The position numbers and the translations under genes are program-made. DNA of 64,000 nucleotides from Nematopogon swammerdamellus (taxonomy: Eukaryota; Arthropoda; Insecta; Lepidoptera; Adelidae), in contig OX336340.1 in assembly GCA_946902875.1 (NCBI GenBank), forward strand, positions 293,501-357,500, read 5' to 3'. The notes beneath the pieces were generated by a model that was given only the letters and a program-made list of their open reading frames with translations, had not been told where the DNA came from and did not search any database. Shown piece by piece: positions 1 through 64,000 of this stretch (positions within the stretch are counted from its first letter, which is position 1; every line of letters begins with the position of its first letter).

Positions 1-300
1 ATAGAATAGAATAAAAACTCTTTATTGCAAACACTTGAAAGCAGAACAGCACAAGGCAAGAAACAAGAAATAAACAGGAGTGCGTAAAGGACTTATCACT
101 GCAAGTGATTTCTTCCAGTCAACCTTTGGGTGATGTGATGAGGAATAAAATTATAGAGAAAGAAGTATGGGCAGTGCAATTGAGTCGTAAGGGCCAGAGC
201 ACATGTTTCGACCCGCCAAGAGAAGGTGCCATACCGGAGACTTCGCTTTCGATTGTTGGCTATACCTCCTGGACGCACTGACGCACACAACCAAGGTAGG
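1..300 (-). mobile_element. retroelement 3' end and a SINE-B fragment
   Basis: From position 1 the plus strand reads as an inverted 3' end (TTTATTGCAAAC), followed by a motif around 85-125 (GGACTTATCACTGCAAGTGA, then TTCTTCCAGTCAACC). That motif recurs at about 10484-10517 and 62127-62175. Positions about 205-265 resemble the SINE-B core (GGTGCCATACCGGAGACTTC). Confidence 0.5.
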
Positions 301-1301
301 TACAAAGCTAATTAAATATGGGACAAAAACTTGTTGACAAATTACAATAAGTGTGAATTACCTTTTTTGGTTTTAATATGTCCGGCGTAAACCCAACGTG
401 TCTTGCCACTACCCATTGTTCAGAATGTAATCACAACACAGAACTAACGAGAGGTGACTGCGATTAAGCAACAACTTCTCAGCACGGCGCGTGCTGAGAG
501 ACTGACCGGCAAACCTCACCACGCCACTATATAACTCATTCACCATCAACACAGCTGGATCATGCATGAGTCACTCTCATGTTGCGAAATGAGTACTTTT
601 CGTTTGGTGGTGCAATGTTGTCATCACTATTACAACGTTTGTTGTGATCAGCCCGACATCATCAGGCTTCCCTCACTGTTGATAACAGAGCCGATGTGAG
701 TCACCTACTTTAATTTCTGGGTATATTTTTTTGTGAATGAACATGGATGGCTATATTCAGTTGACATCTGACTGTCCGGTGTGTGGTGTGTCCTATCTCG
801 GTCGTCCTCTGAGTGTCCTAGAGGTGGTCAGTGCTCGGTGGCAATTTTTCTACAATCAAACTACATAATAAATATGTAAGAACATAAGTTGGGGTGATCA
901 AGCATCACGTATGGCCCTCTGCCGGTGTGGTAAAGCGAGGTGAGGTGGAAAAGGCTGTGTCGGGCACCTTCGTCCCTCGGCACAGCTACTCCGTGTACAG
1001 ACCTAATGACTGTATGTCATAAAAGAAGTAAGTTTTAATTTTTGTTCATTAATATAAACACAGAAATAATTACATTTGTAAATAATAATAAACTATGAAA
1101 GTAAATTAATAACTATAAATTTATGAACTAAAAAAACCTGAATCAAAACCTTATAAATCTACCTATAAAAAAAAAACTATTTAAACGCAAAAAAAGGGCT
1201 TCTAAAAATTCATTCTAATTAATTTCTAATATGATGAAATTAAAATCATGTCTGTCTGTTTGTTCATCTTAATTAAACGAGGACACCTCTAGGTCTGAAA
1301 T
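301..1301. other. no gene seen
   Basis: Mostly AT-rich non-coding DNA; 1020-1250 is particularly A/T-rich. No recognisable exon. Confidence 0.5.
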
Positions 1302-1609
1302 GTTGCATGACCGCTGACCGTTGGAGGCTGACCGAGGTTCGGATTCCTCGGAATACTGTAGGTCCCTTCCCTCCTAATCTTACTTGGTGGGAGAGTTTAA
1401 CCCGCCCGGGTTGGTACCACCGCACTGAATGAAACGTCGGTCCAAACGGCTATGTAAATAGTTTGTGTTTTCCGACCAGTTCAGTGTAGTCGGCATGATC
1501 AAAGGGGGAAGCACTGACATGGCACCTAGTTCACCCGGTGTTATGGGCTGACATCACGGACGTTGTAGGTGATGTAGCCAACCGTGTCAGTTTCCATAAA
1601 AAAAAAAAA
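1302..1609 (+). mobile_element. SINE-X copy, 5'-truncated, 5S-type head
   Basis: It starts in GACCGTTGGAGGCTGACC, continues through CCGCCCGGGTTGGTACCACC and GATGTAGCCAACCGTGTCAG, and ends in an A tract. It is the same body as the copies at 10061, 40392 and 42714. Confidence 0.75.
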
Positions 1610-1780
1610 TGATCGTAGTAACCAAAAAGCCGATAAACGTATCGAGACTTTATGTAAATTATTTTAAAATTTGGGTGTAACCTCTGTGGACATTCCTTAA
1701 AATTAAACCGAAACAGTTCCAATTTCAATCTAAGAAAATACTTTCTAACAGCAGTAGACTTTTGGAACAAGCTACTACAA

Positions 1781-2126
1781 CAGCGGTTCTCAAACTTTTT
1801 TGGTGACGGAACCCTTTTGGAAAGCGAAATATTTGACGGAGCCCTAAAATAAACAAAAATTAGTTTTTGTGCATTCTTTATTAATAATCCTATTACAATG
1901 TAACATTTACTTACATAATATTATAATAAAAGAGAAAAATAATTATTAAATATCTAATGCGAGGTATGAAACTGTGACGCCGCCGCGCCGTGACCTCTGC
2001 GCAGCCGAGCTAAATCGACCCAGACAGGTGTATTGTTGATTTTTTTTTTCCTCGTATTCTCGCGGAGCCCCTACAGAGGCTCCGCGGAGCCCTAGGGCTC
2101 CACGGAGCACACTTTGAGTATGGCTG
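1781..2126. mobile_element. hAT-type MITE with perfect 8-bp target duplication
   Basis: The left end CAGCGGTTCTCAAACTTT and right end CACACTTTGAGTATGGCTG are imperfect terminal inverted repeats. The 8 bases TACTACAA flank it exactly on both sides (1773-1780 and 2127-2134), the hAT signature. It is 346 bp with no ORF, hence non-autonomous. Confidence 0.85.
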
Positions 2127-2134
2127 TACTACAA

Positions 2135-3150
2135 GAAGTAATAAGTACCTACTATCTCAGTGAACCATTTTAAAAATCTACTTGACAAACATTTGATAAA
2201 AATAAACAAATAAAAAGCAACAAGTAGGTATATAACAACAAAAACATAGGTATATAAGATGTAAATTATAAAAAAGTGCACACACGTGGAGTACAAACGC
2301 GCATCAGTTGCAAGCTGCTGGTGTTTATAAATAAATAAATAAATAGATAATAATAATAAGAGTAAGTAAGTAAGTTGGGCTGTGTTAGTGGTTGCATAAC
2401 ACCACAAATCAGGTTTGTGTTAATAATGTGCAATACTATTTTTTTATCTTGATTAAGTAACACTTCAATGATTTCAAAGTCAATACTACACATGTTTGTA
2501 CGTCACGCCGCGCGCAGTGTATGCAATGTATGCGTAGGTAGGTAGGTAGGTAAACACAGCTGCCACCGAGCTGACAAGCAGCAATGCCACATGATAAGGT
2601 GAACGACCCAAATATCTACAGTCGAGGAACTATGTAACAAAATACAGATCCCGATAGGAACACCACCCGAACCAGTTCACTGTCTGACTGGCCGTGGCGG
2701 CCGGGCTATATCGGACGTCTAAAAAGCCGCAACATCATGGAACTAGGGAATCAAAGATGCCCCTAGCATTGTTCAAGAGGAGAGATGCTCACAGTATCAA
2801 CAGCTCCAATCGACAAATCAACATGACACCCGTCTGTGCTCCATTGTTGATGACTAATTGCAGATTAAACCTGGAAATAAAAGTAGAGTACGTACCTAGT
2901 ATGACATACTTACCTATGTGTGATTCTGACATAAGTTCTCAACCAACGTTTAAAATATTTTAGAAAAGTTATCTTGTTAGACACATCCTTACCTTTAATA
3001 AAATCCAACATCTGCTATCTGTCTGTATTTGAACCGAACAGATTTTAATACAGTTTGCTTCTACGGATAGCTTGGTTCTTCCCATCGATTATAGGTTACT
3101 TTTCATCACGTTAAATGGCTTATGAGGTTAGCAGAGAAGTCAAATATGAG
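2135..3150. other. no gene seen; short simple repeats
   Basis: Holds AATA repeats (about 2328-2345) and a GTAG tetranucleotide run (about 2533-2552). Short ORFs show no family features. Confidence 0.5.
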
Positions 3151-3176
3151 AGCAGGCGGAGCCACGGGCACAGCTA
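3150..3176 (+). mobile_element. Helitron 3' terminus
   Basis: GGCGGAGCCACGGGCACAGCTAG is followed by T, matching the Helitron CTAG|T end seen at 49882 and 50662. The 5' limit was not found. Confidence 0.45.
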
Positions 3177-3189
3177 GTTGAAATATAAA

Positions 3190-3530
3190 GCAGAAAGTGC
3201 ATCCAGGTCTCCATACTTATACTAATCGCAAGAATACAACCAGAACACCAAGAAACCATTTTATTTTCATAGAAGTACAAACGCGCGAGTACAAACTAAA
3301 CTGCGAGGCAAAGTCAGCTCGGACGTCCAAAAGCATCTCTGTGTTGTGGTTGACTCTCTTCGAAATCCTAAGCAACACGCACTTCCCCCCGCAGCAACCC
3401 CCGTCGGCTGTTATTGGTACACGCCGCACTACTATGCACCCCGCCGCCCGCTCCCGGCGCCGCCCTTACTTCAGGCTCCCCGATCCTGTTTTATTTTGGC
3501 AGCATTTTTAAAAGAGTGTGATCATTAGGT
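3190..3530 (+). repeat. dispersed repeat R (uninterrupted copy)
   Basis: It shares blocks with 34240-35200: ACTAAT.GCAAGAATA, TTTTCATAG, GTACAAACGCGC.AGTACAAA and a C/T-rich end. At 34351 the other copy is interrupted by a transposon; here the site is uninterrupted. Confidence 0.6.
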
Positions 3531-3533
3531 GAA

Positions 3534-4102
3534 GGGTCTTTCATTAAGGGCTTCCTATCTTCAAATTTAAATAAAACAAAATTTGTGTTAGATATCATCA
3601 ACAATTTTTATTTTTTTGAAAGGCCTATCGATGCCATTATGTGTGGAATATAACATCGTTCAAATGTCCACCCCTGCTTCTCTGGGTGGTTCGGTTCGGT
3701 GCGCATCCGAAATGTCCAATTTCGTCGTTTTCAAAGAAATATGGACCGATGATGCCGCCAGCCCAAAATCCACACCAAACAGTGACTTTTTCGGGATGCA
3801 TTGGACGCTCTTGGATCTCATGTGGATTAGTATCGGCCCAGACAGTTTTGTTGATTCACGTACCCATTCATCCAGAAATAGGCCTCATCGCTGAAGATGA
3901 TTTTTTCGAATTTTTCGTTGCCCGAACAGAACACCCATTTTGATAAAACAATTTTATAATTTGCACGTGTTGTTGAATATCCATCCATGGTGATTTGGCA
4001 AAACAGACTGAATAAATGACAGCCAATTTGACAGATGTAGCTTCAACAAGATGGCCGCTATCAACTGTCAAAGTTCGGAAGTCCCTATTGAAAGACCCTT
4101 TA
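3534..4102 (-). mobile_element. internally deleted Tc1/mariner-type element
   Basis: The terminal inverted repeats are AAGGGTCTTTCATTAAGGGC at the left and, read on the minus strand, AAGGGTCTTTCAATAGGGAC at the right. On the minus strand an N-terminal helix-turn-helix piece (MDIQQHVQIIKLFYQNGCSV, from about 3987) is fused by deletion to a catalytic-core piece readable as FSDEAYFWMNGYVNQQN and VTVWCGFWAGGIIGPYFFEN across frame changes (about 3700-3920). The second and third acidic positions are missing, so it is a dead, MITE-like derivative. Confidence 0.8.
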
Positions 4103-4900
4103 TAAGGAATCCATTTTGATATATTTATGTACTTTAAACTTAAATTAAGGCAATTCATTATATCTATCAATCACACTCATTTCAAAGTTCTACTTCATAA
4201 GTGGCACAGAATATCTAAATTTTTTGCAGATGTCGTAGGGTCTTAATTTAGGAGAACTAAATTTCCTACATACTTCATATCATAATACTGATAAAGAAAT
4301 ACAGAAACTATTTCACAATCAATGATAGACCTACAGCTCATGTTTGATTGGGTAGGTCGTATGTACACATTTTAGTGAATACTCATTAATCATTTCTTCA
4401 CAACAACTGGACGCTGTTGAGAAAAGTACTCTTTTACTCTATAGAGTAAAAACTCTCTGAGAGGCTTGTACACACACACACACACACACGCACACAAGGC
4501 ACAATTAGTTTTGTTGTCATCACTTCTGTAGCAATGCTAACAACATTTTGTATAAGTAACATGAGTTGTATTTAAGTAACCTTGTAACAAAACTAATCAA
4601 ATTAATTTGGTCAATGTTTACTTACTCGTACTTGTGCAAGAAGGTGTCTGATGTTTTAAATGTAGGTATTACACAGCATATACACCAAGAGTTGCATTAC
4701 AACAGAAATCAGATGACTAATATTTAGTAGGTAGGTATTTGTAGAGAAGTTTTTTTTCAGGCCAACATTAATTTAGCATCCACCATAATGTGCTGACGTC
4801 AATCCTTCCCGTTCGGTCTAATCTAATGCAATATCTTCATTATTGTATACTTTCTACAAAGTGATAGATGTGGTAAATTGTTAAAACAATACAATACATA
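4103..4900. other. no gene seen; palindrome and CA repeat
   Basis: A perfect 20-bp palindrome TTTTACTCTATAGAGTAAAA lies at 4432-4451, and a CA repeat at about 4470-4496. Otherwise AT-rich. Confidence 0.55.
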
Positions 4901-5215
4901 CCACATGCTGTATCCCGACAATCGGGGTAAGCAGAGTAATCGGTGTTGTGCTGCAAGTACTTTTGCAAATTCCAGCACAACACAGACCACCACGTTTAAC
5001 CATGTATTAGGACAAGCTAACAATCAAGCAGCAAGTAAGGCACGAAAACCCACCTACTACCTGACTCGTTGGAAGGACTGCGCCAAGGTGAGAGGTGGCT
5101 AACCTGTCGCCCTGCACCTTGTCCTTATCCCTCAGTCGCCTCTAACGACATGCAGTGGGGCTATTCTTTTTAAGTGCCAACCCCACATGGTAATTCAATT
5201 TAAAAGAAAACTAAA
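4900..5215 (-). mobile_element. SINE-Y copy (head b, tail y)
   Basis: Read on the minus strand it starts with CCATGTGGGGTTGGCACTTA, AAAAGAATAGCCCCACTGCA and AGAGGCGACTGAGGGATAAG, the same head as SINE-X type b. It then has a different body ending near GCAGCACAACACCGATTACT. Copies: 20455-20725 (+) and 45235-45492 (-). Confidence 0.7.
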
Positions 5216-5664
5216 ACTTCTATTAAAACAAAACACAATTTTCCATGTTGTCTTGGCATCACAGCTGGGGCAGCAACATTATTTATATTTATATTACTAA
5301 TTAGAAGATAAGTGATGTGTCCACGAGCGACCCGACACATTATGCAACAGCTTTCAACAGAGATAATATAATCTGTCTCCCTCTATCTTGTATCTACACT
5401 GGCCGACCGCTACAGTCTCAAGGTCGACACAGTGTGTCCTCACTATAGTTAGTGGATAGGCTAATAGTGAACTGGACCAGAGATCTGGAAGTTTTTAGAC
5501 AAAGACAAATTATTTATTGCAATTTTGTAGAGTATTTGAACATTGATCACCTACCCGGGCTGAGTTACTACAAAATACCTGGGTTGGCATGCAACACAGC
5601 ACTAACACTACTCTCTCGTGAGAGTTGCGCAATACTGAATACATATACAATTAGTGTATATGTA
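5216..5664. other. no gene seen
   Basis: Non-coding AT-rich DNA; one short ORF (5452-5667) has no family features. Confidence 0.5.
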
Positions 5665-5961
5665 TAGTCCCACTGCATCTCTCCCCGTGTATGTCGTAAA
5701 AGGCGACTAAGGGATATGACTCCCTTCTTATATCACTAGGTGGTAGGGTTTAACCCGCCCGGGTTGGTACCACCGCACTGGATGAAAGGTCGGTCGAAAC
5801 GGCTATGTAAATAGTTTGTGTTTTCCGTCCAGTTCAGTGTAGCCGGCACGACCGAAGGGAAGCACTGACGTGGCACCAAGTTCACCCGATGTTATGGGCT
5901 GACATCACGGATGTTGTAGGTGATGTAGCCAACCGTGTCAGTTTCCATAAAAAAAAAAAAT
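5665..5961 (+). mobile_element. SINE-X copy with head b
   Basis: It begins with CCCACTGCATCTCTCCCCGT and GGCGACTAAGGGATATGACT, then the SINE-X body and an A tract. Confidence 0.8.
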
Positions 5962-6177
5962 TCAGTATTGCGCATACTATGTTAAGTAACAAAGATTTGA
6001 GGTTGAGTAGTATCTGTGGATAAACTAGGTACGAAGAACTGTTTGATGTCTTCAGTGATTAAATACGAAGATTGTTATAATTTTCATAGTTACCAGAAAA
6101 TAGTTCTGGGCTCAGCGTCGACACTGGCTACTCAAGGGCACTATTTATTTACATAAATTTATGGATTGTTTATAGAA

Positions 6178-6370
6178 AACGCATGTGGCGCCGTGCCCCC
6201 CACAAGATGTCTTAACGACACCCATGGACATTCGGTCGCATGCGGGGTTGTGAATGCCATGCCGGCCCTACAGGTGCCTATTAATTAATAAGTTTTGTTT
6301 GTTTGTTTGTTTTATTCACACCCCTCTTGAAGGACCCGAGAGGATATTCATCTAGCTAGGTGATATTTCA
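6178..6370 (-). mobile_element. non-LTR retrotransposon 3' end fragment
   Basis: The minus strand matches the tails at 28595-28820 and 54545-54800 (GGGTCCTTCAAGAGGGGTGT followed by a CGACCGAATGTCCATGGGTG-like block). A (GTTT)n run at about 6295-6312 sits inside. Confidence 0.6.
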
Positions 6371-7080
6371 GTGAATTTTTGTTTGTTAAAATGTAAGAGC
6401 ACTTTAAATGATTAAAAAATCTTTCCATTGAAAATTCTGCATTAAAAGTGAAAAAAAAATTTGGAGGTCTTGTCATTTTTGCCTGAAGGTTCCATGTTTT
6501 TCTTTATTTGTTCGTGGATTGGATTCAAGTCCCACATATGTACGTTTTGCTAGTCTGTAAGAGGCAGCGTTCTTTACCTACACATTGGTATGATTTGAAT
6601 GGGAGAATTATCAATTTTAGGTTATAAAAATTCAGGAAAAAATGTCAATAATTTTTTGTTGTTCCTGGATTTAAAAAAAAACATCTGTGCTTCTAAATGA
6701 GTGAATCCTCAATAACGTTTTGTGTGTAAATTCATTGGCTTTATGTGCTGAAAGAGTTGATTGGTCTAGCTTCATTATTTTACGCTGAGCTTATTAGTTT
6801 AGCTTGAGTTTATATCAAGGTTGGTGCTCAGTGCCGCCGCCGCCGTGCCGCAGAATGCCTCAAGGTCAAAGTCTGTCAGCATTTTCATAGCTTGGAATGT
6901 AACCGGTTAAACTATAAGCAGCGGCGACTCCTCTCAGTTGGCGAGGTTGGCGCCGCCAAACCAAATAAAATGAATGACACCATTAATACAGAAGTATCAG
7001 GCTAAAATAAATGTGAAAAAATTTCGGAGTTATATTATTTATGTCATATAATCCACGATTAATAAGATAAAACGTCAATC
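6371..7080. other. no gene seen
   Basis: AT-rich non-coding DNA. Confidence 0.45.
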
Positions 7081-7480
7081 CCGTACCCGTTACATAATTT
7101 GAAATTTCGCGCGCGTCAAACGCGGGCGACGACGAATGACGACACATCAAGGCATTCATTGGCCGGTTGGCTACATTTTGAAGCGCCATCGTATTCCATA
7201 CAAGGCGGAAGCGACCGATGTCCCCCCCGTCCCGCGCGGACCCGCTGATCAGCCTTTCGAGTTGGCGCAGCGGGGAGTGCATTTAGTGACGCGGTAGCGA
7301 GTAGAGCGAGCTAGCGAGCGAGCTAGGTGTGTGTGTTGCGTGTGCGGGTGTGTGCGCGCTGCGTCCACCACACGACGAGTATTCTTGTGCTGTGCGACGT
7401 GCGATGCGATGCGACTAGCGAGCTAGGCTAGGTGTGTTATGTGCGCGTGTGTGTGCGCATTGGCTCGCGAGTTGATAGCT
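7080..7480. promoter_or_regulatory. CpG-rich promoter-like patch
   Basis: GC- and CpG-rich island in AT-rich DNA, with GCGAGCTAGCGAGCGAGCTAGG-like short repeats and GTGTGT runs at about 7300-7460. It could be the start of a gene whose exons are not visible here. No TATA box. Confidence 0.3.
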
Positions 7481-8200
7481 GCATATATTCCGTTATGTAG
7501 GTATGGACTTTGTATGGATGAATCCTGTGCAGTGTTGTTAAATTTAAAGTGATTTATTGGTAATTATAATGGCAAACCCTACCGAGCTATCTACGGAGCA
7601 CTCAAGGACAAGAGAGACTCAGTAATTTGGCACTCTTACATATCTGTGGAAAAGGAGTTGCTAACAAAATTGAGGAAGAAAGAAGATTTTCACGATCGAG
7701 TCATCGAAAATTTCTTGTCTGTGGAACGAAGAGTGGACTTCATGTACAAATAAAATTTAACAATTCAAGCTTGTATGCCTGTCTCGTCATCGTCGTGCCA
7801 GAGGAGACGTCGCTGTTGTCGGCTGCAACTCGACAGCTTTGACACAACCAGTAGGTACCTATCTACAGACAAATAAATCGTAAGTGAGCAAAATAAATCA
7901 TTTAAACTAAATATTATAAATTATCTATATCGTAATCGTCTTTCAGTTTTTGAACTCATTGTGGTAGAAATAAATTAACGCGTAGGTACCTAAGTTATGA
8001 AATTATGAAAAAAAAAATCCGTAGCCAGAGCCAACCCAATATTCAGGACCAGGAGTCGCCGCTGACTATAAGTCAGTAAGTACCTATTGGAGTGGAGTGA
8101 GTTATGGTAGCCAATACATAGGAAATTTACATCTGAAAGAAAGTGTCCGGCTTCAAGGTTGCGCCATGCACGCCACCTGAGCGTGTTCACGTAACAATAA
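7481..8200. other. no gene seen
   Basis: An ORF at 7627-7842 shows no family features. Confidence 0.45.
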
Positions 8201-8204
8201 CATA

Positions 8205-8580
8205 ACATATGGCGGGAGAGTTGGCAGAGTTGTGCTCGCGGTTCGCGGCGCAGCGGAGCGCGGGGCGGGGCGGGGAGGGGCGGGCCGCGCGGGCCCGTGA
8301 CCAGACACGCTACACGGAGCTGGAAACTGCCGAGTCAACACACGTGTCCTTTCGCGGAAAGATATTTCCGCGCGACGCAAGGTCGCCGCGTGACGTCACG
8401 TCACGTTTGCACTCCACCTACGATCGCCGCGCGGTGACGTCATCCTACCCATGCTGCACTGCGAGCTAGCATTGACGCACATTATCAATAATTTAGCCGC
8501 AGAAGGTACGGTCGACGTCAAGGATCCGGAGAACTGGAAGGGAACATGGGATGTTATGACGGATTTGCTCACGTCACAGT
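8205..8580. promoter_or_regulatory. CpG-rich promoter-like region with CRE and E2F-like sites
   Basis: Two exact TGACGTCA CRE palindromes lie at 8391-8398 and 8435-8442. An E-box CACGTG is at 8341-8346. The inverted repeat CGCGGAAAgataTTTCCGCG begins near 8354 and contains E2F-like TTTCGCG. The surrounding 8209-8480 is very GC-rich. This suggests a promoter; the gene it serves and its direction are unknown. Confidence 0.4.
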
Positions 8581-9480
8581 GACAGCGCGCGCTCGGAAGG
8601 TTGGGCTCACATGGTGTAAAAATGTATACTTCGAAGGTCGTTCTTACCTTTTCCTTTCCTTTTTCCCTTCGGCATGGTGAGATTTCGACAAACACTAAAC
8701 GATTAAATTTGCTATTATAATTGATTATCTAGTACGGAGCCCGCTGCGGAGCGCGGATCAAGACGGACACGGACAGGCGCTCCGATGGTAAGTCCTTATA
8801 AAGTCACAGAACTGAGACCGAGACACACACGCTGCTGAAACGCTGGGCAGCTTCACTACCATGTTGCCTTGCCGTACACGAACTAACACCACCGCGCCAA
8901 GGTTGGACGCGGAGCGGTATGCGAGACTCGAGAGAAATTCAGACTGATAGATCTTTCTTAATTGCTTTGACGTAAGGCCGGAAGAGCGGTAAACTGACAG
9001 CGCCGGAAAAGGTGGCGTTGGTGGCGCTTCCATGCACTACTACGAGTGCATTCTAGAACATTACGAATACACTTCTGATGATCTGTCTCTGTCTTCTTAT
9101 ATAAATAGTCAAGGATAGAACTTCAATGAATCAAATGGCAAATCGACATGTATTTTGACTGACCGTAGTACCTTCGATAGGGAATTTGTCTTTAATATTT
9201 TACCAAACAATGGTAGGGTTCAGTTTTATTCACAGACTGCGGTTTTTAAGATTATAGAGTATTTATTTATATCCATTTCAAATGTCAATTCGCCAAGTAT
9301 AGCCAAGAAATACGTATGTATGTTCCAGTATTGCATTCTCACTTTATGCACTAAATGAAACCTTCTCTTTCCCTCTCATTGAGGCGGACATTTCGGGAGG
9401 GCGAAGTGTAGTTATATTTACGGACCGCGCCGTTTCGCGCGTGATTCAAACGTGATTGTTCGTGTGAATTTTATAAGTAC
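8581..9480. other. no gene seen
   Basis: Mixed GC; ORFs here lack family features. Confidence 0.45.
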
Positions 9481-9484
9481 ATAG

Positions 9485-9546
9485 CTATGCCCGCGTCTTC
9501 GCTCGCGTGAAATTCGTATTTAAAAAGAAGAAAGTAAGTAAGCCCG
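9485..9546 (-). mobile_element. Helitron 3' end fragment
   Basis: GCCCGCGTCTTCGCTCGCGT followed by GAAATTCGTATTTAAAA repeats the sequence at 48352-48390 and 55285-55320. Confidence 0.5.
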
Positions 9547-10060
9547 CTATACCGTAGCCTTATTTCGGAGCGCGGAACAATTCGGTTTGTATGAGAGCCA
9601 CATCTTAGCATAACTGGAACTGAATTTTATTTAGCCTATCTATTTCCCGTATAGTAAAATGTGCTTGTATAATGCGCGGGGCGGAGGATCACGGCGTGTC
9701 GCGGTGGTGTCGCCGCCGCAGCGGTTCGTTGGTGTTCTCCCTCGCACCCGCACCGTACTTGTATAGTGTATTCGCGTGGCGGGTCGCCCGCTGCGGAGAC
9801 GACACATACAGAAAAGATTTCTAAAAATCGTCAACTTAGTTTCAGTATCATACATAGAGTCTTCAAACCCAGTATCTCATAAAACAAAGTAACTTACTCC
9901 ATGAACATCCCTTACAGATTTTAATTACGGTAAATGTTACCTTACATAATTATCAATTTTAATTTACCTAATTGTTATAATTTCAACATAATATAGGACC
10001 TAATAAAGAATCTTTATTGGGCACAATATAAAGAAAAACAGTACCTACCTTCGTCAGCAG
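9547..10060. other. no gene seen
   Basis: A GC-rich patch at 9670-9800, then AT-rich DNA. Confidence 0.45.
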
Positions 10061-10443
10061 CTCTCCTAGCTCAGTGGTTCGGTCGGTCGACTGTTGTTAA
10101 GCACACATGGGCGCGGTCAGTACTTTAATGGGTGACCTCTCGGCCGTTGGAGGCTGACCGTGGTTCGGATTCCACGTAACACTATAGGTCCCTTCCCTTC
10201 CTTCTTACCTTACTGGGTGGTAAGGTTCAAGCCGCCCGGGTTGATACCACCGCACTGAATGAAACGTCGGTCGAAACGGCAAATAGTTGGAGTTTTCCGT
10301 CCAGTTCAGTGTAGCCGACATGAAATGAAGGGAAGCACTGACATGGCACATAGTTCACCCGGTGTTATGGGCTGACATCACCTCGAACATCACGGATGCT
10401 GTAGGTGATGTAGCCAACCGTGTCAGCCTCAATAAAAAAAAAA
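10061..10443 (+). mobile_element. SINE-X copy with complete 5S-rRNA-like head
   Basis: The head begins TAGCTCAGTGG (an exact tRNA A-box). It continues into TGTTGTTAAGCAC and GGGCGCGGTCAGTACTTTAATGGGTGACC, which follow the internal promoter of 5S rRNA (A box, intermediate element, C box). The shared SINE-X body and an A tail follow. Confidence 0.8.
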
Positions 10444-10469
10444 CCTACAAGAAAACAAACAAGAAAATA

Positions 10470-10520
10470 CAAGAGTTTGCAAGACGGACTTATCACTACA
10501 AATGATTTCTTTCAGTCAAT
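10470..10520 (-). mobile_element. retroelement 3' fragment
   Basis: GGACTTATCACTACAAATGA followed by TTTCTTTCAGTCAA matches 85-125. Confidence 0.45.
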
Positions 10521-10727
10521 GAACACTAGGTATGCTACAATTAATTAGTAGGTATACCTAGTTCCCTACTTTAGAACGTGAATTCCGTACGCTACGTAAG
10601 TATGTAAGGGAACAGGTATCATTTGGATGCCAAAACTAAAAGGAGAAGTGGGTATCGAAATAAGATGGACAAGTTGATGATATAATGTTTTTATAAATAA
10701 TCTTAAATTCTAATGGAAATCTAAGGG

Positions 10728-10828
10728 AATCACTGACATGGCACTTAGTTCACCAAGGTGTTACGGAGGGGCTGACATCACGGATGTTGTAGGTGATGTA
10801 ACCAACCGTGTCAGTTTTCATAAAATAA
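10728..10828 (+). mobile_element. SINE-X 3' fragment
   Basis: Contains GGGAATCACTGACATGGCAC through GATGTAACCAACCGTGTCAG and an A-rich end. Confidence 0.7.
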
Positions 10829-11216
10829 AAAACCTACCGACATAATTTGCCTCAACATTCACCAATTTTCTTTACAGCACGTGGTATCTCCTTACCTTAC
10901 TCATATTTTTTGGGTTTCGTATTTTAAATATTGGCATTATCTTATTTTGGTAGGTAGGTACGTAGGGAAGAAAGAAAGGTAAGCGATTATAAGTTTTTTT
11001 TCGAATTGTAACGAGTAGGCACGTGGAATTGTTCTTGTGAGAGTGAAACATTGAAATGATTTTTTTTTCTTTCCTTCCTTTTGCAGTCCAATAAGTATCA
11101 CAGGTCACAGGAACCGAGGCAACTAACTCAAGATATCTTCGCACTATACTTTTTTTCTCTTCTGCACGTATGGACACCATTCTGTTGCGCTCGACTGTTC
11201 CAAGCGGATGCCATGG
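10827..11216. other. 3' flank of the Beat-like ORF
   Basis: AT-rich with pyrimidine runs. No obvious poly(A) signal within about 100 nt of the stop on the minus strand, so the 3' end of the transcript is not defined here. Confidence 0.4.
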
Positions 11217-12062
11217 TCACATCGCGAGGCTGCGTACTCCGAACGAAACAACAGCGAGGGCGGCGGCGGTGGCGGGTGCGGGGGCGGAGGCGCCGCCCGT
11301 GCGCTGCTCCTCCGGCTGCGGATGCTCCGCGCCCGCAGCGCCAGCGGCGGTGGGAGCGCGGGAGTCGCGCCAGCGCGCCCTGGCCGTGCTCGAGCCGAGC
11401 AGTCTGCCGGCGGAGAACTCGGCGCACTGCACGGCCGCCTCCGCGCGCGCCCCCAGGAACAGCAGTCGCGTCGCCTCCAGCCGCAGCTCGGGCGAGCCGC
11501 GCGCCACCTCCTGCCCGTTCACGTACCAGCGCAGGTGCGAGTCCGGCGCTGCGTCGCACCGCGCGCGGATTTCCTCTCCGGCGGCGTACTGGTCGCGCAG
11601 GCCGCTCAGCGTGGGGCGGCGCGCGGTGGCGCCGAGGCCGCGCACGCGCATGTGCCCCGTGCTCGCCGCGAACTTGTACGGCGGGCGCTCGCGCTCGATG
11701 TCGCAGCGGTAGGCGCCGCTCGCCTCCTCCGTGAGCTCGTCGAGCCGCAGCCGGCAGGCGGTGGGGCCGCACGCGAGCGCGCGCACCGAACCGACGCCGA
11801 GCGCGGGGAAGGTGCGCGTGCTGGGCGCCGCGCCAGGCGTGTAGCGGAAGAACTCCTGCCGCCCCTTCCACCACTTGAGCACGGTGAAGTCGGCGTCGTA
11901 CGTACACTCGACCTCGACACCGGCGCCGCCGGCGGCGTCGCGCGCGGGCTCCACGTATTCGGGCACGGAGAGCGAGGTGATGCGGAAGGCGTGCTCGGCG
12001 CCGGCACTCGCGAGCGCGACCAGCACAGCGAGCGTCGTGCGCGCGCGCACCGCGCCCGCCAT
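11217..12062 (-). CDS. Beaten-path (Beat)-like two-Ig-domain protein, uninterrupted ORF
   Basis: This is a 281-residue ORF. ATG 12060-12062 was chosen because it starts a signal peptide (MAGAVRARTTLAVLVALASA) in good context (G at -3 and +4); 23 codons are open further upstream without an ATG. Ig1 has CTYDAD, KWWKG and EFFRYTP, then YRCDIE. The EFxRYxP block is characteristic of the Beat family of axon-guidance ligands that bind Side receptors. Ig2 begins at PTLSGLRDQY, with Cys, LRWYVNG and VQC. A Pro/Ala-rich stretch leads to a weakly hydrophobic end (ALAVVSFGVRSLAM), perhaps a poor GPI signal. Oddities: very high GC, and no intron across both Ig domains, unlike the multi-exon genes usual in the family. 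It could be a retrocopy, an intron-loss copy, or one large exon of a longer gene. Expression is unproven. Confidence 0.75.
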   Translation of the reverse strand: MAGAVRARTTLAVLVALASAGAEHAFRITSLSVPEYVEPARDAAGGAGVEVECTYDADFTVLKWWKGRQEFFRYTPGAAPSTRTFPALGVGSVRALACGPTACRLRLDELTEEASGAYRCDIERERPPYKFAASTGHMRVRGLGATARRPTLSGLRDQYAAGEEIRARCDAAPDSHLRWYVNGQEVARGSPELRLEATRLLFLGARAEAAVQCAEFSAGRLLGSSTARARWRDSRAPTAAGAAGAEHPQPEEQRTGGASAPAPATAAALAVVSFGVRSLAM

Positions 12063-12330
12063 CCCTGCCGTCTCGCCTTCACCACTCCGGTCTCCGACTG
12101 CCGACACTGCCGAGCGAGCGACACACTCCACGCTGCGTCTCGCCGCTGAATAACGCGGAGCGGAGATCGTCGCCGCGAGGATGAGGCAGTCCCTTAATTA
12201 ACGAGTAAATTAAGTCGTTTAAAGGATCGCGACCACCGCGCCCGCGCCCTTCCTGCGCCGCTGTGACTCCGGTGACGCGTGCTGGATGATCCGTCCTTAC
12301 CTCGATATTTAGATAGAGTGACATGTACTG
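12063..12330 (-). promoter_or_regulatory. CpG-rich region upstream of the Beat-like ORF
   Basis: Immediately 5' of the ATG (minus strand) the sequence stays GC- and CpG-rich for about 260 bp, then drops to AT-rich DNA. It would hold the 5' UTR and promoter. No clear TATA box was seen. Confidence 0.35.
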
Positions 12331-13334
12331 CATCCACTTCCACCACCGTGACCGATCTATCTACGCTACACACACAGTACCTACTAATATGTACTTAAAT
12401 ACTTGTATTATATTTTCCAGCGACTTTAATGTTTATTCTCTCTTAGACTAGTATTTTTATGTGACTAGATGAGATGGCTGGTGCGAGGACGGATATCTTG
12501 AAACTTTAACCTATGCCGTTAGGGTTATCGTAATTCACAACAACAACGGTTACGTACGACGAGACGAGACGACAGGAAAATAATGTACGTTATTTTTGGC
12601 GTAGACCTTTGTTTCGATAATCCGTTGCCTTGTCCGTTGCATTGGGGTCGATGCGTAGGTACCTTTATGTATAAGTATATATAGAGCAAGAATTTCAAAA
12701 TTTAAACAAATATATACATTTCATATTTATCTATATAATTATATTATTTATAAGTTTTGTTGATATTATTAATTGTAGGATTATAATTAAATTGTAGGAA
12801 CTTTACTGGTTTAGGCGTTAGCTTAGAGTTAATTTTCTATGTATCAATTTGTAACAGTTTGTTTCTTTAAAAGTTTAAAATAAAATAAAATAAATAAAAT
12901 AAAAAAATAAAAGAACAGTAAGCGTTTTACTTGTATGTATGTACGGGTAGAGTAGGTAGTTGAGGAGGGAGGAAGGAGCAGTGAAGGAAGATGAGTCAGG
13001 TCCCCCGCGAGGTCCCCCGGCGCGGCCCACGCGGCGCTCGCTGGAGTCTCCGGTGCGGTGCGGTGCGGTGCGGAGGGTGCGCGGGGGCGGCGGGAGACGC
13101 ACAGTACAGTACAGTGGCTTCGGAAGCCACGCATTACAGTTTTATTAGCACTAATGCACTTAAATGTAATCTGCCTAATTGAATAATGCTACAGATTATT
13201 CAAGAGCGAGAAATTTGAGTGTCGTCTTTAAAGAATTACAAACGAGTGCTCTATGAAACCCAAGTACCTACTCTACATAATTCCTATAATTTTACGCAAA
13301 CAAAGCTTTAACTATTTCATTGGCTTGCAGGATA
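12331..13334. other. no gene seen; small GC-rich patch
   Basis: AT-rich except 12960-13110, which has a short GGTGC repeat (about 13054-13075). ORFs there have no family features. Confidence 0.45.
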
Positions 13335-14043
13335 CTTCCCTTGCCACTACTAGGTGGTAGGCTCAAATTGTAGCCACCGTGCTGGATTTAAGGCGAGAAT
13401 AAGGGTCAAAAGGTCAACTTTAAACGAAATTATTGAGCTATTGGTAAAGATAAAAATCTGTAAAAAATATATGTTATGTATTGATCTTTAATTAACAAAC
13501 GTAGCGAAAAAAATTATATTTTACTATTTTGAAAAGGTGTTAAATAAATCTCCAAAAAATAACGAAAAATACGAAAATTGTACATTCAAGTTAAATTATC
13601 TCGAGAAACATCAATTGTTTTAATATAAGACCCTCATAGAAATATAGATAATATTTTTCCCTACAATCTTAGCGAAAAAAATATTGTTTTCCATCTTTTC
13701 AACACGTGAAATTTAATATATAGTGTGATTTTCGCGCAAACGTTCATCGTCGGCGCGACGTATCAGCCACCGCACGAGTAGAATGAATCTCGCACCTATT
13801 ACATCTGCATACGGTTCGTGTTTCAATCATCAGTGCTCGGGTAGCACGGTTTGAGTCTTATTTCCCCCTTAAGATGACCGCATAGCAGCCTCGGTTGTGT
13901 TCTGCTCTAGTCCAGTATAGCCAGCAATCCACGGAAGTCTCCGGTATGGCGCCTACCTTCTCGGAGGTGATATGGCTGTTCGGAGCATGTGCTTTGGTCC
14001 CTCCGACTCAGCCACCCATACCGGATTACATAAAAAATAAATA
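13335..14043 (+). mobile_element. SINE-B copy interrupted by a MITE
   Basis: The left part 13335-13391 (TAGGTGGTAGGCTCAAATTG) and right part 13869-14043 (CAGTATAGCCAGCAATCC ... CCACCCATACCGGATTACAT) together form SINE-B. The insertion lies between them. Confidence 0.75.
13392..13868. mobile_element. piggyBac-like MITE in a TTAA target
   Basis: The ends are GGCGAGAATAAGGGTC and, on the minus strand, GGGGGAAATAAGACTC, flanked on both sides by TTAA (13388-13391 and 13869-13872). The uninterrupted SINE-B copy at 24976 reads GGATGTAAGATGG at this site, so excision would restore the SINE. 477 bp, no ORF. Confidence 0.7.
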
Positions 14044-14640
14044 AATCTTTTACAAAGTCATACTTATTGAAAGTGCGTGTGTGTGTATGCGTATACTTAT
14101 TGTAAGTCTCGTCAATATTGCTCTAACTCTTAAGAGGCAGAAGAGGAAGCCTTGAGGTGAGGAGAGTTTGGCAGTGAAGCTTCAGTAAGCTATCAATAAA
14201 CCTTCTCGACGTCTTTACGCCGCCGTCGACCTTTAGCAGCAACTGAAGACACATTGTCAAAAAAAAAAACAGTTGCCACTGTGAATAACCAGCGACTCTC
14301 GTCCGCGTAGCGAGTACCCAGCCAGCACGAGTGTAATATTTGGCCGAGCAATACAACGTCTTGTCAGTCTTGCTTGTCCCTTCGTCTTGCAAGTAAGTAT
14401 GGCCACAGTAGTATAGCTGGGCTGGCTAACAGTTCCGATGTTCGCAAATTGTGATGACTCAAAAGTAATTGAACGATTGAGGACGTTCATACATTTTGCC
14501 GGCTATGTATTTTTTATTTAATTTGTTTCAATTCTGAGAGACGAACGATTCGTTCGAAGAAGGAAGATAAATTATTTAAATGAGTACCTGAAGATGCTAT
14601 TCAAACCCTTAACAGAGTAATAAGTATAATAGGACAGATA
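14044..14640. other. no gene seen
   Basis: Non-coding; a short GT run at about 14073-14090. Confidence 0.45.
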
Positions 14641-14649
14641 CGACTATTC

Positions 14650-15150
14650 TCGCGAATATACCTGATATTGTTATAGTGGACCGGGAGGCGAGGCGCGCAA
14701 CGCTCGTCTATATCGCCGTGCCGCACGATGGTAACCTCGTCAGTAAGGAAGCAGAGAAGATGCTGAAGTATCTGGATCTGCAGCACGAGGTTACCAAAAT
14801 GTGGCCCGTCGACTCGACGATCGTTGTGCCCATAGTCGTATCAACGCATGGGCTGATAGCGAAGAGCCTCGATGACCACTCTAGATGAGGTTCTCGCTGA
14901 GTGGTTGGGTCAAGGGCCAGATCCAGAAGGCAGCCCTGCTCGACACTGCACGCATCGTCCGGAGGTTCCTCTCTTTGGGACCCGACCATCGGTAGCCTGG
15001 GTTCGCCCCGCGCGCTGGTGGTGGAAACTCCATTTGTTTTTATACCAATTTTAGATTTAATTTTTAGTTTATAAAAAAAAAATGTTAAATTGTTATTAAA
15101 GGAAAATGTGTTAATAAAGATAATTATAATAAGATTAGGTATTTGCATTG
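14650..15150 (+). mobile_element. non-LTR retrotransposon ORF2 tail (broken)
   Basis: The frame from 14676 reads DREARRATLVYIAVPHDGNL and KYLDLQHEVTKMWPVDSTIV. It then reaches GLIAKSLDDH, a pattern common at the C-terminus of insect non-LTR reverse transcriptases. It is interrupted by a stop at 14886 and frame changes afterwards. An AT-rich 3' UTR runs to about 15150. Confidence 0.7.
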
Positions 15151-15217
15151 CAATTTTATTTAATTAGAAAACATCAAATCTGTAAGGGATGGTCATGGAG
15201 TAAGGTACTTTGTTTAT

Positions 15218-15520
15218 TAACCCCCGACGAAAAAAGGGCGGTGTTATAAGTTTAAAGTGTGTGTGTTGTGTGTAAGGGTCTGTCTGTCTGTGGCATCGTA
15301 GCTCCCAAACGGATACACCGATTTGGTTGCGGTTTTTTTTATTGGAAAGCTGGTTTAATCGGGATGGTTGCTAGCTAGGTTTGTAATAATATAATCAAGT
15401 AATGAATTAATAAAAAAAATTATTATCTGAAAAAGTGGACCGATTTGAATGCGGTTTTTAAAAAAAGCTTGAAATAAAAGTTATATTACAAATTAAAAAA
15501 CCCCCGACCCTTAAAAAGTC
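15218..15520. repeat. interspersed repeat bounded by AACCCCCGAC motifs
   Basis: AACCCCCGAC occurs at 15219 and 15498. Between them are TCTGTCTGTCTGTGGCATCG and CGATTTG..TGCGGTTTTT, found in many lepidopteran dispersed repeats. The class is uncertain. Confidence 0.45.
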
Positions 15521-15844
15521 AGAAATAATTTCCGTTTACTAACTTAAGTAATACTCATGCTATTGAAAATAATTAATAACTCGCAGAGGCGAGACGGGCC
15601 AGCCCACAGTGGTGCTCCCCTATTCGACGAAAGAAACCAAAAATGAAAAGTGTCAAAAGCCATTAATTACAGAATTGGGGGAGAGAGAGCGCGCGGCGTA
15701 GTGCTTCGGTAATTATTGTAATCGTCGCGTTAGATCTATGAATTAAAATAAAAAAAGTGCGGGCCGTCAAGTGCGAGGCGGACTCGCGCACCGAGGTTTT
15801 CGTACTACGTCATTGGCGGGTTTTCATGAGTTTGCACTTCAAGT
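15521..15844. other. no gene seen
   Basis: Non-coding. Confidence 0.4.
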
Positions 15845-15847
15845 TGG

Positions 15848-16177
15848 GGCCCGTGTGGGGCGGGTACTTTAAAAGAATAGCACCACTGCATCTCTCCCCG
15901 TGTATGTCGTAAAAGGCGACTAAGGGATGATATGACTTCCTTCTTATTTTACTAGGTAGTAGGGTTTAACCCGCCCGGGTTGGTACCACCGCACAGAATG
16001 AAAGGTCGGTCGAAACGGCTATGTAAATAGTTTGTGTTTTCCGTCCAGTTCAGTGTAGCCGGTACGACCGAAGGGAAGCACTGACGTGGCACCAAGTTCA
16101 CCTGGTGTTATGAGCTGACATCACGGATGTTGTAGGTGATGTAGCCAACCGTGTCAGTTTCCATAAAAAAAAAAAAG
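15848..16177 (+). mobile_element. SINE-X copy with head b
   Basis: GTGTGGGGCGGGTACTTTAA, then CCACTGCATCTCTCCCCGTG, the SINE-X body and an A12 tail. Confidence 0.8.
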
Positions 16178-16227
16178 TTTTACGCTCTAATGTATTACCG
16201 TTTTTAGGGTTCCGTATCCGTCGTACC

Positions 16228-16531
16228 CAGAGAGCATCAAATACCTACCGCCCTTGCCCCCTACTAGAGGCGCCCTAAGCGATGATATTTGAAACCCAAT
16301 AACCGTACGCTGAGCTGCTAGCGCTTCGTATGTGTGTGTGTGTGCTAGTATCGACACTAGACACAAAGAGGAGCAAGTTAGGCACACGCACAAAACAAAT
16401 GCACCGCACAACACACATAAATGTAAGTCATAGGCCACGCCCACAGGCTTCAACGCCGCCGTTGTAGAGAAATCGCGCTCACGGCGCCTCTAGTAGGGGC
16501 GGGCGCGCGCATTTCATGCTCTGTGGTCGTA
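16228..16531. mobile_element. MITE with CCCCTACTAGAGGCGCC inverted ends
   Basis: Left 16256-16274 and right 16483-16500 are inverted copies of GCCCCTACTAGAGGCGCC. CAGAGAGCATCAAAT and ATTTCATGCTCTG lie outside them. TCGTACCC occurs at 16221-16228 and 16532-16539 and may be the 8-bp target duplication. Confidence 0.6.
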
Positions 16532-16545
16532 TCGTACCCTATGAT

Positions 16546-16945
16546 GAATAAGCCTACGACGTCTGTCTGTCTGTCCGTCTGTCTGTCCGAGGGCTGTATC
16601 TCTTGAACCGTAATAGGTAGCCGGTTGAAATTGTCACAGAATATGTGTTATTATGACTGATATAACAACAAATAATAATAAAAAGAAAAAGTTAAAAATT
16701 CAAGGGGATCCCCATACAAGAAACTAAAAAGTGTATGCGCGCCATCTACCGAAAACAGTATGAAGCATTTTAACTAATCCATAGATGGCGTGAGTGGCGC
16801 TGACCATGACATGGCGATGCGGAACCCTGGGTGCGCGAGTTCGACTCGCACTTGGCCGGTTTTTTATTATTTGTTGGGACATCCGCTTGCCTTTAAAGGT
16901 AGGACAGACGGACAGACAGACGGACGGACAGACGACGTAGGCTTA
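16546..16945. mobile_element. foldback element with GTCTGTC/GACAGAC ends
   Basis: It opens with TAAGCCTACGACGTCTGTCT and closes with the complement, ...GACGACGTAGGCTTA. The interior has TGAACCGTAATAGGTAGCCG and a tRNA-like block GTGCGCGAGTTCGACTCGCA ending in a T run (about 16829-16866). Related pieces: 32785-32940, 61035-61195, 19555-19600. Confidence 0.6.
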
Positions 16946-19340
16946 CGTACGGAGTACGGAAACCTAAAAATAGCCGAGGGAGAGGAACAGCGACGACATG
17001 GAGAGTGGTGTGAAGTTTATCTATAATGCGCTTCATTCTCACACACGAGATTAGTTACCGGGCACGGAGGAGAGAGGAGAGAGGACTCGCTCTAAGCAAA
17101 CTGGGTACGTCGTCACCAACTGGGGGCATACGTGACCGAACTGGGCGTGGCGTGGCATCAGTCGCACGTGCGCTGGGTCGCAGATTACTTGCGTCACAGC
17201 GCACCCGCTCCGCGTGTTTTAATAGATCATAAACCAATTGTGACAAGTTCAAGAGTAGTTTTTACTACCATAATATGAATTTTCAATAATAAATAGTATA
17301 CTACACAACAATGTACGATAAAACGATAATATACCACAATATAAATGAAAGCTAGCGACAACTCCTCTGTAGGTTAGGTACACGAGTATCCTCACTCCTT
17401 CCTCAGTGCTACCGGGTCACCCCTCATAACGTATCACCACTCTACGCAACAATTTCGTGTTACTGCATGTTTGTAACATTGTTTAAAGTAACTAACTAGG
17501 TATAAAGCCGATGAATAACACAACAGTTATTGCCCATAATTAACGTGTCTCGTCTAAGAAAACGAATAAAGACATCCAATATATTACAAATTGTCCAAAA
17601 CACATTTTCAAAAACGTATCTACTTATTTGGAAATTTAATATTATTTATTCATATCATACATACATACATACATTACATAGCGTCACGCCTGTGCGATAT
17701 CCTTTATGCTAAATTCATCAACGTTTCAAAATTCATCACCTACGCCAGCAGGCTTTGAACGAGACGACCCGCGGCTTAGTAAGTCCAGCCCTCGACAGAG
17801 ATTGTTGTTTTATTTATTTACAAATTAATTGTATTTGTTTGGTTTCTATATTTTAGTCTATTTTGGAATTGGTTGGTACTATGCGTTTATTACTTACGTC
17901 TTCTGGACATCCACCAGCCTATTTGTTATGAAAAGTTTGCGAGTATTCTTAGTTTCATGCTGTGGCCTCACTAAGATGAACGCTTTGAACATCTGGATTA
18001 GCTCAGGGCAATCGTATTTACATGTGAGAATGAAGATCGTTCGATATTTACTTCTTACGTGAGACCTAGTCCGACCCGCGAACTGTGGCCCACACCCGTA
18101 AGAGTAAGATAAGCCAGAATATCCACGCAATCGCAAAGGTTCCGCCGCCGCTATGCGACATCTTGCGGTGTAAAGAGGTACCGGTGTGATATCTCTTCTA
18201 TCAGCTCTGTGGCTGTCGCCTTCGCCGCCTGTCTGGCGAACGAGCGAGCGAGTATGATCACGGGGAGCTTCATTCAACTTTTCGTAGTATCGCTGTTGGG
18301 CACCAGATGCCGCTGTTACATAATTAACAAAATTTAGTAAAATTGTGGTGAAAATAATAATTTGAAAACTTGGAAATTAAAACCTTGGAAGTATTTTTTT
18401 TAGAGAAACTGTGTAAAACCAAGGCTTAGCTAGATGTATATGAAACGGAAGAAAACTTATTATGAGTCAAGAGAATGAATGATTTTTCAAAATAATTCTA
18501 CTAGATACAGTACCTACGTAACTTCTTCAAATTGAAATAATAAAAAAATTGGTGCGCGTACGTAAGTACGCGCTTTTTAGAAGTAGAACAATATTATATA
18601 TAATAACTAGCTTGTTGTAACGCGACGGCCAGACTAAATTTGTATGCGGTGACGATGACGAACACGATGACGTTTTTTCTGAGTTTGCTCCCCATTTTCA
18701 TAACGCAACTAAAAACTTCAATTTATTTCATAACGTGCAAGACTTTAAATTTATAACTTTACGAAAATGGTAAATTTCCCGAAGTAAGTCTCGTGAACAT
18801 CTCTCACGGGACACATCTTATCCCGGGCGACTGCTGGAAAATTTTCACATCAATGCGTATTTGAGTTCTTCTAAAGCTGAATCGTCGGCCGAAACAAAAG
18901 AAGTGCCGACTTAAAATATTCAAATTGTCCCGCAACTGTTTGCGTTTAACACAATAATCCGGCCCGGTCGAGACGAGATGCATTATCTCGCGAGGGGGAG
19001 GAGGGGGGAGGCGGCTCGACTGTCGACGCAAATGACGCGCGGAGTTTCCCCGATTTCACTTTCAGCGGGAGGAAGTTGCATTGTCTGCCTGCGTACACCT
19101 CGCGCGCGGTCGCTTGACGCGCCCGCGGCTCACCGCGCGCGACGGACGACGGCGTCTCCATAGAACATACACAACGAGTAGAAGTAGCGCCATTACTTCT
19201 TTTCTTTTATTATTTATGCCAGGCAAGTGTAATCTAATTTCCATACAAACACATTTGTGAGTTGTGATAGTAAGGTAGTAGAGGTCGGTGGGATGACTGC
19301 CGGAATGTGCCCGGCGGCGATGAGGTGCGCATTGGGATGT
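16946..19340. other. no gene seen
   Basis: GC-rich patches at 17050-17220 and 18960-19160 in AT-rich DNA, with ATAC repeats at about 17658-17675. No exon recognised. Confidence 0.45.
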
Positions 19341-19341
19341 C

Positions 19342-19470
19342 CCAGGACCTACAGTTTTACACCTGTTCCGAACGCCGAAGCAGCAGGTGTAAGTAGGTGT
19401 AAGTAGTAAGTATGTACGGAAATCAGATAAATATGGAAAAAAACTCATTGGTGCACGTTGGCAGTGTAGT
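19342..19470 (-). mobile_element. SINE-B fragment
   Basis: GACCTACAGTTTTACACC, GCAGCAGGTGTAAGTAGG and AAAACTCATTGGTGCACG match 30088-30180. Confidence 0.55.
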
Positions 19471-20188
19471 ACACCTCCAAGGCGCCGTAGACCTTAGTAT
19501 TTCATATTAATTTCAATTTGATACCTCTAGCCTTTCCTGAGAAAATGGCTCTTGACAGACGACGGACAGACGACGGACAGACGACGGACAGACGAAAGGA
19601 CAGCATTTACAAAGTGATCCTATAAAGATTCAGTTTATTGCTTTTGAGGTACGGAACCCTAAAAATTGAACACTTATTGTGTTCTATGGGCACCACCACC
19701 ACCTTACACTTATAGTGGCGTGCCGAGATGGTTCACTCTCAGGAGAGTCTAGCAGCTAGCTAGGGGACGGAACACAAAGCCTCCCCGAGACTTGCCCGCA
19801 GATCGAGCCTTCCACTCGTGGTATTAATTTGCGGATTGTCCCCCAACGGAACAAAAAGTCCCCCTCGCCCGACCGCCCCCCGCGCTCCCCGCCCCGCCCC
19901 AACAGCCTCCGCGTCTCGCCTGATCCCAAATCCAGCTCCGCCGGTACTGACTGGCATTTCTGAGGCGACGCCGGACCAACGAGCATCGCCTGGCCTGGCA
20001 CAGGTGGCGCAATAATAACACCAATGATGTAATGTATTGTTGAAGGGGCGGGTGCGGGTTCGGCACTAAATTGTAAAAACTAAACAGGACAAATTCAGTC
20101 GTAGTGTACTACCACTAACCATACGAATGATGAATAAAGAATAAAGAATAAAATAAAATTTTCTTATAGTTGCAGGACTTTGAAATAT
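19471..20188. other. no gene seen; short GACGGACA array
   Basis: A 13-bp GACAGACGACGGA repeat lies at about 19555-19595. 19750-20060 is GC-rich with no supported ORF. Confidence 0.5.
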
Positions 20189-20189
20189 T

Positions 20190-20400
20190 TTTTTTTTTAA
20201 ACTGACACTATTGACTACATCACCTAAAACATCCGTGAGGTCAGCACATAATTTGGTGAACTAGGTGCAATGTCAGTGCTTCCCTTTGGTCGTGCCGGCT
20301 ACACTGAACTGGACGGAAAACACGAACTATTTACACAGCCGCTTGGACCAACCTTTCATTCAGTGCGGTGGTATCAACCCGGGCGGGCTAAAACCGGTAA
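20190..20400 (-). mobile_element. SINE-X fragment
   Basis: Inverted body: T-rich start, CATCCGTGAGGTCAGCACAT, GTGCCGGCTACACTGAACTG, GGTATCAACCCGGGCGGGCT. Confidence 0.75.
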
Positions 20401-20454
20401 TTTGATCCACGAACGACAGTCGACGCTGAATAATATCAAGATAATAAAAACGTG

Positions 20455-20725
20455 TTAAAATTTCCCCACTGCATCTCTCCTCATGCAAATTGCAAGAGGC
20501 TACTGAAGATGCCGAAGAAAGATGCCGTGCTAGAGGGCGGCAAGTTAAACCTTCAAGCGAGCTGTGCAGCAGGTTCGTACCTTCGTACCTTACCTACTGC
20601 TTTATCGCTTGTCCTAATACTTACAAGCTTCACGTGGTGGCCGAGTTGTGCAGTAATGTATCTGAATTGTTGCAGCACAACACTGATTACTAGGCTTATC
20701 TCGATTGTCGGGAGTAAAGCATGTG
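20455..20725 (+). mobile_element. SINE-Y copy
   Basis: CCCCACTGCATCTCTCCTCA, CGCTTGTCCTAATACTTACA, TTGCAGCACAACACTGATTA. Same family as 4900-5215 in the opposite orientation. Confidence 0.65.
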
Positions 20726-21590
20726 CGGTACGTATTGAAGGTACAAGTGCACGCGCAACACAATGATATATTTCACGTCTTTCGCAAGGCGAGTATCTGC
20801 GCGGAATTTGCAAATAATTTCACTTTAGCATTTCCTCGACCCCTCCTCCGTTCCTCTCGGCTCTCGTCGTCACCATGTTAATAAATAATCTAATTTAATG
20901 CCGCTCTCCTTTCGCTCTCTCCGTCTGCACAAACGAGGACAAATACTGCGGCGGAGGCGGCGCCGGGGGCGGCGGTGCGGGGAGGGAGCGCGCATTGTCG
21001 CTGCAGTGTCTCGGAGGAGGTACTTGCACTCTCCACAAATTGAATTATATCTGAGAAGAGAAGGCGGGCCCGGCGGGGGTTTTGCCAGAAAGTTTTGGAG
21101 CTTCACCAGCCGCGGTGCGCCTCGTCCGAGGTCGGTTGGCGCCCCCGCCCGGCGCATCGCCCCGCCCTCCCCGCGCCTCCGCATCCGGGGAATTCAAATT
21201 TGTAGCTGAAATCGAGAAACGAATACGTATCTCGAGTAAAGATTACACACGGTGCTAGACTGATAAGTGATAGTACCCGAAAGGGGGTAATTTGACACGT
21301 GAAATTGAATAACTATTTATTTTGAGAAATTTCCTCTCTTAGCGAGGCTCTTAGAGACTTCTTCGAGGACTTCTTTACATCGAGAAATAAAAAAATTATG
21401 AGAAAAATTTATACTTCTATACTAAGCTAATTTGATCAGAATGGCAGCTGTCAAAGCCCCTTAAATAATGCTAATTAAAAGTAAATATATATTTCTTCTC
21501 TTTAATTTAATTAGTCTACAGTTCCAATATATTTAATATACTAGCTAGCGCAAAACGATCAACCCATATTCATATTAATCTTAATTTGAT

Positions 21591-21631
21591 CAGTATTCTA
21601 GGAGTGGTTACTATTCACTACTAGAATACTG
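21591..21631. repeat. 11-bp perfect inverted repeat
   Basis: CAGTATTCTAG at 21591-21601 and CTAGAATACTG at 21621-21631. Confidence 0.7.
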
Positions 21632-21982
21632 AAAAAATTGAGTACATTATTGATACATTATTCTAGTATGGTATTTTAGTTAAGGCTTTATGGCAGTCAG
21701 CCAGACAGCGTATTTTTTATATGGGAAATTACCCGATTGGCCACATCCCTACTACATCCGTGATGTCGTGATAATATGGTATGAATCGATGGTGATGGTA
21801 GTGAATTGACCCCCAGACTCGTCGTGTCATCACAAGTTTATCTCTAACTAAATCCTTCATTTGCGCAATTCGTTTAATTCAGAGCGAATAATGAGATTAA
21901 ATAAACACAAGGAGACGAATTAACTCAGCGCACTTCAACTGCGATTAGAGTGAAGCGTTCAGTTGACATAACTCCTGAGATA

Positions 21983-22022
21983 TTTACACAAGAGTAAAAC
22001 ATATTCTTTACTCTTGTGTAAA
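21983..22022. repeat. 16-bp perfect hairpin
   Basis: TTTACACAAGAGTAAA at 21983-21998, an 8-nt loop, then its exact complement at 22007-22022. Confidence 0.85.
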
Positions 22023-22559
22023 CAAAGGAATATGTATTGTCGTATTCAATAAATTAATGATGATATTTTGTAGATAGTTTAGACTTAAAATACCGATAAA
22101 GATTTTTATAATATGTAAAATATTATGTAAAAATTGTGTTTTTTAATTTATTTTGTACTAAATATATATTAAAAAATTTATTTATTATGCTTATTCCAGT
22201 TGAGTCTTATGCACCTGCTTACCAAATTATAACAAACTGTCTTTTAATTATCTTCGTAGATTATAATTGCCATATTATCCAGTTAAATGTATAATTTAAA
22301 TATTTGCACCTTTTCGTAAAAGCTCATACATGGCGGGGAGGGGCGCGGCGCAAGAAACACATCGGCCGCGGCCGTATCCTCAGTCCGCGAAGGGGTCGGT
22401 GCTTCTAGTCCCCGCAGTCCACTGTCCACCACACCATAGATAGTCAGTATCGCTTTCACTTCCGACTGACCCGATGCAATAACGTATCGTATATGGGAGT
22501 TTTAGCACATATTAAGATTCAGATATTTATTTCGTCATAAAGAGCACACAACAACGTTA

Positions 22560-22925
22560 CCAATATTATCGTACAGTTTTCGGTTACGCGGTACACCAAT
22601 CAGAGCAACTTACACTTGTCGACGTTTCGTCCCTCGCTCCGGAGACGTCCCGTCAGGACTCGCGGTATTGCGACGACCTGGAGGAGACCCGACAAGTCGT
22701 CGACAGTCAGATGTCAACTGCCGGTCGCCGCTGACGAAGATTGTAGCGATGCGAGGGTACTGCGGCCGATGCGGGTAGGTTCGAAATCTCTAGCTGGAAC
22801 AGGTCGGTGCATACGTAGCTCACTGTGTCTATGGCTGCCGGAGCTTGATTCTGGTTACCACCCGAGCCATAATTCGCCAGCAGAGCAGCCCACGACGATG
22901 AGAGTTCCATGCTATCTTCAATAAT
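22560..22925 (-). mobile_element. Penelope-like element 3' fragment
   Basis: The minus strand encodes TDLFQLEISNLPASAAVPSH followed by RYNLRQRRPAVDI, nearly the same as the C-terminus at 57948-58140. The inverted 3' UTR (TCGACGTTTCGTCCCTCGCT) is shared too. The endonuclease part is absent here. Confidence 0.75.
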
Positions 22926-23389
22926 AGTTAATTGATGAAGGAATATGGTTTAGACCTTATGGCGTGCGTCGTCGGTCGAGTCGTTCTGGGGCGGCCTTCA
23001 AAAATATCGGCCAAGACTGCGTTGCTTTTAACCCCCCTAGACCCGGGTCTGGTGCCGAGTCGCATCTATTTCAATTTGGTACCTCCGCGCTAGTCCATCC
23101 GTCTTACTCGATCACCATTACCGAGCATTAGCTAGAGAGGGACGGCGATACTGGCCAGTCCGAATTGTCCCATTAGCTAGATGAGTGCGATCTATTTGTA
23201 AAATTAACTGGCGGAACTTTCTACTTCAAACAACGGTTAGATAACAAAGAGCAGCGTGAGCTTTCCCATTGTTAATTTTTTTTGACAAAAATGCAAAAAA
23301 ACATTACTCAAATCTATTTGAATTTTCTTCTTTTAAGTAGTACCATATAGTACCATAGTATTATAGTGGTCGAAAGGATTCATTGTGCC
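22926..23389. other. no gene seen
   Basis: Non-coding. Confidence 0.45.
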
Positions 23390-23562
23390 TCATTTTTTTT
23401 TATGTAATTCGGTATGTGTGGCTGAGTCAGAGGGGCCAAAGCGCTTGCTCCGAACAGCCAATATCACCTCCGAGAAGGTAGGTGCCATACCGGAGATTTT
23501 CCTGGATTGCTGGCTATACTGGACTAGAGGTGAACACAACCGAGGCTGCTATGCTGCCTCAT
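23390..23562 (-). mobile_element. SINE-B fragment
   Basis: T tract, GTGTGGCTGAGTCAGAGGGG, CTCCGAGAAGGTAGGTGCCA, TGGCTATACTGGACTAGAGG. Confidence 0.7.
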
Positions 23563-24040
23563 GATATAAGTTCGCCTCCTACACCGCGGACATGTGTATA
23601 TAATATAGCTATACGTTCAGGCGACAAAGGGGGTGGGGGTGGGGGTGGGGCGGACAGGGGATGGGGAGGGTTTATTTAGTGCTCGGCCGAGCGGGGGCGC
23701 GGCGGCGGCAGATAAATTCCACATCCGGCTCGAAGGACCAACAACACATGAGGCCCGAAAACTTTATTAAACAGGCTGTTGCGTAAATACTGAATATATA
23801 CATGCGGAATGGATGATTTTCCATTTGAAACTAGACTATTGTTCTAAAACTGGAAACAAAATTTCAGTAGTATTTTATGTCCCGTCGCAAAATTTTGAAA
23901 AAAGGGACCCCCTATAGGATCGCTCTGGTTTCTGTCTGTCGGTCACAAGCAGATATCTCCTGAACCGATTTCGATGATACTGATGCCCAAATACCTAGAA
24001 TTAAGTCAGTCAAAGTGTACGTGTCCACTGTTAGACTTAC
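23563..24040. other. no gene seen; G-rich run
   Basis: A GGGGGTG-type run at about 23629-23672 could form a G-quadruplex. AACAACGACATGAG-like and other AT-rich sequence follows with no exon. Confidence 0.45.
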
Positions 24041-24046
24041 ACCCTC

Positions 24047-24385
24047 TCAAATTAACGTCACTTCGGTCAAGTCCCCGGGAGGCCTTGAGCGTTGCGGAAC
24101 CACTGATTGACTCAGACGTAGGTACTTAATGTCGTCGTCCCACCTGGCGGGTGGTCTTCTCGGTTTGGCCTGTCCACGGCCGCCCGTGTAGGACCCGTTT
24201 GCTTCAACGGTCGACGTCTCTTCGGCTGAAGTGCCCAGCCTACTGACACTTGAGTTTAGCCACCTGTTGTCCAATATCGACTACTTTGATGCGTCGGCGG
24301 ATTGCCTCGTTACTTAGCGATATTCCCAGCATGGCTCGTTCAGTTGCTCGCTAGGCAATTTTCAGCCAGACTTCACGTTTCACAC
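24047..24385 (-). mobile_element. RTE-like non-LTR retrotransposon C-terminal fragment
   Basis: The minus strand reads RATERAMLGISLSNEAIRRR, then KVVDIGQQVAKLK and a PRRPPARWDDDIKY block. That is the usual end of RTE-type polymerases. Several stops and frame changes make it non-functional. Confidence 0.7.
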
Positions 24386-24494
24386 CCGTACGTCAAACAT
24401 AACCGTAATACGTAGAATAATTACTCGCAAACAGTTCACACATATTCTCTAGTATTGATTGTGGCGTGCAATATTCCGGGTATACATACGAGTG

Positions 24495-24797
24495 CCGTGT
24501 GGGGCCGGTACTTAAAAAGAATGGCACCGCTGCATCTCTCCCCGTGCATGTCCTAAAATGCGACTAAGGGATATGACTCCCTTCTTATATTACTACTCGT
24601 AGGTTTAACCCGCCCGGGTTGGTACCACCGCACTGAATGAAAGGTCGGTCGAAACGGCTATGTAAATAGTTTGTGTTTTCCGTCCAGTTCAGTGTAGCCG
24701 GCACGACCGAAGGGAAGCACTGACATGGCACCAAGTTCACCCGGTGTTATGGGCTGACATCACGGATGCTTGTAGGTGATGTAGCCAACCGTGTCCT
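24495..24797 (+). mobile_element. SINE-X copy with head b, no A tail
   Basis: CACCGCTGCATCTCTCCCCG, then the SINE-X body to GATGTAGCCAACCGTGTCC. The poly(A) is absent. Confidence 0.75.
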
Positions 24798-24975
24798 TAC
24801 GTGTATTATAATTAAGTATTCTTATTATTATTTTATCTTCAATTCTCACGCTCGACTCTTTTGCTACTACCTACTTACATTCCACTATATAAATCTAATG
24901 TGAAACATCCAAAGGTCCAAAGGTTGATTGTAAGAAATCTCTGTAAGGAATAAGTCCGCCTTTGGTGCAAAGGCG

Positions 24976-25226
24976 GACTTCCCTTGCCCCTTACTAGGTG
25001 GTAGGCTCAAATTGTAGCCGACTGGGTTGGTACCATCGTACTGGATGTAAGATGGCCGCAAGCAACCTCGGTTGTGTTCTCCTCTAGTCCAGTATAGCCA
25101 GCAATCCAGGGAAGTCTCCGGTATGGCACCTACCTTCTCGGAGGTGATATTGGCTAGTTAGAGCATGTGCTTTGGCCCCTCCGACTCAGCCACCCATACC
25201 GGATTACATAAAAAAAAAAAAAAAGG
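24976..25226 (+). mobile_element. SINE-B copy, 5' truncated
   Basis: CTTGCCCCTTACTAGGTGGT, CCAGTATAGCCAGCAATCCA, CCACCCATACCGGATTACAT and a long A tract. It serves as the empty-site reference for the MITE at 13392. Confidence 0.75.
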
Positions 25227-25401
25227 CGTACTTATATGTGAATTTTTTAATGTACTTATTACTGTTGAATGTTTTTTTTTTAGCAATAAAGCATTTTCTA
25301 TCTATCTATCTACTTGTGACGACTCTATCGGCACTGATCAGCTAACGCCTAGGAAGTTGTACGAAGCCTGGGGACTGGGCGCTGGGTTCACCTACGAGTA
25401 G

Positions 25402-26476
25402 GTATACGTAGTTTGGCAATTAAGTCCCGGGAATTTAGCTATAACTCGGGAACTGGCAACACTTCGTCGTTTATAGCCATATTGCTGGAAAGAAGGGACC
25501 ATCGTTCCATTCGAAATTTGAAATTAATGGCGCGCTTCGTTTGTTTTTTATGTGTGTTTTTCTAAAGTAATAGGATAGAGTAGAATAGATTTTTTAGTGG
25601 CTTCGTTAAAATGAGTGAACTCACCGAGAACACTTCTTTACTATCATTTTAATTGATTTATGTTTTTTTATAGACGTCTGGAGATATCAACCTTGCGGTT
25701 ACAAAATCCAGACGTCTACACCTGCACTCTTGCGAGTACAGTGATCATGTATGCCAAATCGAGGCCCCATAGCTGTACCGTCTTCCGAAAAAAATCCCAT
25801 GGGAAACACAGACTGTGACCTTTCCCCAGCCGATCCGAGCCACCACCCGTCCACCCGAAGAAACCCCCGGCCGTAGCCGAGAGCCGGGGGTGAAGCCTTC
25901 ACTGCCACTGGGGTTCGCTCCCTATCCAACCTCAGCTTGTGCCCAGGGCCTCAGCTCTTTGTGCTAGCCGTAGCTTTTGTTTTCACCAGCTATGTATATG
26001 CGTGGGAGTGCATATGACCACCACCTAATGTGTACCGGGGATCCACCGGTATCGAAGACTTACAGCGTCTTTGACTCGTGAGAAATCGAACCCACATCCA
26101 CATATACCGAGAACACCTGGATCTTGCACCACAACGCGCCGGCCCATTCCTCGTTCATTGTGCAAGAGTTTTTGGCGAAAAAAGGCATTCCAACGTTGCC
26201 GCAGCCACCCTATAGCCCCGATATAGCCCCCTGCAACTTTTTCTTGTTCCCCAAGATGAAGTTGTACCTCAAGGGAACTCATCATGGCCGCTCAGAGGAG
26301 GTCAACGAAGCTGTAACCGCGGTGCTGAACGAGTTAACTTCGGAAGATTACCAAGGGTGCTTCCAATCATGGGAGCGACGTTGGAATCGTTGTGTAGGGA
26401 GACTATTGTGAAGGTCGGTAATACAATTTTGTTCCTATCTTAATTTGTTTGTATTTTATTGCCACACCTCTTATAC
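25402..26476 (+). mobile_element. mariner-type transposon, broken
   Basis: The imperfect inverted ends are GTATACGTAGTTTGGCAATTAA and, at the right, the complement of GTATAAGAGGTGTGGCAATAAA. At 26115-26411 a frame reads ILHHNAPAHSS ... LPQPPYSPDIAPCNFFLFPK and continues to a stop at 26409-26411. That is the C-terminal catalytic part of a mariner transposase. The usual LHHDNAPAH lacks its Asp and CDFFLFP is CNFFLFP, so two acidic residues of the triad are lost. The N-terminal part is replaced by unrelated DNA. Confidence 0.7.
25672..26100 (-). mobile_element. SINE-like insertion inside the mariner
   Basis: It starts with the hairpin AGACGTCTGGA...TCCAGACGTCT (25672-25717). The other end, on the minus strand, reads TGTGGGTTCGATTTC, a B-box-like motif. 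No transposase homology lies in this block. Class uncertain. Confidence 0.4.
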
Positions 26477-26930
26477 TTCTGAGATGAGATACGTTCTTCA
26501 TTATCCACCCCGAGCCCGCCTGTAATAATATTTAATTATCAACTTAACATCTATCCCTCCTAACTTCGTATAATTGCCGAAGTTCCGCGCGTGAGCTACA
26601 AAGAAAAACTTTCCGTTGACTAATTAAATTGGCGGTCTGCGCCGGCATCCGTAAATCTTACAAACTTCAAATAATCCTAAAAGAGGTTCGACTTTTGTAC
26701 ACGCACGATAGAAGTCAGTAGACGTGGGCAGACCCCTTGGCAATACTCTGGCTCTAGGGAGAGGTCTGCGTGCGGGCGGGGCGGGGTACGGGTGAGTTAG
26801 TTATTAACTCTGTTTAGGAGTGAGGTGTGAGTTGTGACTGTGACACACATTGACAATTATTCGACTGATCAACACTCAAAGCGCTCACCAGCTAACATAG
26901 TCATATGCACTGTTACTCTATTGGCCAAAC
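26477..26930. other. no gene seen
   Basis: Non-coding unique-looking DNA before the minisatellite. Confidence 0.45.
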
Positions 26931-28015
26931 TGAATGAGTGTGCCAATGTCTAGGAGGGTAGAGTATGAATGAGTGTGCCAATGTCTAGGAGCGTAGATTA
27001 TGAATGAGTGTGCCAATGTTTAGGAGGGTAGAGTATGAATGAGTGTGCCAAGGTCTAGGAGGGTAGAGTATGAATGAGTGTGCCAATGTCTAGGAGGGTA
27101 GAGTATGAATGAGTGTGCCAATGTCTAGGAGGGTAGAGTATGAATGAGTGTGCCAATGTCTAGGAGCGTAGATTATGAATGAGTGTGCCAATGTTTAGGA
27201 GCGTAGAGTATGAATGAGTGTGCCAATGTCTAGGAGGGTAGAGTATGAATGAGTGTGCCAATGTCTAGGAGGGTAGAGTATGAATGAGTGTGCCAATGTC
27301 TAGGAGGGTATAGTAAGAATGAGTGTGCCAATGTCTAGGAGGGTAGAGTATGAATGAGTATGCCAATGTCTAGGAGGGTAGAGTATGAATGAGTGTGCCA
27401 ATGTCTAGGAGGGTAGAGTATGAATGAGTGTGCCAATGTCTAGGAGGGTAGAGTAAGAATGAGTGTTCCAATGTCTAGGAGGGTAGAGTATGAATGAGTG
27501 TGCCAATGTATAGGAGGGTAGAGTATGAATGAGTGTGCCAATGTCTAGGAGGGTAGAGTATGAATGAGTGTGCCAATGTCTAGGAGGGTAGAGTATGAAT
27601 GAGTGTGCCAATGTCTAGGAGGGTAGAGTATGAATGAGTGTGCCAATGTTTAGGAGGGTAGAGTATGAATGAGTGTGCCAATGTCTAGGAGGGTAGAGTA
27701 TGAATGAGTGTGCCAATGTTTAGGAGGGTAGAGTATGAATGAGTGTGCCAATGTCTAGGAGGGTAGAGTATGAATGAGTGTGCCAATGTGTAGGAGGGTA
27801 GAGTATGAATGAGTGTGCCAATGTTTAGGAGGGTAGAGTATGAATGAGTGTGCCAATGTTTAGGAGGGTAGAGTATGAATGAGTGTGCGAATGTCTAGGA
27901 GGGTAGAGTATGAATGAGTGTGCCAATGTTTAGGAGGGTAGAGTATGAATGAGTGTGCCAATGTCTAGGAGGGTAGAGTATGAATGAGTGTGCCAATGTC
28001 TAGGAGGGTAGAGTA
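26931..28015. repeat. 35-bp minisatellite, 31 copies
   Basis: The unit is TGAATGAGTGTGCCAATGTC followed by TAGGAGGGTAGAGTA. 1085 bp is exactly 31 x 35. Variants are mostly single substitutions (TCTAGG/TTTAGG, GGGTAG/GCGTAG). No spacers, so not CRISPR. Confidence 0.97.
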
Positions 28016-28260
28016 GAACGTAACTTTAACTTGGTGCTATAGAAATTTGATGTTGGCAATATCCGTCCAGCGTCGAATATTTTTGCGTCCCCTGCTGGAC
28101 ACACGCTTTGAATGCCCCTAAAGACTGGAGGTATTCTTCTCGTAATTATAATAAACATCCAAAGCTTTTGTGTTCGTTTCAGAAACTACATGAATAAAGC
28201 GGCTGCAAAAGAACAAATCAAAGAAACTGCTTCTTTCAAAGCGAATGGCGTTTGCGTGTG
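28016..28260. other. no gene seen
   Basis: Non-coding. Confidence 0.4.
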
Positions 28261-28370
28261 CAAACACGGTGTGCCGGAAAACACTTTCGCACACTAGCGG
28301 TGCGGAAAAGGAACGATTTTGAGAAACGATGTGTTCTCAAAAGCCCAATACCAACAACAAAAGGGAGCTG
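28261..28370 (-). mobile_element. non-LTR retrotransposon tail fragment
   Basis: The minus strand matches 52200-52300 (ATTGGGCTTTTGAGAACACA, CTCAAAATCGTTCCTTTT, CACCGCTAG). Confidence 0.55.
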
Positions 28371-28594
28371 AGTAACTCTGCGAAAAGTGTTGCAGAGATA
28401 AGACGGATGTCAGGGATTATTACAGATGCTAGCACCTGTAAAAACTGACTAAGCGAACTCACAAAACGTCTGTGACTCAGAGATTCTAGATAATCTGTAA
28501 ATTTCGGCCTACCAACAAGACGTATGGCTTGACGCTCGTAGTTAGTACCTAGTAAGGTATTAAGGTAGACGGTTTACATAATATTACATGATAC

Positions 28595-28825
28595 ATAACA
28601 GTAGATCTTTCCTCCACAGACCTGGTAAATCTGGAACGCTCTCCCTGCCCACATATTTCCCCCTATGTATGGTCTCGGGTCCTTCAAGAGAGGCGTGAAT
28701 AGGCACCTGTCCGGCCGGCATGACATTTACAACCTCCGCGTACGACCGAATGCCCATAGGCATCGTTAGACACCTTATGGGTGGCTCGGCGCCACATGAC
28801 GCGCTTACTATAAAAAACACATAAT
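28595..28825 (+). mobile_element. non-LTR retrotransposon 3' end
   Basis: One frame reads HIFPPMYGLGSFKRGVNRHL, typical of the last part of insect LINE ORF2 before a short 3' UTR. Copies: 54545-54800 (+) and 6178-6370 (-). Confidence 0.65.
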
Positions 28826-29849
28826 ATAGGCTGCATTGTATTGTATTGTTTATTGATCATTCATGTGGCAGTTAGACTGCTCTCGAACTTGTCACAATTT
28901 GTTCTATCCGGTTCGATTACACCCACGAAGAAGAACCGACAAGAAACTTCGCAGGGTATTTTTTTCAAAACTTTCAAAATAAATATTATTACCAGTACTT
29001 TAGTGACCAGCCACATAATAACACCGCTTACAGTCTATCGAAAACACAGCTTTAGAGCAAGATAAACAATTTTACTGAGAGTTCTGACTACAAAGACTTA
29101 TTAATTAAGTGAGTCAGGTGTAAAGAGCATTGTAAAATTTTGATACGTAATTTGTATCCACACAATTATGTTAGTTTACGAATTATTATAATTTGTCAAT
29201 AAATAAAAATATATAATATTAAGATACTTGAAGTACCAGTATCAAAGTTGTCAATGGGTTAATTGAGGTACTAATCGTACCTAGTCAAGAGTTAACAAAT
29301 TATGCAGTCAGGTAAGTAGTATATAAATAGGTATACCATTCAGATAATATGCTGCCAATTGGAGCAGGCCAGTCTCCACAAACAGGTTGCAAGAGGTAAC
29401 ACGTTGAGGTGAGGTATACTATGAGCCAGGTTAAACATTACCTAAAATGTCGAGGGATCATTAAATATCACCAACCAACCAGCGACGCGCCGCCGCGGCC
29501 GGCGACGCAGGGACATTGACGACCACCGCGAGACAAACTTGTGCAGTAACTATATTCTGCACCCCTCTCAGCGTTTACTTTTGTTTGACTAACTGTAGTC
29601 CGTAACACAGATATTCCGGACAGTCACCTGTAAGTTGTGCTACAACCGATAGTCGGATGGCTTAATAGCTGCTGTCGATATTTAGGTTCAGTGGGCCCCT
29701 AATTCACTACCGGTCAATTCGAACATCGTGTACGTTATTTTGGGTAGAGTTATTACATTGCAACTCGGTAACGACATTTACACGCAGTAAAAACGTTATT
29801 ATGTTATGAAATACCTTTACATTCTATCACTATACAGCTGTAGTAATTT
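28826..29849. other. no gene seen
   Basis: AT-rich; a GC patch near 29480-29510. No exon. Confidence 0.45.
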
Positions 29850-30248
29850 GTTTTTTTTATGTTATCCGGTATAAGTGGCTGAGTCGGAGGGGCCAAAGCA
29901 CATGCCAGTATCACCTCCGAGAAGGTAGGTGCTATACCGGAGACTTCCCTGGATTGCTGGCTATACTGGACTAGAGTAGAACACAACCGAGGCTGGTATG
30001 CGGCCATCCGGTATGTATCCAGTACGGTGGTACCAGCCCAGTCGGCTACAATTTGAGCCTACCACCTAGTAAGGGGCAAGGGAAGGGACCTACAGTTTTA
30101 CACCGGTTCCGAACGGTGAAGCAGCAGGTGTAGGTATACACGCAATTTTTTTCGTCAGAAAAAACTCATTGGTACACGCCGACCGGATTCGAACCTCGGA
30201 CCTCTCGCATGAGAAGCCGATGCCCAAACCACTCGGCCACCCGCCGCT
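29850..30248 (-). mobile_element. SINE-B, near full length, tRNA-derived head
   Basis: On the minus strand the head reads GGTGGCCGAGTGGTTTGGGC (A box) and GAGGTTCGAATCCGGTCGGC (B box, complement at about 30180-30199). The body and inverted A/T tail follow. The second long copy is 51045-51440. Confidence 0.8.
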
Positions 30249-31280
30249 TGTATTGTATTGGTTTCGCTAATTAATAAAGTTTCCTTTCACCTTGATTAGC
30301 TCCGTCTAGGAGTAGACTTTTTTTGTCATGCACACATTGAAAAGCTTCAAAAACTAATGACAACTATGAAAAGTGAGCGTTCCAAATTTGAAGCAACGAA
30401 AATTATGATTCTAATTTCAAAATGAAAGCTGGTTATGAGACACTCGTTAGTTATGAAACATTCAGCAGACGAGACGTGCTAGTTGTTCCCCGCCCGCCCC
30501 GCGCGCCGCGCGCCGCGTGCTGGCTGGCGGGCGGGCGGGCGGGCGGCGCGGTGGCGTCACTTCGCTCGTTTTCCGGGGTAACTTCCGCAGGGAGGGGTGC
30601 CGCCCCGCGCCGGTGTCGCGTCTCGACTGGTGGAGTCAAGCAGCCGGTGTACTAGCACGATTTACATACATTCTGTAGCGGTATAATTGGTGGAAACTAT
30701 TACGCAATTTACGCGGTAGAAATTACCCCTAGTGTGGAGTTAGGATTAAAGTATTTTTTTAGAAATATTGAATTCAAGTATTGTTAAATAACAGTAAAAT
30801 AACAGGGCACCTCTTTGGCGGCGGTTTTATAAAAGTAGCCTCCTTAGCCCGGCCCGGGGCGCGGGGACGGACGGCGGCGGCGGCGTCGCTCGGCTGTCGA
30901 CTCGAAGGCTTTGTTACACGAGCGTGTTGTTTATTAAAGTATTAAAAGGGCGGTAACTTCGAAGTTTCGAAAGACGAGACGCTTAACGGGGATTCTCAAC
31001 AGGCAAAATATGTAGAGGTGCATCTCTGAAGGCTGGCGTTCTTGAAGTTGGTCGGAGCGTCGCGACGCCGCACCGGCGCCGGCGTCGCCGCCGCGAGATA
31101 ACGTGCAGCTTTCATTACACTAAGTTTGGACTAAGGCTAGTTTACACGTGCACGGCTTGGCTGGCGCAAAAGTTCAACATTACCTACGTTATATATCGTG
31201 TTTCTTTAAAGTTACTCAGAACTTGTATGTTGAATTTGATTAGCAGTTTTATTATTATTTTTTGCATTGTTTTATTCATT
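30249..31280. other. CpG-rich patches, possible promoter or first-exon region
   Basis: 30480-30640 (GCGGGCGGGCGGGCGGGCGG run) and 30835-31110 are GC- and CpG-rich. No convincing ORF; possibly promoters or 5' UTR of a neighbouring gene. Confidence 0.3.
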
Positions 31281-31285
31281 TTTCA

Positions 31286-31320
31286 CTAGCTTTTGCCCGC
31301 GGCTTCGCTTCGCGTGACTT
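31286..31320 (-). mobile_element. Helitron 3' terminus
   Basis: The complement of ACTAGCTTTTGCCCGCGGCT gives the ...CCGCGGGCAAAAGCTAG|T end typical of lepidopteran Helitrons. The other end was not found. Confidence 0.5.
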
Positions 31321-31404
31321 CTTGCTCACAGCTCAGGCCCTCGATGGCGTAGCGTAATGATTTAAAGCCTAAACAAAACCATCTTGAGAAGTGACTGAAT
31401 GTAA

Positions 31405-31500
31405 AATGAAATGAAGGTAAGCACTGACACCGGTGTTATGGGCTGACATCACGGATGTTTTAGTTGATGTGGCCAAACGTCTCAGTTAAAAGCCATAAGA
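31405..31500 (+). mobile_element. SINE-X 3' fragment
   Basis: GGTAAGCACTGACACCGGTG, TATGGGCTGACATCACGGAT and GATGTGGCCAAACGTCTCAG. Confidence 0.65.
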
Positions 31501-32780
31501 AACAAATTTACAGTGAAGTAAATCGATAAAGTGGTTCTTGAGTTATAAGGATAGATATTCATATATTGACGCACATACGTTATATCAATGGCCGGTCGCT
31601 GATCGCACGCAGAAACTGCGCTTTATTTATTAAGCTAGTCTAATTTTAAAATTTTGATTTAAATGTTTTATTTAATTATTTTTAATTTTCTACCATAAAT
31701 TGTGTATATTTTTATTGTATTATTCTCAGTTTCAAGCTCTAAACAATCCTCACTTGATGGGTTTTGGAGAAGTTTTATTTTTACAGTTGGGACAATATGG
31801 AGATCGGCGGCCGCCATTTTGAATTTTATAAAAAACTTGGTACATAGTGTTACCCGTTTAAGACAAACCAAATGACACAAGAATTATCCAAATCGGACGA
31901 GTCGTTTTTGAGGTACGGAACACTAAAACGACCAGACTGCACGGTCTCAGTATGTTATTCTTACCTAAGCTTTGCCCGAGCGCCAGCAAATTGTTGCACG
32001 TGTAGACAGAATAGAACTGTTGCAGGCGTCGAAGAGAGCTAAAAGTGGAGTGTGCGTGTAATATTAAAGAGTTGAGCAAGTCTGCTAGCACCTGCAGCCT
32101 TCCTACACCTCATCTGACAGTTCGCGACGCGTCTCTCTCCCGCCGCGTCCGGTGCTCAGTGCGACGTCGTTTCCTGACATCTTGCATTACGTTGTATACT
32201 CCACGAGCAGCTCTGGATCTATTTTGTATACGTAGGTTCACTCTTGTATAATCCTTTCGTGCAACATTTTGAGTCATTATGAGGCAACAGACTCTCCCTC
32301 CCCTGCCGCGCCGGTGTCCGTTGCGCTTTGTAAGTGGGTAAAGTTTGTTATTACATAAAAGGTGCTTCATAACCGGCTTTCATTTTGAATTCGGAATAAT
32401 GTTGTTGTGTCAATATATGTAGAACGCTGACATTTTGTCAAGCAAGCTTTCAAAGCTTAACAATGAAATTACAGTGTTTCCTATTTGATGCAATGAAAAT
32501 TATTTGAAATTCAAAATGAAAGGCGGTTTTGAGACACATAATAATAAATATGCTGCTTTGTCGTACGTAAGCGTGGACAATAAGTCTTATTGTCCATGTA
32601 CGTAAGCCAGGTCAAATCCAAATTCCGAGTAAAGTTCCAAATGAACGAAATACTAGCAGGCTGGATGCAGAGACTCCGTGTAATAACGTGTCTGTGTAGG
32701 ATGAACTCGTTAAAAATTATTAATTTCACCTACTCATATGTTGGTTGACAATAGGGGAATCATTTCCTCTTTTTTATGGT
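31501..32780. other. no gene seen
   Basis: Mixed non-coding DNA; an imperfect inverted repeat TACGTAAGCGTGGACAATAAG / CTTATTGTCCATGTACGTA lies at about 32564-32603. Confidence 0.45.
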
Positions 32781-32784
32781 TCCA

Positions 32785-32945
32785 TATCTGTCTGTCCGCC
32801 TGTCTGTCTGTCTGTCCGTCCGTCCGTCCTAGGGCTCTATCTTTTGAACCGTAATAGATAGCCCGTTGAAATTTTCACAGAATATGTGTTATTATGGCTG
32901 TTAGGCTAACAAATAATAAAAAAAAAACGAAAGTAAAAAATTTAG
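32785..32945 (+). mobile_element. fragment related to the 16546 foldback element
   Basis: CTGTCTGTCTGTCTGTCCGT, TTTTGAACCGTAATAGATAG, TCACAGAATATGTGTTATTA. Confidence 0.55.
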
Positions 32946-33430
32946 GGGTGCTGATTCGATAACTATACGCTATCGCAGCTGCTAGCGGCGTACGTAATGC
33001 GGCCGGGCCCTACAGAGGTAGAGTACTGGCCGCTCGAGAGACCTAACTCGCCGCGTCGCGTCGCCCACACCCCACCTAGTAGATCCTGTCACCAGCCTTT
33101 CCCTCTATCTCTACCATTGATTTTATAGATCAATGATCTCCACTCATCTCCACAGAGAAGAGTGTAGAGAGCGTGCGGCGCACAGTGTTGCGGACGTGGT
33201 GTCCGCATCCCCGCGGAGCCTGCGCACTGCGGCTCCGGCGGCGCGGGGGCGGCGGCGGCAGCTCTGCAGATGTAAATGTGTTTGTCTCAACAGATTTAGC
33301 AAGTTCCCAACCGCACGTTTCTTATATTTTGTCTGCTCGGTGCTCACATGTAGAGAGTGCGGCTGTTGAATGCAGCGCGTCTAGACCGCTAACTCCTTCA
33401 GTGAGCGCTCACCGACGGTGCGGACAGTCG
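32946..33430. other. no gene seen; GC-rich patch
   Basis: 33170-33270 is GC-rich. Overlapping ORFs on both strands have no family features. Confidence 0.4.
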
Positions 33431-33439
33431 TCCTTACAA

Positions 33440-33757
33440 TTTTGCATTTTCCCCTCCCCTCCTTCCCTCCGTAGCCTCCTCCCCTCCTACCCCTCCCCCA
33501 CCTCCACCTCTCCTACCCCTCCCCTCTATCCTCTCCCCTCTCCATCCGGCGCTACCATGCGACACTGAATTCCGTTCATACTATACTTTATTTGATACTG
33601 CTCAGCCCTATTGCTATTTAGCGTGATTGTATATAGCCTATCGTGAGCCTCAAAAACTACTCTTTACATTAGTGCAAACCGCATCAAAATCTGTTCAGTG
33701 GTTCCGGAGTTTACCTCAAACACACATAGACAGACGTTGACTATTATAAGAAGTAGA
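33440..33757 (-). mobile_element. Helitron-like fragment with polypyrimidine block
   Basis: 33449-33545 is almost pure C/T. The right side on the minus strand reads ATCTCTACTTCTTATAATAG, AACCACTGAACAGATTTTGA, as at the start of the element at about 49987. In element orientation the block is polypurine, as there. Confidence 0.5.
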
Positions 33758-34239
33758 GATAGAGATAAAAATAAATGAAATAAAACAATCTGGTTGTATT
33801 GTGTCTTGGCTTTATTAAATGTTTACAATTATTGTAGCAAACTTTTAAACAAGCAGTCATATTATGCTATCCAAAATGTGTAGATTTCATTATCGCCATT
33901 TAGAGTTTGGCCAAGTGAGACGGAACATTGCAACCGTCCTACTCAATCATGATTCGTTGTGTTGTTTTCAGCAATGTATAGGTACAAAGGTACAGTTCAA
34001 GGTGGCATTATGTAATTACAAATATTATTGTGATTGTGAAATACAATTAGTCAAGTGTGCAATACGTACGCGCCAATTATGATTCCGGTATAAATATCAA
34101 CAGTAGATTTTTTGTATGATGAAAAAGATTGAAAGCTTGTTTGATTACGTAGTAGTTTTTTTATTATTTTTTTATAGACAGCGCGACATGTCGCGTCGTT
34201 CACTTACGGCACGGTTTCGGCACTTACCACTATTTACTT
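33758..34239. other. no gene seen
   Basis: AT-rich non-coding DNA. Confidence 0.4.
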
Positions 34240-35195
34240 CAACAATACATTTTTATACTAATAGCAAGAATAAAACAGGAATACGAAGAGGTCACCTTGC
34301 GACGTTGTGTCCAAAATGTTGTCAAAATGTAGCATTTTCTTTTCATAGTAAAGCCTGACCAGGAATATATGAGAGCTGTCAAGATGGAGCCACTTTTTAG
34401 ATTTATATAGTACGCACATATTGAATTGGCCGATGTTTTTATTCAAAATTTACTTTTGCACTGAAATACACAATAAAATATACAAATTTTATTTTAATTT
34501 TATGCATCTTTTATATTTATGTTGATGTCAATGTAAAAAGAACTAGCCTTGACATTTACATTTCCACCGACAGAGCCATGTTTTTTGGCAATAATGTAGG
34601 TCCATAGAGGATATTTAAATTAATATAAACTAAGATTGGTTAAAATATCATTTAATTTGAAGTTCCCAATGTCCCTTTTTTGTTTGCTATTCGGTAAATA
34701 GATGCTTGAGATACACATAGATAGAACAAAAAAATTATTACCTAATTGTACATTACGGCGGCCATTTCATGACAATCTCACTACAATGACATAACGTTTT
34801 ACCTAAAAGTCAGTTCAGAAGCCAACTTTACTACATCATTTAGAGGAATGCTTTCACATCCTGCACAATTTTTGTCTTGCAAACACTTAAAAACATTGTA
34901 GACAGTATTCCGCTCCCTACTATGACTAGTTTTTGGCATTTTATAGTGTTATTTTTATAGTTTAACGCAAAACATAATATCAAGAGATTATGAAAATTTT
35001 ACATTGACAACAGATTATCAAGATCAAACATTATTGTGGCCAGTGTAAGAAATTAGTTCCAACGAAATTCCGCAATATGGCGGCCCCTCATATATTCCTG
35101 GTCAGGCTTTAGTACAAACGCGCAAGTACAAACCTTATTTCGCATTTCTTAGCTACCCGCTCTTACCTCAGACTCCCTTCTCCGGATTCATTTTT
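34240..35195 (+). repeat. dispersed repeat R, interrupted copy
   Basis: 34240-34350 and 35112-35195 match 3205-3480. The insertion between them is the Tc1/mariner relic. Confidence 0.6.
34351..35109 (-). mobile_element. Tc1/mariner relic with TA duplication
   Basis: The inverted ends AAGCCTGACCAGGAATATAT are matched at both sides (34351-34374 and 35087-35109), each flanked by TA. A small minus-strand ORF, 34799-34939 (46 aa, starting MPKTSHSRERNTVYNVFKCL), resembles the N-terminal start of arthropod IS630/Tc1-type transposases. The catalytic part is absent. Confidence 0.75.
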
Positions 35196-35650
35196 GAAAT
35201 AATAATAATCTGATTCTTTCGATAATCTGACTTTACTATAACCTGACTCTACTATAATCTGATCCTTTCGATAACCTGACTCTACTATAATCTTATTCTT
35301 TCGTTAACCTGACTCTACTATAATCTGACTCCTTCGATAACCGGACTCTACTATAATCTGAATCTACTAAAATCTGACTCTTTCGATAACCTGACCTTAC
35401 TATAACCTGACTCTACTATAACCTGACTCTACTATAACCTGAATCTACTATAATCTGACTCTTTCGATAACCTGACTCTACTATAACCTGACTCTACTAT
35501 AACCTGACTCTACTATAACCTGAATCTACTATAATCTGACTCTTTCGGTAATCTGACTCTACTATAACCTGACTCTTTCGATAATCTAACTACTATGATC
35601 TGACTCTTTCGATAATCTGACTTTACTATAATCTGACTCTTTCGATCTCT
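35196..35650. repeat. tandem array of 16-17-bp units upstream of the esterase
   Basis: Two alternating units, CTCTACTATAACCTGA and CTCTTTCGATAATCTGA, recur about 26 times with variation, ending about 270 bp before the esterase ATG. Confidence 0.9.
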
Positions 35651-35916
35651 CTAACAAAATATGAATACAAAAAAATATTAATAAAAGTTATCTTCAGTGT
35701 TAGCGGGTTTTGGGAATATTCATTAAGTATGACCCACTCTCACCGCGGGTGGTTAGTTCGGATCAGCGTATCTTTTAGATACCTACTTATCAGTAATCAT
35801 CACGCAACCGTACTGATAACTTTTGATACCGCCAAAATTCTAATTATCCACACGGAAGTTTTAGAGAGATATTGCACTGGTGTGTTTAGTGCCTAACTGG
35901 ACTCGTGGACGCTAAG

Positions 35917-36114
35917 ATGGGGGAGCGGTCGCTCGTCAGTCTCCTGACTGTGTGTGTGCTCTGTTCCATGGCGTCTGTGCTCACTGCGCAGGACTCTGAC
36001 GACTGGCTGGTGACTATCGAGCAAGGACCTGTGCGCGGCCACCTGGACAGTGTGGGGTACGCCTTCTACGGCATACCGTACGCCACCGTGCCCACCGGCA
36101 GGAACAAATTCAAA
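35917..36114 (+). CDS. esterase exon 1: signal peptide and N-terminus of domain 1
   Basis: This exon encodes 66 residues. A basic start (MGER) is followed by a hydrophobic core (about residues 5-22) and a likely signal-peptidase site near VLTA|QDS. Next comes the first esterase strand region with IEQGPVRG and YGIPYA, typical of secreted type-B esterases. The exon ends in phase 0 at AAA|GTGAGC. The reading frame is open for a further four codons upstream, but the first ATG is at 35917. A possible arthropod initiator TCAGT lies at 35790-35794; this is weak evidence for the transcription start. Confidence 0.85.
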
Positions 36115-39100
36115 GTGAGCTTTTAGACGTCCGCAGATACTTTTATAATTTCGTCATACCCGTCCGTCTGTATGACATCTTTTTATATTAGTCTTCAATA
36201 TTCTAAAGCATGGTAAAATGTTTTTTCTTTTAAATCTACTATTTCAAAAAGAGCAATTTTTTTCTACGAAAAGAAACAAATTGCTAGTCGATCTGACCAG
36301 TAGTTCTGTAGTTATAAGCATTTATTGATTTTCGAAGTTTTCGAAGCACTTTTTCTCTGGGCCATATTTATAGAAGGGACCGATGTTCGACTCTCGGGTA
36401 TGTCGTCTTAGCAAGTCGGAAGAACTATCTTTAGGACGATACGCCTCATCTTCCTGTAACTCTTATAGTTTTCGAGATCTCACGCAACTTTTTGTAAAAA
36501 AACTCCGGCTGCAGGATGAAGATGTTTCATCAAATTCACGTCAAAAGTTTGAACTAAAAATATTTTTTGTAAAATTTTAAGTTCAGTGATCTTAATGATA
36601 TATCTAAAAATGTGCAAAAAATACCGTCCTCCCATCCCCCCCCCCCCTGTTCTCCTAGGCTTCCAAAGCTAAAATTTTGACTTTCATAGGGTTAGTAGAT
36701 GAGTGCATTTTTTTCGACAATGTAATATTTTCGGAGAAGAAACATGTTTTCGTTTTAGTACGTAACCATAATATGTGTGAGACTCGCTCTTAACCGCTAT
36801 TTTTATTACAGTTATTTTTAATCAGTTAATAATGATAGAAAACGTATTATGTTTTATTCAGGCCCCTCTCCCTCCACCTACCTGGACGGAAGTATTGGAA
36901 GCGACCGACAATGCAATTATTTGTCCACAAGAAAACATGATGACCCGCGAGGACTGCCTCGTGCTGAACGTGCACGTGCCGAGCCCTCCACCCCTGCAAC
37001 CGCTGCCGGTCATCGTGTACACTCACGGCGGCGCATTCGTCCTCGGCTACGGCTCAGCGATTTTTCCCGAGTTTTTACTACAACACGATGTCATCGTTGT
37101 AACCTTCAACTACCGTCTCGGAGCCACGGGCTTCCTCTGTCTGCAGAATGCAGAGATACCCGGTAACGCAGGGTACAAGGACCAAACCGCCGCCCTACGC
37201 TGGGTTCAACGAAATATTGCCAGGTTCGGAGGAAACCCCGACGATGTTACGATTGCCGGTTTCAGTGCGGGCAGTACGAGTGTCGAATATTTGATGTTGT
37301 CGCCGATGGCGGATGGACTGTTCAACAAAGTCATTTCCGAAAGTGGTTCAGTGTTGACAACCATGGCTTTGGCGCGAGACCCGATAGCGTTCGCTAAGCG
37401 TTTTGTCTCCGACATGGTCGGTCGAGTTGTGGAAGACCTGGCGGAAGTTGAAGATTATTTACTCAGCGCAACATCAGAACAACTAATAACAGACCGGTAC
37501 GGTTCGTATCAGTTGCAACCAGGATTCGATGCCGGTTTCACCCTATGTGTGGAACGAGAAATAGATGGAGTGGAAAACTTTATGACTGAACCTCCATTGG
37601 ATATATTGAAGAGCGGACGATACAGTAAGCGTCCGTACTTGACCGGAATGACTAGCGAAGATGGTTCGCTGTTTTTGGAACATTTCGATGAATGGAACAT
37701 TCAAATGAACGATAATTTCTCCGAATTTTTGCCCGGCGGTCTTAATTTTGGAAGTGTAAACGAGAAAAATGCAGTCGCCAATAGAGTGAAACAATTTTAC
37801 TTTAATGATGAAACAGTGAGCGAAGAAACCATAAGAGGTTTCATGGATTTTACTACGGACATAAGCTTTGGGTATTCATTGTTGCGCTCGGCCAGGCTCC
37901 ATGTACAAAACTCAGTTCCTGTATATCTGTATCTCTACAAATATGTAGTAAGCGAGTATCCTCCACACGCACACGACGACAAGATAAGGGGCGCCGTACA
38001 CTGCGCACAATCATTTTCTGTGAATAGAATCAAAGCTCTTTATAATCCGGTGATTGAAAGCCAGGACGATATTCGGATGCGAGAAAGACTAGCGCTGATG
38101 TGGTCCAACTTTGCTAAATATGGGTTCGTGCAATTTTTTTTTATTCATATTGAGCAATTTACCAATCTCATTGAATGAAGTATTCAAAATAACATTTATT
38201 TATTTATTTATTTATTTATTTACTCAAAAACCTCCTATTTACAGATAATACATAAAACCTTATATCATTAATACCTTTTCAAACATAGTTTTTTAATATT
38301 ATGCTAACTATATATGTATATGTATAATATTATGCTAACTACTATGTAAATGTATAGTATGTTATGTATTTTTATATTTCCATAATTCTTAAGGTTATTT
38401 AATTGCATCTTAGCTCCGGCTAAAATTCTCAGCTTCGGCTAACCCTCACAATGAACCTCTCAATGAACTCCAGGACTTAAATAACCGAATGGTACTTACA
38501 TACAACGCATGTGCGCACGCATACCTAATAATATGCAGGGCTAGAAATATTTAATAGTATTTTTATTATTTGGAAATGTTAGAGTTCCGGTGCCAGAAAC
38601 GTCGGAGCTGGTGCCAGTAAACTGGGAGCCTATGGAGTACGACAAGATGAACTACTTGTCTATGGACGTGGAGCTGGAGGCGCGGGAGCTGCTGCTCGGC
38701 GACCGGTTCACGCTGTGGGACGAGATATACCAGCAGTACTACGGCAGCACTGACGAGACAGGCCAGAGCAGAGTGGTCAACATAGAGCAAGGACCAGTTA
38801 GAGGCTATAAGAGCCCTTTGGGGGATTTCCACGTATTTTATGGAATACGTTACGCCACCGCTCCTACTGGAAGAGATAAGTTCAAGGTATTTTTTGACAC
38901 ATTGGGAAAACTGATGTCGAATTTTTATTAATTTTTTAATTTTCTGTAATTCGCAATACATATAAAAAATTTCAACAACAAGTTTAGTACAGTAAGTACC
39001 TGAGAGCTTTTGTCAATATTGATTTTATTTCAGGCACCTCTTCCACCACCGACGTGGACCGATATATTCGAAGCAACCGAAAATCTTATTAGGTGCCCAC

Positions 39101-42100
39101 AACCATTTCTAAGCGCTTCTGAAGACTGTCTCATCGCGAATGTTTACGTACCGACCGCTGTTCCAGAGCCGCTTCCAGTAATCGTTTACATTCACGGTGG
39201 AGCATTTATCCACGGTTTCGGCACAATGATATCCCCCGAGCTTCTCTTACCACACGATGTCATTGTTGTGCATGTTAACTACCGTCTCGGCGCCACAGGA
39301 TTTCTCTGTCTACTGAATGAAGAGATACCTGGTAACGCAGGATACAAGGATCAAGTCGCGGCCCTACGCTGGGTCCAAGGAAATATTGCCAGCTTCGGGG
39401 GAAATCCTGACGATGTTACGATTGCTGGTTTTAGTGCGGGAAGTACGAGTGTGGAATATATGATGTTGTCGCCGATGGCGGAAGGGTTGTTCCACAAAGT
39501 GATTTCTGAAAGTGGTTCAGTATTGACTCCGCTGGCTGAAGGTCGGGACCCGATAGGATTCGCTAAGCGATTTGTTTCTGATATCGCTGGACGCGATATC
39601 GAAGACCTTGAAGAAATTACAAATTATTTGCTCACTGCAACATCCGAGCACCTCTTCGCGGGATCGTATGATTCATATCAATATCGAACAGACTTTGGTA
39701 CTGGTTTTACTCTATGTGTGGAGCGAGAGATCAGTGGTGCAGAAAGCTTTTTAACGGAATCGCCATTAAGTATTTTAAAAAGTGGAAATTATTACAAGGT
39801 ACCCTACTTAACAGGTATTGCCAGCGAAGAGGGGACACTATTTTTGTCCCACTTCGATGAATGGAAAAATAGAATGGAGCATAACTTCACAGAGTTCTTA
39901 CCAGTGGGTCTAAATTTTGCAAGTGAGCATGAAAGAAACGCAGTTGCAAACAGATTGAAGACATTTTACTTCAACGACGAACCGGTGAGCGAAGACACCA
40001 TCAGAGGTTACGTTAATTATATCTCAGACGCTACATTTGGGTCTTCATTGTTACGTTCTGCCAGACTTCACGTTCAGAACTCCGTCCCTGTGTATCTCTA
40101 CCTGTACAGTTACATAGTGAGCGAATATCCTTCACATCCGCACGACGACAAGATAAGGGGCGCCATACACTGCGCACAATCATTCTGCGTGAACAGAATC
40201 AGTGTAATGCACAATCCTGTTAATGAAAACGAACATGACATTCTGATGCACAACCGACTTACTCTCATGTGGTCCAACTTTGCTAAATATGGGTAATTAT
40301 CTAGTAGTAATATTTTTCATAAATTAAAACTTAATGCTAGTTTACATACACTGAATATTGCATGTGTGTGTGTGTGTGTGTTGTGTTACTTGTCAGCTTC
40401 GGTACCTCAGTCGTGCCGACGGTCGACTTTTGTTAAGCACAAGTGGGCGCGGTCAGTACTTGGATGGGTGACCGCTCGACCGTTGGAGGCTGACCGTGGT
40501 TCGGATTCCACGTAAAATTGTAGGTCCCTTCCCTTCTTACCTTACTAGGTGGTTGGGTTTATTCCGCCCGGGCTGGTACCACCGGACTGAATGAAACGTC
40601 GTCGGTCTAAACGGGTATGTAAAAAGTTCGTGTTTTCCGACTAGTTCAGTGTAGCCGACATGAAATGAAGGGAAGCACTGACATGGCAACTAGTTCACCC
40701 GGTATTATGGGCTGACATCACGGCTGTTGTAGGTAGGTGATGTAGCCAACCGTGTCAGTTTCCATAAAAGAAAACTTGTCTTTGAAAGTGAAAACAATCG
40801 AATTTTTAATGTAAATCCTGTTAATCAGTTTAAGACTCATATAGGTAATATTTATTCTGAAATACCTAACGTTAAAATAAAATGAATAAGCCATGAATTG
40901 GAAATTCTAGAGTGCCGGTGCCGGAAACTTCGGAGCTGGTGCCGGTAAGCTGGGAGCCTATGGAGTACGACAGGATGAACTACTTGTCTATGGACGTGGA
41001 GCTGGAGGCGCGGGAGCTGCTGCTCGGCGACCGGTTCACGCTGTGGGACGAGATATACCAGCAGTACTACGGCAGCACTGACGAGACAGGCCAGAGCAGA
41101 GTGGTCAACATAGAGCAAGGACCAGTTAGAGGCTATAAGAGCCATTTGGGGGATTTCCACGTGTTTTATGGAATACGTTACGCCACCGCACCTACTGGAA
41201 GAGACAAGTTCAAGGTATTTTTGACACATTGGGAAAACTGATGTCGAATTTTATTTTTATTTTTAAAATTTTCTGTAATTCTCAATACATATAAAAATTT
41301 CAACAAGTTTATACAGTAAGTACCTGTGAGCTTTTGTCAATATTGATTTTATTTCAGGCACCTCTTCCGCCACCGACGTGGACCGATATATTCGAAGCAA
41401 CCGAAAATCTAATTATGTGCCCACAACCATTTCTAAGCGCTTCTGAAGACTGTCTCATCGCGAATATTTACGTACCGACAGTTGTTTTAGAGCCGCTTCG
41501 AGTAATAGTTTACATTCACGGAGGAGGATTCATCCACGGTTTCGGCGCAATGATATCCCCCGAGCTTCTCTTACGACACGATGTCATTGTTGTGCACATT
41601 AACTACCGTCTCGGCGCCACAGGATTTCTCTGTCTACTGAATGAAGAGATACCTGGTAACGCAGGATACAAGGATCAAGTCGCGGCCCTACGCTGGGTTC
41701 AAGGAAATATTGCCAGCTTCGGGGGAAATCCTGACGATGTTACGATTGCTGGTTTTAGTGCGGGAAGTACGAGTGTGGAATATATGATGTTGTCGCCGAT
41801 GGCGGAAGGGTTGTTCCACAAAGTGATTTCTGAAAGTGGTTCAGTATTGACTCCGCTGGCTGAAGGTCGGGACCCGATAGGATTCGCTAAGCGATTTGTT
41901 ACTGATATCGCTGGACGCGATATCGAAGACCTTGAAGAAATTACAAATTATTTGCTCACTGCAACATCCGAGCACCTCTTCGCGGGATCGTATGATTCAT
42001 ATCTATATCAACCAGACTTTGGTACTGGTTTTACTCTATGTGTGGAGCGAGAGATCAGTGGTGTAGAAAGCTTTTTAACGGAATCGCCATTAAGTATTTT

Positions 42101-43438
42101 AGAAAGTGGAAATTATTACAAGGTACCCTACTTAACAGGTATTGCCAGCGAAGAGGGGGTACTATTATTGTCACATTTCGATGAATGGAAAAATAGAATG
42201 GAGCATAACTTCGCAGAGTTCTTACCGGTGGGTCTAAATTTTGCAAGTGAGCATGAAAGAAACGCAGTCGCAAACAGATTGAAGACATTTTACTTCAACG
42301 GCGAACCGGTGAGCGAAGACACCATCAGAGGTTACGTGGATTATTTCTCAGACGCTACCTTTGGGTCTTCATTGTTACGTTCTGCCAGACTTCACGTTCA
42401 GAACTCCGTCCCTGTGTATCTCTACCTGTACAGTTACATAGTGAGCGAATATCCTTCACATCCGCACGACGACAAGATAAGGGGCGCCATACACTGCGCA
42501 CAATCATTCTGCGTGAACAGAATCAGAGTAATGCACAATCCTGTTAATGAAAGCGAACATGACATTCTGATGCACAACCGACTTACTCTCATGTGGTCCA
42601 ACTTTGCTAAATATGGGTAATTATCTAGTAGTAATATTTTTCATAAATTAAAACTTAATGCTAGTTTACATACACTGAATATTGCATGTGTGTGTGTGTG
42701 TGTGTTGTGTTACTTGTCAGCCTCGGTACCTCAGTCGTGCCGACGGTCGACTGTTGTTAAGCACAAGTGGGCGCGGTCAGTACTTGGATGGGTGACCGCT
42801 CGACCGTTGGAGGCTGACCGTGGTTCGGATTCCACGTAAAACTGTAGGTCCTTTCCCTTCTTACCTTACTAAGTGGTAGGGTTTATCCCACCCGCGTTGG
42901 TACCACTGCACTGAATGAAACGTTGGTCGAAACGGCTATGTAAAAAGTTCGTGTTTTCCATCCAGTTCAGTGTAGCCGACATGAAATGAAGGGAAGCACT
43001 GACATGGCAACTAGTTCACCCGGTGCTATGGGCTGACATCACGGATGTTGTAGGTAGGTGATGAAGCCAACCGTGTCAGTTTCCATAAAAAAAAAAATTG
43101 TCTTTGAAAGAGCAAACAATCGAATTTGTAATATAAGTCCTTTTCTGAAATAACGTTAAAATAAAACGAATAAGCCATGAATTTGAAATACTAGAGTGCC
43201 GGTGCCGGAACGTTCGGAGCTGGTGCCAGTAAACTGGGAGCCTATGGAGTACGACAAGATGAACTACTTGTCTATGGACGTGGAGCTGGAGGCGCGGGAG
43301 CTGCTGCTCGGCGACCGGTTCACGCTGTGGGACGAGATATACCAGCAGTACTACGGCGGCGGCGCGCATGCGCTCATCACATCCACTACTATACTCCTTC
43401 CCGTACTACTCGCCATCTTTAACTTATTCTATAAATAA
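35917..43438 (+). CDS. three-domain fused carboxylesterase (7 exons, 1609 aa)
   Basis: Join 35917-36114, 36862-38123, 38583-38886, 39034-40292, 40911-41214, 41358-42616 and 43195-43438. All introns are GT-AG. The exons total 4830 nt, an exact multiple of three, with one stop at the end. The product is a type-B carboxylesterase (alpha/beta hydrolase) repeated three times behind one signal peptide. Predicted triads are Ser201/Glu332/His446, Ser722/Glu853/His967 and Ser1243/Glu1374/His1488, close to the family's usual spacing. The oxyanion motifs HGGA, HGGA and HGGG are present. The nucleophile elbow is GFSAG, not the usual GESAG or GQSAG. The chain ends in a hydrophobic tail suggesting a GPI or membrane anchor. 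The family hydrolyses carboxylic esters such as pheromones, hormones, xenobiotics and lipids; the substrate here is unknown. Start ATG 35917 has a good context (A at -3, G at +4). Inference: one gene, because exons 3 and 5 lack a stop and lack a new signal peptide. Several alternatively spliced products remain possible. Confidence 0.85.
36115..36861 (+). other. esterase intron 1
   Basis: 747 bp, GTGAGC...TTCAG. Contains a C13 run near 36637-36650. No other feature seen. Confidence 0.8.
36862..38123 (+). CDS. esterase exon 2: catalytic body of domain 1
   Basis: The exon is phase 0 at its start (acceptor TTATTCAG) and phase 2 at its end (GG|GTTCGT). It encodes residues 67-486. It carries the APLPPPTW segment after the first intron, a CPQ...EDCL disulfide pair, the oxyanion HGGAF, nucleophile GFSAG (Ser codon 37264-37266), the Glu in TSEDG (37657-37659) and the His in GAVHC (37999-38001). 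By eye it is about two-thirds identical to exons 4 and 6, so this domain split off earlier. Confidence 0.88.
38124..38582 (+). other. esterase intron 2
   Basis: 459 bp, GTTCGT...TTAG. Has an ATTT microsatellite at about 38192-38221. It lacks the SINE present in introns 4 and 6. Confidence 0.8.
38583..38886 (+). CDS. esterase exon 3: C-terminus of domain 1 fused to N-terminus of domain 2
   Basis: The exon begins in phase 2 and ends in phase 0 (AAG|GTATTT). The first part (VPVPETSELVPVNW ... LWDEIYQQYYG) is the usual C-terminal segment of a type-B esterase. With no stop it runs through a short STDETGQSR linker into VVNIEQGPVRG, the N-terminal segment of the next domain. No ATG or signal peptide precedes the second part. 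This exon is the physical evidence for the fusion. Confidence 0.85.
39034..40292 (+). CDS. esterase exon 4: catalytic body of domain 2
   Basis: The exon starts in phase 0 and ends in phase 2 (GG|GTAATT). It has HGGAF, GFSAG (Ser codon 39433-39435), ASEEG (Glu853) and GAIHC (His967). I count 23 residue differences from exon 6 in about 419, roughly 95% identity. The intron that follows carries a SINE (about 40392-40768). Confidence 0.88.
40392..40768 (+). mobile_element. SINE-X copy in esterase intron 4
   Basis: The 5S-like head contains GGTCAGTACTTGGATGGGTG, an excellent match to the 5S intermediate element and C box. The body ends at CCAACCGTGTCAGTTTCC and an A-rich tail. Confidence 0.85.
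40911..41214 (+). CDS. esterase exon 5: C-terminus of domain 2 fused to N-terminus of domain 3
   Basis: The exon has the same length (304 nt) and phases as exon 3 and is almost identical to it (for example VSW for VNW, and SHLG for SPLG). It again joins an esterase C-terminus to the next N-terminus through STDETGQSR. It is the second fusion point. Confidence 0.85.
41358..42616 (+). CDS. esterase exon 6: catalytic body of domain 3
   Basis: The exon has the same length (1259 nt) and phases as exon 4. The catalytic Ser codon is at 41757-41759 in GFSAG, Glu1374 is in ASEEG and His1488 in GAIHC. The oxyanion motif here is HGGGF rather than HGGAF. Other changes cluster near the entrance loops (PTVVLEPLRV for PTAVPEPLPV), which might alter substrate choice; this is inference. 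Confidence 0.88.
42714..43097 (+). mobile_element. SINE-X copy in esterase intron 6
   Basis: At the same position as the intron 4 copy, with the same flanking CTGAATATTGCATGTGTG sequence. It was therefore duplicated with the exons rather than inserted twice. Confidence 0.85.
43195..43438 (+). CDS. esterase exon 7: C-terminus of domain 3 with anchor-like tail
   Basis: The first about 53 codons nearly match exons 3 and 5. After YYG the sequence diverges into GGAHALITSTTILLP and further hydrophobic residues ending NLFYK and a stop. A small-residue patch followed by about 18 hydrophobic residues at the extreme C-terminus fits a GPI-attachment signal; a tail-anchored TM is the alternative. AATAAA signals lie at 43437-43442 (overlapping the stop) and 43499-43504. 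Confidence 0.85.
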
Positions 43439-43504
43439 TAAAGTCTTAGTATATATTTAAAAGTATTTATTTAAATGTATTTAGAGAGATTTAGAATCAA
43501 TAAA
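43437..43504 (+). terminator. poly(A) signals of the esterase gene
   Basis: AATAAA occurs at 43437-43442, sharing bases with the stop codon, and again at 43499-43504. The second gives a more usual 3' UTR of roughly 80 nt. Confidence 0.5.
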
Positions 43505-44481
43505 AAATAACATGACTATAGAAAATTTTCTGGTGTTTTCCCTACACATACCTACAAAATAAAAATTACCTAGGGTCAACTCCATGGGTAAACTTCTTAA
43601 TTCGTTCATCATTTCCTAACCATTGCATGAGAACGGGATGTGCTCTTTATATGTGCTAAACTTGTTTTTGCTCGCAGACTGTGTACCGTTACTTTGTAGT
43701 AATTTACATGTCCGGATTGATACCAACGCACTGAATAAAAATCTGTCGAAGCGGTTATGAAATTAGGTCGTGTATTTCGCCCAGTTCAATTCAGTCCGCA
43801 CGACCTAAGGGAAGCACTGACATGACACCTAGTTCACCAAGGTGTTAAGGGTTGACATCACAGTGTAGTGTGACATTTATATAAGAGGATAATGAAGTAA
43901 ACAATTTCCATACAATGGGGCGACCTGACATGTCTTACCCAAACGGACAGTAGTGGTGAGATTATGCACTGAAAGTTGAGCGTAATCAAAACGTGTTCCG
44001 GGAGAATTGCTATATCACAGAAAGTATAGCGAGGAATATATTATTATTTGATATACCTTAAGAAGGATGCCTAAATGAGTGCCCAAGTAATGTGTATAAT
44101 GATATTTTAAGATATGATGAGTAATCAAAATTTAGATTTTTTTGGGATTTCGCCAGTGAGATGATTTTAAAAAGTTGAAAAATATCGGAGATTTTAACAC
44201 ATATTCAAATACCAAAAATACTATTTTATAGGTGTTGAAATGGACTATTGATCGAAATGTCATTAGTTCATTTAAGATTATAAATTGTTTGGGATGTGAA
44301 TTTCGGGACTATGGCGTGACTAAAGTCGAAAAATTGCAAACAATATTAATATTGTCAGAAGGTAAAAAAACCTTTAGTCAATAACGACGGTATCGTTTGA
44401 AACACAAGAATTGGCCAATTCTGAGAGGAGTCAAATGGGTTCGAGTACGAACATGGAATTTTATTTCATGTTCGGCAGATG
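43505..44481. other. no gene seen; degenerate SINE-X
   Basis: 43710-43862 resembles the SINE-X body (TTGATACCAACGCACTGAAT, GGGAAGCACTGACATGACAC). The rest is AT-rich. Confidence 0.5.
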
Positions 44482-44806
44482 TCCACAGCGATCTGTCCAG
44501 GACTTAGTCCACAGCGGTCTGTCCGGAACTTAGTCCACAGCGGTCTGTCCGGGACTTAGTCCACAGCGGTCTGTCCGGGACTTAGTCCACAGCGGTCTGT
44601 CCGGGACTTAGTCCACAGCGGTCTGTCCGGGACTTAGTCCACAGCGGTCTGTCCGGGACTTAGTCCACAGCGGTCTGTCCGGGACTTAGTCCACAGCGGT
44701 CTGTCCGGGACTTAGTCCACAGCGGTCTGTCCAGGACTTAGTCCACAGCGGTCTGTCCGGGACTTAGTCCACAGCGGTCTGTCCAGGACTTAGTCCACAG
44801 CGGTCT
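44482..44806. repeat. 26-bp minisatellite, 12.5 copies
   Basis: The unit is TCCACAGCGGTCTGTCCGGG followed by ACTTAG. 325 bp is 12.5 units, with very few variants (CCGGG/CCAGG). Confidence 0.97.
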
Positions 44807-45234
44807 TACATAAAATTTACAAAATATATGTCTGTTAAATGACTGCAAAATTTTGAATTTTCGGAACACATTTCATACTAATTAACAGCGTCAATACAAT
44901 ATAATTTTTTTTTTAAACAAAATGTTTACATTTGGGACGTGTAATGAGACAAGTTTATAAATTCAATTTCATTGTTAAATAATAAGTAATTAAGCCTCTG
45001 TCCCTTTTGAAAGATTTAGAGAGGGATAGCGAAGAGAGAGTGTGTCTGTCTTTTCTCTATGAAACAAAATTCTCAATAATGAAATATGACCTGCTCGCTG
45101 GCCTCATTAGCATCTTCTGTGTAGGTGCTGTAGCCAATCATGTCAGGTTCCATAACAAAAATATTAGGCTGTAACAATGCAGTATGTGCAAGGTGGCCGA
45201 GTGAGAGTCGCGCGTGAGTCCGCCCCTCGGCGCC
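44807..45234. other. no gene seen
   Basis: AT-rich non-coding DNA; TAGCCAATCATGTCAGGTTC near 45131 is a scrap of SINE-X. Confidence 0.45.
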
Positions 45235-45492
45235 GGGGCGGAACGCTCCGGTAAACTACAGCACAACACCGACCACCACGTTTAGCAAAGTATTAGGACA
45301 AGATGACTATCAAGCAGCAAGTAAGGCGCGAAGACTCACCTGCTGCACGACTCGGTGGAAGGGCCGTGCCAAGGTGAGAGGTGGCTGGTCTGTCGCCCTT
45401 TAGCACGGCATCTTGTCCTTGCCCCTTAGTTGCATTTTACGACGTGCACGGGGAGAGACACAGTGTGGCTTTTCCTTTTAAGTACCTACTGG
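45235..45492 (-). mobile_element. SINE-Y copy
   Basis: AGCACAACACCGACCACCAC, TATTAGGACAAGATGACTAT, then the inverted head ending CTTTTAAGTACC. Same family as 4900-5215. Confidence 0.7.
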
Positions 45493-45640
45493 CCGCACAC
45501 AGTACATAAATAGATTCTAAAATTTATAAGTAGGTATAAGCTGTACAAATAGGCTTTGATTGACGAGAGTGCTGGGCGTCCCGCCCGCCGCGTGACCGGA
45601 CGGTCGTTTGTATGTATATCGTTCGTGCTTTACTGCCAAA

Positions 45641-45953
45641 CAGGGTTGCCAGATGTCCGGTTTTGGATCGGACAGTCCGGTTTTTGAGGCTTGTGTGCGG
45701 TCTCCAATATAATGAAAAACCGGACATCAAATCTTCCGGTTTTTCTTCATATAACGCATATTTATTACATTTTTCAGAACATTTTAATTGTAATTCTTCG
45801 ATTTCAACCCCTTTTATTTATTACTCTATCTTCCATTCGTTTTCAAAAATAAAGGTAATTTAATTTTTTATGAAATATTTTAAATTGAAAAATCGGGAAA
45901 ATGCTTGATGAAAAATGTCCGGTTTTTTTCAACTGAACCATCTGGCAATCCTG
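45641..45953. mobile_element. hAT-like MITE, CAGGGTTGCCAGAT ends
   Basis: The left end CAGGGTTGCCAGATGTCCGG and right end complement CAGGATTGCCAGAT form inverted termini; GTCCGGTTTT recurs internally. GCCAAA occurs on both flanks, but an exact 8-bp duplication is not clear. Confidence 0.65.
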
Positions 45954-46130
45954 CGCCAAACCATCGCTCGCCTCCGCATCCGCCCGCACGCGGCAAGCGA
46001 CGAGACGAGACGCGCGCGCGCGACGGAGGAGACGGCGCCGGCGCGGCGGCGCGGCGCGCGGCGGCCGGCGGTAGTGGTGGAACAGTTCGCTTGGATGGAT
46101 GCAATGGTAAAATGGGCGAAAAGGTAGGTA
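45954..46130. other. GC-rich patch, no supported gene
   Basis: CpG-rich (CGCGCGCGCGACGGAGG-like). Overlapping ORFs on both strands have no family features. Confidence 0.4.
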
Positions 46131-46131
46131 C

Positions 46132-46452
46132 CGTGTGGGGCCGGTAATTTAAAAGAATAGCCCCACTGCATCTCTCCCCGTGTATGTCGTAAAAGGCGAC
46201 TAAGGGATATGACTCCCTTCTTATATTATTAGGTGGTAGGGTTTAACCCGCCCGGGTTGGTACCACTGCACTGAATGAAAGGTCGCTCGAAACGGCTATG
46301 TAAATAGTTTGTGTTTTCCGTCCAGTTCAGTGTAGCCGGCACGACCAAAGGGAAGCACTGGCGTGGCACCAAGTTCACCCGGTGTTATGGGCTGACATCA
46401 CGGATGTTGTAGGTGATGTAGCCAACCGTATCAGATTCCATAAAAAAAAAAG
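46132..46452 (+). mobile_element. SINE-X copy with head b
   Basis: GTGTGGGGCCGGTAATTTAA, CCCACTGCATCTCTCCCCGT, the SINE-X body and an A tail. Confidence 0.8.
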
Positions 46453-47888
46453 GTACCGTGAGGCAAATTGTGTGAACGAGTTCTTTTACAACGAAACTGG
46501 CTGTTTGCGCGGCTTCGCTACACGTCAACGTATCCTACAAGCATCCTTAGACGTGTTAGAAAACCTCAGTGAAAATCCCATGCGAATCGGTTCAGTAGTT
46601 CTCGAGTTACTTACAATCGAACAACGCACAAGCAAACATACAATCGAAAAGGGCGCATCGCTCGTTACCGAATTTGCGTTATTAGTAGTTAGAAAATAAA
46701 CACTGCACTCAGTAGCGTTTACGTATGCGTCTGCTGCTACACACACGCCTCTCCAATTTTTCTAAAGCTCTCTCCGCCTTCATTGGCATGCACGCAAGCA
46801 CTGTTTACCTCCGACGTCCCAACTGACGGGTGGTCTTCCCGCACTTCGTTTCCCTGTCCACTGTCGCCCGTGTAGAACCCATAGACCTACATAGTTGGGC
46901 TCCTTTACTTACTGAACATACTTACACATTTTGACATTGGAAATGTCTTTTCGATCGCTTCAGTATAGGCCCCGATTTTCAGAAAAGTGCGAATTAGCCC
47001 TGGTGTCGTGAGTTTTAAGATTACGTGAATATGTAGGGTCTCAAAAGACGCGTATCGACGAGAGCTAGAAGATTGTAAAAAAAAATATTTTTTTTAGAGT
47101 TTTTGAGAAAATCGCAAAAAACCGCTTAAAATCGCCGTTTTTACGGGGTTTAAAAGGGCACTTTTAAACATATTTCTAAATATATATTTTAAACTTTTAT
47201 ATTTTTATATTGTAGATTGACTAAATATCTGGGGATGTTTTTTGAATTGTTTTTGTTTGAATTTGAAAAAGTTAAAATTTTGAGAGTTATGATTTTTTTT
47301 AACTTTCCATTACGCGAGTTTCGTGTCGTCTTTATCTTGCAGTGTGAGTAGTTAAAATGGTTTTCATGTATGCATACACTTGAAAATTTAGAATTTTTAT
47401 TTAATTTTTGTTTATTTTTCAAAAGACATATTTCAGTATGAAAAAGCAAGTAAATAATAATAAAAATTTTAAATATAGATATATTATTATATGCTTTATT
47501 GAACACCAATTTATACAAATTAGGCACAATAGGTGAGCTTATGCCGTGAGGCATTCTATTCTAACTAACCTTTGGGATGTGGGAGAAGTATATACATGTC
47601 GACGCGTGTGTAGGATTTGCAACACTATCCGCGTCAGAGCGTATCATATAGGGTCAGGATCCGACACGGCGTAGTAGGTAATCGAGCATTAAAACCACAC
47701 ACGTAGAATCACACGTTGTATTATTAAACGTAACGAACAACTCAGTACAATACTCAAACACGGAAGTAGGTAAATCGACAGTTTCATGAAGCGGTGCGGT
47801 CACCTCGAAAGAGAAGAAGACTGTCAAACATGGCTGCCGCCCCATTCCACGACTCTGTCCACGTTTCGCCCACGTGACGCGTCAGCAA
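46453..47888. other. no gene seen; RTE tail scrap
   Basis: 46800-46885 on the minus strand resembles the RTE-type tail at 24130-24200 (GGGTTCTACACGGGCGACAG, GAAGACCACCCGTCAGTTGG). The rest is AT-rich. Confidence 0.45.
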
Positions 47889-49882
47889 TCTATACATATA
47901 ATAAAATCGTAGAGGTAAGAAAGTCTGTACATTGAATGTATTCGGAAAAAAACTAACCAGGGTGGCTTAAAATGAGATACTGAACATGTTAGAACAGTTT
48001 TTAAAATTTTTGTTTGTTTGTTTGTTTGTTTGTCTGTACGCGCATCACGCAAAAACCACTGAACGGAATTAGACGAAACTTTGTATAGTGGCAGTTTATA
48101 TGCCGGGTTAACATAATACGTAAAAAAAAATTAACAAAAATAAAAAAAAATTCACAATTATAAACATTATTGCGCGTTTAAAATCACGTAGTCCAAAGTA
48201 AAGGTAAAAACAATTTTAAATGTCATGTTGACAACGGAGAACTGTCATCTCGACGTGAGCTGGCCGGTGACAAATTGTTTCATTATATAAAAATAATAAT
48301 TGAAAGTCGAAGTTATGTCGCTGTCATTGGTGCAATAAAATTAATATATCTGTTGCCCGCGGCTTCGCTCGCGTGAAATTCGTATTTAAAAAAAAGAAAG
48401 TAAGTAACTAAAGACGGGCCCGAAGGCGGAACTGCGCTCACGTAAACGATATTCTTTCTCGATGAAAGTAACTAAGGGCGAGGCGAAAGGCGGAGCTGAT
48501 TTCAGGAAGAAGAAAAACATTCTTGAAGAAAATAAGTAACTAAGGGCGAGGCCGAAGGCCAAGCTCTATTCTGGAAGACCATAAACCTTCTCGAAGAAAG
48601 TAAGTAACTATGGGCGAGGCCGCAGGCCGAGCTGCGTTCAGGAAGAAGCTAAACCATCTTGAAGAAAGTAAGTAACTAAGGCGAGGCCGAAGGCCGAGCT
48701 ACGTTCGGATAATTGAAAAACCATCTCGAAGAAAGCAAGTAACTAAGGGCGAGGCCGAAGGCCGAGCTGCGTTCAGGAAGAAGCTAAACCATCATGAAGA
48801 AAGTAAGCAACTAAGGCGAGGCCGAAGGCCGAGCTACGTTCTGACAAATGATAAACCATCTCGAAGAAAGCAAGTAACTAAGGGCGAGGCCGAAGGCCGA
48901 GCTGCGTTCAGGAAGAAGCTAAACCATCTCGAATAAAGTTAATTAATATTAAGATTGAGTTAATTTAATTTAAATTTTATTATAAAGTCCACGCTTCTAA
49001 CGGCAAATATACCGTGCATCCTAGAACCTCGCGGTTATTCCCGGCTGGATGGCAAGAGGCCCGATGCTAGAGACCTTAGTGCCATGGACTAAGGGTAGTT
49101 CTGTGATGTGGGACGCCACTTTTGTTCTCACATTGGCTCCAAGTCACGTTAGGACATCTTCAAGAGCGGCTGGCGCGGCCGAGGCTGGGGCGGAGAGCCT
49201 CCAACGCAGCAAATATAGAAATATAATTCAAGATTTCGAATTTGTTGCGTTTGCGGTTGAAACCCTCGGTCTGTGGAGCAGTGAAGCCAAAAGAGGCTTG
49301 AGCTGGTTGACGCAACTGGTGTCCCGTCATCAAGGGCTTATGTACTTCATTCAAAGGGTAAGCCTTGCCATCCAGCGGGGTAATGCCGCAAGTGCTCTAA
49401 GAACATTTGAAAATGCCCGTTTGTATAGTTATTTTAATGTTTGTTAGGTAGGTTTAATTATTTAGTTATTAATATTACTTTTTTATTTATATGAAATAAA
49501 TAGATTGAGTAAACGATATTATATTCTATCGAAGAAAGGAAGTCTTTAAGGGCGAGGCCCGAAGGCGGAAGAGGATTTTTGGTTTACCTGAACGCAGCTC
49601 GGCCTTCGGCCTCGCACTTAGTTCCTTCCTTTCTTCCAGAAGGTTTGTCGTCTTCCTGAACGCAGCTCGGCCTTCGGCCTCGCCCTTACTTCCTTTATTT
49701 GAGAAAGGTTTATCGTTTACCTGAAAGCAGCTCGGCCTTCGGCCTCGCCCTTAGTTAGTTACTTTCTTTAAGAAGGTTTATCGATTACCTGAAGGCAGCT
49801 CGGCCTTCGGCCTCGCCCTTAGTTACTTACATTCTTCTTTGGAATACGAATTTCACGCGAGCGGAGCCGCGGGCTCAGCTAG
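47889..49882 (+). mobile_element. Helitron carrying a captured reverse-transcriptase tail
   Basis: The 5' end TCTATACATATAATAAAATC follows an A. The 3' end has the hairpin GAGCC-GCG-GGCTC, then AGCTAG before a T. This fits the Helitron rules: TC start, CTAG end, A|T target, no duplication. It contains inverted blocks of 60-70-bp subrepeats with GAGGCCGAAGGCCGAGCT (48400-48930 and, inverted, 49560-49850) around an RT fragment. An inverted partner lies at 55278-56830. Confidence 0.7.
49009..49447 (+). pseudogene. captured non-LTR-type RT C-terminal fragment, frameshifted
   Basis: One frame reads IPCILEPRGYSRLDGKRPDA. After a frameshift near 49068 the ORF from 49049 continues TLVPWTKGSSVMWDATF, TLAPSHV, FEFVAFAVETLG and VSLAIQRGNAAS. 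These are blocks typical of the C-terminal end of invertebrate RT polyproteins. The frameshift is present in both Helitron copies, so the fragment was already dead when it spread. No RT catalytic motif remains. Confidence 0.7.
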
Positions 49883-49984
49883 TCATTTAAATGAAATTCA
49901 ATCAACCGGATATCCGACATATATTAAATAAAAGAATAGTTTGTGGCAATGTTTTAAGTAATGCATTAAGATAAACTACAAACT

Positions 49985-50662
49985 AATCTCTACTTTTTCT
50001 CTATCTTCTTCTTCTACTTTTATAAAAGGGAACGTCTGTCTGTTTGTTTGTATGTAGGGGAGGTGTGTAAGATAGGTGGGAGATGAGGGATGGCACGTTG
50101 AGAAGAGGGGCGACGAACGAGGGGCAGGGGTGAGGGAGGGAGGGGGAAGCGGCGGGGTATAGATGGTTGAACGAGGACTGAGATAGGGAGGGATAGAAGT
50201 GTCGGAGAGAGGGAGAGCTAGGGGAAGAAGGGAGGGTGAATTGGAGGAGGGGGGAGATAGGAAGGGAGGAGGGAGGGAGGGGAGGGAGGAGGAAGAGGGT
50301 AAGGAAGAAGGAGGAGGGGAAAGAGTGAGAGGTAGGAAGGAGGTGGGTGGGGAAGATGAAACGAGCGAGGGTCGACGGAGGGAGTGCGGATGGGGGAAAG
50401 AGGGTGAGTAAGAGGGAGCGAGGGAGAAGGGAATTAGGGAGAGAGGTAGGCAGATAACGAGGTTAAAGAGAAGGGGAAAGAGGGAGATGGAGAAGAGCGA
50501 GGGGACGGAGGGGAAGTGAGAGAGTTAGGGAAAGAGGGAGGGAGAAAGGGTTCAGGGAGAGAGAGAGAGAGAGAAAATACAAAAGAAGCGATCGTTTAAA
50601 TTCTCGTTTAAATCGGATTTGCTATTAAACCGACTTTACCGCGAGCCGCGGGTAAAAGCTAG
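49985..50662 (+). mobile_element. Helitron-like element with polypurine interior
   Basis: It begins near TCTCTACTTTTTCTCTATCT and ends CGCGAGCCGCGGGTAAAAGCTAG before T. The interior (about 50053-50575) is over 500 nt of almost pure A/G. An ORF there (50199-50411) is low-complexity Gly/Glu/Arg and is not credible. Confidence 0.6.
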
Positions 50663-51044
50663 TGCAATATGTAGCTTGTATGTATGCTAGTAAAAATGTA
50701 TTTACTTCAGTAAGAATAGGAAAAGATTTCTCAAATTTACCTTAAATACATTCATAGACGTAGTGGAGTGTAAATGCACGGGCAGACTATTCCAGCCAGA
50801 GGCGAGCTTTTATACGTGCGCCGAATACATGTTAGTATTTAGAGGAGTAGAAGTAATTATATAGTGAGCAGGTGCGCGCTGCTAGAATCTGGAGTGTGTT
50901 CGCTCTTTGAGTTCGTCGCTTCAGCCACACCATTATATTTTCACGCCCACAGTCGGCGACTCGCTATGTGCTTATATTTAAATACGTCCTAAAAGTCATT
51001 TTCAATGTACCCGAAGGTCATGTAATGCATGAGATCTGTGAATT
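50663..51044. other. no gene seen
   Basis: Non-coding. Confidence 0.4.
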
Positions 51045-51440
51045 TTTTTATGTTATCCGACATGGTTGGCTGAGTCGGAGGGGCCAAAGCACATGCTCCG
51101 ACCAGCCAATGTCACCTCCGAGAAGGTAGGTGCCATACCGGAGACTTCCCTGGATTGCTGGCTATACTGGACTAGAGGAGAACACAACCGAGGCTGCTAT
51201 GCGGCCATCTTACATCCAGTACGGTGGTACCAACCCAGTCGGCTATAATTCGAGCCTACCGCCTAGTAAGGGAAAGGGACCTACAGTTTTACACCGTTTC
51301 CGAACGGTGAAGCAGCAGGTGTAGGTATGCACGTAATTTTTTTCGGCAGAAAAAACTCATTGGTACACGCCGACCGGATTCGAACCTCGGACCTCTCGCA
51401 TGAGAAGCCGATGCCCAAACTACTCGGCCACCCGCCGCCG
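51045..51440 (-). mobile_element. SINE-B, near full length
   Basis: Same structure as 29850-30248: inverted A tail, body, and a tRNA-like head with the complement of GGTTCGAATCCGGTCGGCGT. Confidence 0.8.
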
Positions 51441-52022
51441 CTACAACATACATATGTACATCCGTCTCTCCCTGCTTGCTGGCTGATGTTGCTTCATGGG
51501 CGTGCGGCTCTAATCTCCGTCGTAGCCTACAACTGTTTCAACCGATCATGAATTTTATACAGACGAACCAAAACTTTCTTCCCTTCGACTTAGCGAGACA
51601 TCGAGCGGAGTGGTGCAACCACATCCAGTGAACACTATGTCATACGAGAAATTTATTATTTAACGTTGCACGAAAAACACTTGATTGATATATTTCATTA
51701 GAGTTACAAAGATGGAATTGAGAACGTCCTCCTTTATTTGAAGTGTGCTTAAAAGGGATTTCAGGTTCAATAAGTATTTTTAAATCCTAACGAAAACGTG
51801 GAGCACCGAGCTTAAAATCACGAGGAGATTACTTGAAACCCGTACACGTGATATAAAATTAGCACCAAAATATAAAATGTTGGGTCCCCTCTTCACGCTG
51901 GTCCATGCCAAGCGAACATTTTAAAGTCATACTCCTTTAATTGCATAACTGAATAAAGACACACTAAAGTAAACACTTTTAGGTCTACCATAGTTGTTAG
52001 CTTAATGACTAAATTTGGTTAG
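51441..52022. other. no gene seen
   Basis: Non-coding. Confidence 0.4.
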
Positions 52023-52101
52023 TATTCGCGGTTTTTTGGCTGCCGTTTCGGACTGAACTAGACGCGCCAATCCGAAACGTCAGCCAAAAAGACCGCGAAT
52101 A
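52023..52101. repeat. about 30-bp-stem hairpin
   Basis: The left arm 52023-52052 (starts TATTCGCGG, ends GTTTCGGA) pairs with 52071-52101 with about one bulge and two mismatches, around an 18-nt loop. Confidence 0.8.
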
Positions 52102-52119
52102 AATTACATGGTCTGGAGT

Positions 52120-52340
52120 TCCTGGACCTGTGACATCCATTATTCCTTGCCATCCAACTTATCATCGCAGCACTCGTCGCAGAGACACTGAACACGTTTT
52201 TGGTGTTGACATTGGGCTTTTGAGAACCCATCTGTTCTCAAAATCGTTTCTTTTTTTCACCGCTAGGGCGTGGAACTGGCTTCCGGCGAGCGTGTTTCCC
52301 GGTGTCTTCAAACGTCGTATTATAACAGGCTAAACAACCT
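52120..52340 (+). mobile_element. non-LTR retrotransposon ORF2 C-terminal fragment
   Basis: The frame reads HRSTRRRDTEHVFGVD, FFTARAWNWLPASVFPGVFK and RR. This matches the RTaRlWNsLPxxVFP...FK end found in many insect LINEs. A frame stop follows. Confidence 0.65.
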
Positions 52341-54540
52341 AGAAACAGTCCGCAAATCTTCTGGCATAGCGCATTTCTGAGCGTATTTTCGCGAGGAGAG
52401 GTGTTTTTGGCTCTATCGACTGCACCGTTGATCTCTCGGCACAGCCACCCATGTTGGTTTACATAAAAGACATGATAAGCCAAGTTTACCAAAGTGTTTG
52501 CCTTGCATGGACCAGCGTGAAGAGGGGACATCTCATTCATCGTTCGTCTCGTGTGAGCGCACCACATTTGAGACGCGAATGAGTTTTCTTGAGGGGCGCT
52601 TTATTGGCGAGTTCCGCTGAATGCAGCGACGACGCATAATATATTTTCTTTCCAGAGAAAAATAGGGAGAATTTTTATTTATCCCGAGGAAAATTATAGT
52701 TATTTCCGATCGTTAGCTCGAGCCGCGCCGATAAATCTCAGTTAACACTAGGGTTGGCGATTTCCCTGCCTATTTTTGATTTCTGAGAGTCGACATTACG
52801 GATGCGAGTGAATTGTACGAATATTCTCAGGAATCCTAATATATTTTTCTGGTGTTGGTTACCACAGACTAAGGCTCTAACGAATCCAGTAAGCCTAGAC
52901 TATAGCTATTACAATCTGTCCATAGCTTAGATTGTACACTTGAGAATACCTCGAAGATCAGTCACCGTGAATAGTCAACGATAAGAAAATACCTACTGCA
53001 GTGGGGTAAGATCAGTGTCATCGTGCAGTCATTCGCGAAATACATCCGCACTGACGTTAGGGGAGGGACGGAAGGGTGCGGAGTGCAGGCGCGGGCGGTG
53101 GGTGGAGGTAGGAAGCTGGAAGGGGTGATACACATTAGCAATGATAGATAGGGGGGATCAGGAGACGCGCCATCGAGAACATTTTAATGGAAAACTTTCT
53201 GGGGAGAGCTAAATATTAAATGAAAAGCGTCGTTAAATAAAAGATGGATGGCTTGTGAAGTGTGATCACGTAAGCCTTGCCCATCGCATACTGGCTATAC
53301 GACACCACACATTATTTTCTATATAAGGTGTTTCGTTAGTCATGTCATTAACTTCGGGAGGGTTACATACACACTCAAATAAACACTTTACGCAAAAAAA
53401 ATTACTTGTTTATAGTATTACTTTTCGAGAAATTTAACAAAACATGTTTGCTACCTAAACATTAACCTGTGTGTAACAGTAGGTAACTTACATTGTGCGG
53501 GGTCAATGACCGTACTATGTTCAAACGCAGAACAGCTGTTTGTTGTAAGTCACAAGGTCACTATGATTGGTTTTTACAGCTACTGATTTTATTTTTTTGT
53601 TAGGAGAAAAAATTCTCCTATAAACATACATTAATCTGATCGAGAGAAAATTTGTTAATAGATTTATTTATTTATTAGAAGACAGAAAACCTAATCACAA
53701 AAAGATAAAAAAAAATTATGATATACTAACTTGACGAAGTTTTTTTACTTACAGTGATCTTAAATGTTAGTATTTAGTTTTTTTTTTTTTATTTATTTAT
53801 TAGGTTAATTTTGTCAATGTTATAAATTGTTAGTTAGGTTTTAATTATTTAGTTATTAGTATTTATTTTTTATATTTGATGAAAATTAAATGGTCATTAA
53901 TTAAAAAAAAAAAACTTGACGTACTAACAATAAACAAAACTAACATATTAAAGTCTGGCTATATTTTGTCTCCCTGAATATCTTTAAATGTATGATTATA
54001 TGATTAAAGACTTTATCGACAGTTGCGACTATTTGTGTCTCGCGAATGAAGTTTGCGCAATACACAGGGGAAGGACGCGTTCAGTTAAATGCGATTCAAT
54101 CGAAAAACAAGGAGTCGTCGTCAAAAAGACAAACATGTTTACCCCACGCGACGCGACGCCACGCCACGCTCCGTGTTGTGCGTCTGTCTTTCTGTCTGTC
54201 TGTGTCTGTGGCTAATGGATTACAGGGAGGCTTTTGACGGATTCGGTAAAACTGTTTGTATATGGAGCGAGTTTGAATATTGAGGCTCTAGGGGAGCCCG
54301 GAAGCCTGTTACGCTCGCGGTGGACAGCCTTTTAAAATAAACATTCATAAAAACACTTTTGTAAATTTGGTTTTCCTTCTCTCAAATGGATTCATCGCTC
54401 ATCTCAATATTGAATGAATAAATCAGATTTCTCAGTTCGCTGAAGTTCTTGGAATACTTTATTGTAAACATGGACGGAGGCTCCGGTTTTCAGACACCTC
54501 TTCTCTGACGTTATTTGTGTATTGTTCATTGAGCGTTTTT
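52341..54540. other. no gene seen
   Basis: Mostly AT-rich; GTCTGTCT runs near 54183-54205. Short ORFs lack family features. Confidence 0.45.
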
Positions 54541-54544
54541 AAGG

Positions 54545-54800
54545 CAGATAAGTCTGGAACGCTCTCCCTGCCTATATCCTCTTTCCCCTAAGTACAGTCT
54601 CGGGTTCTTCAAGAGGGGCATGAAAAGGCACCAGGCGTCAGGCTGACATGGCATTCGCAACCCCCGCATACGTCCGAATGTCTATGGGCGTCGTCAAATT
54701 CATTATTTTGGATTGTTCATTTTGCGTATTAGTCAAAATGCGTCGGAACGTTATAGTCGTCGTGGCACCACATGGCGCACTTTCAATAAAAATAAATTGT
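54545..54800 (+). mobile_element. non-LTR retrotransposon 3' end
   Basis: TCTGGAACGCTCTCCCTGCC, CTCGGGTTCTTCAAGAGGGG and CGTCCGAATGTCTATGGGCG match 28620-28770. Confidence 0.65.
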
Positions 54801-55277
54801 GCTTGGTAGAAACAAATCTAGCTCGATTCGTGCGTGTATATCATTGTTGCTTGTCCGCAATTGGTTCGCATCACGGTTGGCATAATCGCAGAGTACGGAC
54901 TAGATAAGTAAGTAACTACGACGAGGAGTAACGCAATAATACACCTCCCCCTTGCCCATTCCAATTATAAACAGAATTCATTTTTCTGGCGTGCTGGTAA
55001 GTTATTCAACGACATAAGCGACGATGTTGATTTGTTTTGCACGAGCCCTAGTGTACTTAAGAATAAATTTAGACGTGCTTTCGACTCAACTTAACGTTTT
55101 AGATTTATGTTAGTTTTTTTTTTATTAGGTATTAATTTTTGTAAGAAATGCCCACTTAAATGTCTGTTGTCTTCATTATCTGTGTTAAATTTTCGCTCTT
55201 TTTCTCTCTAAATTTGAACCTAAATGTGTAAACTTGTAATTGGTGTCCTGTAGTTATAATTGTATGTTTATTCAATA
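54801..55277. other. no gene seen
   Basis: Non-coding AT-rich DNA. Confidence 0.4.
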
Positions 55278-56830
55278 CTAGCTGAGCCCGCGGCTCCGCT
55301 CGCGTGAAATTCGTATTCCAAAGAAGAATGTAAGTAACTAAGGGCGAGGCCGAAGGCTTACCCTTTGAATGAAGTACATAAGCCCTTGATGACGGGACAC
55401 TAGTTGCGTCAACCAGCTCAAGCCTCTTTTGGCTTCACTGCTCCACGGACCGAGGGTTTCAACCGCAAACGCAACAAATTCGAAATCTTGAATTATATTT
55501 CTATATTTGCTGGGTTGGAGGCTCTCCGCCCCAGCCTCGGCCGCGCCAGCCGCTCTTGAAGATGTCCTAACGTGACTTGGAGCCAATGTGAGAACAAAAG
55601 TGGCGTCCCACATCAAAGAACTACCCTTAGTCCATGGCACTAAGGTCTCTAGCATCGGGCCTCTTGCCATCCAGCCGGGAATAACCGCGAGGTTCTAGGA
55701 TGCACGGTATATTTGCCGTTAGAAGCGTGGACTTTATAATAAAATTTAAATTAAATTAACTCAATCTTAATATTAATTAACTTTATTCGAGATGGTTTAG
55801 CTTCTTCCTGAACGCAGCTCGGCCTTCAGCCTCGCCCTTAGTTACTTGCTTTCTTCGAGATGGTTTATCATTTGTCAGAACGTAGCTCGGCCTTCGGCCT
55901 CGCCTTAGTTGCTTACTTTCTTCAAGATGGTTTAGCTTCTTCCTGAACGCAGCTCGGCCTTCGGCCTCGCCCTTAGTTACTTGCTTTCTTCGAGATGGTT
56001 TTTCAATTATCCGAACGTAGCTCGGCCTTCGGCCTCGCCTTAGTTACTTACTTTCTTCAAGATGGTTTAGCTTCTTCCTGAACGCAGCTCGGCCTGCGGC
56101 CTCGCCCATAGTTACTTACTTTCTTCGAGAAGGTTTATGGTCTTCCAGAATAGAGCTTGGCCTTCGGCCTCGCCCTTAGTTACTTATTTTCTTCAAGAAT
56201 GTTTTTCTTCTTCCTGAAATCAGCTCCGCCTTTCGCCTCGCCCTTAGTTACTTTCATCGAGAAAGAATATCGTTTACGTGAGCGCAGATCCGCCTTCGGG
56301 CCCTTCTTTAGTTACTTACTTTCTTTTTTTAAATACGAATTTCACGCGAGCGAAGCCGCGGGCAACAGATATATAAATTTTATTGCACCAATGACAGCGC
56401 CATAACTTCGACTTTCAATTATTATTTTTATTTATCAAACAATTTGTCACCGGCCAGCTCACGTCGAGATGACAGTTCTCCGTTGTCAACATGACATTTA
56501 AAATTGTTTTTACCTTTACTTTGGACTACGTGATTTTAAACGCGCAATAATGTTTATAATTGTTATTTTTTTTTATTTTTGTTAATTTTTTTTACGTATT
56601 ATGTTAACCCGGCATATAAACTGCCACTATACAAAGTTTCGTCTAATTCCGTTCAGTGGTTTTTGCGTGATGCGCGTACAGACAAACAAACAAACAAACA
56701 AACAAACAAAAATTTTAAAAACTGTTCTAACATGTTCAGTATCTCATTTTAAGCCACCCTGGTTAGTTTTTTTCCGAATACATTCAATGTACAGACTTTC
56801 TTACCTCTACGATTTTATTATATGTATAGA
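55278..56830 (-). mobile_element. second Helitron copy, inverted, internally deleted
   Basis: On the minus strand it starts TCTATACATATAATAAAATC after A and ends ...GGGCTCAGCTAG before T. It matches 47889-49882 over almost all its length. It lacks the part corresponding to about 49371-49805, joining AAGGC directly to the RT fragment. Confidence 0.7.
55338..55670 (-). pseudogene. captured RT C-terminal fragment, truncated copy
   Basis: Nearly identical to the fragment in the first Helitron (TLVPWTKGSSLMWDATF, FEFVAFAVETLGPW). It is cut after MYFIQRVSL by the internal deletion. Confidence 0.7.
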
Positions 56831-57830
56831 TGTATCTGCACTGTAAGTTTACCGAAATAAATAAAATAAATAAAATAAAAATAAAATAAACTAAGGCGAG
56901 GCCGAAGGCCGAGCTACGTTTTGATAAACAATAAACCATCTCGAAGAAATGTGTATTATTTATGACGCGGACGTAACTGGAGAGGTGAATAAAGACGGAG
57001 CGACAAACATGAGTCGACAAGTTGTAGCGCGAATGAAGCTGGAGATATGAGAGTCAGGCAGTTCACTTGCTCTGTGTTGTCTGCCAGTATCTCGCAATTC
57101 CTCTCGCTGCCCACAATTTAAAAGTTTCCATGCGTCGCGGGGGTGGGGACCGAGAAGGCCAAAGGGGGGGGGGGGGGGGGGGGGAGCGGAGTAACTTTTT
57201 TAATCTTGGCATTCCGCTTCCTCGAAGGCATTCGAGAGGCCCGGGGCCGAAACAAAGTGTAAACTATCTCGCGAAACGTTCAGAATTTGCAGCTCTTTGA
57301 TGTTTCATTTAGCCTAGGGCCGGAGCGGGCGCCCTGCGGTGAAGATGTTCGCGGGTAACGGGGGGAGCTGCGAGCGCTGCGGTCCAGCTCAGCGGTTGGC
57401 GAGGTGGGTGGGTCTACCTGCGGAAAGGCTTCGCCGGTGAATAGACCCTGTTTCATCTCAAAGAGACGGGTTCGTCGTGCATTTCAGTCGATGTACCTAA
57501 AACAAGAAGTTTTGTTGAAATAAAACCTTATTTGAACCCGTGTCTGCAGTGAGCATAATTTTTTTTTTAGAATTTCGATGAATTTTTGACAATAGTTTGT
57601 AGTAGTTTGTTCGGATTAATAATTCGTGTAATTTTGTTTAAACAAACGGGAGTCAAACAGGTTATGAATATATTTTGAAGAATGGAGAATGCAACTAAAT
57701 CGAGAATGGTGTCTAATCTATCTAATCTAATTGGTTCATTTATTCCTAAAGTACCTATAAATCGAAACAATTGTATCCTTGTATTGTATTGTTTATTGAT
57801 CATTCATATAGCATTGTATACGTTTTTCGG
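56831..57830. other. no gene seen; G21 homopolymer
   Basis: 21 consecutive G at 57164-57184; AAATA repeats at about 56857-56885; a scrap of the Helitron subrepeat (AGGCGAGGCCGAAGGCCGAG) at 56892-56945. Confidence 0.5.
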
Positions 57831-57834
57831 TTAT

Positions 57835-58765
57835 GCGGTATTTAAAGCGACTCACTTTTAAAGTCGACGTTTCATCCCTCGCTCCGGGGACATCATCAGG
57901 ACTCGCGGAACTGCGACGACCTGGAGGACACCCGACACGTCGTCCAGTCAGATGTCAACTGCCGGTCGCCGCTGACGTAGATTGTAGCGATGCGAGGGTA
58001 CTTCGGCCGATGCGGGTAGGTTCGACCTCTCTTGCTGGAAAAGGTCAGTGCACACGTAGCTCACTGTGTCTATGGCTGCCAGAGCTTGATGCTGGTTACC
58101 ATCCGAGCCATGCTTCGTCAGCAGAGGAGTCCGCGACGAAGAGAGTACCATACTGTCTTCCCTGTTGAAATTGGCATGTCTGGAAATTTCAATGGATTCT
58201 CGAACCAAACGTGGTACATACTGTTTTTCGACTGATATCGTACTGGTTTGGTCGAATCGAAACCAATGATTTGTGCCGCTGTCCAGAGCATGCTCACAGA
58301 TGGCTGACTTATGGAACTCGTTGTTCTTCATCGCCCTGATGTGTTCCGACAACCTTGTCTGAACACTCCGCTTCGTTTGTCCGATGTAACACCTCCCACA
58401 GCTACATGGTATTTTGTATACACCTGGAGCCTGCAGTGGAATGTGGTCCTTGACTGTTCTCAACATGCCTTGGATTTTTGTGAGAGGTTTGTAGAAGGTC
58501 TTAATGCTCAACTTGCTCATCAACTTACCTATACGGTCCGTGATCCCCCGTATGTATGGTAAGTAGGCGCACCGCCTTCCGACCTCTACCACAAATTACT
58601 AAATAGTTACTTCGTCCTCTACCCTCTGCCTCTACCCTCTGCCGCCCTGTTGCTGCACGTTGAAGAGACAGGCAGGCTCGTGGTTTATAGCCATTCTGTT
58701 GCAACGCTGTCCTTACTTTGGCAAGTCCCTCCTCGAGTGAATAATGATCAAAGAGACCACATTGT
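57835..58765 (-). mobile_element. Penelope-like element, GIY-YIG endonuclease end
   Basis: The minus-strand ORF 58592-57948 reads LPYIRGITDRIGKL and FYKPLTKIQGMLRTVKDH. Next comes the endonuclease core GVYKIPCSCGRCYIGQTKRS (residues 57-76), RLSEH and RLVRESIEI. GVY/YIG with the C-x-C-x2-C insert and later His residues marks the Penelope type of GIY-YIG nuclease. Upstream, LAKVRTALQQNGYKPRACL (about 58665-58735) lies in another frame, so there is a frameshift near 58600. The reverse transcriptase is not present. It ends RYNLRQRRPAVDI, then a 3' UTR. Confidence 0.85.
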
Positions 58766-60769
58766 CACACATTGTTAAAAAGCACTGTTCAGGGATTCAT
58801 TTCATTTACTCACTGACAAAAGTTCACCCATTTATAAGTTCACCTATTCGCCAGAGTTCACACTTATAAAGGTTCGCCTATTCGCTGTCAGCGTTCACCC
58901 TTTGCCGGTTCGGTCTCCTCCGGCGAAACCGTGACTCAATCTACAGTTCGACTGTTCATCGTGGGAGTGTCAATCGTCTCCTGTGCACGCGTCAACTTGA
59001 CAATGGTTCTTTAAAACCATTGTTACTGTTTTACTATTTATGCATTATTTATTAAGCACTGTTCTTTGTTCTCAAACTAATCATGTTTTGGGAAGTTTGG
59101 GGAGACAAATGAAACTAGCATACGGGTTGCCCCGCCACCAATCTTAGTCCCAAGGCCAGGTAACAAGTATTCGCTTGAGTTGTCACTTGTCACTAGTTGT
59201 CACTATAAATAGTTCGGTGTCACTACCAATTCACGATAGGTATCACGAGTATGTTCTAACGTTGTTTCCGGTCGTCTGCACACGACTGTCACTATGTTTT
59301 ACTTGGTTCTATTCTCGGTTCTATTTTTTTAATCATTATTTTCACTGGAGCGTCACTGTCATGTACGTTTCGTGAGTTCGAGAGCTTCTCTACCGTCGTC
59401 GGTCCGTTCTGAGGAGCTGTCTGAATGGGACTAGTCCAATAATCTATGTTCGTTTGTCTCGGGAGCAGCGAATTGTTTACATCATGCGTCCGGGTCGGCG
59501 GGATAGTCGTCACCCACCACGCATATGACCTCACGCCCGCCAATAATGAACCCCATTGTTCCATCGCAGCTCGCGTCTCCTAGTCGAGCGGTCCATAACC
59601 TTGACTTAGTATTTCTTCATAACAAATCAATTTTCGGATACAATGCTCCATATGTTTCTACTCTCGTCATCGTGTGTGCTGATACCTGTACCCTGACCCC
59701 AGTTTCAACTTTGATTGGCAGACTAACATATATTTCCTATAATTTACATTCTAACTTACTCTATTTTTCTACCTACCTATATGAATTATCTGGGCCCAGG
59801 TCTTTACCGATAATATGAATATGAAATTATAGTTCTAGCCTTATTAATTTCGCAGATTTCTTAATATTATTGTGTCTGTCGCCAACACACATTGTGTAGT
59901 TTATGTAGTGTTTCGAGAAACTGTTGCGGAACATTAACTTACTTATAACTGTTGCAGAACATTCACTTATAAGTTATATAACTCTTGCGGAACGGAACAC
60001 TCATTGCGCCCGGCTCGCCCTTGACCTCTTTTCTTTTTATACAGTTTTTTTCTTGCTTAATAAATTAATGCATAAGAGTACGTTTGCGTTCCTCGTTCCC
60101 TTTACATACATCGTGTTGTTTGGGCAGCGACACCGATACTCGGTGGGCAGCGAGATGCTTGTAGTAGGGTATGACCCCTCTCGCCTCGCGCCCTGTCCTG
60201 TCGCCGCGCCGGCGGTAGGGCTCGGGGGCTGGGCGGGGCGGTGCGGGGGTGGGACAGTCGTGTGGTGTTTTAGCGGAATGAAACTGTCCGCGGGGAGGAC
60301 GTGCTTATTGAAATTGATGGCTCGGACGCGACGTGGTGGGGGCGGAGGGGCGCGCGGTGCGTTGCCCGTTGTCGTTAGATCAAAGAGGAACCGCTTGTGT
60401 TAATGGTCAGATTGCTTGATACAAACATAAAGGTATTCCTAAAACTATAGACATTCAATAAAAGTAATACTTAAAAAATCCGGAACCTGAAGTGGAGACC
60501 TCTTTGCATTGAGTCACTCACAGAGCTTTTGAATTGGTTAGAGGGGAAATGAGAAGCGTGGTGGGCGCGCCGCAAGTAAGTAGGTTGACTTACTTTATAC
60601 TAGGCACGAGATCGCATGACTGATGTTCAGCATCAGTAGAAACATGTCTTTATATGGACTTTTATGTCATAAGTAAAATGGTTTAAATGGCCTTCCGTGC
60701 CGTCGTCCGGGACTTACAGCGGAAAACAGCGGGAAACAGTGGGCAATAGCGGTAAACTGTAGGAAACTT
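58766..60769. other. no gene seen; GC-rich patch
   Basis: 58800-58960 has irregular GTTCACC repeats. 60170-60390 is GC-rich with no supported exon. Confidence 0.45.
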
Positions 60770-60955
60770 GTTTTTTTTTTATGAATACTGACACGGTTGG
60801 CTATATCACCTACAACGTCCGTGATGTCAGCCCATAACACCGGGTGAACTAGGTGCCATGTTAGTGCTTCCCCCTTTGATCGTGCCGGCTACACTGAACT
60901 GGTCGGAAAACACAAACTATTTACATAGCCGTTTAGACCGACGTTTCATTCAGTG
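60770..60955 (-). mobile_element. SINE-X fragment inside a decamer array
   Basis: T tract, CACGGTTGGCTATATCACCT, GTGCCGGCTACACTGAACTG, ACGTTTCATTCAGTGCG. Confidence 0.75.
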
Positions 60956-60956
60956 C

Positions 60957-61012
60957 GTGAAACTGCGGCAAACTGCGGGAAACTGCGGCAAACTGCGGGA
61001 AACTGCGGCAAA
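60957..61012. repeat. 10-bp tandem repeat AACTGCGGNA
   Basis: AACTGCGGCA and AACTGCGGGA alternate about five times; diverged units also lie before the SINE at 60717-60765. Confidence 0.9.
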
Positions 61013-61034
61013 TGGTATCTATACGGAAGCCATT

Positions 61035-61195
61035 ACTAAGCCTACAACGTCTGTCTGTCTGTCTATCTGTTTGTCTTTCTATCCACCCGTCCGTCCGAGA
61101 GCTGTATCTTTTGAACCGGAAAGGTAGCAGGTTGAAATTTTCACAGAATATTTGTTATTATGGCGGATATTCCAACAAATAATAAATAAAGCAAA
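61035..61195 (+). mobile_element. fragment related to the 16546 foldback element
   Basis: TAAGCCTACAACGTCTGTCT, TTGAACCGGAAAGGTAGCAG, TTTTCACAGAATATTTGTTA. Confidence 0.55.
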
Positions 61196-61454
61196 AAGTA
61201 AAAAAAAATGGATTTCCATCCAAAAAACTTGCTAAGAATGAATTTATTAGTACATATTACGCTACTAAATAATGAATGGCGCCACAGGTATTTATATTTT
61301 ACATTATAGAAAGACAAAAAATAGACGAATATGTGTGTGAATTTTTACATTACGATAAATAAATACAATACAATACAATATGTTTTTTTACAGGTATGGT
61401 ATAGCGGATCTACGGAACCCTCCGTGCGTGAATAACACTCACACTTAACCGATT

Positions 61455-61630
61455 TTTATTTAAACTGACACGGTTGGCTACATCACCAACCACACCAATT
61501 CAACATCCGTGATGTCAGCCCATAACACTCTGGTAAACTAGGTGCCGTGTCAGTGCTTACCTTTCAACGTGCCGGCCACACTGAAATGTACGGAAAACAC
61601 GATATCACCGTCTTTATATAAACGTTTAAT
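61455..61630 (-). mobile_element. SINE-X fragment
   Basis: TGACACGGTTGGCTACATCA, CATCCGTGATGTCAGCCCAT, CGTGCCGGCCACACTGAAAT. Confidence 0.65.
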
Positions 61631-62634
61631 TACATAAGAGAAACTGGTGTTTCTGTCTGCGATAATAAGAGAAGCAGTAGAGAGTGGGAAGCTGGGGCTG
61701 CACCACTGTACTGGTTCAAACGATCCTTTCTCATTAGAGAGTCGACTTCGCTCGTTAAGCCGACCAGAGAAGGCAAATGAAGGTAAGAGCGCCATCACAC
61801 TGTCCCCCCATCCGATATCGGAACGAGGCAGATAACGGAGAGAATGACGGAGATTAAAGACGAATAGACCAAAACACTTTTATCTTTAAAAAAATATTTT
61901 TTATGAGACCCTCAAAGTTAGAACATTTTCACTTTGAATTACTATTTTTCCTTTGACATGCAACCTTCTATTTTTTAAATTAAATGTGGATAAAAAAAAT
62001 CTACGAGTATTAATAAAACTCTTTTCACAATATTTGTATTTCGATAGACAGATAGATAGTAATACCTTATTGCTCCAAAAACAATTTAACAGAAAACAAA
62101 AACACTATGTATATAATTTACAGGAGGCGCAAAGGCGGACTTATCCTTTAAACATATTACTTTCAGTCAACCTTAGCTGCAATGACAATAATAATGTATA
62201 TTTAAACAAACAAAAATATTTTCAGATTTTCTGACAATTTTCTGACAAATGTAAATTATAGCCACTCTGACGACGACGGGGTCCACAATAATTAGAGGAG
62301 AGCGTACTCGGGCTTCAGTCGGTTAGCTTCTAATTATGGAATAGTATGGTGGGACTCATCGTGGGACTAACATGATTGTGTTTCCCTCGGCGCGCGCGGT
62401 GACGACGACCCGAGACGCCCCAGTCAGTAGTCACGCGGCTATAAGTACCTGCTCCAGCTAAAGACTGTGTAGTACGAATGTTAATAATATGACCCGAACG
62501 AAGCTATGTTTTGTTAAGACATATCTAATGGCGAGAAAAACAAATTTTCACGAGTTTATTTTAATATTTTTTTAAGAAGAAAATTATTGCGATTATATTT
62601 ATTTATACTCGCAATAATTTTATTTAGGTAATAA
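61631..62634. other. no gene seen; retroelement scrap
   Basis: 62127-62175 (GGCGGACTTATCCTTTAAAC, TTTCAGTCAACC) matches 85-125. The rest is AT-rich. Confidence 0.45.
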
Positions 62635-62815
62635 ATAAAATAAAAATACACCGGATGAACTAGGTGCTATGTCAGTGCTTCCCTTCTTTTAATGTCGGCT
62701 ACACTTAACTGAACGGAAAACACGAACTATTTACATAGGTAGCCGTTTCGACCGACGACGACGTTTCATTCAATGCGTTGGTATCAATTCGGGCGTGATA
62801 AACCGGTGTGTGACT
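62635..62815 (-). mobile_element. SINE-X fragment
   Basis: CACCGGATGAACTAGGTGCT, TGTCGGCTACACTTAACTGA, CGTTTCATTCAATGCGTTGG. Confidence 0.7.
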
Positions 62816-64000
62816 CGTGGACCCACTGACTTTGTACTACGTAGTGAATTATGTTTTTGGGAAATTATATTTTATTCTTAAGTAAAAAGGCAATACAAAT
62901 AACTAAAAACTGGAAACTAACTATACTATATCGATTTATACAGAGATATGTTCAACTGCCAATATTTTAAGGTGATTCTGGAGGTAAATTGGGCGATAAA
63001 GATCTTCATACATTTTTGTGGCAGTTAATAAAAAAAATCTAAAAATATAATGGGATTATAATGATTTTAATTTAAAAAAATTACTCAAGACTCAAGACAA
63101 CTGTTTATTTATTTATTTAACTCCAGAATCAACTCTTAACATTTTGTTAGTACCTATGTAATTATACTTTTTGGAGACAAGAATTTATTGACATACATTT
63201 TGAAATAATGTCAAAAATAAGGTATAAAACATGCAAGCATTAGGGTGTCCCGTGCGCCGCGCCCCGGAGCGGATCGACGACGCGCTCGTCAAGGTTGAGT
63301 GGATTGTGTGGCGCAGGAAGGTGTCGAGTCGCTCGCTACAGTTGACAGGTGACATGCGTTGACAGCTTTCATTTACTTCGCTCTCCGTTGACACGCTTCT
63401 CTCTTTCGATGTTTTGACAACTGAGAAAACAGGCACTGGCGGACGAGTTTTTAACCATTTTTTTCGGTGCAGTTCAAAGTATGAAGTAGGTATACCATAT
63501 CAAGCCATTTTTTTACTATTGGTTATTTTTTTTTAAATTATTTTTTTAATGTATCGTTATGTGAAAATTTCAAACGGCTACCTACTCGTATAACGGTTCA
63601 AAAAATACCTACAGCCATTTATTGGGTAGGACAGACGGCCGACGTAGGCTTAGTAATTGGCTTCCGTACCGGTACCATAGTACCATAGTTCCGTACCGGT
63701 ACGATAGTACCTATTAAGTATTCTGTGCCGGTACGGTATCTATGAACAGAAAACTATCAAAGACGGATGCACGGCGCCACCGAGCTACCAACCAATACAA
63801 CCACCAATACTGATTAATCTACATAGTTTGGCTTCGAACACGTTCTAGGTTAACTTTTTATGCAAACTATTATAGTACATAGGTACCTGAACAAAAGTGT
63901 TGAAATTAATCTTCCATCAGAAACAGTAGTATAAACAGTTAGTAAAAACATTTTCCTTAGGCAGTACCTTCGCAGGTATGCTTGGAGGCAATAACCCTAA
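62816..64000. other. no gene seen; CCGTACCGGTAC repeats
   Basis: 63666-63736 contains three copies of TACCGGTAC-type palindromes separated by CATAGTACC. The rest is AT-rich. Confidence 0.45.

What the first reader, a model, noticed from the sequence alone, without database searches (positions are those of the whole stretch)
35917..43438. A single gene appears to encode three carboxylesterase domains in one secreted, anchored chain
Seven GT-AG exons join in one frame (4830 nt, 1609 codons plus stop). Exons 3 and 5 each run from an esterase C-terminus straight into the next esterase N-terminus with no stop, no start and no signal peptide. Only the first domain has a signal peptide and only the last has a hydrophobic anchor-like tail. 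All three Ser-Glu-His triads are intact. Insect type-B esterases are normally single-domain proteins of about 550 residues, and tandem copies are normally separate genes.
Basis: partly seen in the sequence, partly recalled or inferred. Interest (0 to 1): 0.92.

Follow-up and report, generated by a model that had tools for sequence, protein, structure and literature searches.

The report
Three-domain anchored moth esterase gene
One insect gene appears to string three copies of an ester-cutting enzyme into a single secreted, probably membrane-tethered protein; similar predicted chains exist in other moths and butterflies, so it is unusual rather than unique.

Summary
Seven GT-AG exons (35917-43438, +) join into 4830 nt, 1609 codons plus stop, 180.7 kDa. 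They encode three carboxylesterase domains, one N-terminal hydrophobic leader and one C-terminal hydrophobic tail. One correction: the catalytic acid of domain 1 aligns as Asp333, not Glu.

Exons 3 and 5 are composite: the last exon of a standard three-exon Lepidoptera alpha-esterase gene fused in frame to its first exon, without tail or leader. Domains 1 and 2 are old duplicates under purifying selection (dN 0.16, dS 1.08); domains 2 and 3 are recent (dS 0.06). The map fits one unequal crossing-over in a two-domain gene.

It is not unique. Public collections hold predicted relatives with leader-free junctions: three-domain in Trichoplusia ni (itself a crossover mosaic), two-domain in Chrysodeixis, Colias, Spodoptera exigua and Leptosia. 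The window's domains are one another's closest sampled relatives, and the tree needs repeated gains or losses of fusion. Hydrophobic tails are commoner in a hand-picked set of fused relatives (10 of 21) than in single-domain hits (5 of 120).

Transcription, protein size and exact domain number remain untested.

The parts
35917..36114 (+). Exon 1: hydrophobic leader (aa 1 to about 24, cut site judged by eye) and N-terminus of domain 1; ends phase 0
36862..38123 (+). Exon 2: body of domain 1 (S201, D333, H446)
38583..38886 (+). Exon 3, composite: C-terminus of domain 1 (shared with exon 7 to 38745), linker, N-terminus of domain 2; no stop, no leader
39034..40292 (+). Exon 4: body of domain 2 (S722, E854, H967)
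40911..41214 (+). Exon 5, composite: C-terminus of domain 2 and N-terminus of domain 3; intron 4 before it resembles intron 6, its second part resembles exon 3, and intron 5 after it resembles intron 3
41358..42616 (+). Exon 6: body of domain 3 (S1243, E1375, H1488)
43195..43438 (+). Exon 7: C-terminus of domain 3, GGGA then hydrophobic tail (GPI-signal-like), stop
40974..41073 (+). 100-nt run identical in exons 3 (38646-38745), 5 and 7 (43258-43357); likely region of the unequal crossing-over, exon 5 copy given here
40391..40790 (+). Dispersed repeat in intron 4; the matching copy in intron 6 is at 42715-43110 (93%), so it predates the domain 2/3 duplication

Best explanation
This is one gene for a secreted, probably GPI-anchored chain of three esterase domains of the Lepidoptera alpha-esterase kind (best hits in clade 001). 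Step 1 (inferred): a recombination joined the last exon of one three-exon esterase copy, upstream of its anchor signal, to the first exon of the next copy, downstream of its leader. That gave a composite exon and a two-domain protein. Step 2 (supported by the map): unequal crossing-over between the near-identical C-terminal exon copies (exon 7 with exon 3) added a third domain in one step. Function (inferred): three catalytic sites per anchored chain, perhaps at the midgut surface, raise esterase amount and local density without new promoters. Domains 1 and 2 could differ in substrate.
For: An open frame with GT-AG borders. Intron positions and phases match the conserved silkworm alpha-esterase introns (phase 0 at residues 42-74, phase 2 at 469-515; PMC2784812 passage): here after residue 66 (phase 0) and after residue 486 (phase 2). 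D1-D2 dN 0.160 against dS 1.084, so both were kept under purifying selection. Introns 4 and 6 are 94.3% identical and introns 3 and 5 are 95.0%, whereas intron 2 does not match 4 or 6 (42-44%). C-terminal exon parts are 95-97% identical although the D1-D2 bodies are 74%. That is the map expected from an exon 7 x exon 3 crossover. T. ni P0003 shows the same signature inside the domain: D2 matches D3 (98-100%) in the first six 50-column blocks and D1 (98-100%) in the last five. Loxostege P0006 shows it less sharply, and its linkers keep leader-like stretches. Leader-free junctions exist in other Lepidoptera predictions. Catalytic Ser and His are kept in all three window domains, with Glu or Asp as acid. 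PMC3017765 says many CCEs of clade 001* were confirmed in the silkworm midgut (passage).
Against: No transcript, proteomic or read-level evidence. D2-D3 selection is weakly resolved (dN/dS about 0.5, Fisher p 0.021; chance of no stop in 56 random changes 0.08). Exon 5 matches exon 3, not exon 7, at offsets 16-17 inside its otherwise exon-7-like start, so the crossover account needs a little later change. The GPI call rests on hydrophobicity and small residues read by eye, not on a predictor. The best single-domain relatives are only 48% identical, and clade 001 membership is not firmly resolved. The T. ni mosaic is a gene prediction and could itself be an assembly or model artefact.
Confidence: 0.74

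Rival explanations
1. The true gene has two domains. The assembler passed twice through a loop at the repeated C-terminal exon, laying two alleles of the same unit (domains 2 and 3) head to tail.
For: Exons 3, 5 and 7 share a 100-nt identical run, enough to tangle a short-read graph; domains 2 and 3 differ by only about 3% in exon body and 5-6% in introns.
Against: 5-6% intron divergence with indels (42 gap columns between introns 4 and 6) is high for two alleles (own knowledge). T. ni shows a comparable three-domain mosaic, though that could share the artefact. The fusion of domain 1 to domain 2 cannot be explained this way, since those bodies are 74% identical with dS about 1.
Confidence: 0.13
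2. Separate transcripts: the locus makes one or more shorter esterases by internal promoters, early polyadenylation or alternative splicing, and the full chain is rare or absent.
For: AATAAA/ATTAAA hexamers lie in introns 4 and 6 (40323, 40876, 42647, 43160) as well as after the stop (43437, 43499, 43558), and read-through of exons 4 and 6 meets a stop 2 nt on.
Against: Exons 3 and 5 carry no start followed by a leader, so domains 2 and 3 alone would lack a secretion signal; a stop after exon 2, 4 or 6 would remove the conserved C-terminus of that domain.
Confidence: 0.09
3. A polyprotein: made as one chain, then cut at the linkers into free esterases by gut or secretory proteases.
For: Short hydrophilic linkers holding a single Arg.
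Against: No dibasic or furin-type site seen by eye in the linker; the single tail would anchor only the last unit.
Confidence: 0.04

Closest known systems
Trichoplusia ni uncharacterized protein LOC113492805 (P0003, 1592 aa)
   Same: Three full esterase domains, one hydrophobic leader, leader-free linkers (11 aa between domain matches), middle domain a crossover mosaic
   Different: 43% identity over the chain; no hydrophobic tail; the tree groups its domains with Chrysodeixis, not with the window; crossover inside the domain rather than in the C-terminal exon
Chrysodeixis includens P0011 (1092 aa) and Spodoptera exigua P0018 (1102 aa), predicted
   Same: Leader only on the first domain, leader-free linker, hydrophobic tail only on the last
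   Different: Two domains; the two lie apart from each other and from the window in the tree
Lepidoptera carboxyl/cholinesterase clade 001 (CCE001, 'esterase FE4-like', antennal esterase CXE7)
   Same: Best single-domain hits; the 120 listed of 3113 have 37-48% identity over nearly the whole domain
   Different: Mostly about 555 aa with one domain; 5 of the 120 listed have a hydrophobic tail
Cydia P0027, Achroia P0029 and Colias P0229 two-domain esterases of another clade
   Same: Short linkers (1-6 aa) between full domains; first domains group together, and second domains group together along with both domains of Galleria P0043
   Different: Other clade, perhaps an older fusion, two domains
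Diatom alginate lyases with duplicated domains (Nitzschia sing1, PMC11960938; abstract and passages seen)
   Same: Enzyme domains multiplied within chains, explained by unequal crossing-over
   Different: Unrelated enzyme and lineage
Bacterial multimodular carbohydrate esterases (PMC12247016; listing and start of abstract only)
   Same: Several esterase domains in one chain
   Different: Bacterial carbohydrate esterases, not type-B carboxylesterases of insects

Membership tests
Carboxylesterase type B family (PF00135) / insect carboxyl-cholinesterases | Match to the family profile above its cut-off | tested here: met
   on two pieces (residues 1-588; exons 6-7); domain 2 by the profile built
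Carboxylesterase type B family (PF00135) / insect carboxyl-cholinesterases | GxSxG, catalytic Ser, Glu or Asp, His, and HGG oxyanion motif in each domain | tested here: met
   the acid of domain 1 is Asp333
Carboxylesterase type B family (PF00135) / insect carboxyl-cholinesterases | Esterase activity | not testable with these tools
   no assay
Typical single-domain insect esterase | One domain, about 550 residues | tested here: not met
   three domains, 1609 aa
Lepidoptera clade 001 (CCE001) | Groups inside clade 001 in a tree | tested here: inconclusive
   best hits are named clade 001 or FE4-like, but the window branches outside the 38 sampled singles, near Eumeta; no formal clade test
Lepidoptera alpha-esterase gene structure | First intron phase 0 at residues 42-74, second phase 2 at 469-515 (PMC2784812) | tested here: met
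Fused multi-domain esterases without internal leader | Full domain end to full domain start, short linker, no hydrophobic stretch | tested here: met
GPI-anchored proteins | Leader, C-terminal small-residue site, spacer and hydrophobic end | tested here: inconclusive
   hydrophobicity only; no GPI predictor on hand

The most novel reading that the evidence does not exclude
Lepidoptera repeatedly build membrane-tethered esterase chains by fusing the last and first exons of tandem esterase genes, and then change domain number by unequal crossing-over inside the gene. Domain number would be an evolvable, perhaps polymorphic, dose setting within one protein.
Probability: 0.35. Interest if true: 0.72.

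Novelty: new variant of a known kind. Interest (0 to 1): 0.52.

Why it matters
Insect esterase dose is known to rise by making more separate gene copies (own knowledge). A chain of active domains behind one promoter, one leader and one anchor would be another route. Surveys that expect genes of about 550 residues may split such genes or discard them as merged models. Domain number that shifts by crossing-over would be directly measurable in populations. The association of fusion with a C-terminal tail suggests a surface enzyme cluster with a testable role in digestion or detoxification.

Tried and rejected
Uniqueness of the window gene: rejected, since searches found many multi-domain predictions. 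One shared origin of the clade-001-type fused proteins: not supported. The tree needs 14 changes of the label, at least 6 of them on well-supported branches. That tree counts some dubious merged models as fused, and one row labelled single (P0108) holds a partial second domain.

All database multi-domain proteins as real fusions: rejected. Only 56 of 114 junctions (two of them the window's) join a full domain end to a full start, and many of those keep a leader-like stretch of 2 or more on the Kyte-Doolittle scale. Of the 28 new proteins, parsed, 8 have such a junction; one of the 8 (P0229) has a short linker.

Separate tandem genes: rejected on the composite exons. Another esterase gene nearby: none found. 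A described RNA family in the window (gathering scores) or in the intron repeat (E up to 1): none. Structure: the AlphaFold2 model of the two-domain Chrysodeixis relative was poor (mean pLDDT 58, ten-row alignment) and was not used. Pfam on 9 of the 16 ORFs of 130 aa or more outside the gene: nothing at E 0.01. Species: not identified.

Literature: searches listed all or nearly all papers holding their terms, and no title or abstract start listed describes a tandem multi-domain insect esterase; the matches concern mostly microbial and carbohydrate esterases. One search is a weak negative (25 of 1,126 papers listed); one search asked for other terms. The one 'tandem esterase' passage (PMC9960965) means three separate genes. 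Two silkworm esterase papers were searched for words such as fused and domain; none of the passages shown speaks of a multi-domain esterase. Only open-licence papers are covered.

The list headed 'not intact' used the wrong acid column and is disregarded. From that call's column counts for the 50 domains of other fused proteins: Ser in 48, Glu or Asp in 50, His in 50.

Full report
OBSERVATION. One search gives the sequence and the splicing. Trying GT and AG positions near the claimed borders left two open structures, the claimed one and one 24 nt shorter in exon 2. The claimed one has 4830 nt: 1609 codons and a stop. Exons begin in phases 0, 0, 2, 0, 2, 0, 2. An in-frame stop lies 30 nt upstream of the ATG. 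Reading on past any of the six donors brings a stop within 53 nt. The predicted mass is 180.7 kDa.

DOMAINS. A profile built from eight domains (three of the window, three of T. ni, two of Colias) finds three full domains. Pfam PF00135 hits the two pieces tested. Among solved structures (167 matches, 60 listed) the best is 7mp4, Carboxylesterase-24 (E 4e-58); those listed are mostly named carboxylesterases, cholinesterases and neuroligins, most of them chains of about 490-600 residues (exon 4 only). The alignment there and puts the triads at S201-D333-H446, S722-E854-H967 and S1243-E1375-H1488. The finding's 'three Ser-Glu-His triads' is therefore two with Glu and one with Asp. The oxyanion motif is HGGAF, HGGAF and HGGGF.

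COMPOSITE EXONS. The silkworm paper PMC2784812 (passages) reports for alpha-esterases a phase 0 intron at residues 42-74 and a phase 2 intron at 469-515. Domain 1 has these, after residue 66 and after residue 486. Each later unit repeats the pattern, with last exon and first exon fused. Exon 7 shows what the original last exon looks like with its tail, and exon 1 what the first exon looks like with its leader. Exons 3 and 5 have neither.

HISTORY. D1-D2: 74% identical in protein, dN 0.160, dS 1.084. D2-D3: 94%, dN 0.031, dS 0.060. Intron 4 matches intron 6 (94.3%) and intron 3 matches intron 5 (95.0%); intron 2 matches neither 4 nor 6. Yet the C-terminal parts of exons 3, 5 and 7 are 95-97% identical, with a 100-nt run identical in all three. 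A crossover between exon 7 of one chromatid and exon 3 of the other predicts this map. Exon 5 agrees with exon 7 at offsets 3, 12 and 18 and with exon 3 at 16 and 17, so the fit is good, not perfect. A dispersed repeat sits in both introns 4 and 6 and has 16 further matching stretches in the window at E 1e-3 or better, so its insertion predates the second duplication.

RELATIVES. The full-chain search scored 7981 candidates and listed 106; a second, drawn from residues 488-1140, scored 7984 and listed 70. Both scored only the candidates sharing most words. With the window's own protein, 86 of 107 parse as multi-domain, with 114 junctions, 56 of them joining full ends to full starts, two of the 56 being the window's. 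In the group that resembles the window most, leader-free short linkers (11-16 aa, hydrophobic mean 1.0 or less) occur in P0003 (T. ni, both junctions), P0010 (Colias), P0011 (Chrysodeixis), P0012 (Leptosia) and P0018 (S. exigua). Others such as P0004, P0006, P0009, P0013, P0015 and P0016 keep a hydrophobic leader-like stretch and may be merged models. T. ni domain 2 equals domain 3 in its first half and domain 1 in its second: the mosaic expected from unequal crossing-over inside a two-domain gene.

TREES. Of 91 domains (53 from fused chains, 38 of the 120 listed single-domain hits), the window's three form one group (SH-aLRT 100). T. ni and Chrysodeixis form another. The label 'fused' needs 14 changes, at least 6 on supported branches. 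Fusion thus looks recurrent, with the caution that some fused rows may be false models. In the second tree (61 rows) the first domains of Cydia, Achroia and Colias group together, and so do their second domains, joined by both Galleria domains. That suggests an older two-domain gene in another clade, or a repeatedly merged neighbouring pair. Both trees are quick searches without bootstrap.

TAIL. A hydrophobic C-terminus (10-residue mean of 2 or more in the last 25) occurs in 10 of 21 hand-picked fused chains of the window's group (window and some dubious models included) and in 5 of 120 single-domain hits (Fisher 1.1e-6, not corrected for kinship). Several tails follow small residues (GGGA, GSGG, GAAS, GSGA), as GPI signals do (own knowledge).

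FUNCTION. Inferred: a surface-bound chain of three esterases. PMC3017765 (passages) reports midgut expression for many silkworm CCEs of clade 001*. Whether the window gene is expressed there is unknown.

LIMITS. No RNA, no reads, no species name. The own-genome search did not complete. The three-domain count rests on the assembly; the fusion of domain 1 to domain 2 rests on firmer ground, since these copies are too different to be alleles. No printed description was seen in the listings, which cover open-licence papers only; one search listed 25 of 1,126 papers.

Noticed in passing
window 40391-40790: Dispersed repeat of up to about 400 bp with one copy each in introns 4 and 6 and 16 further matching stretches across the window at E 1e-3 or better; part of it resembles the 3' half of 5S rRNA by eye (recalled), but Rfam gives no match.
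   Followed up: partly
window 26931-28015: Tandem array of 31 copies of a 35-bp unit, 96% matches; strong GC skew there (0.317 over 26001-28000).
   Followed up: no
window 35205-35640 and 44481-44806: Tandem arrays lie on both sides of the gene: an array of 16-81 bp periods ending about 280 bp upstream of the start codon and a 26-bp array about 1 kb downstream of the stop.
   Followed up: no
window 48394-48939, 49582-49836, 55780-56253: A 68-bp satellite-like unit occurs in three separate arrays in the window, by eye in both orientations.
   Followed up: no
window 11060-12197: GC-rich stretch with long overlapping open frames on both strands and no Pfam match in the three frames tested.
   Followed up: partly
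proteins P0048, P0051, P0069, P0070 (Pectinophora, Choristoneura, Operophtera, Bombyx LOC101737440): Two-domain predicted esterases whose second domains group together (SH-aLRT 100) and whose first domains mostly do: an old fusion or, since P0048 keeps a leader-like stretch in its linker, a repeatedly merged neighbouring pair.
   Followed up: partly
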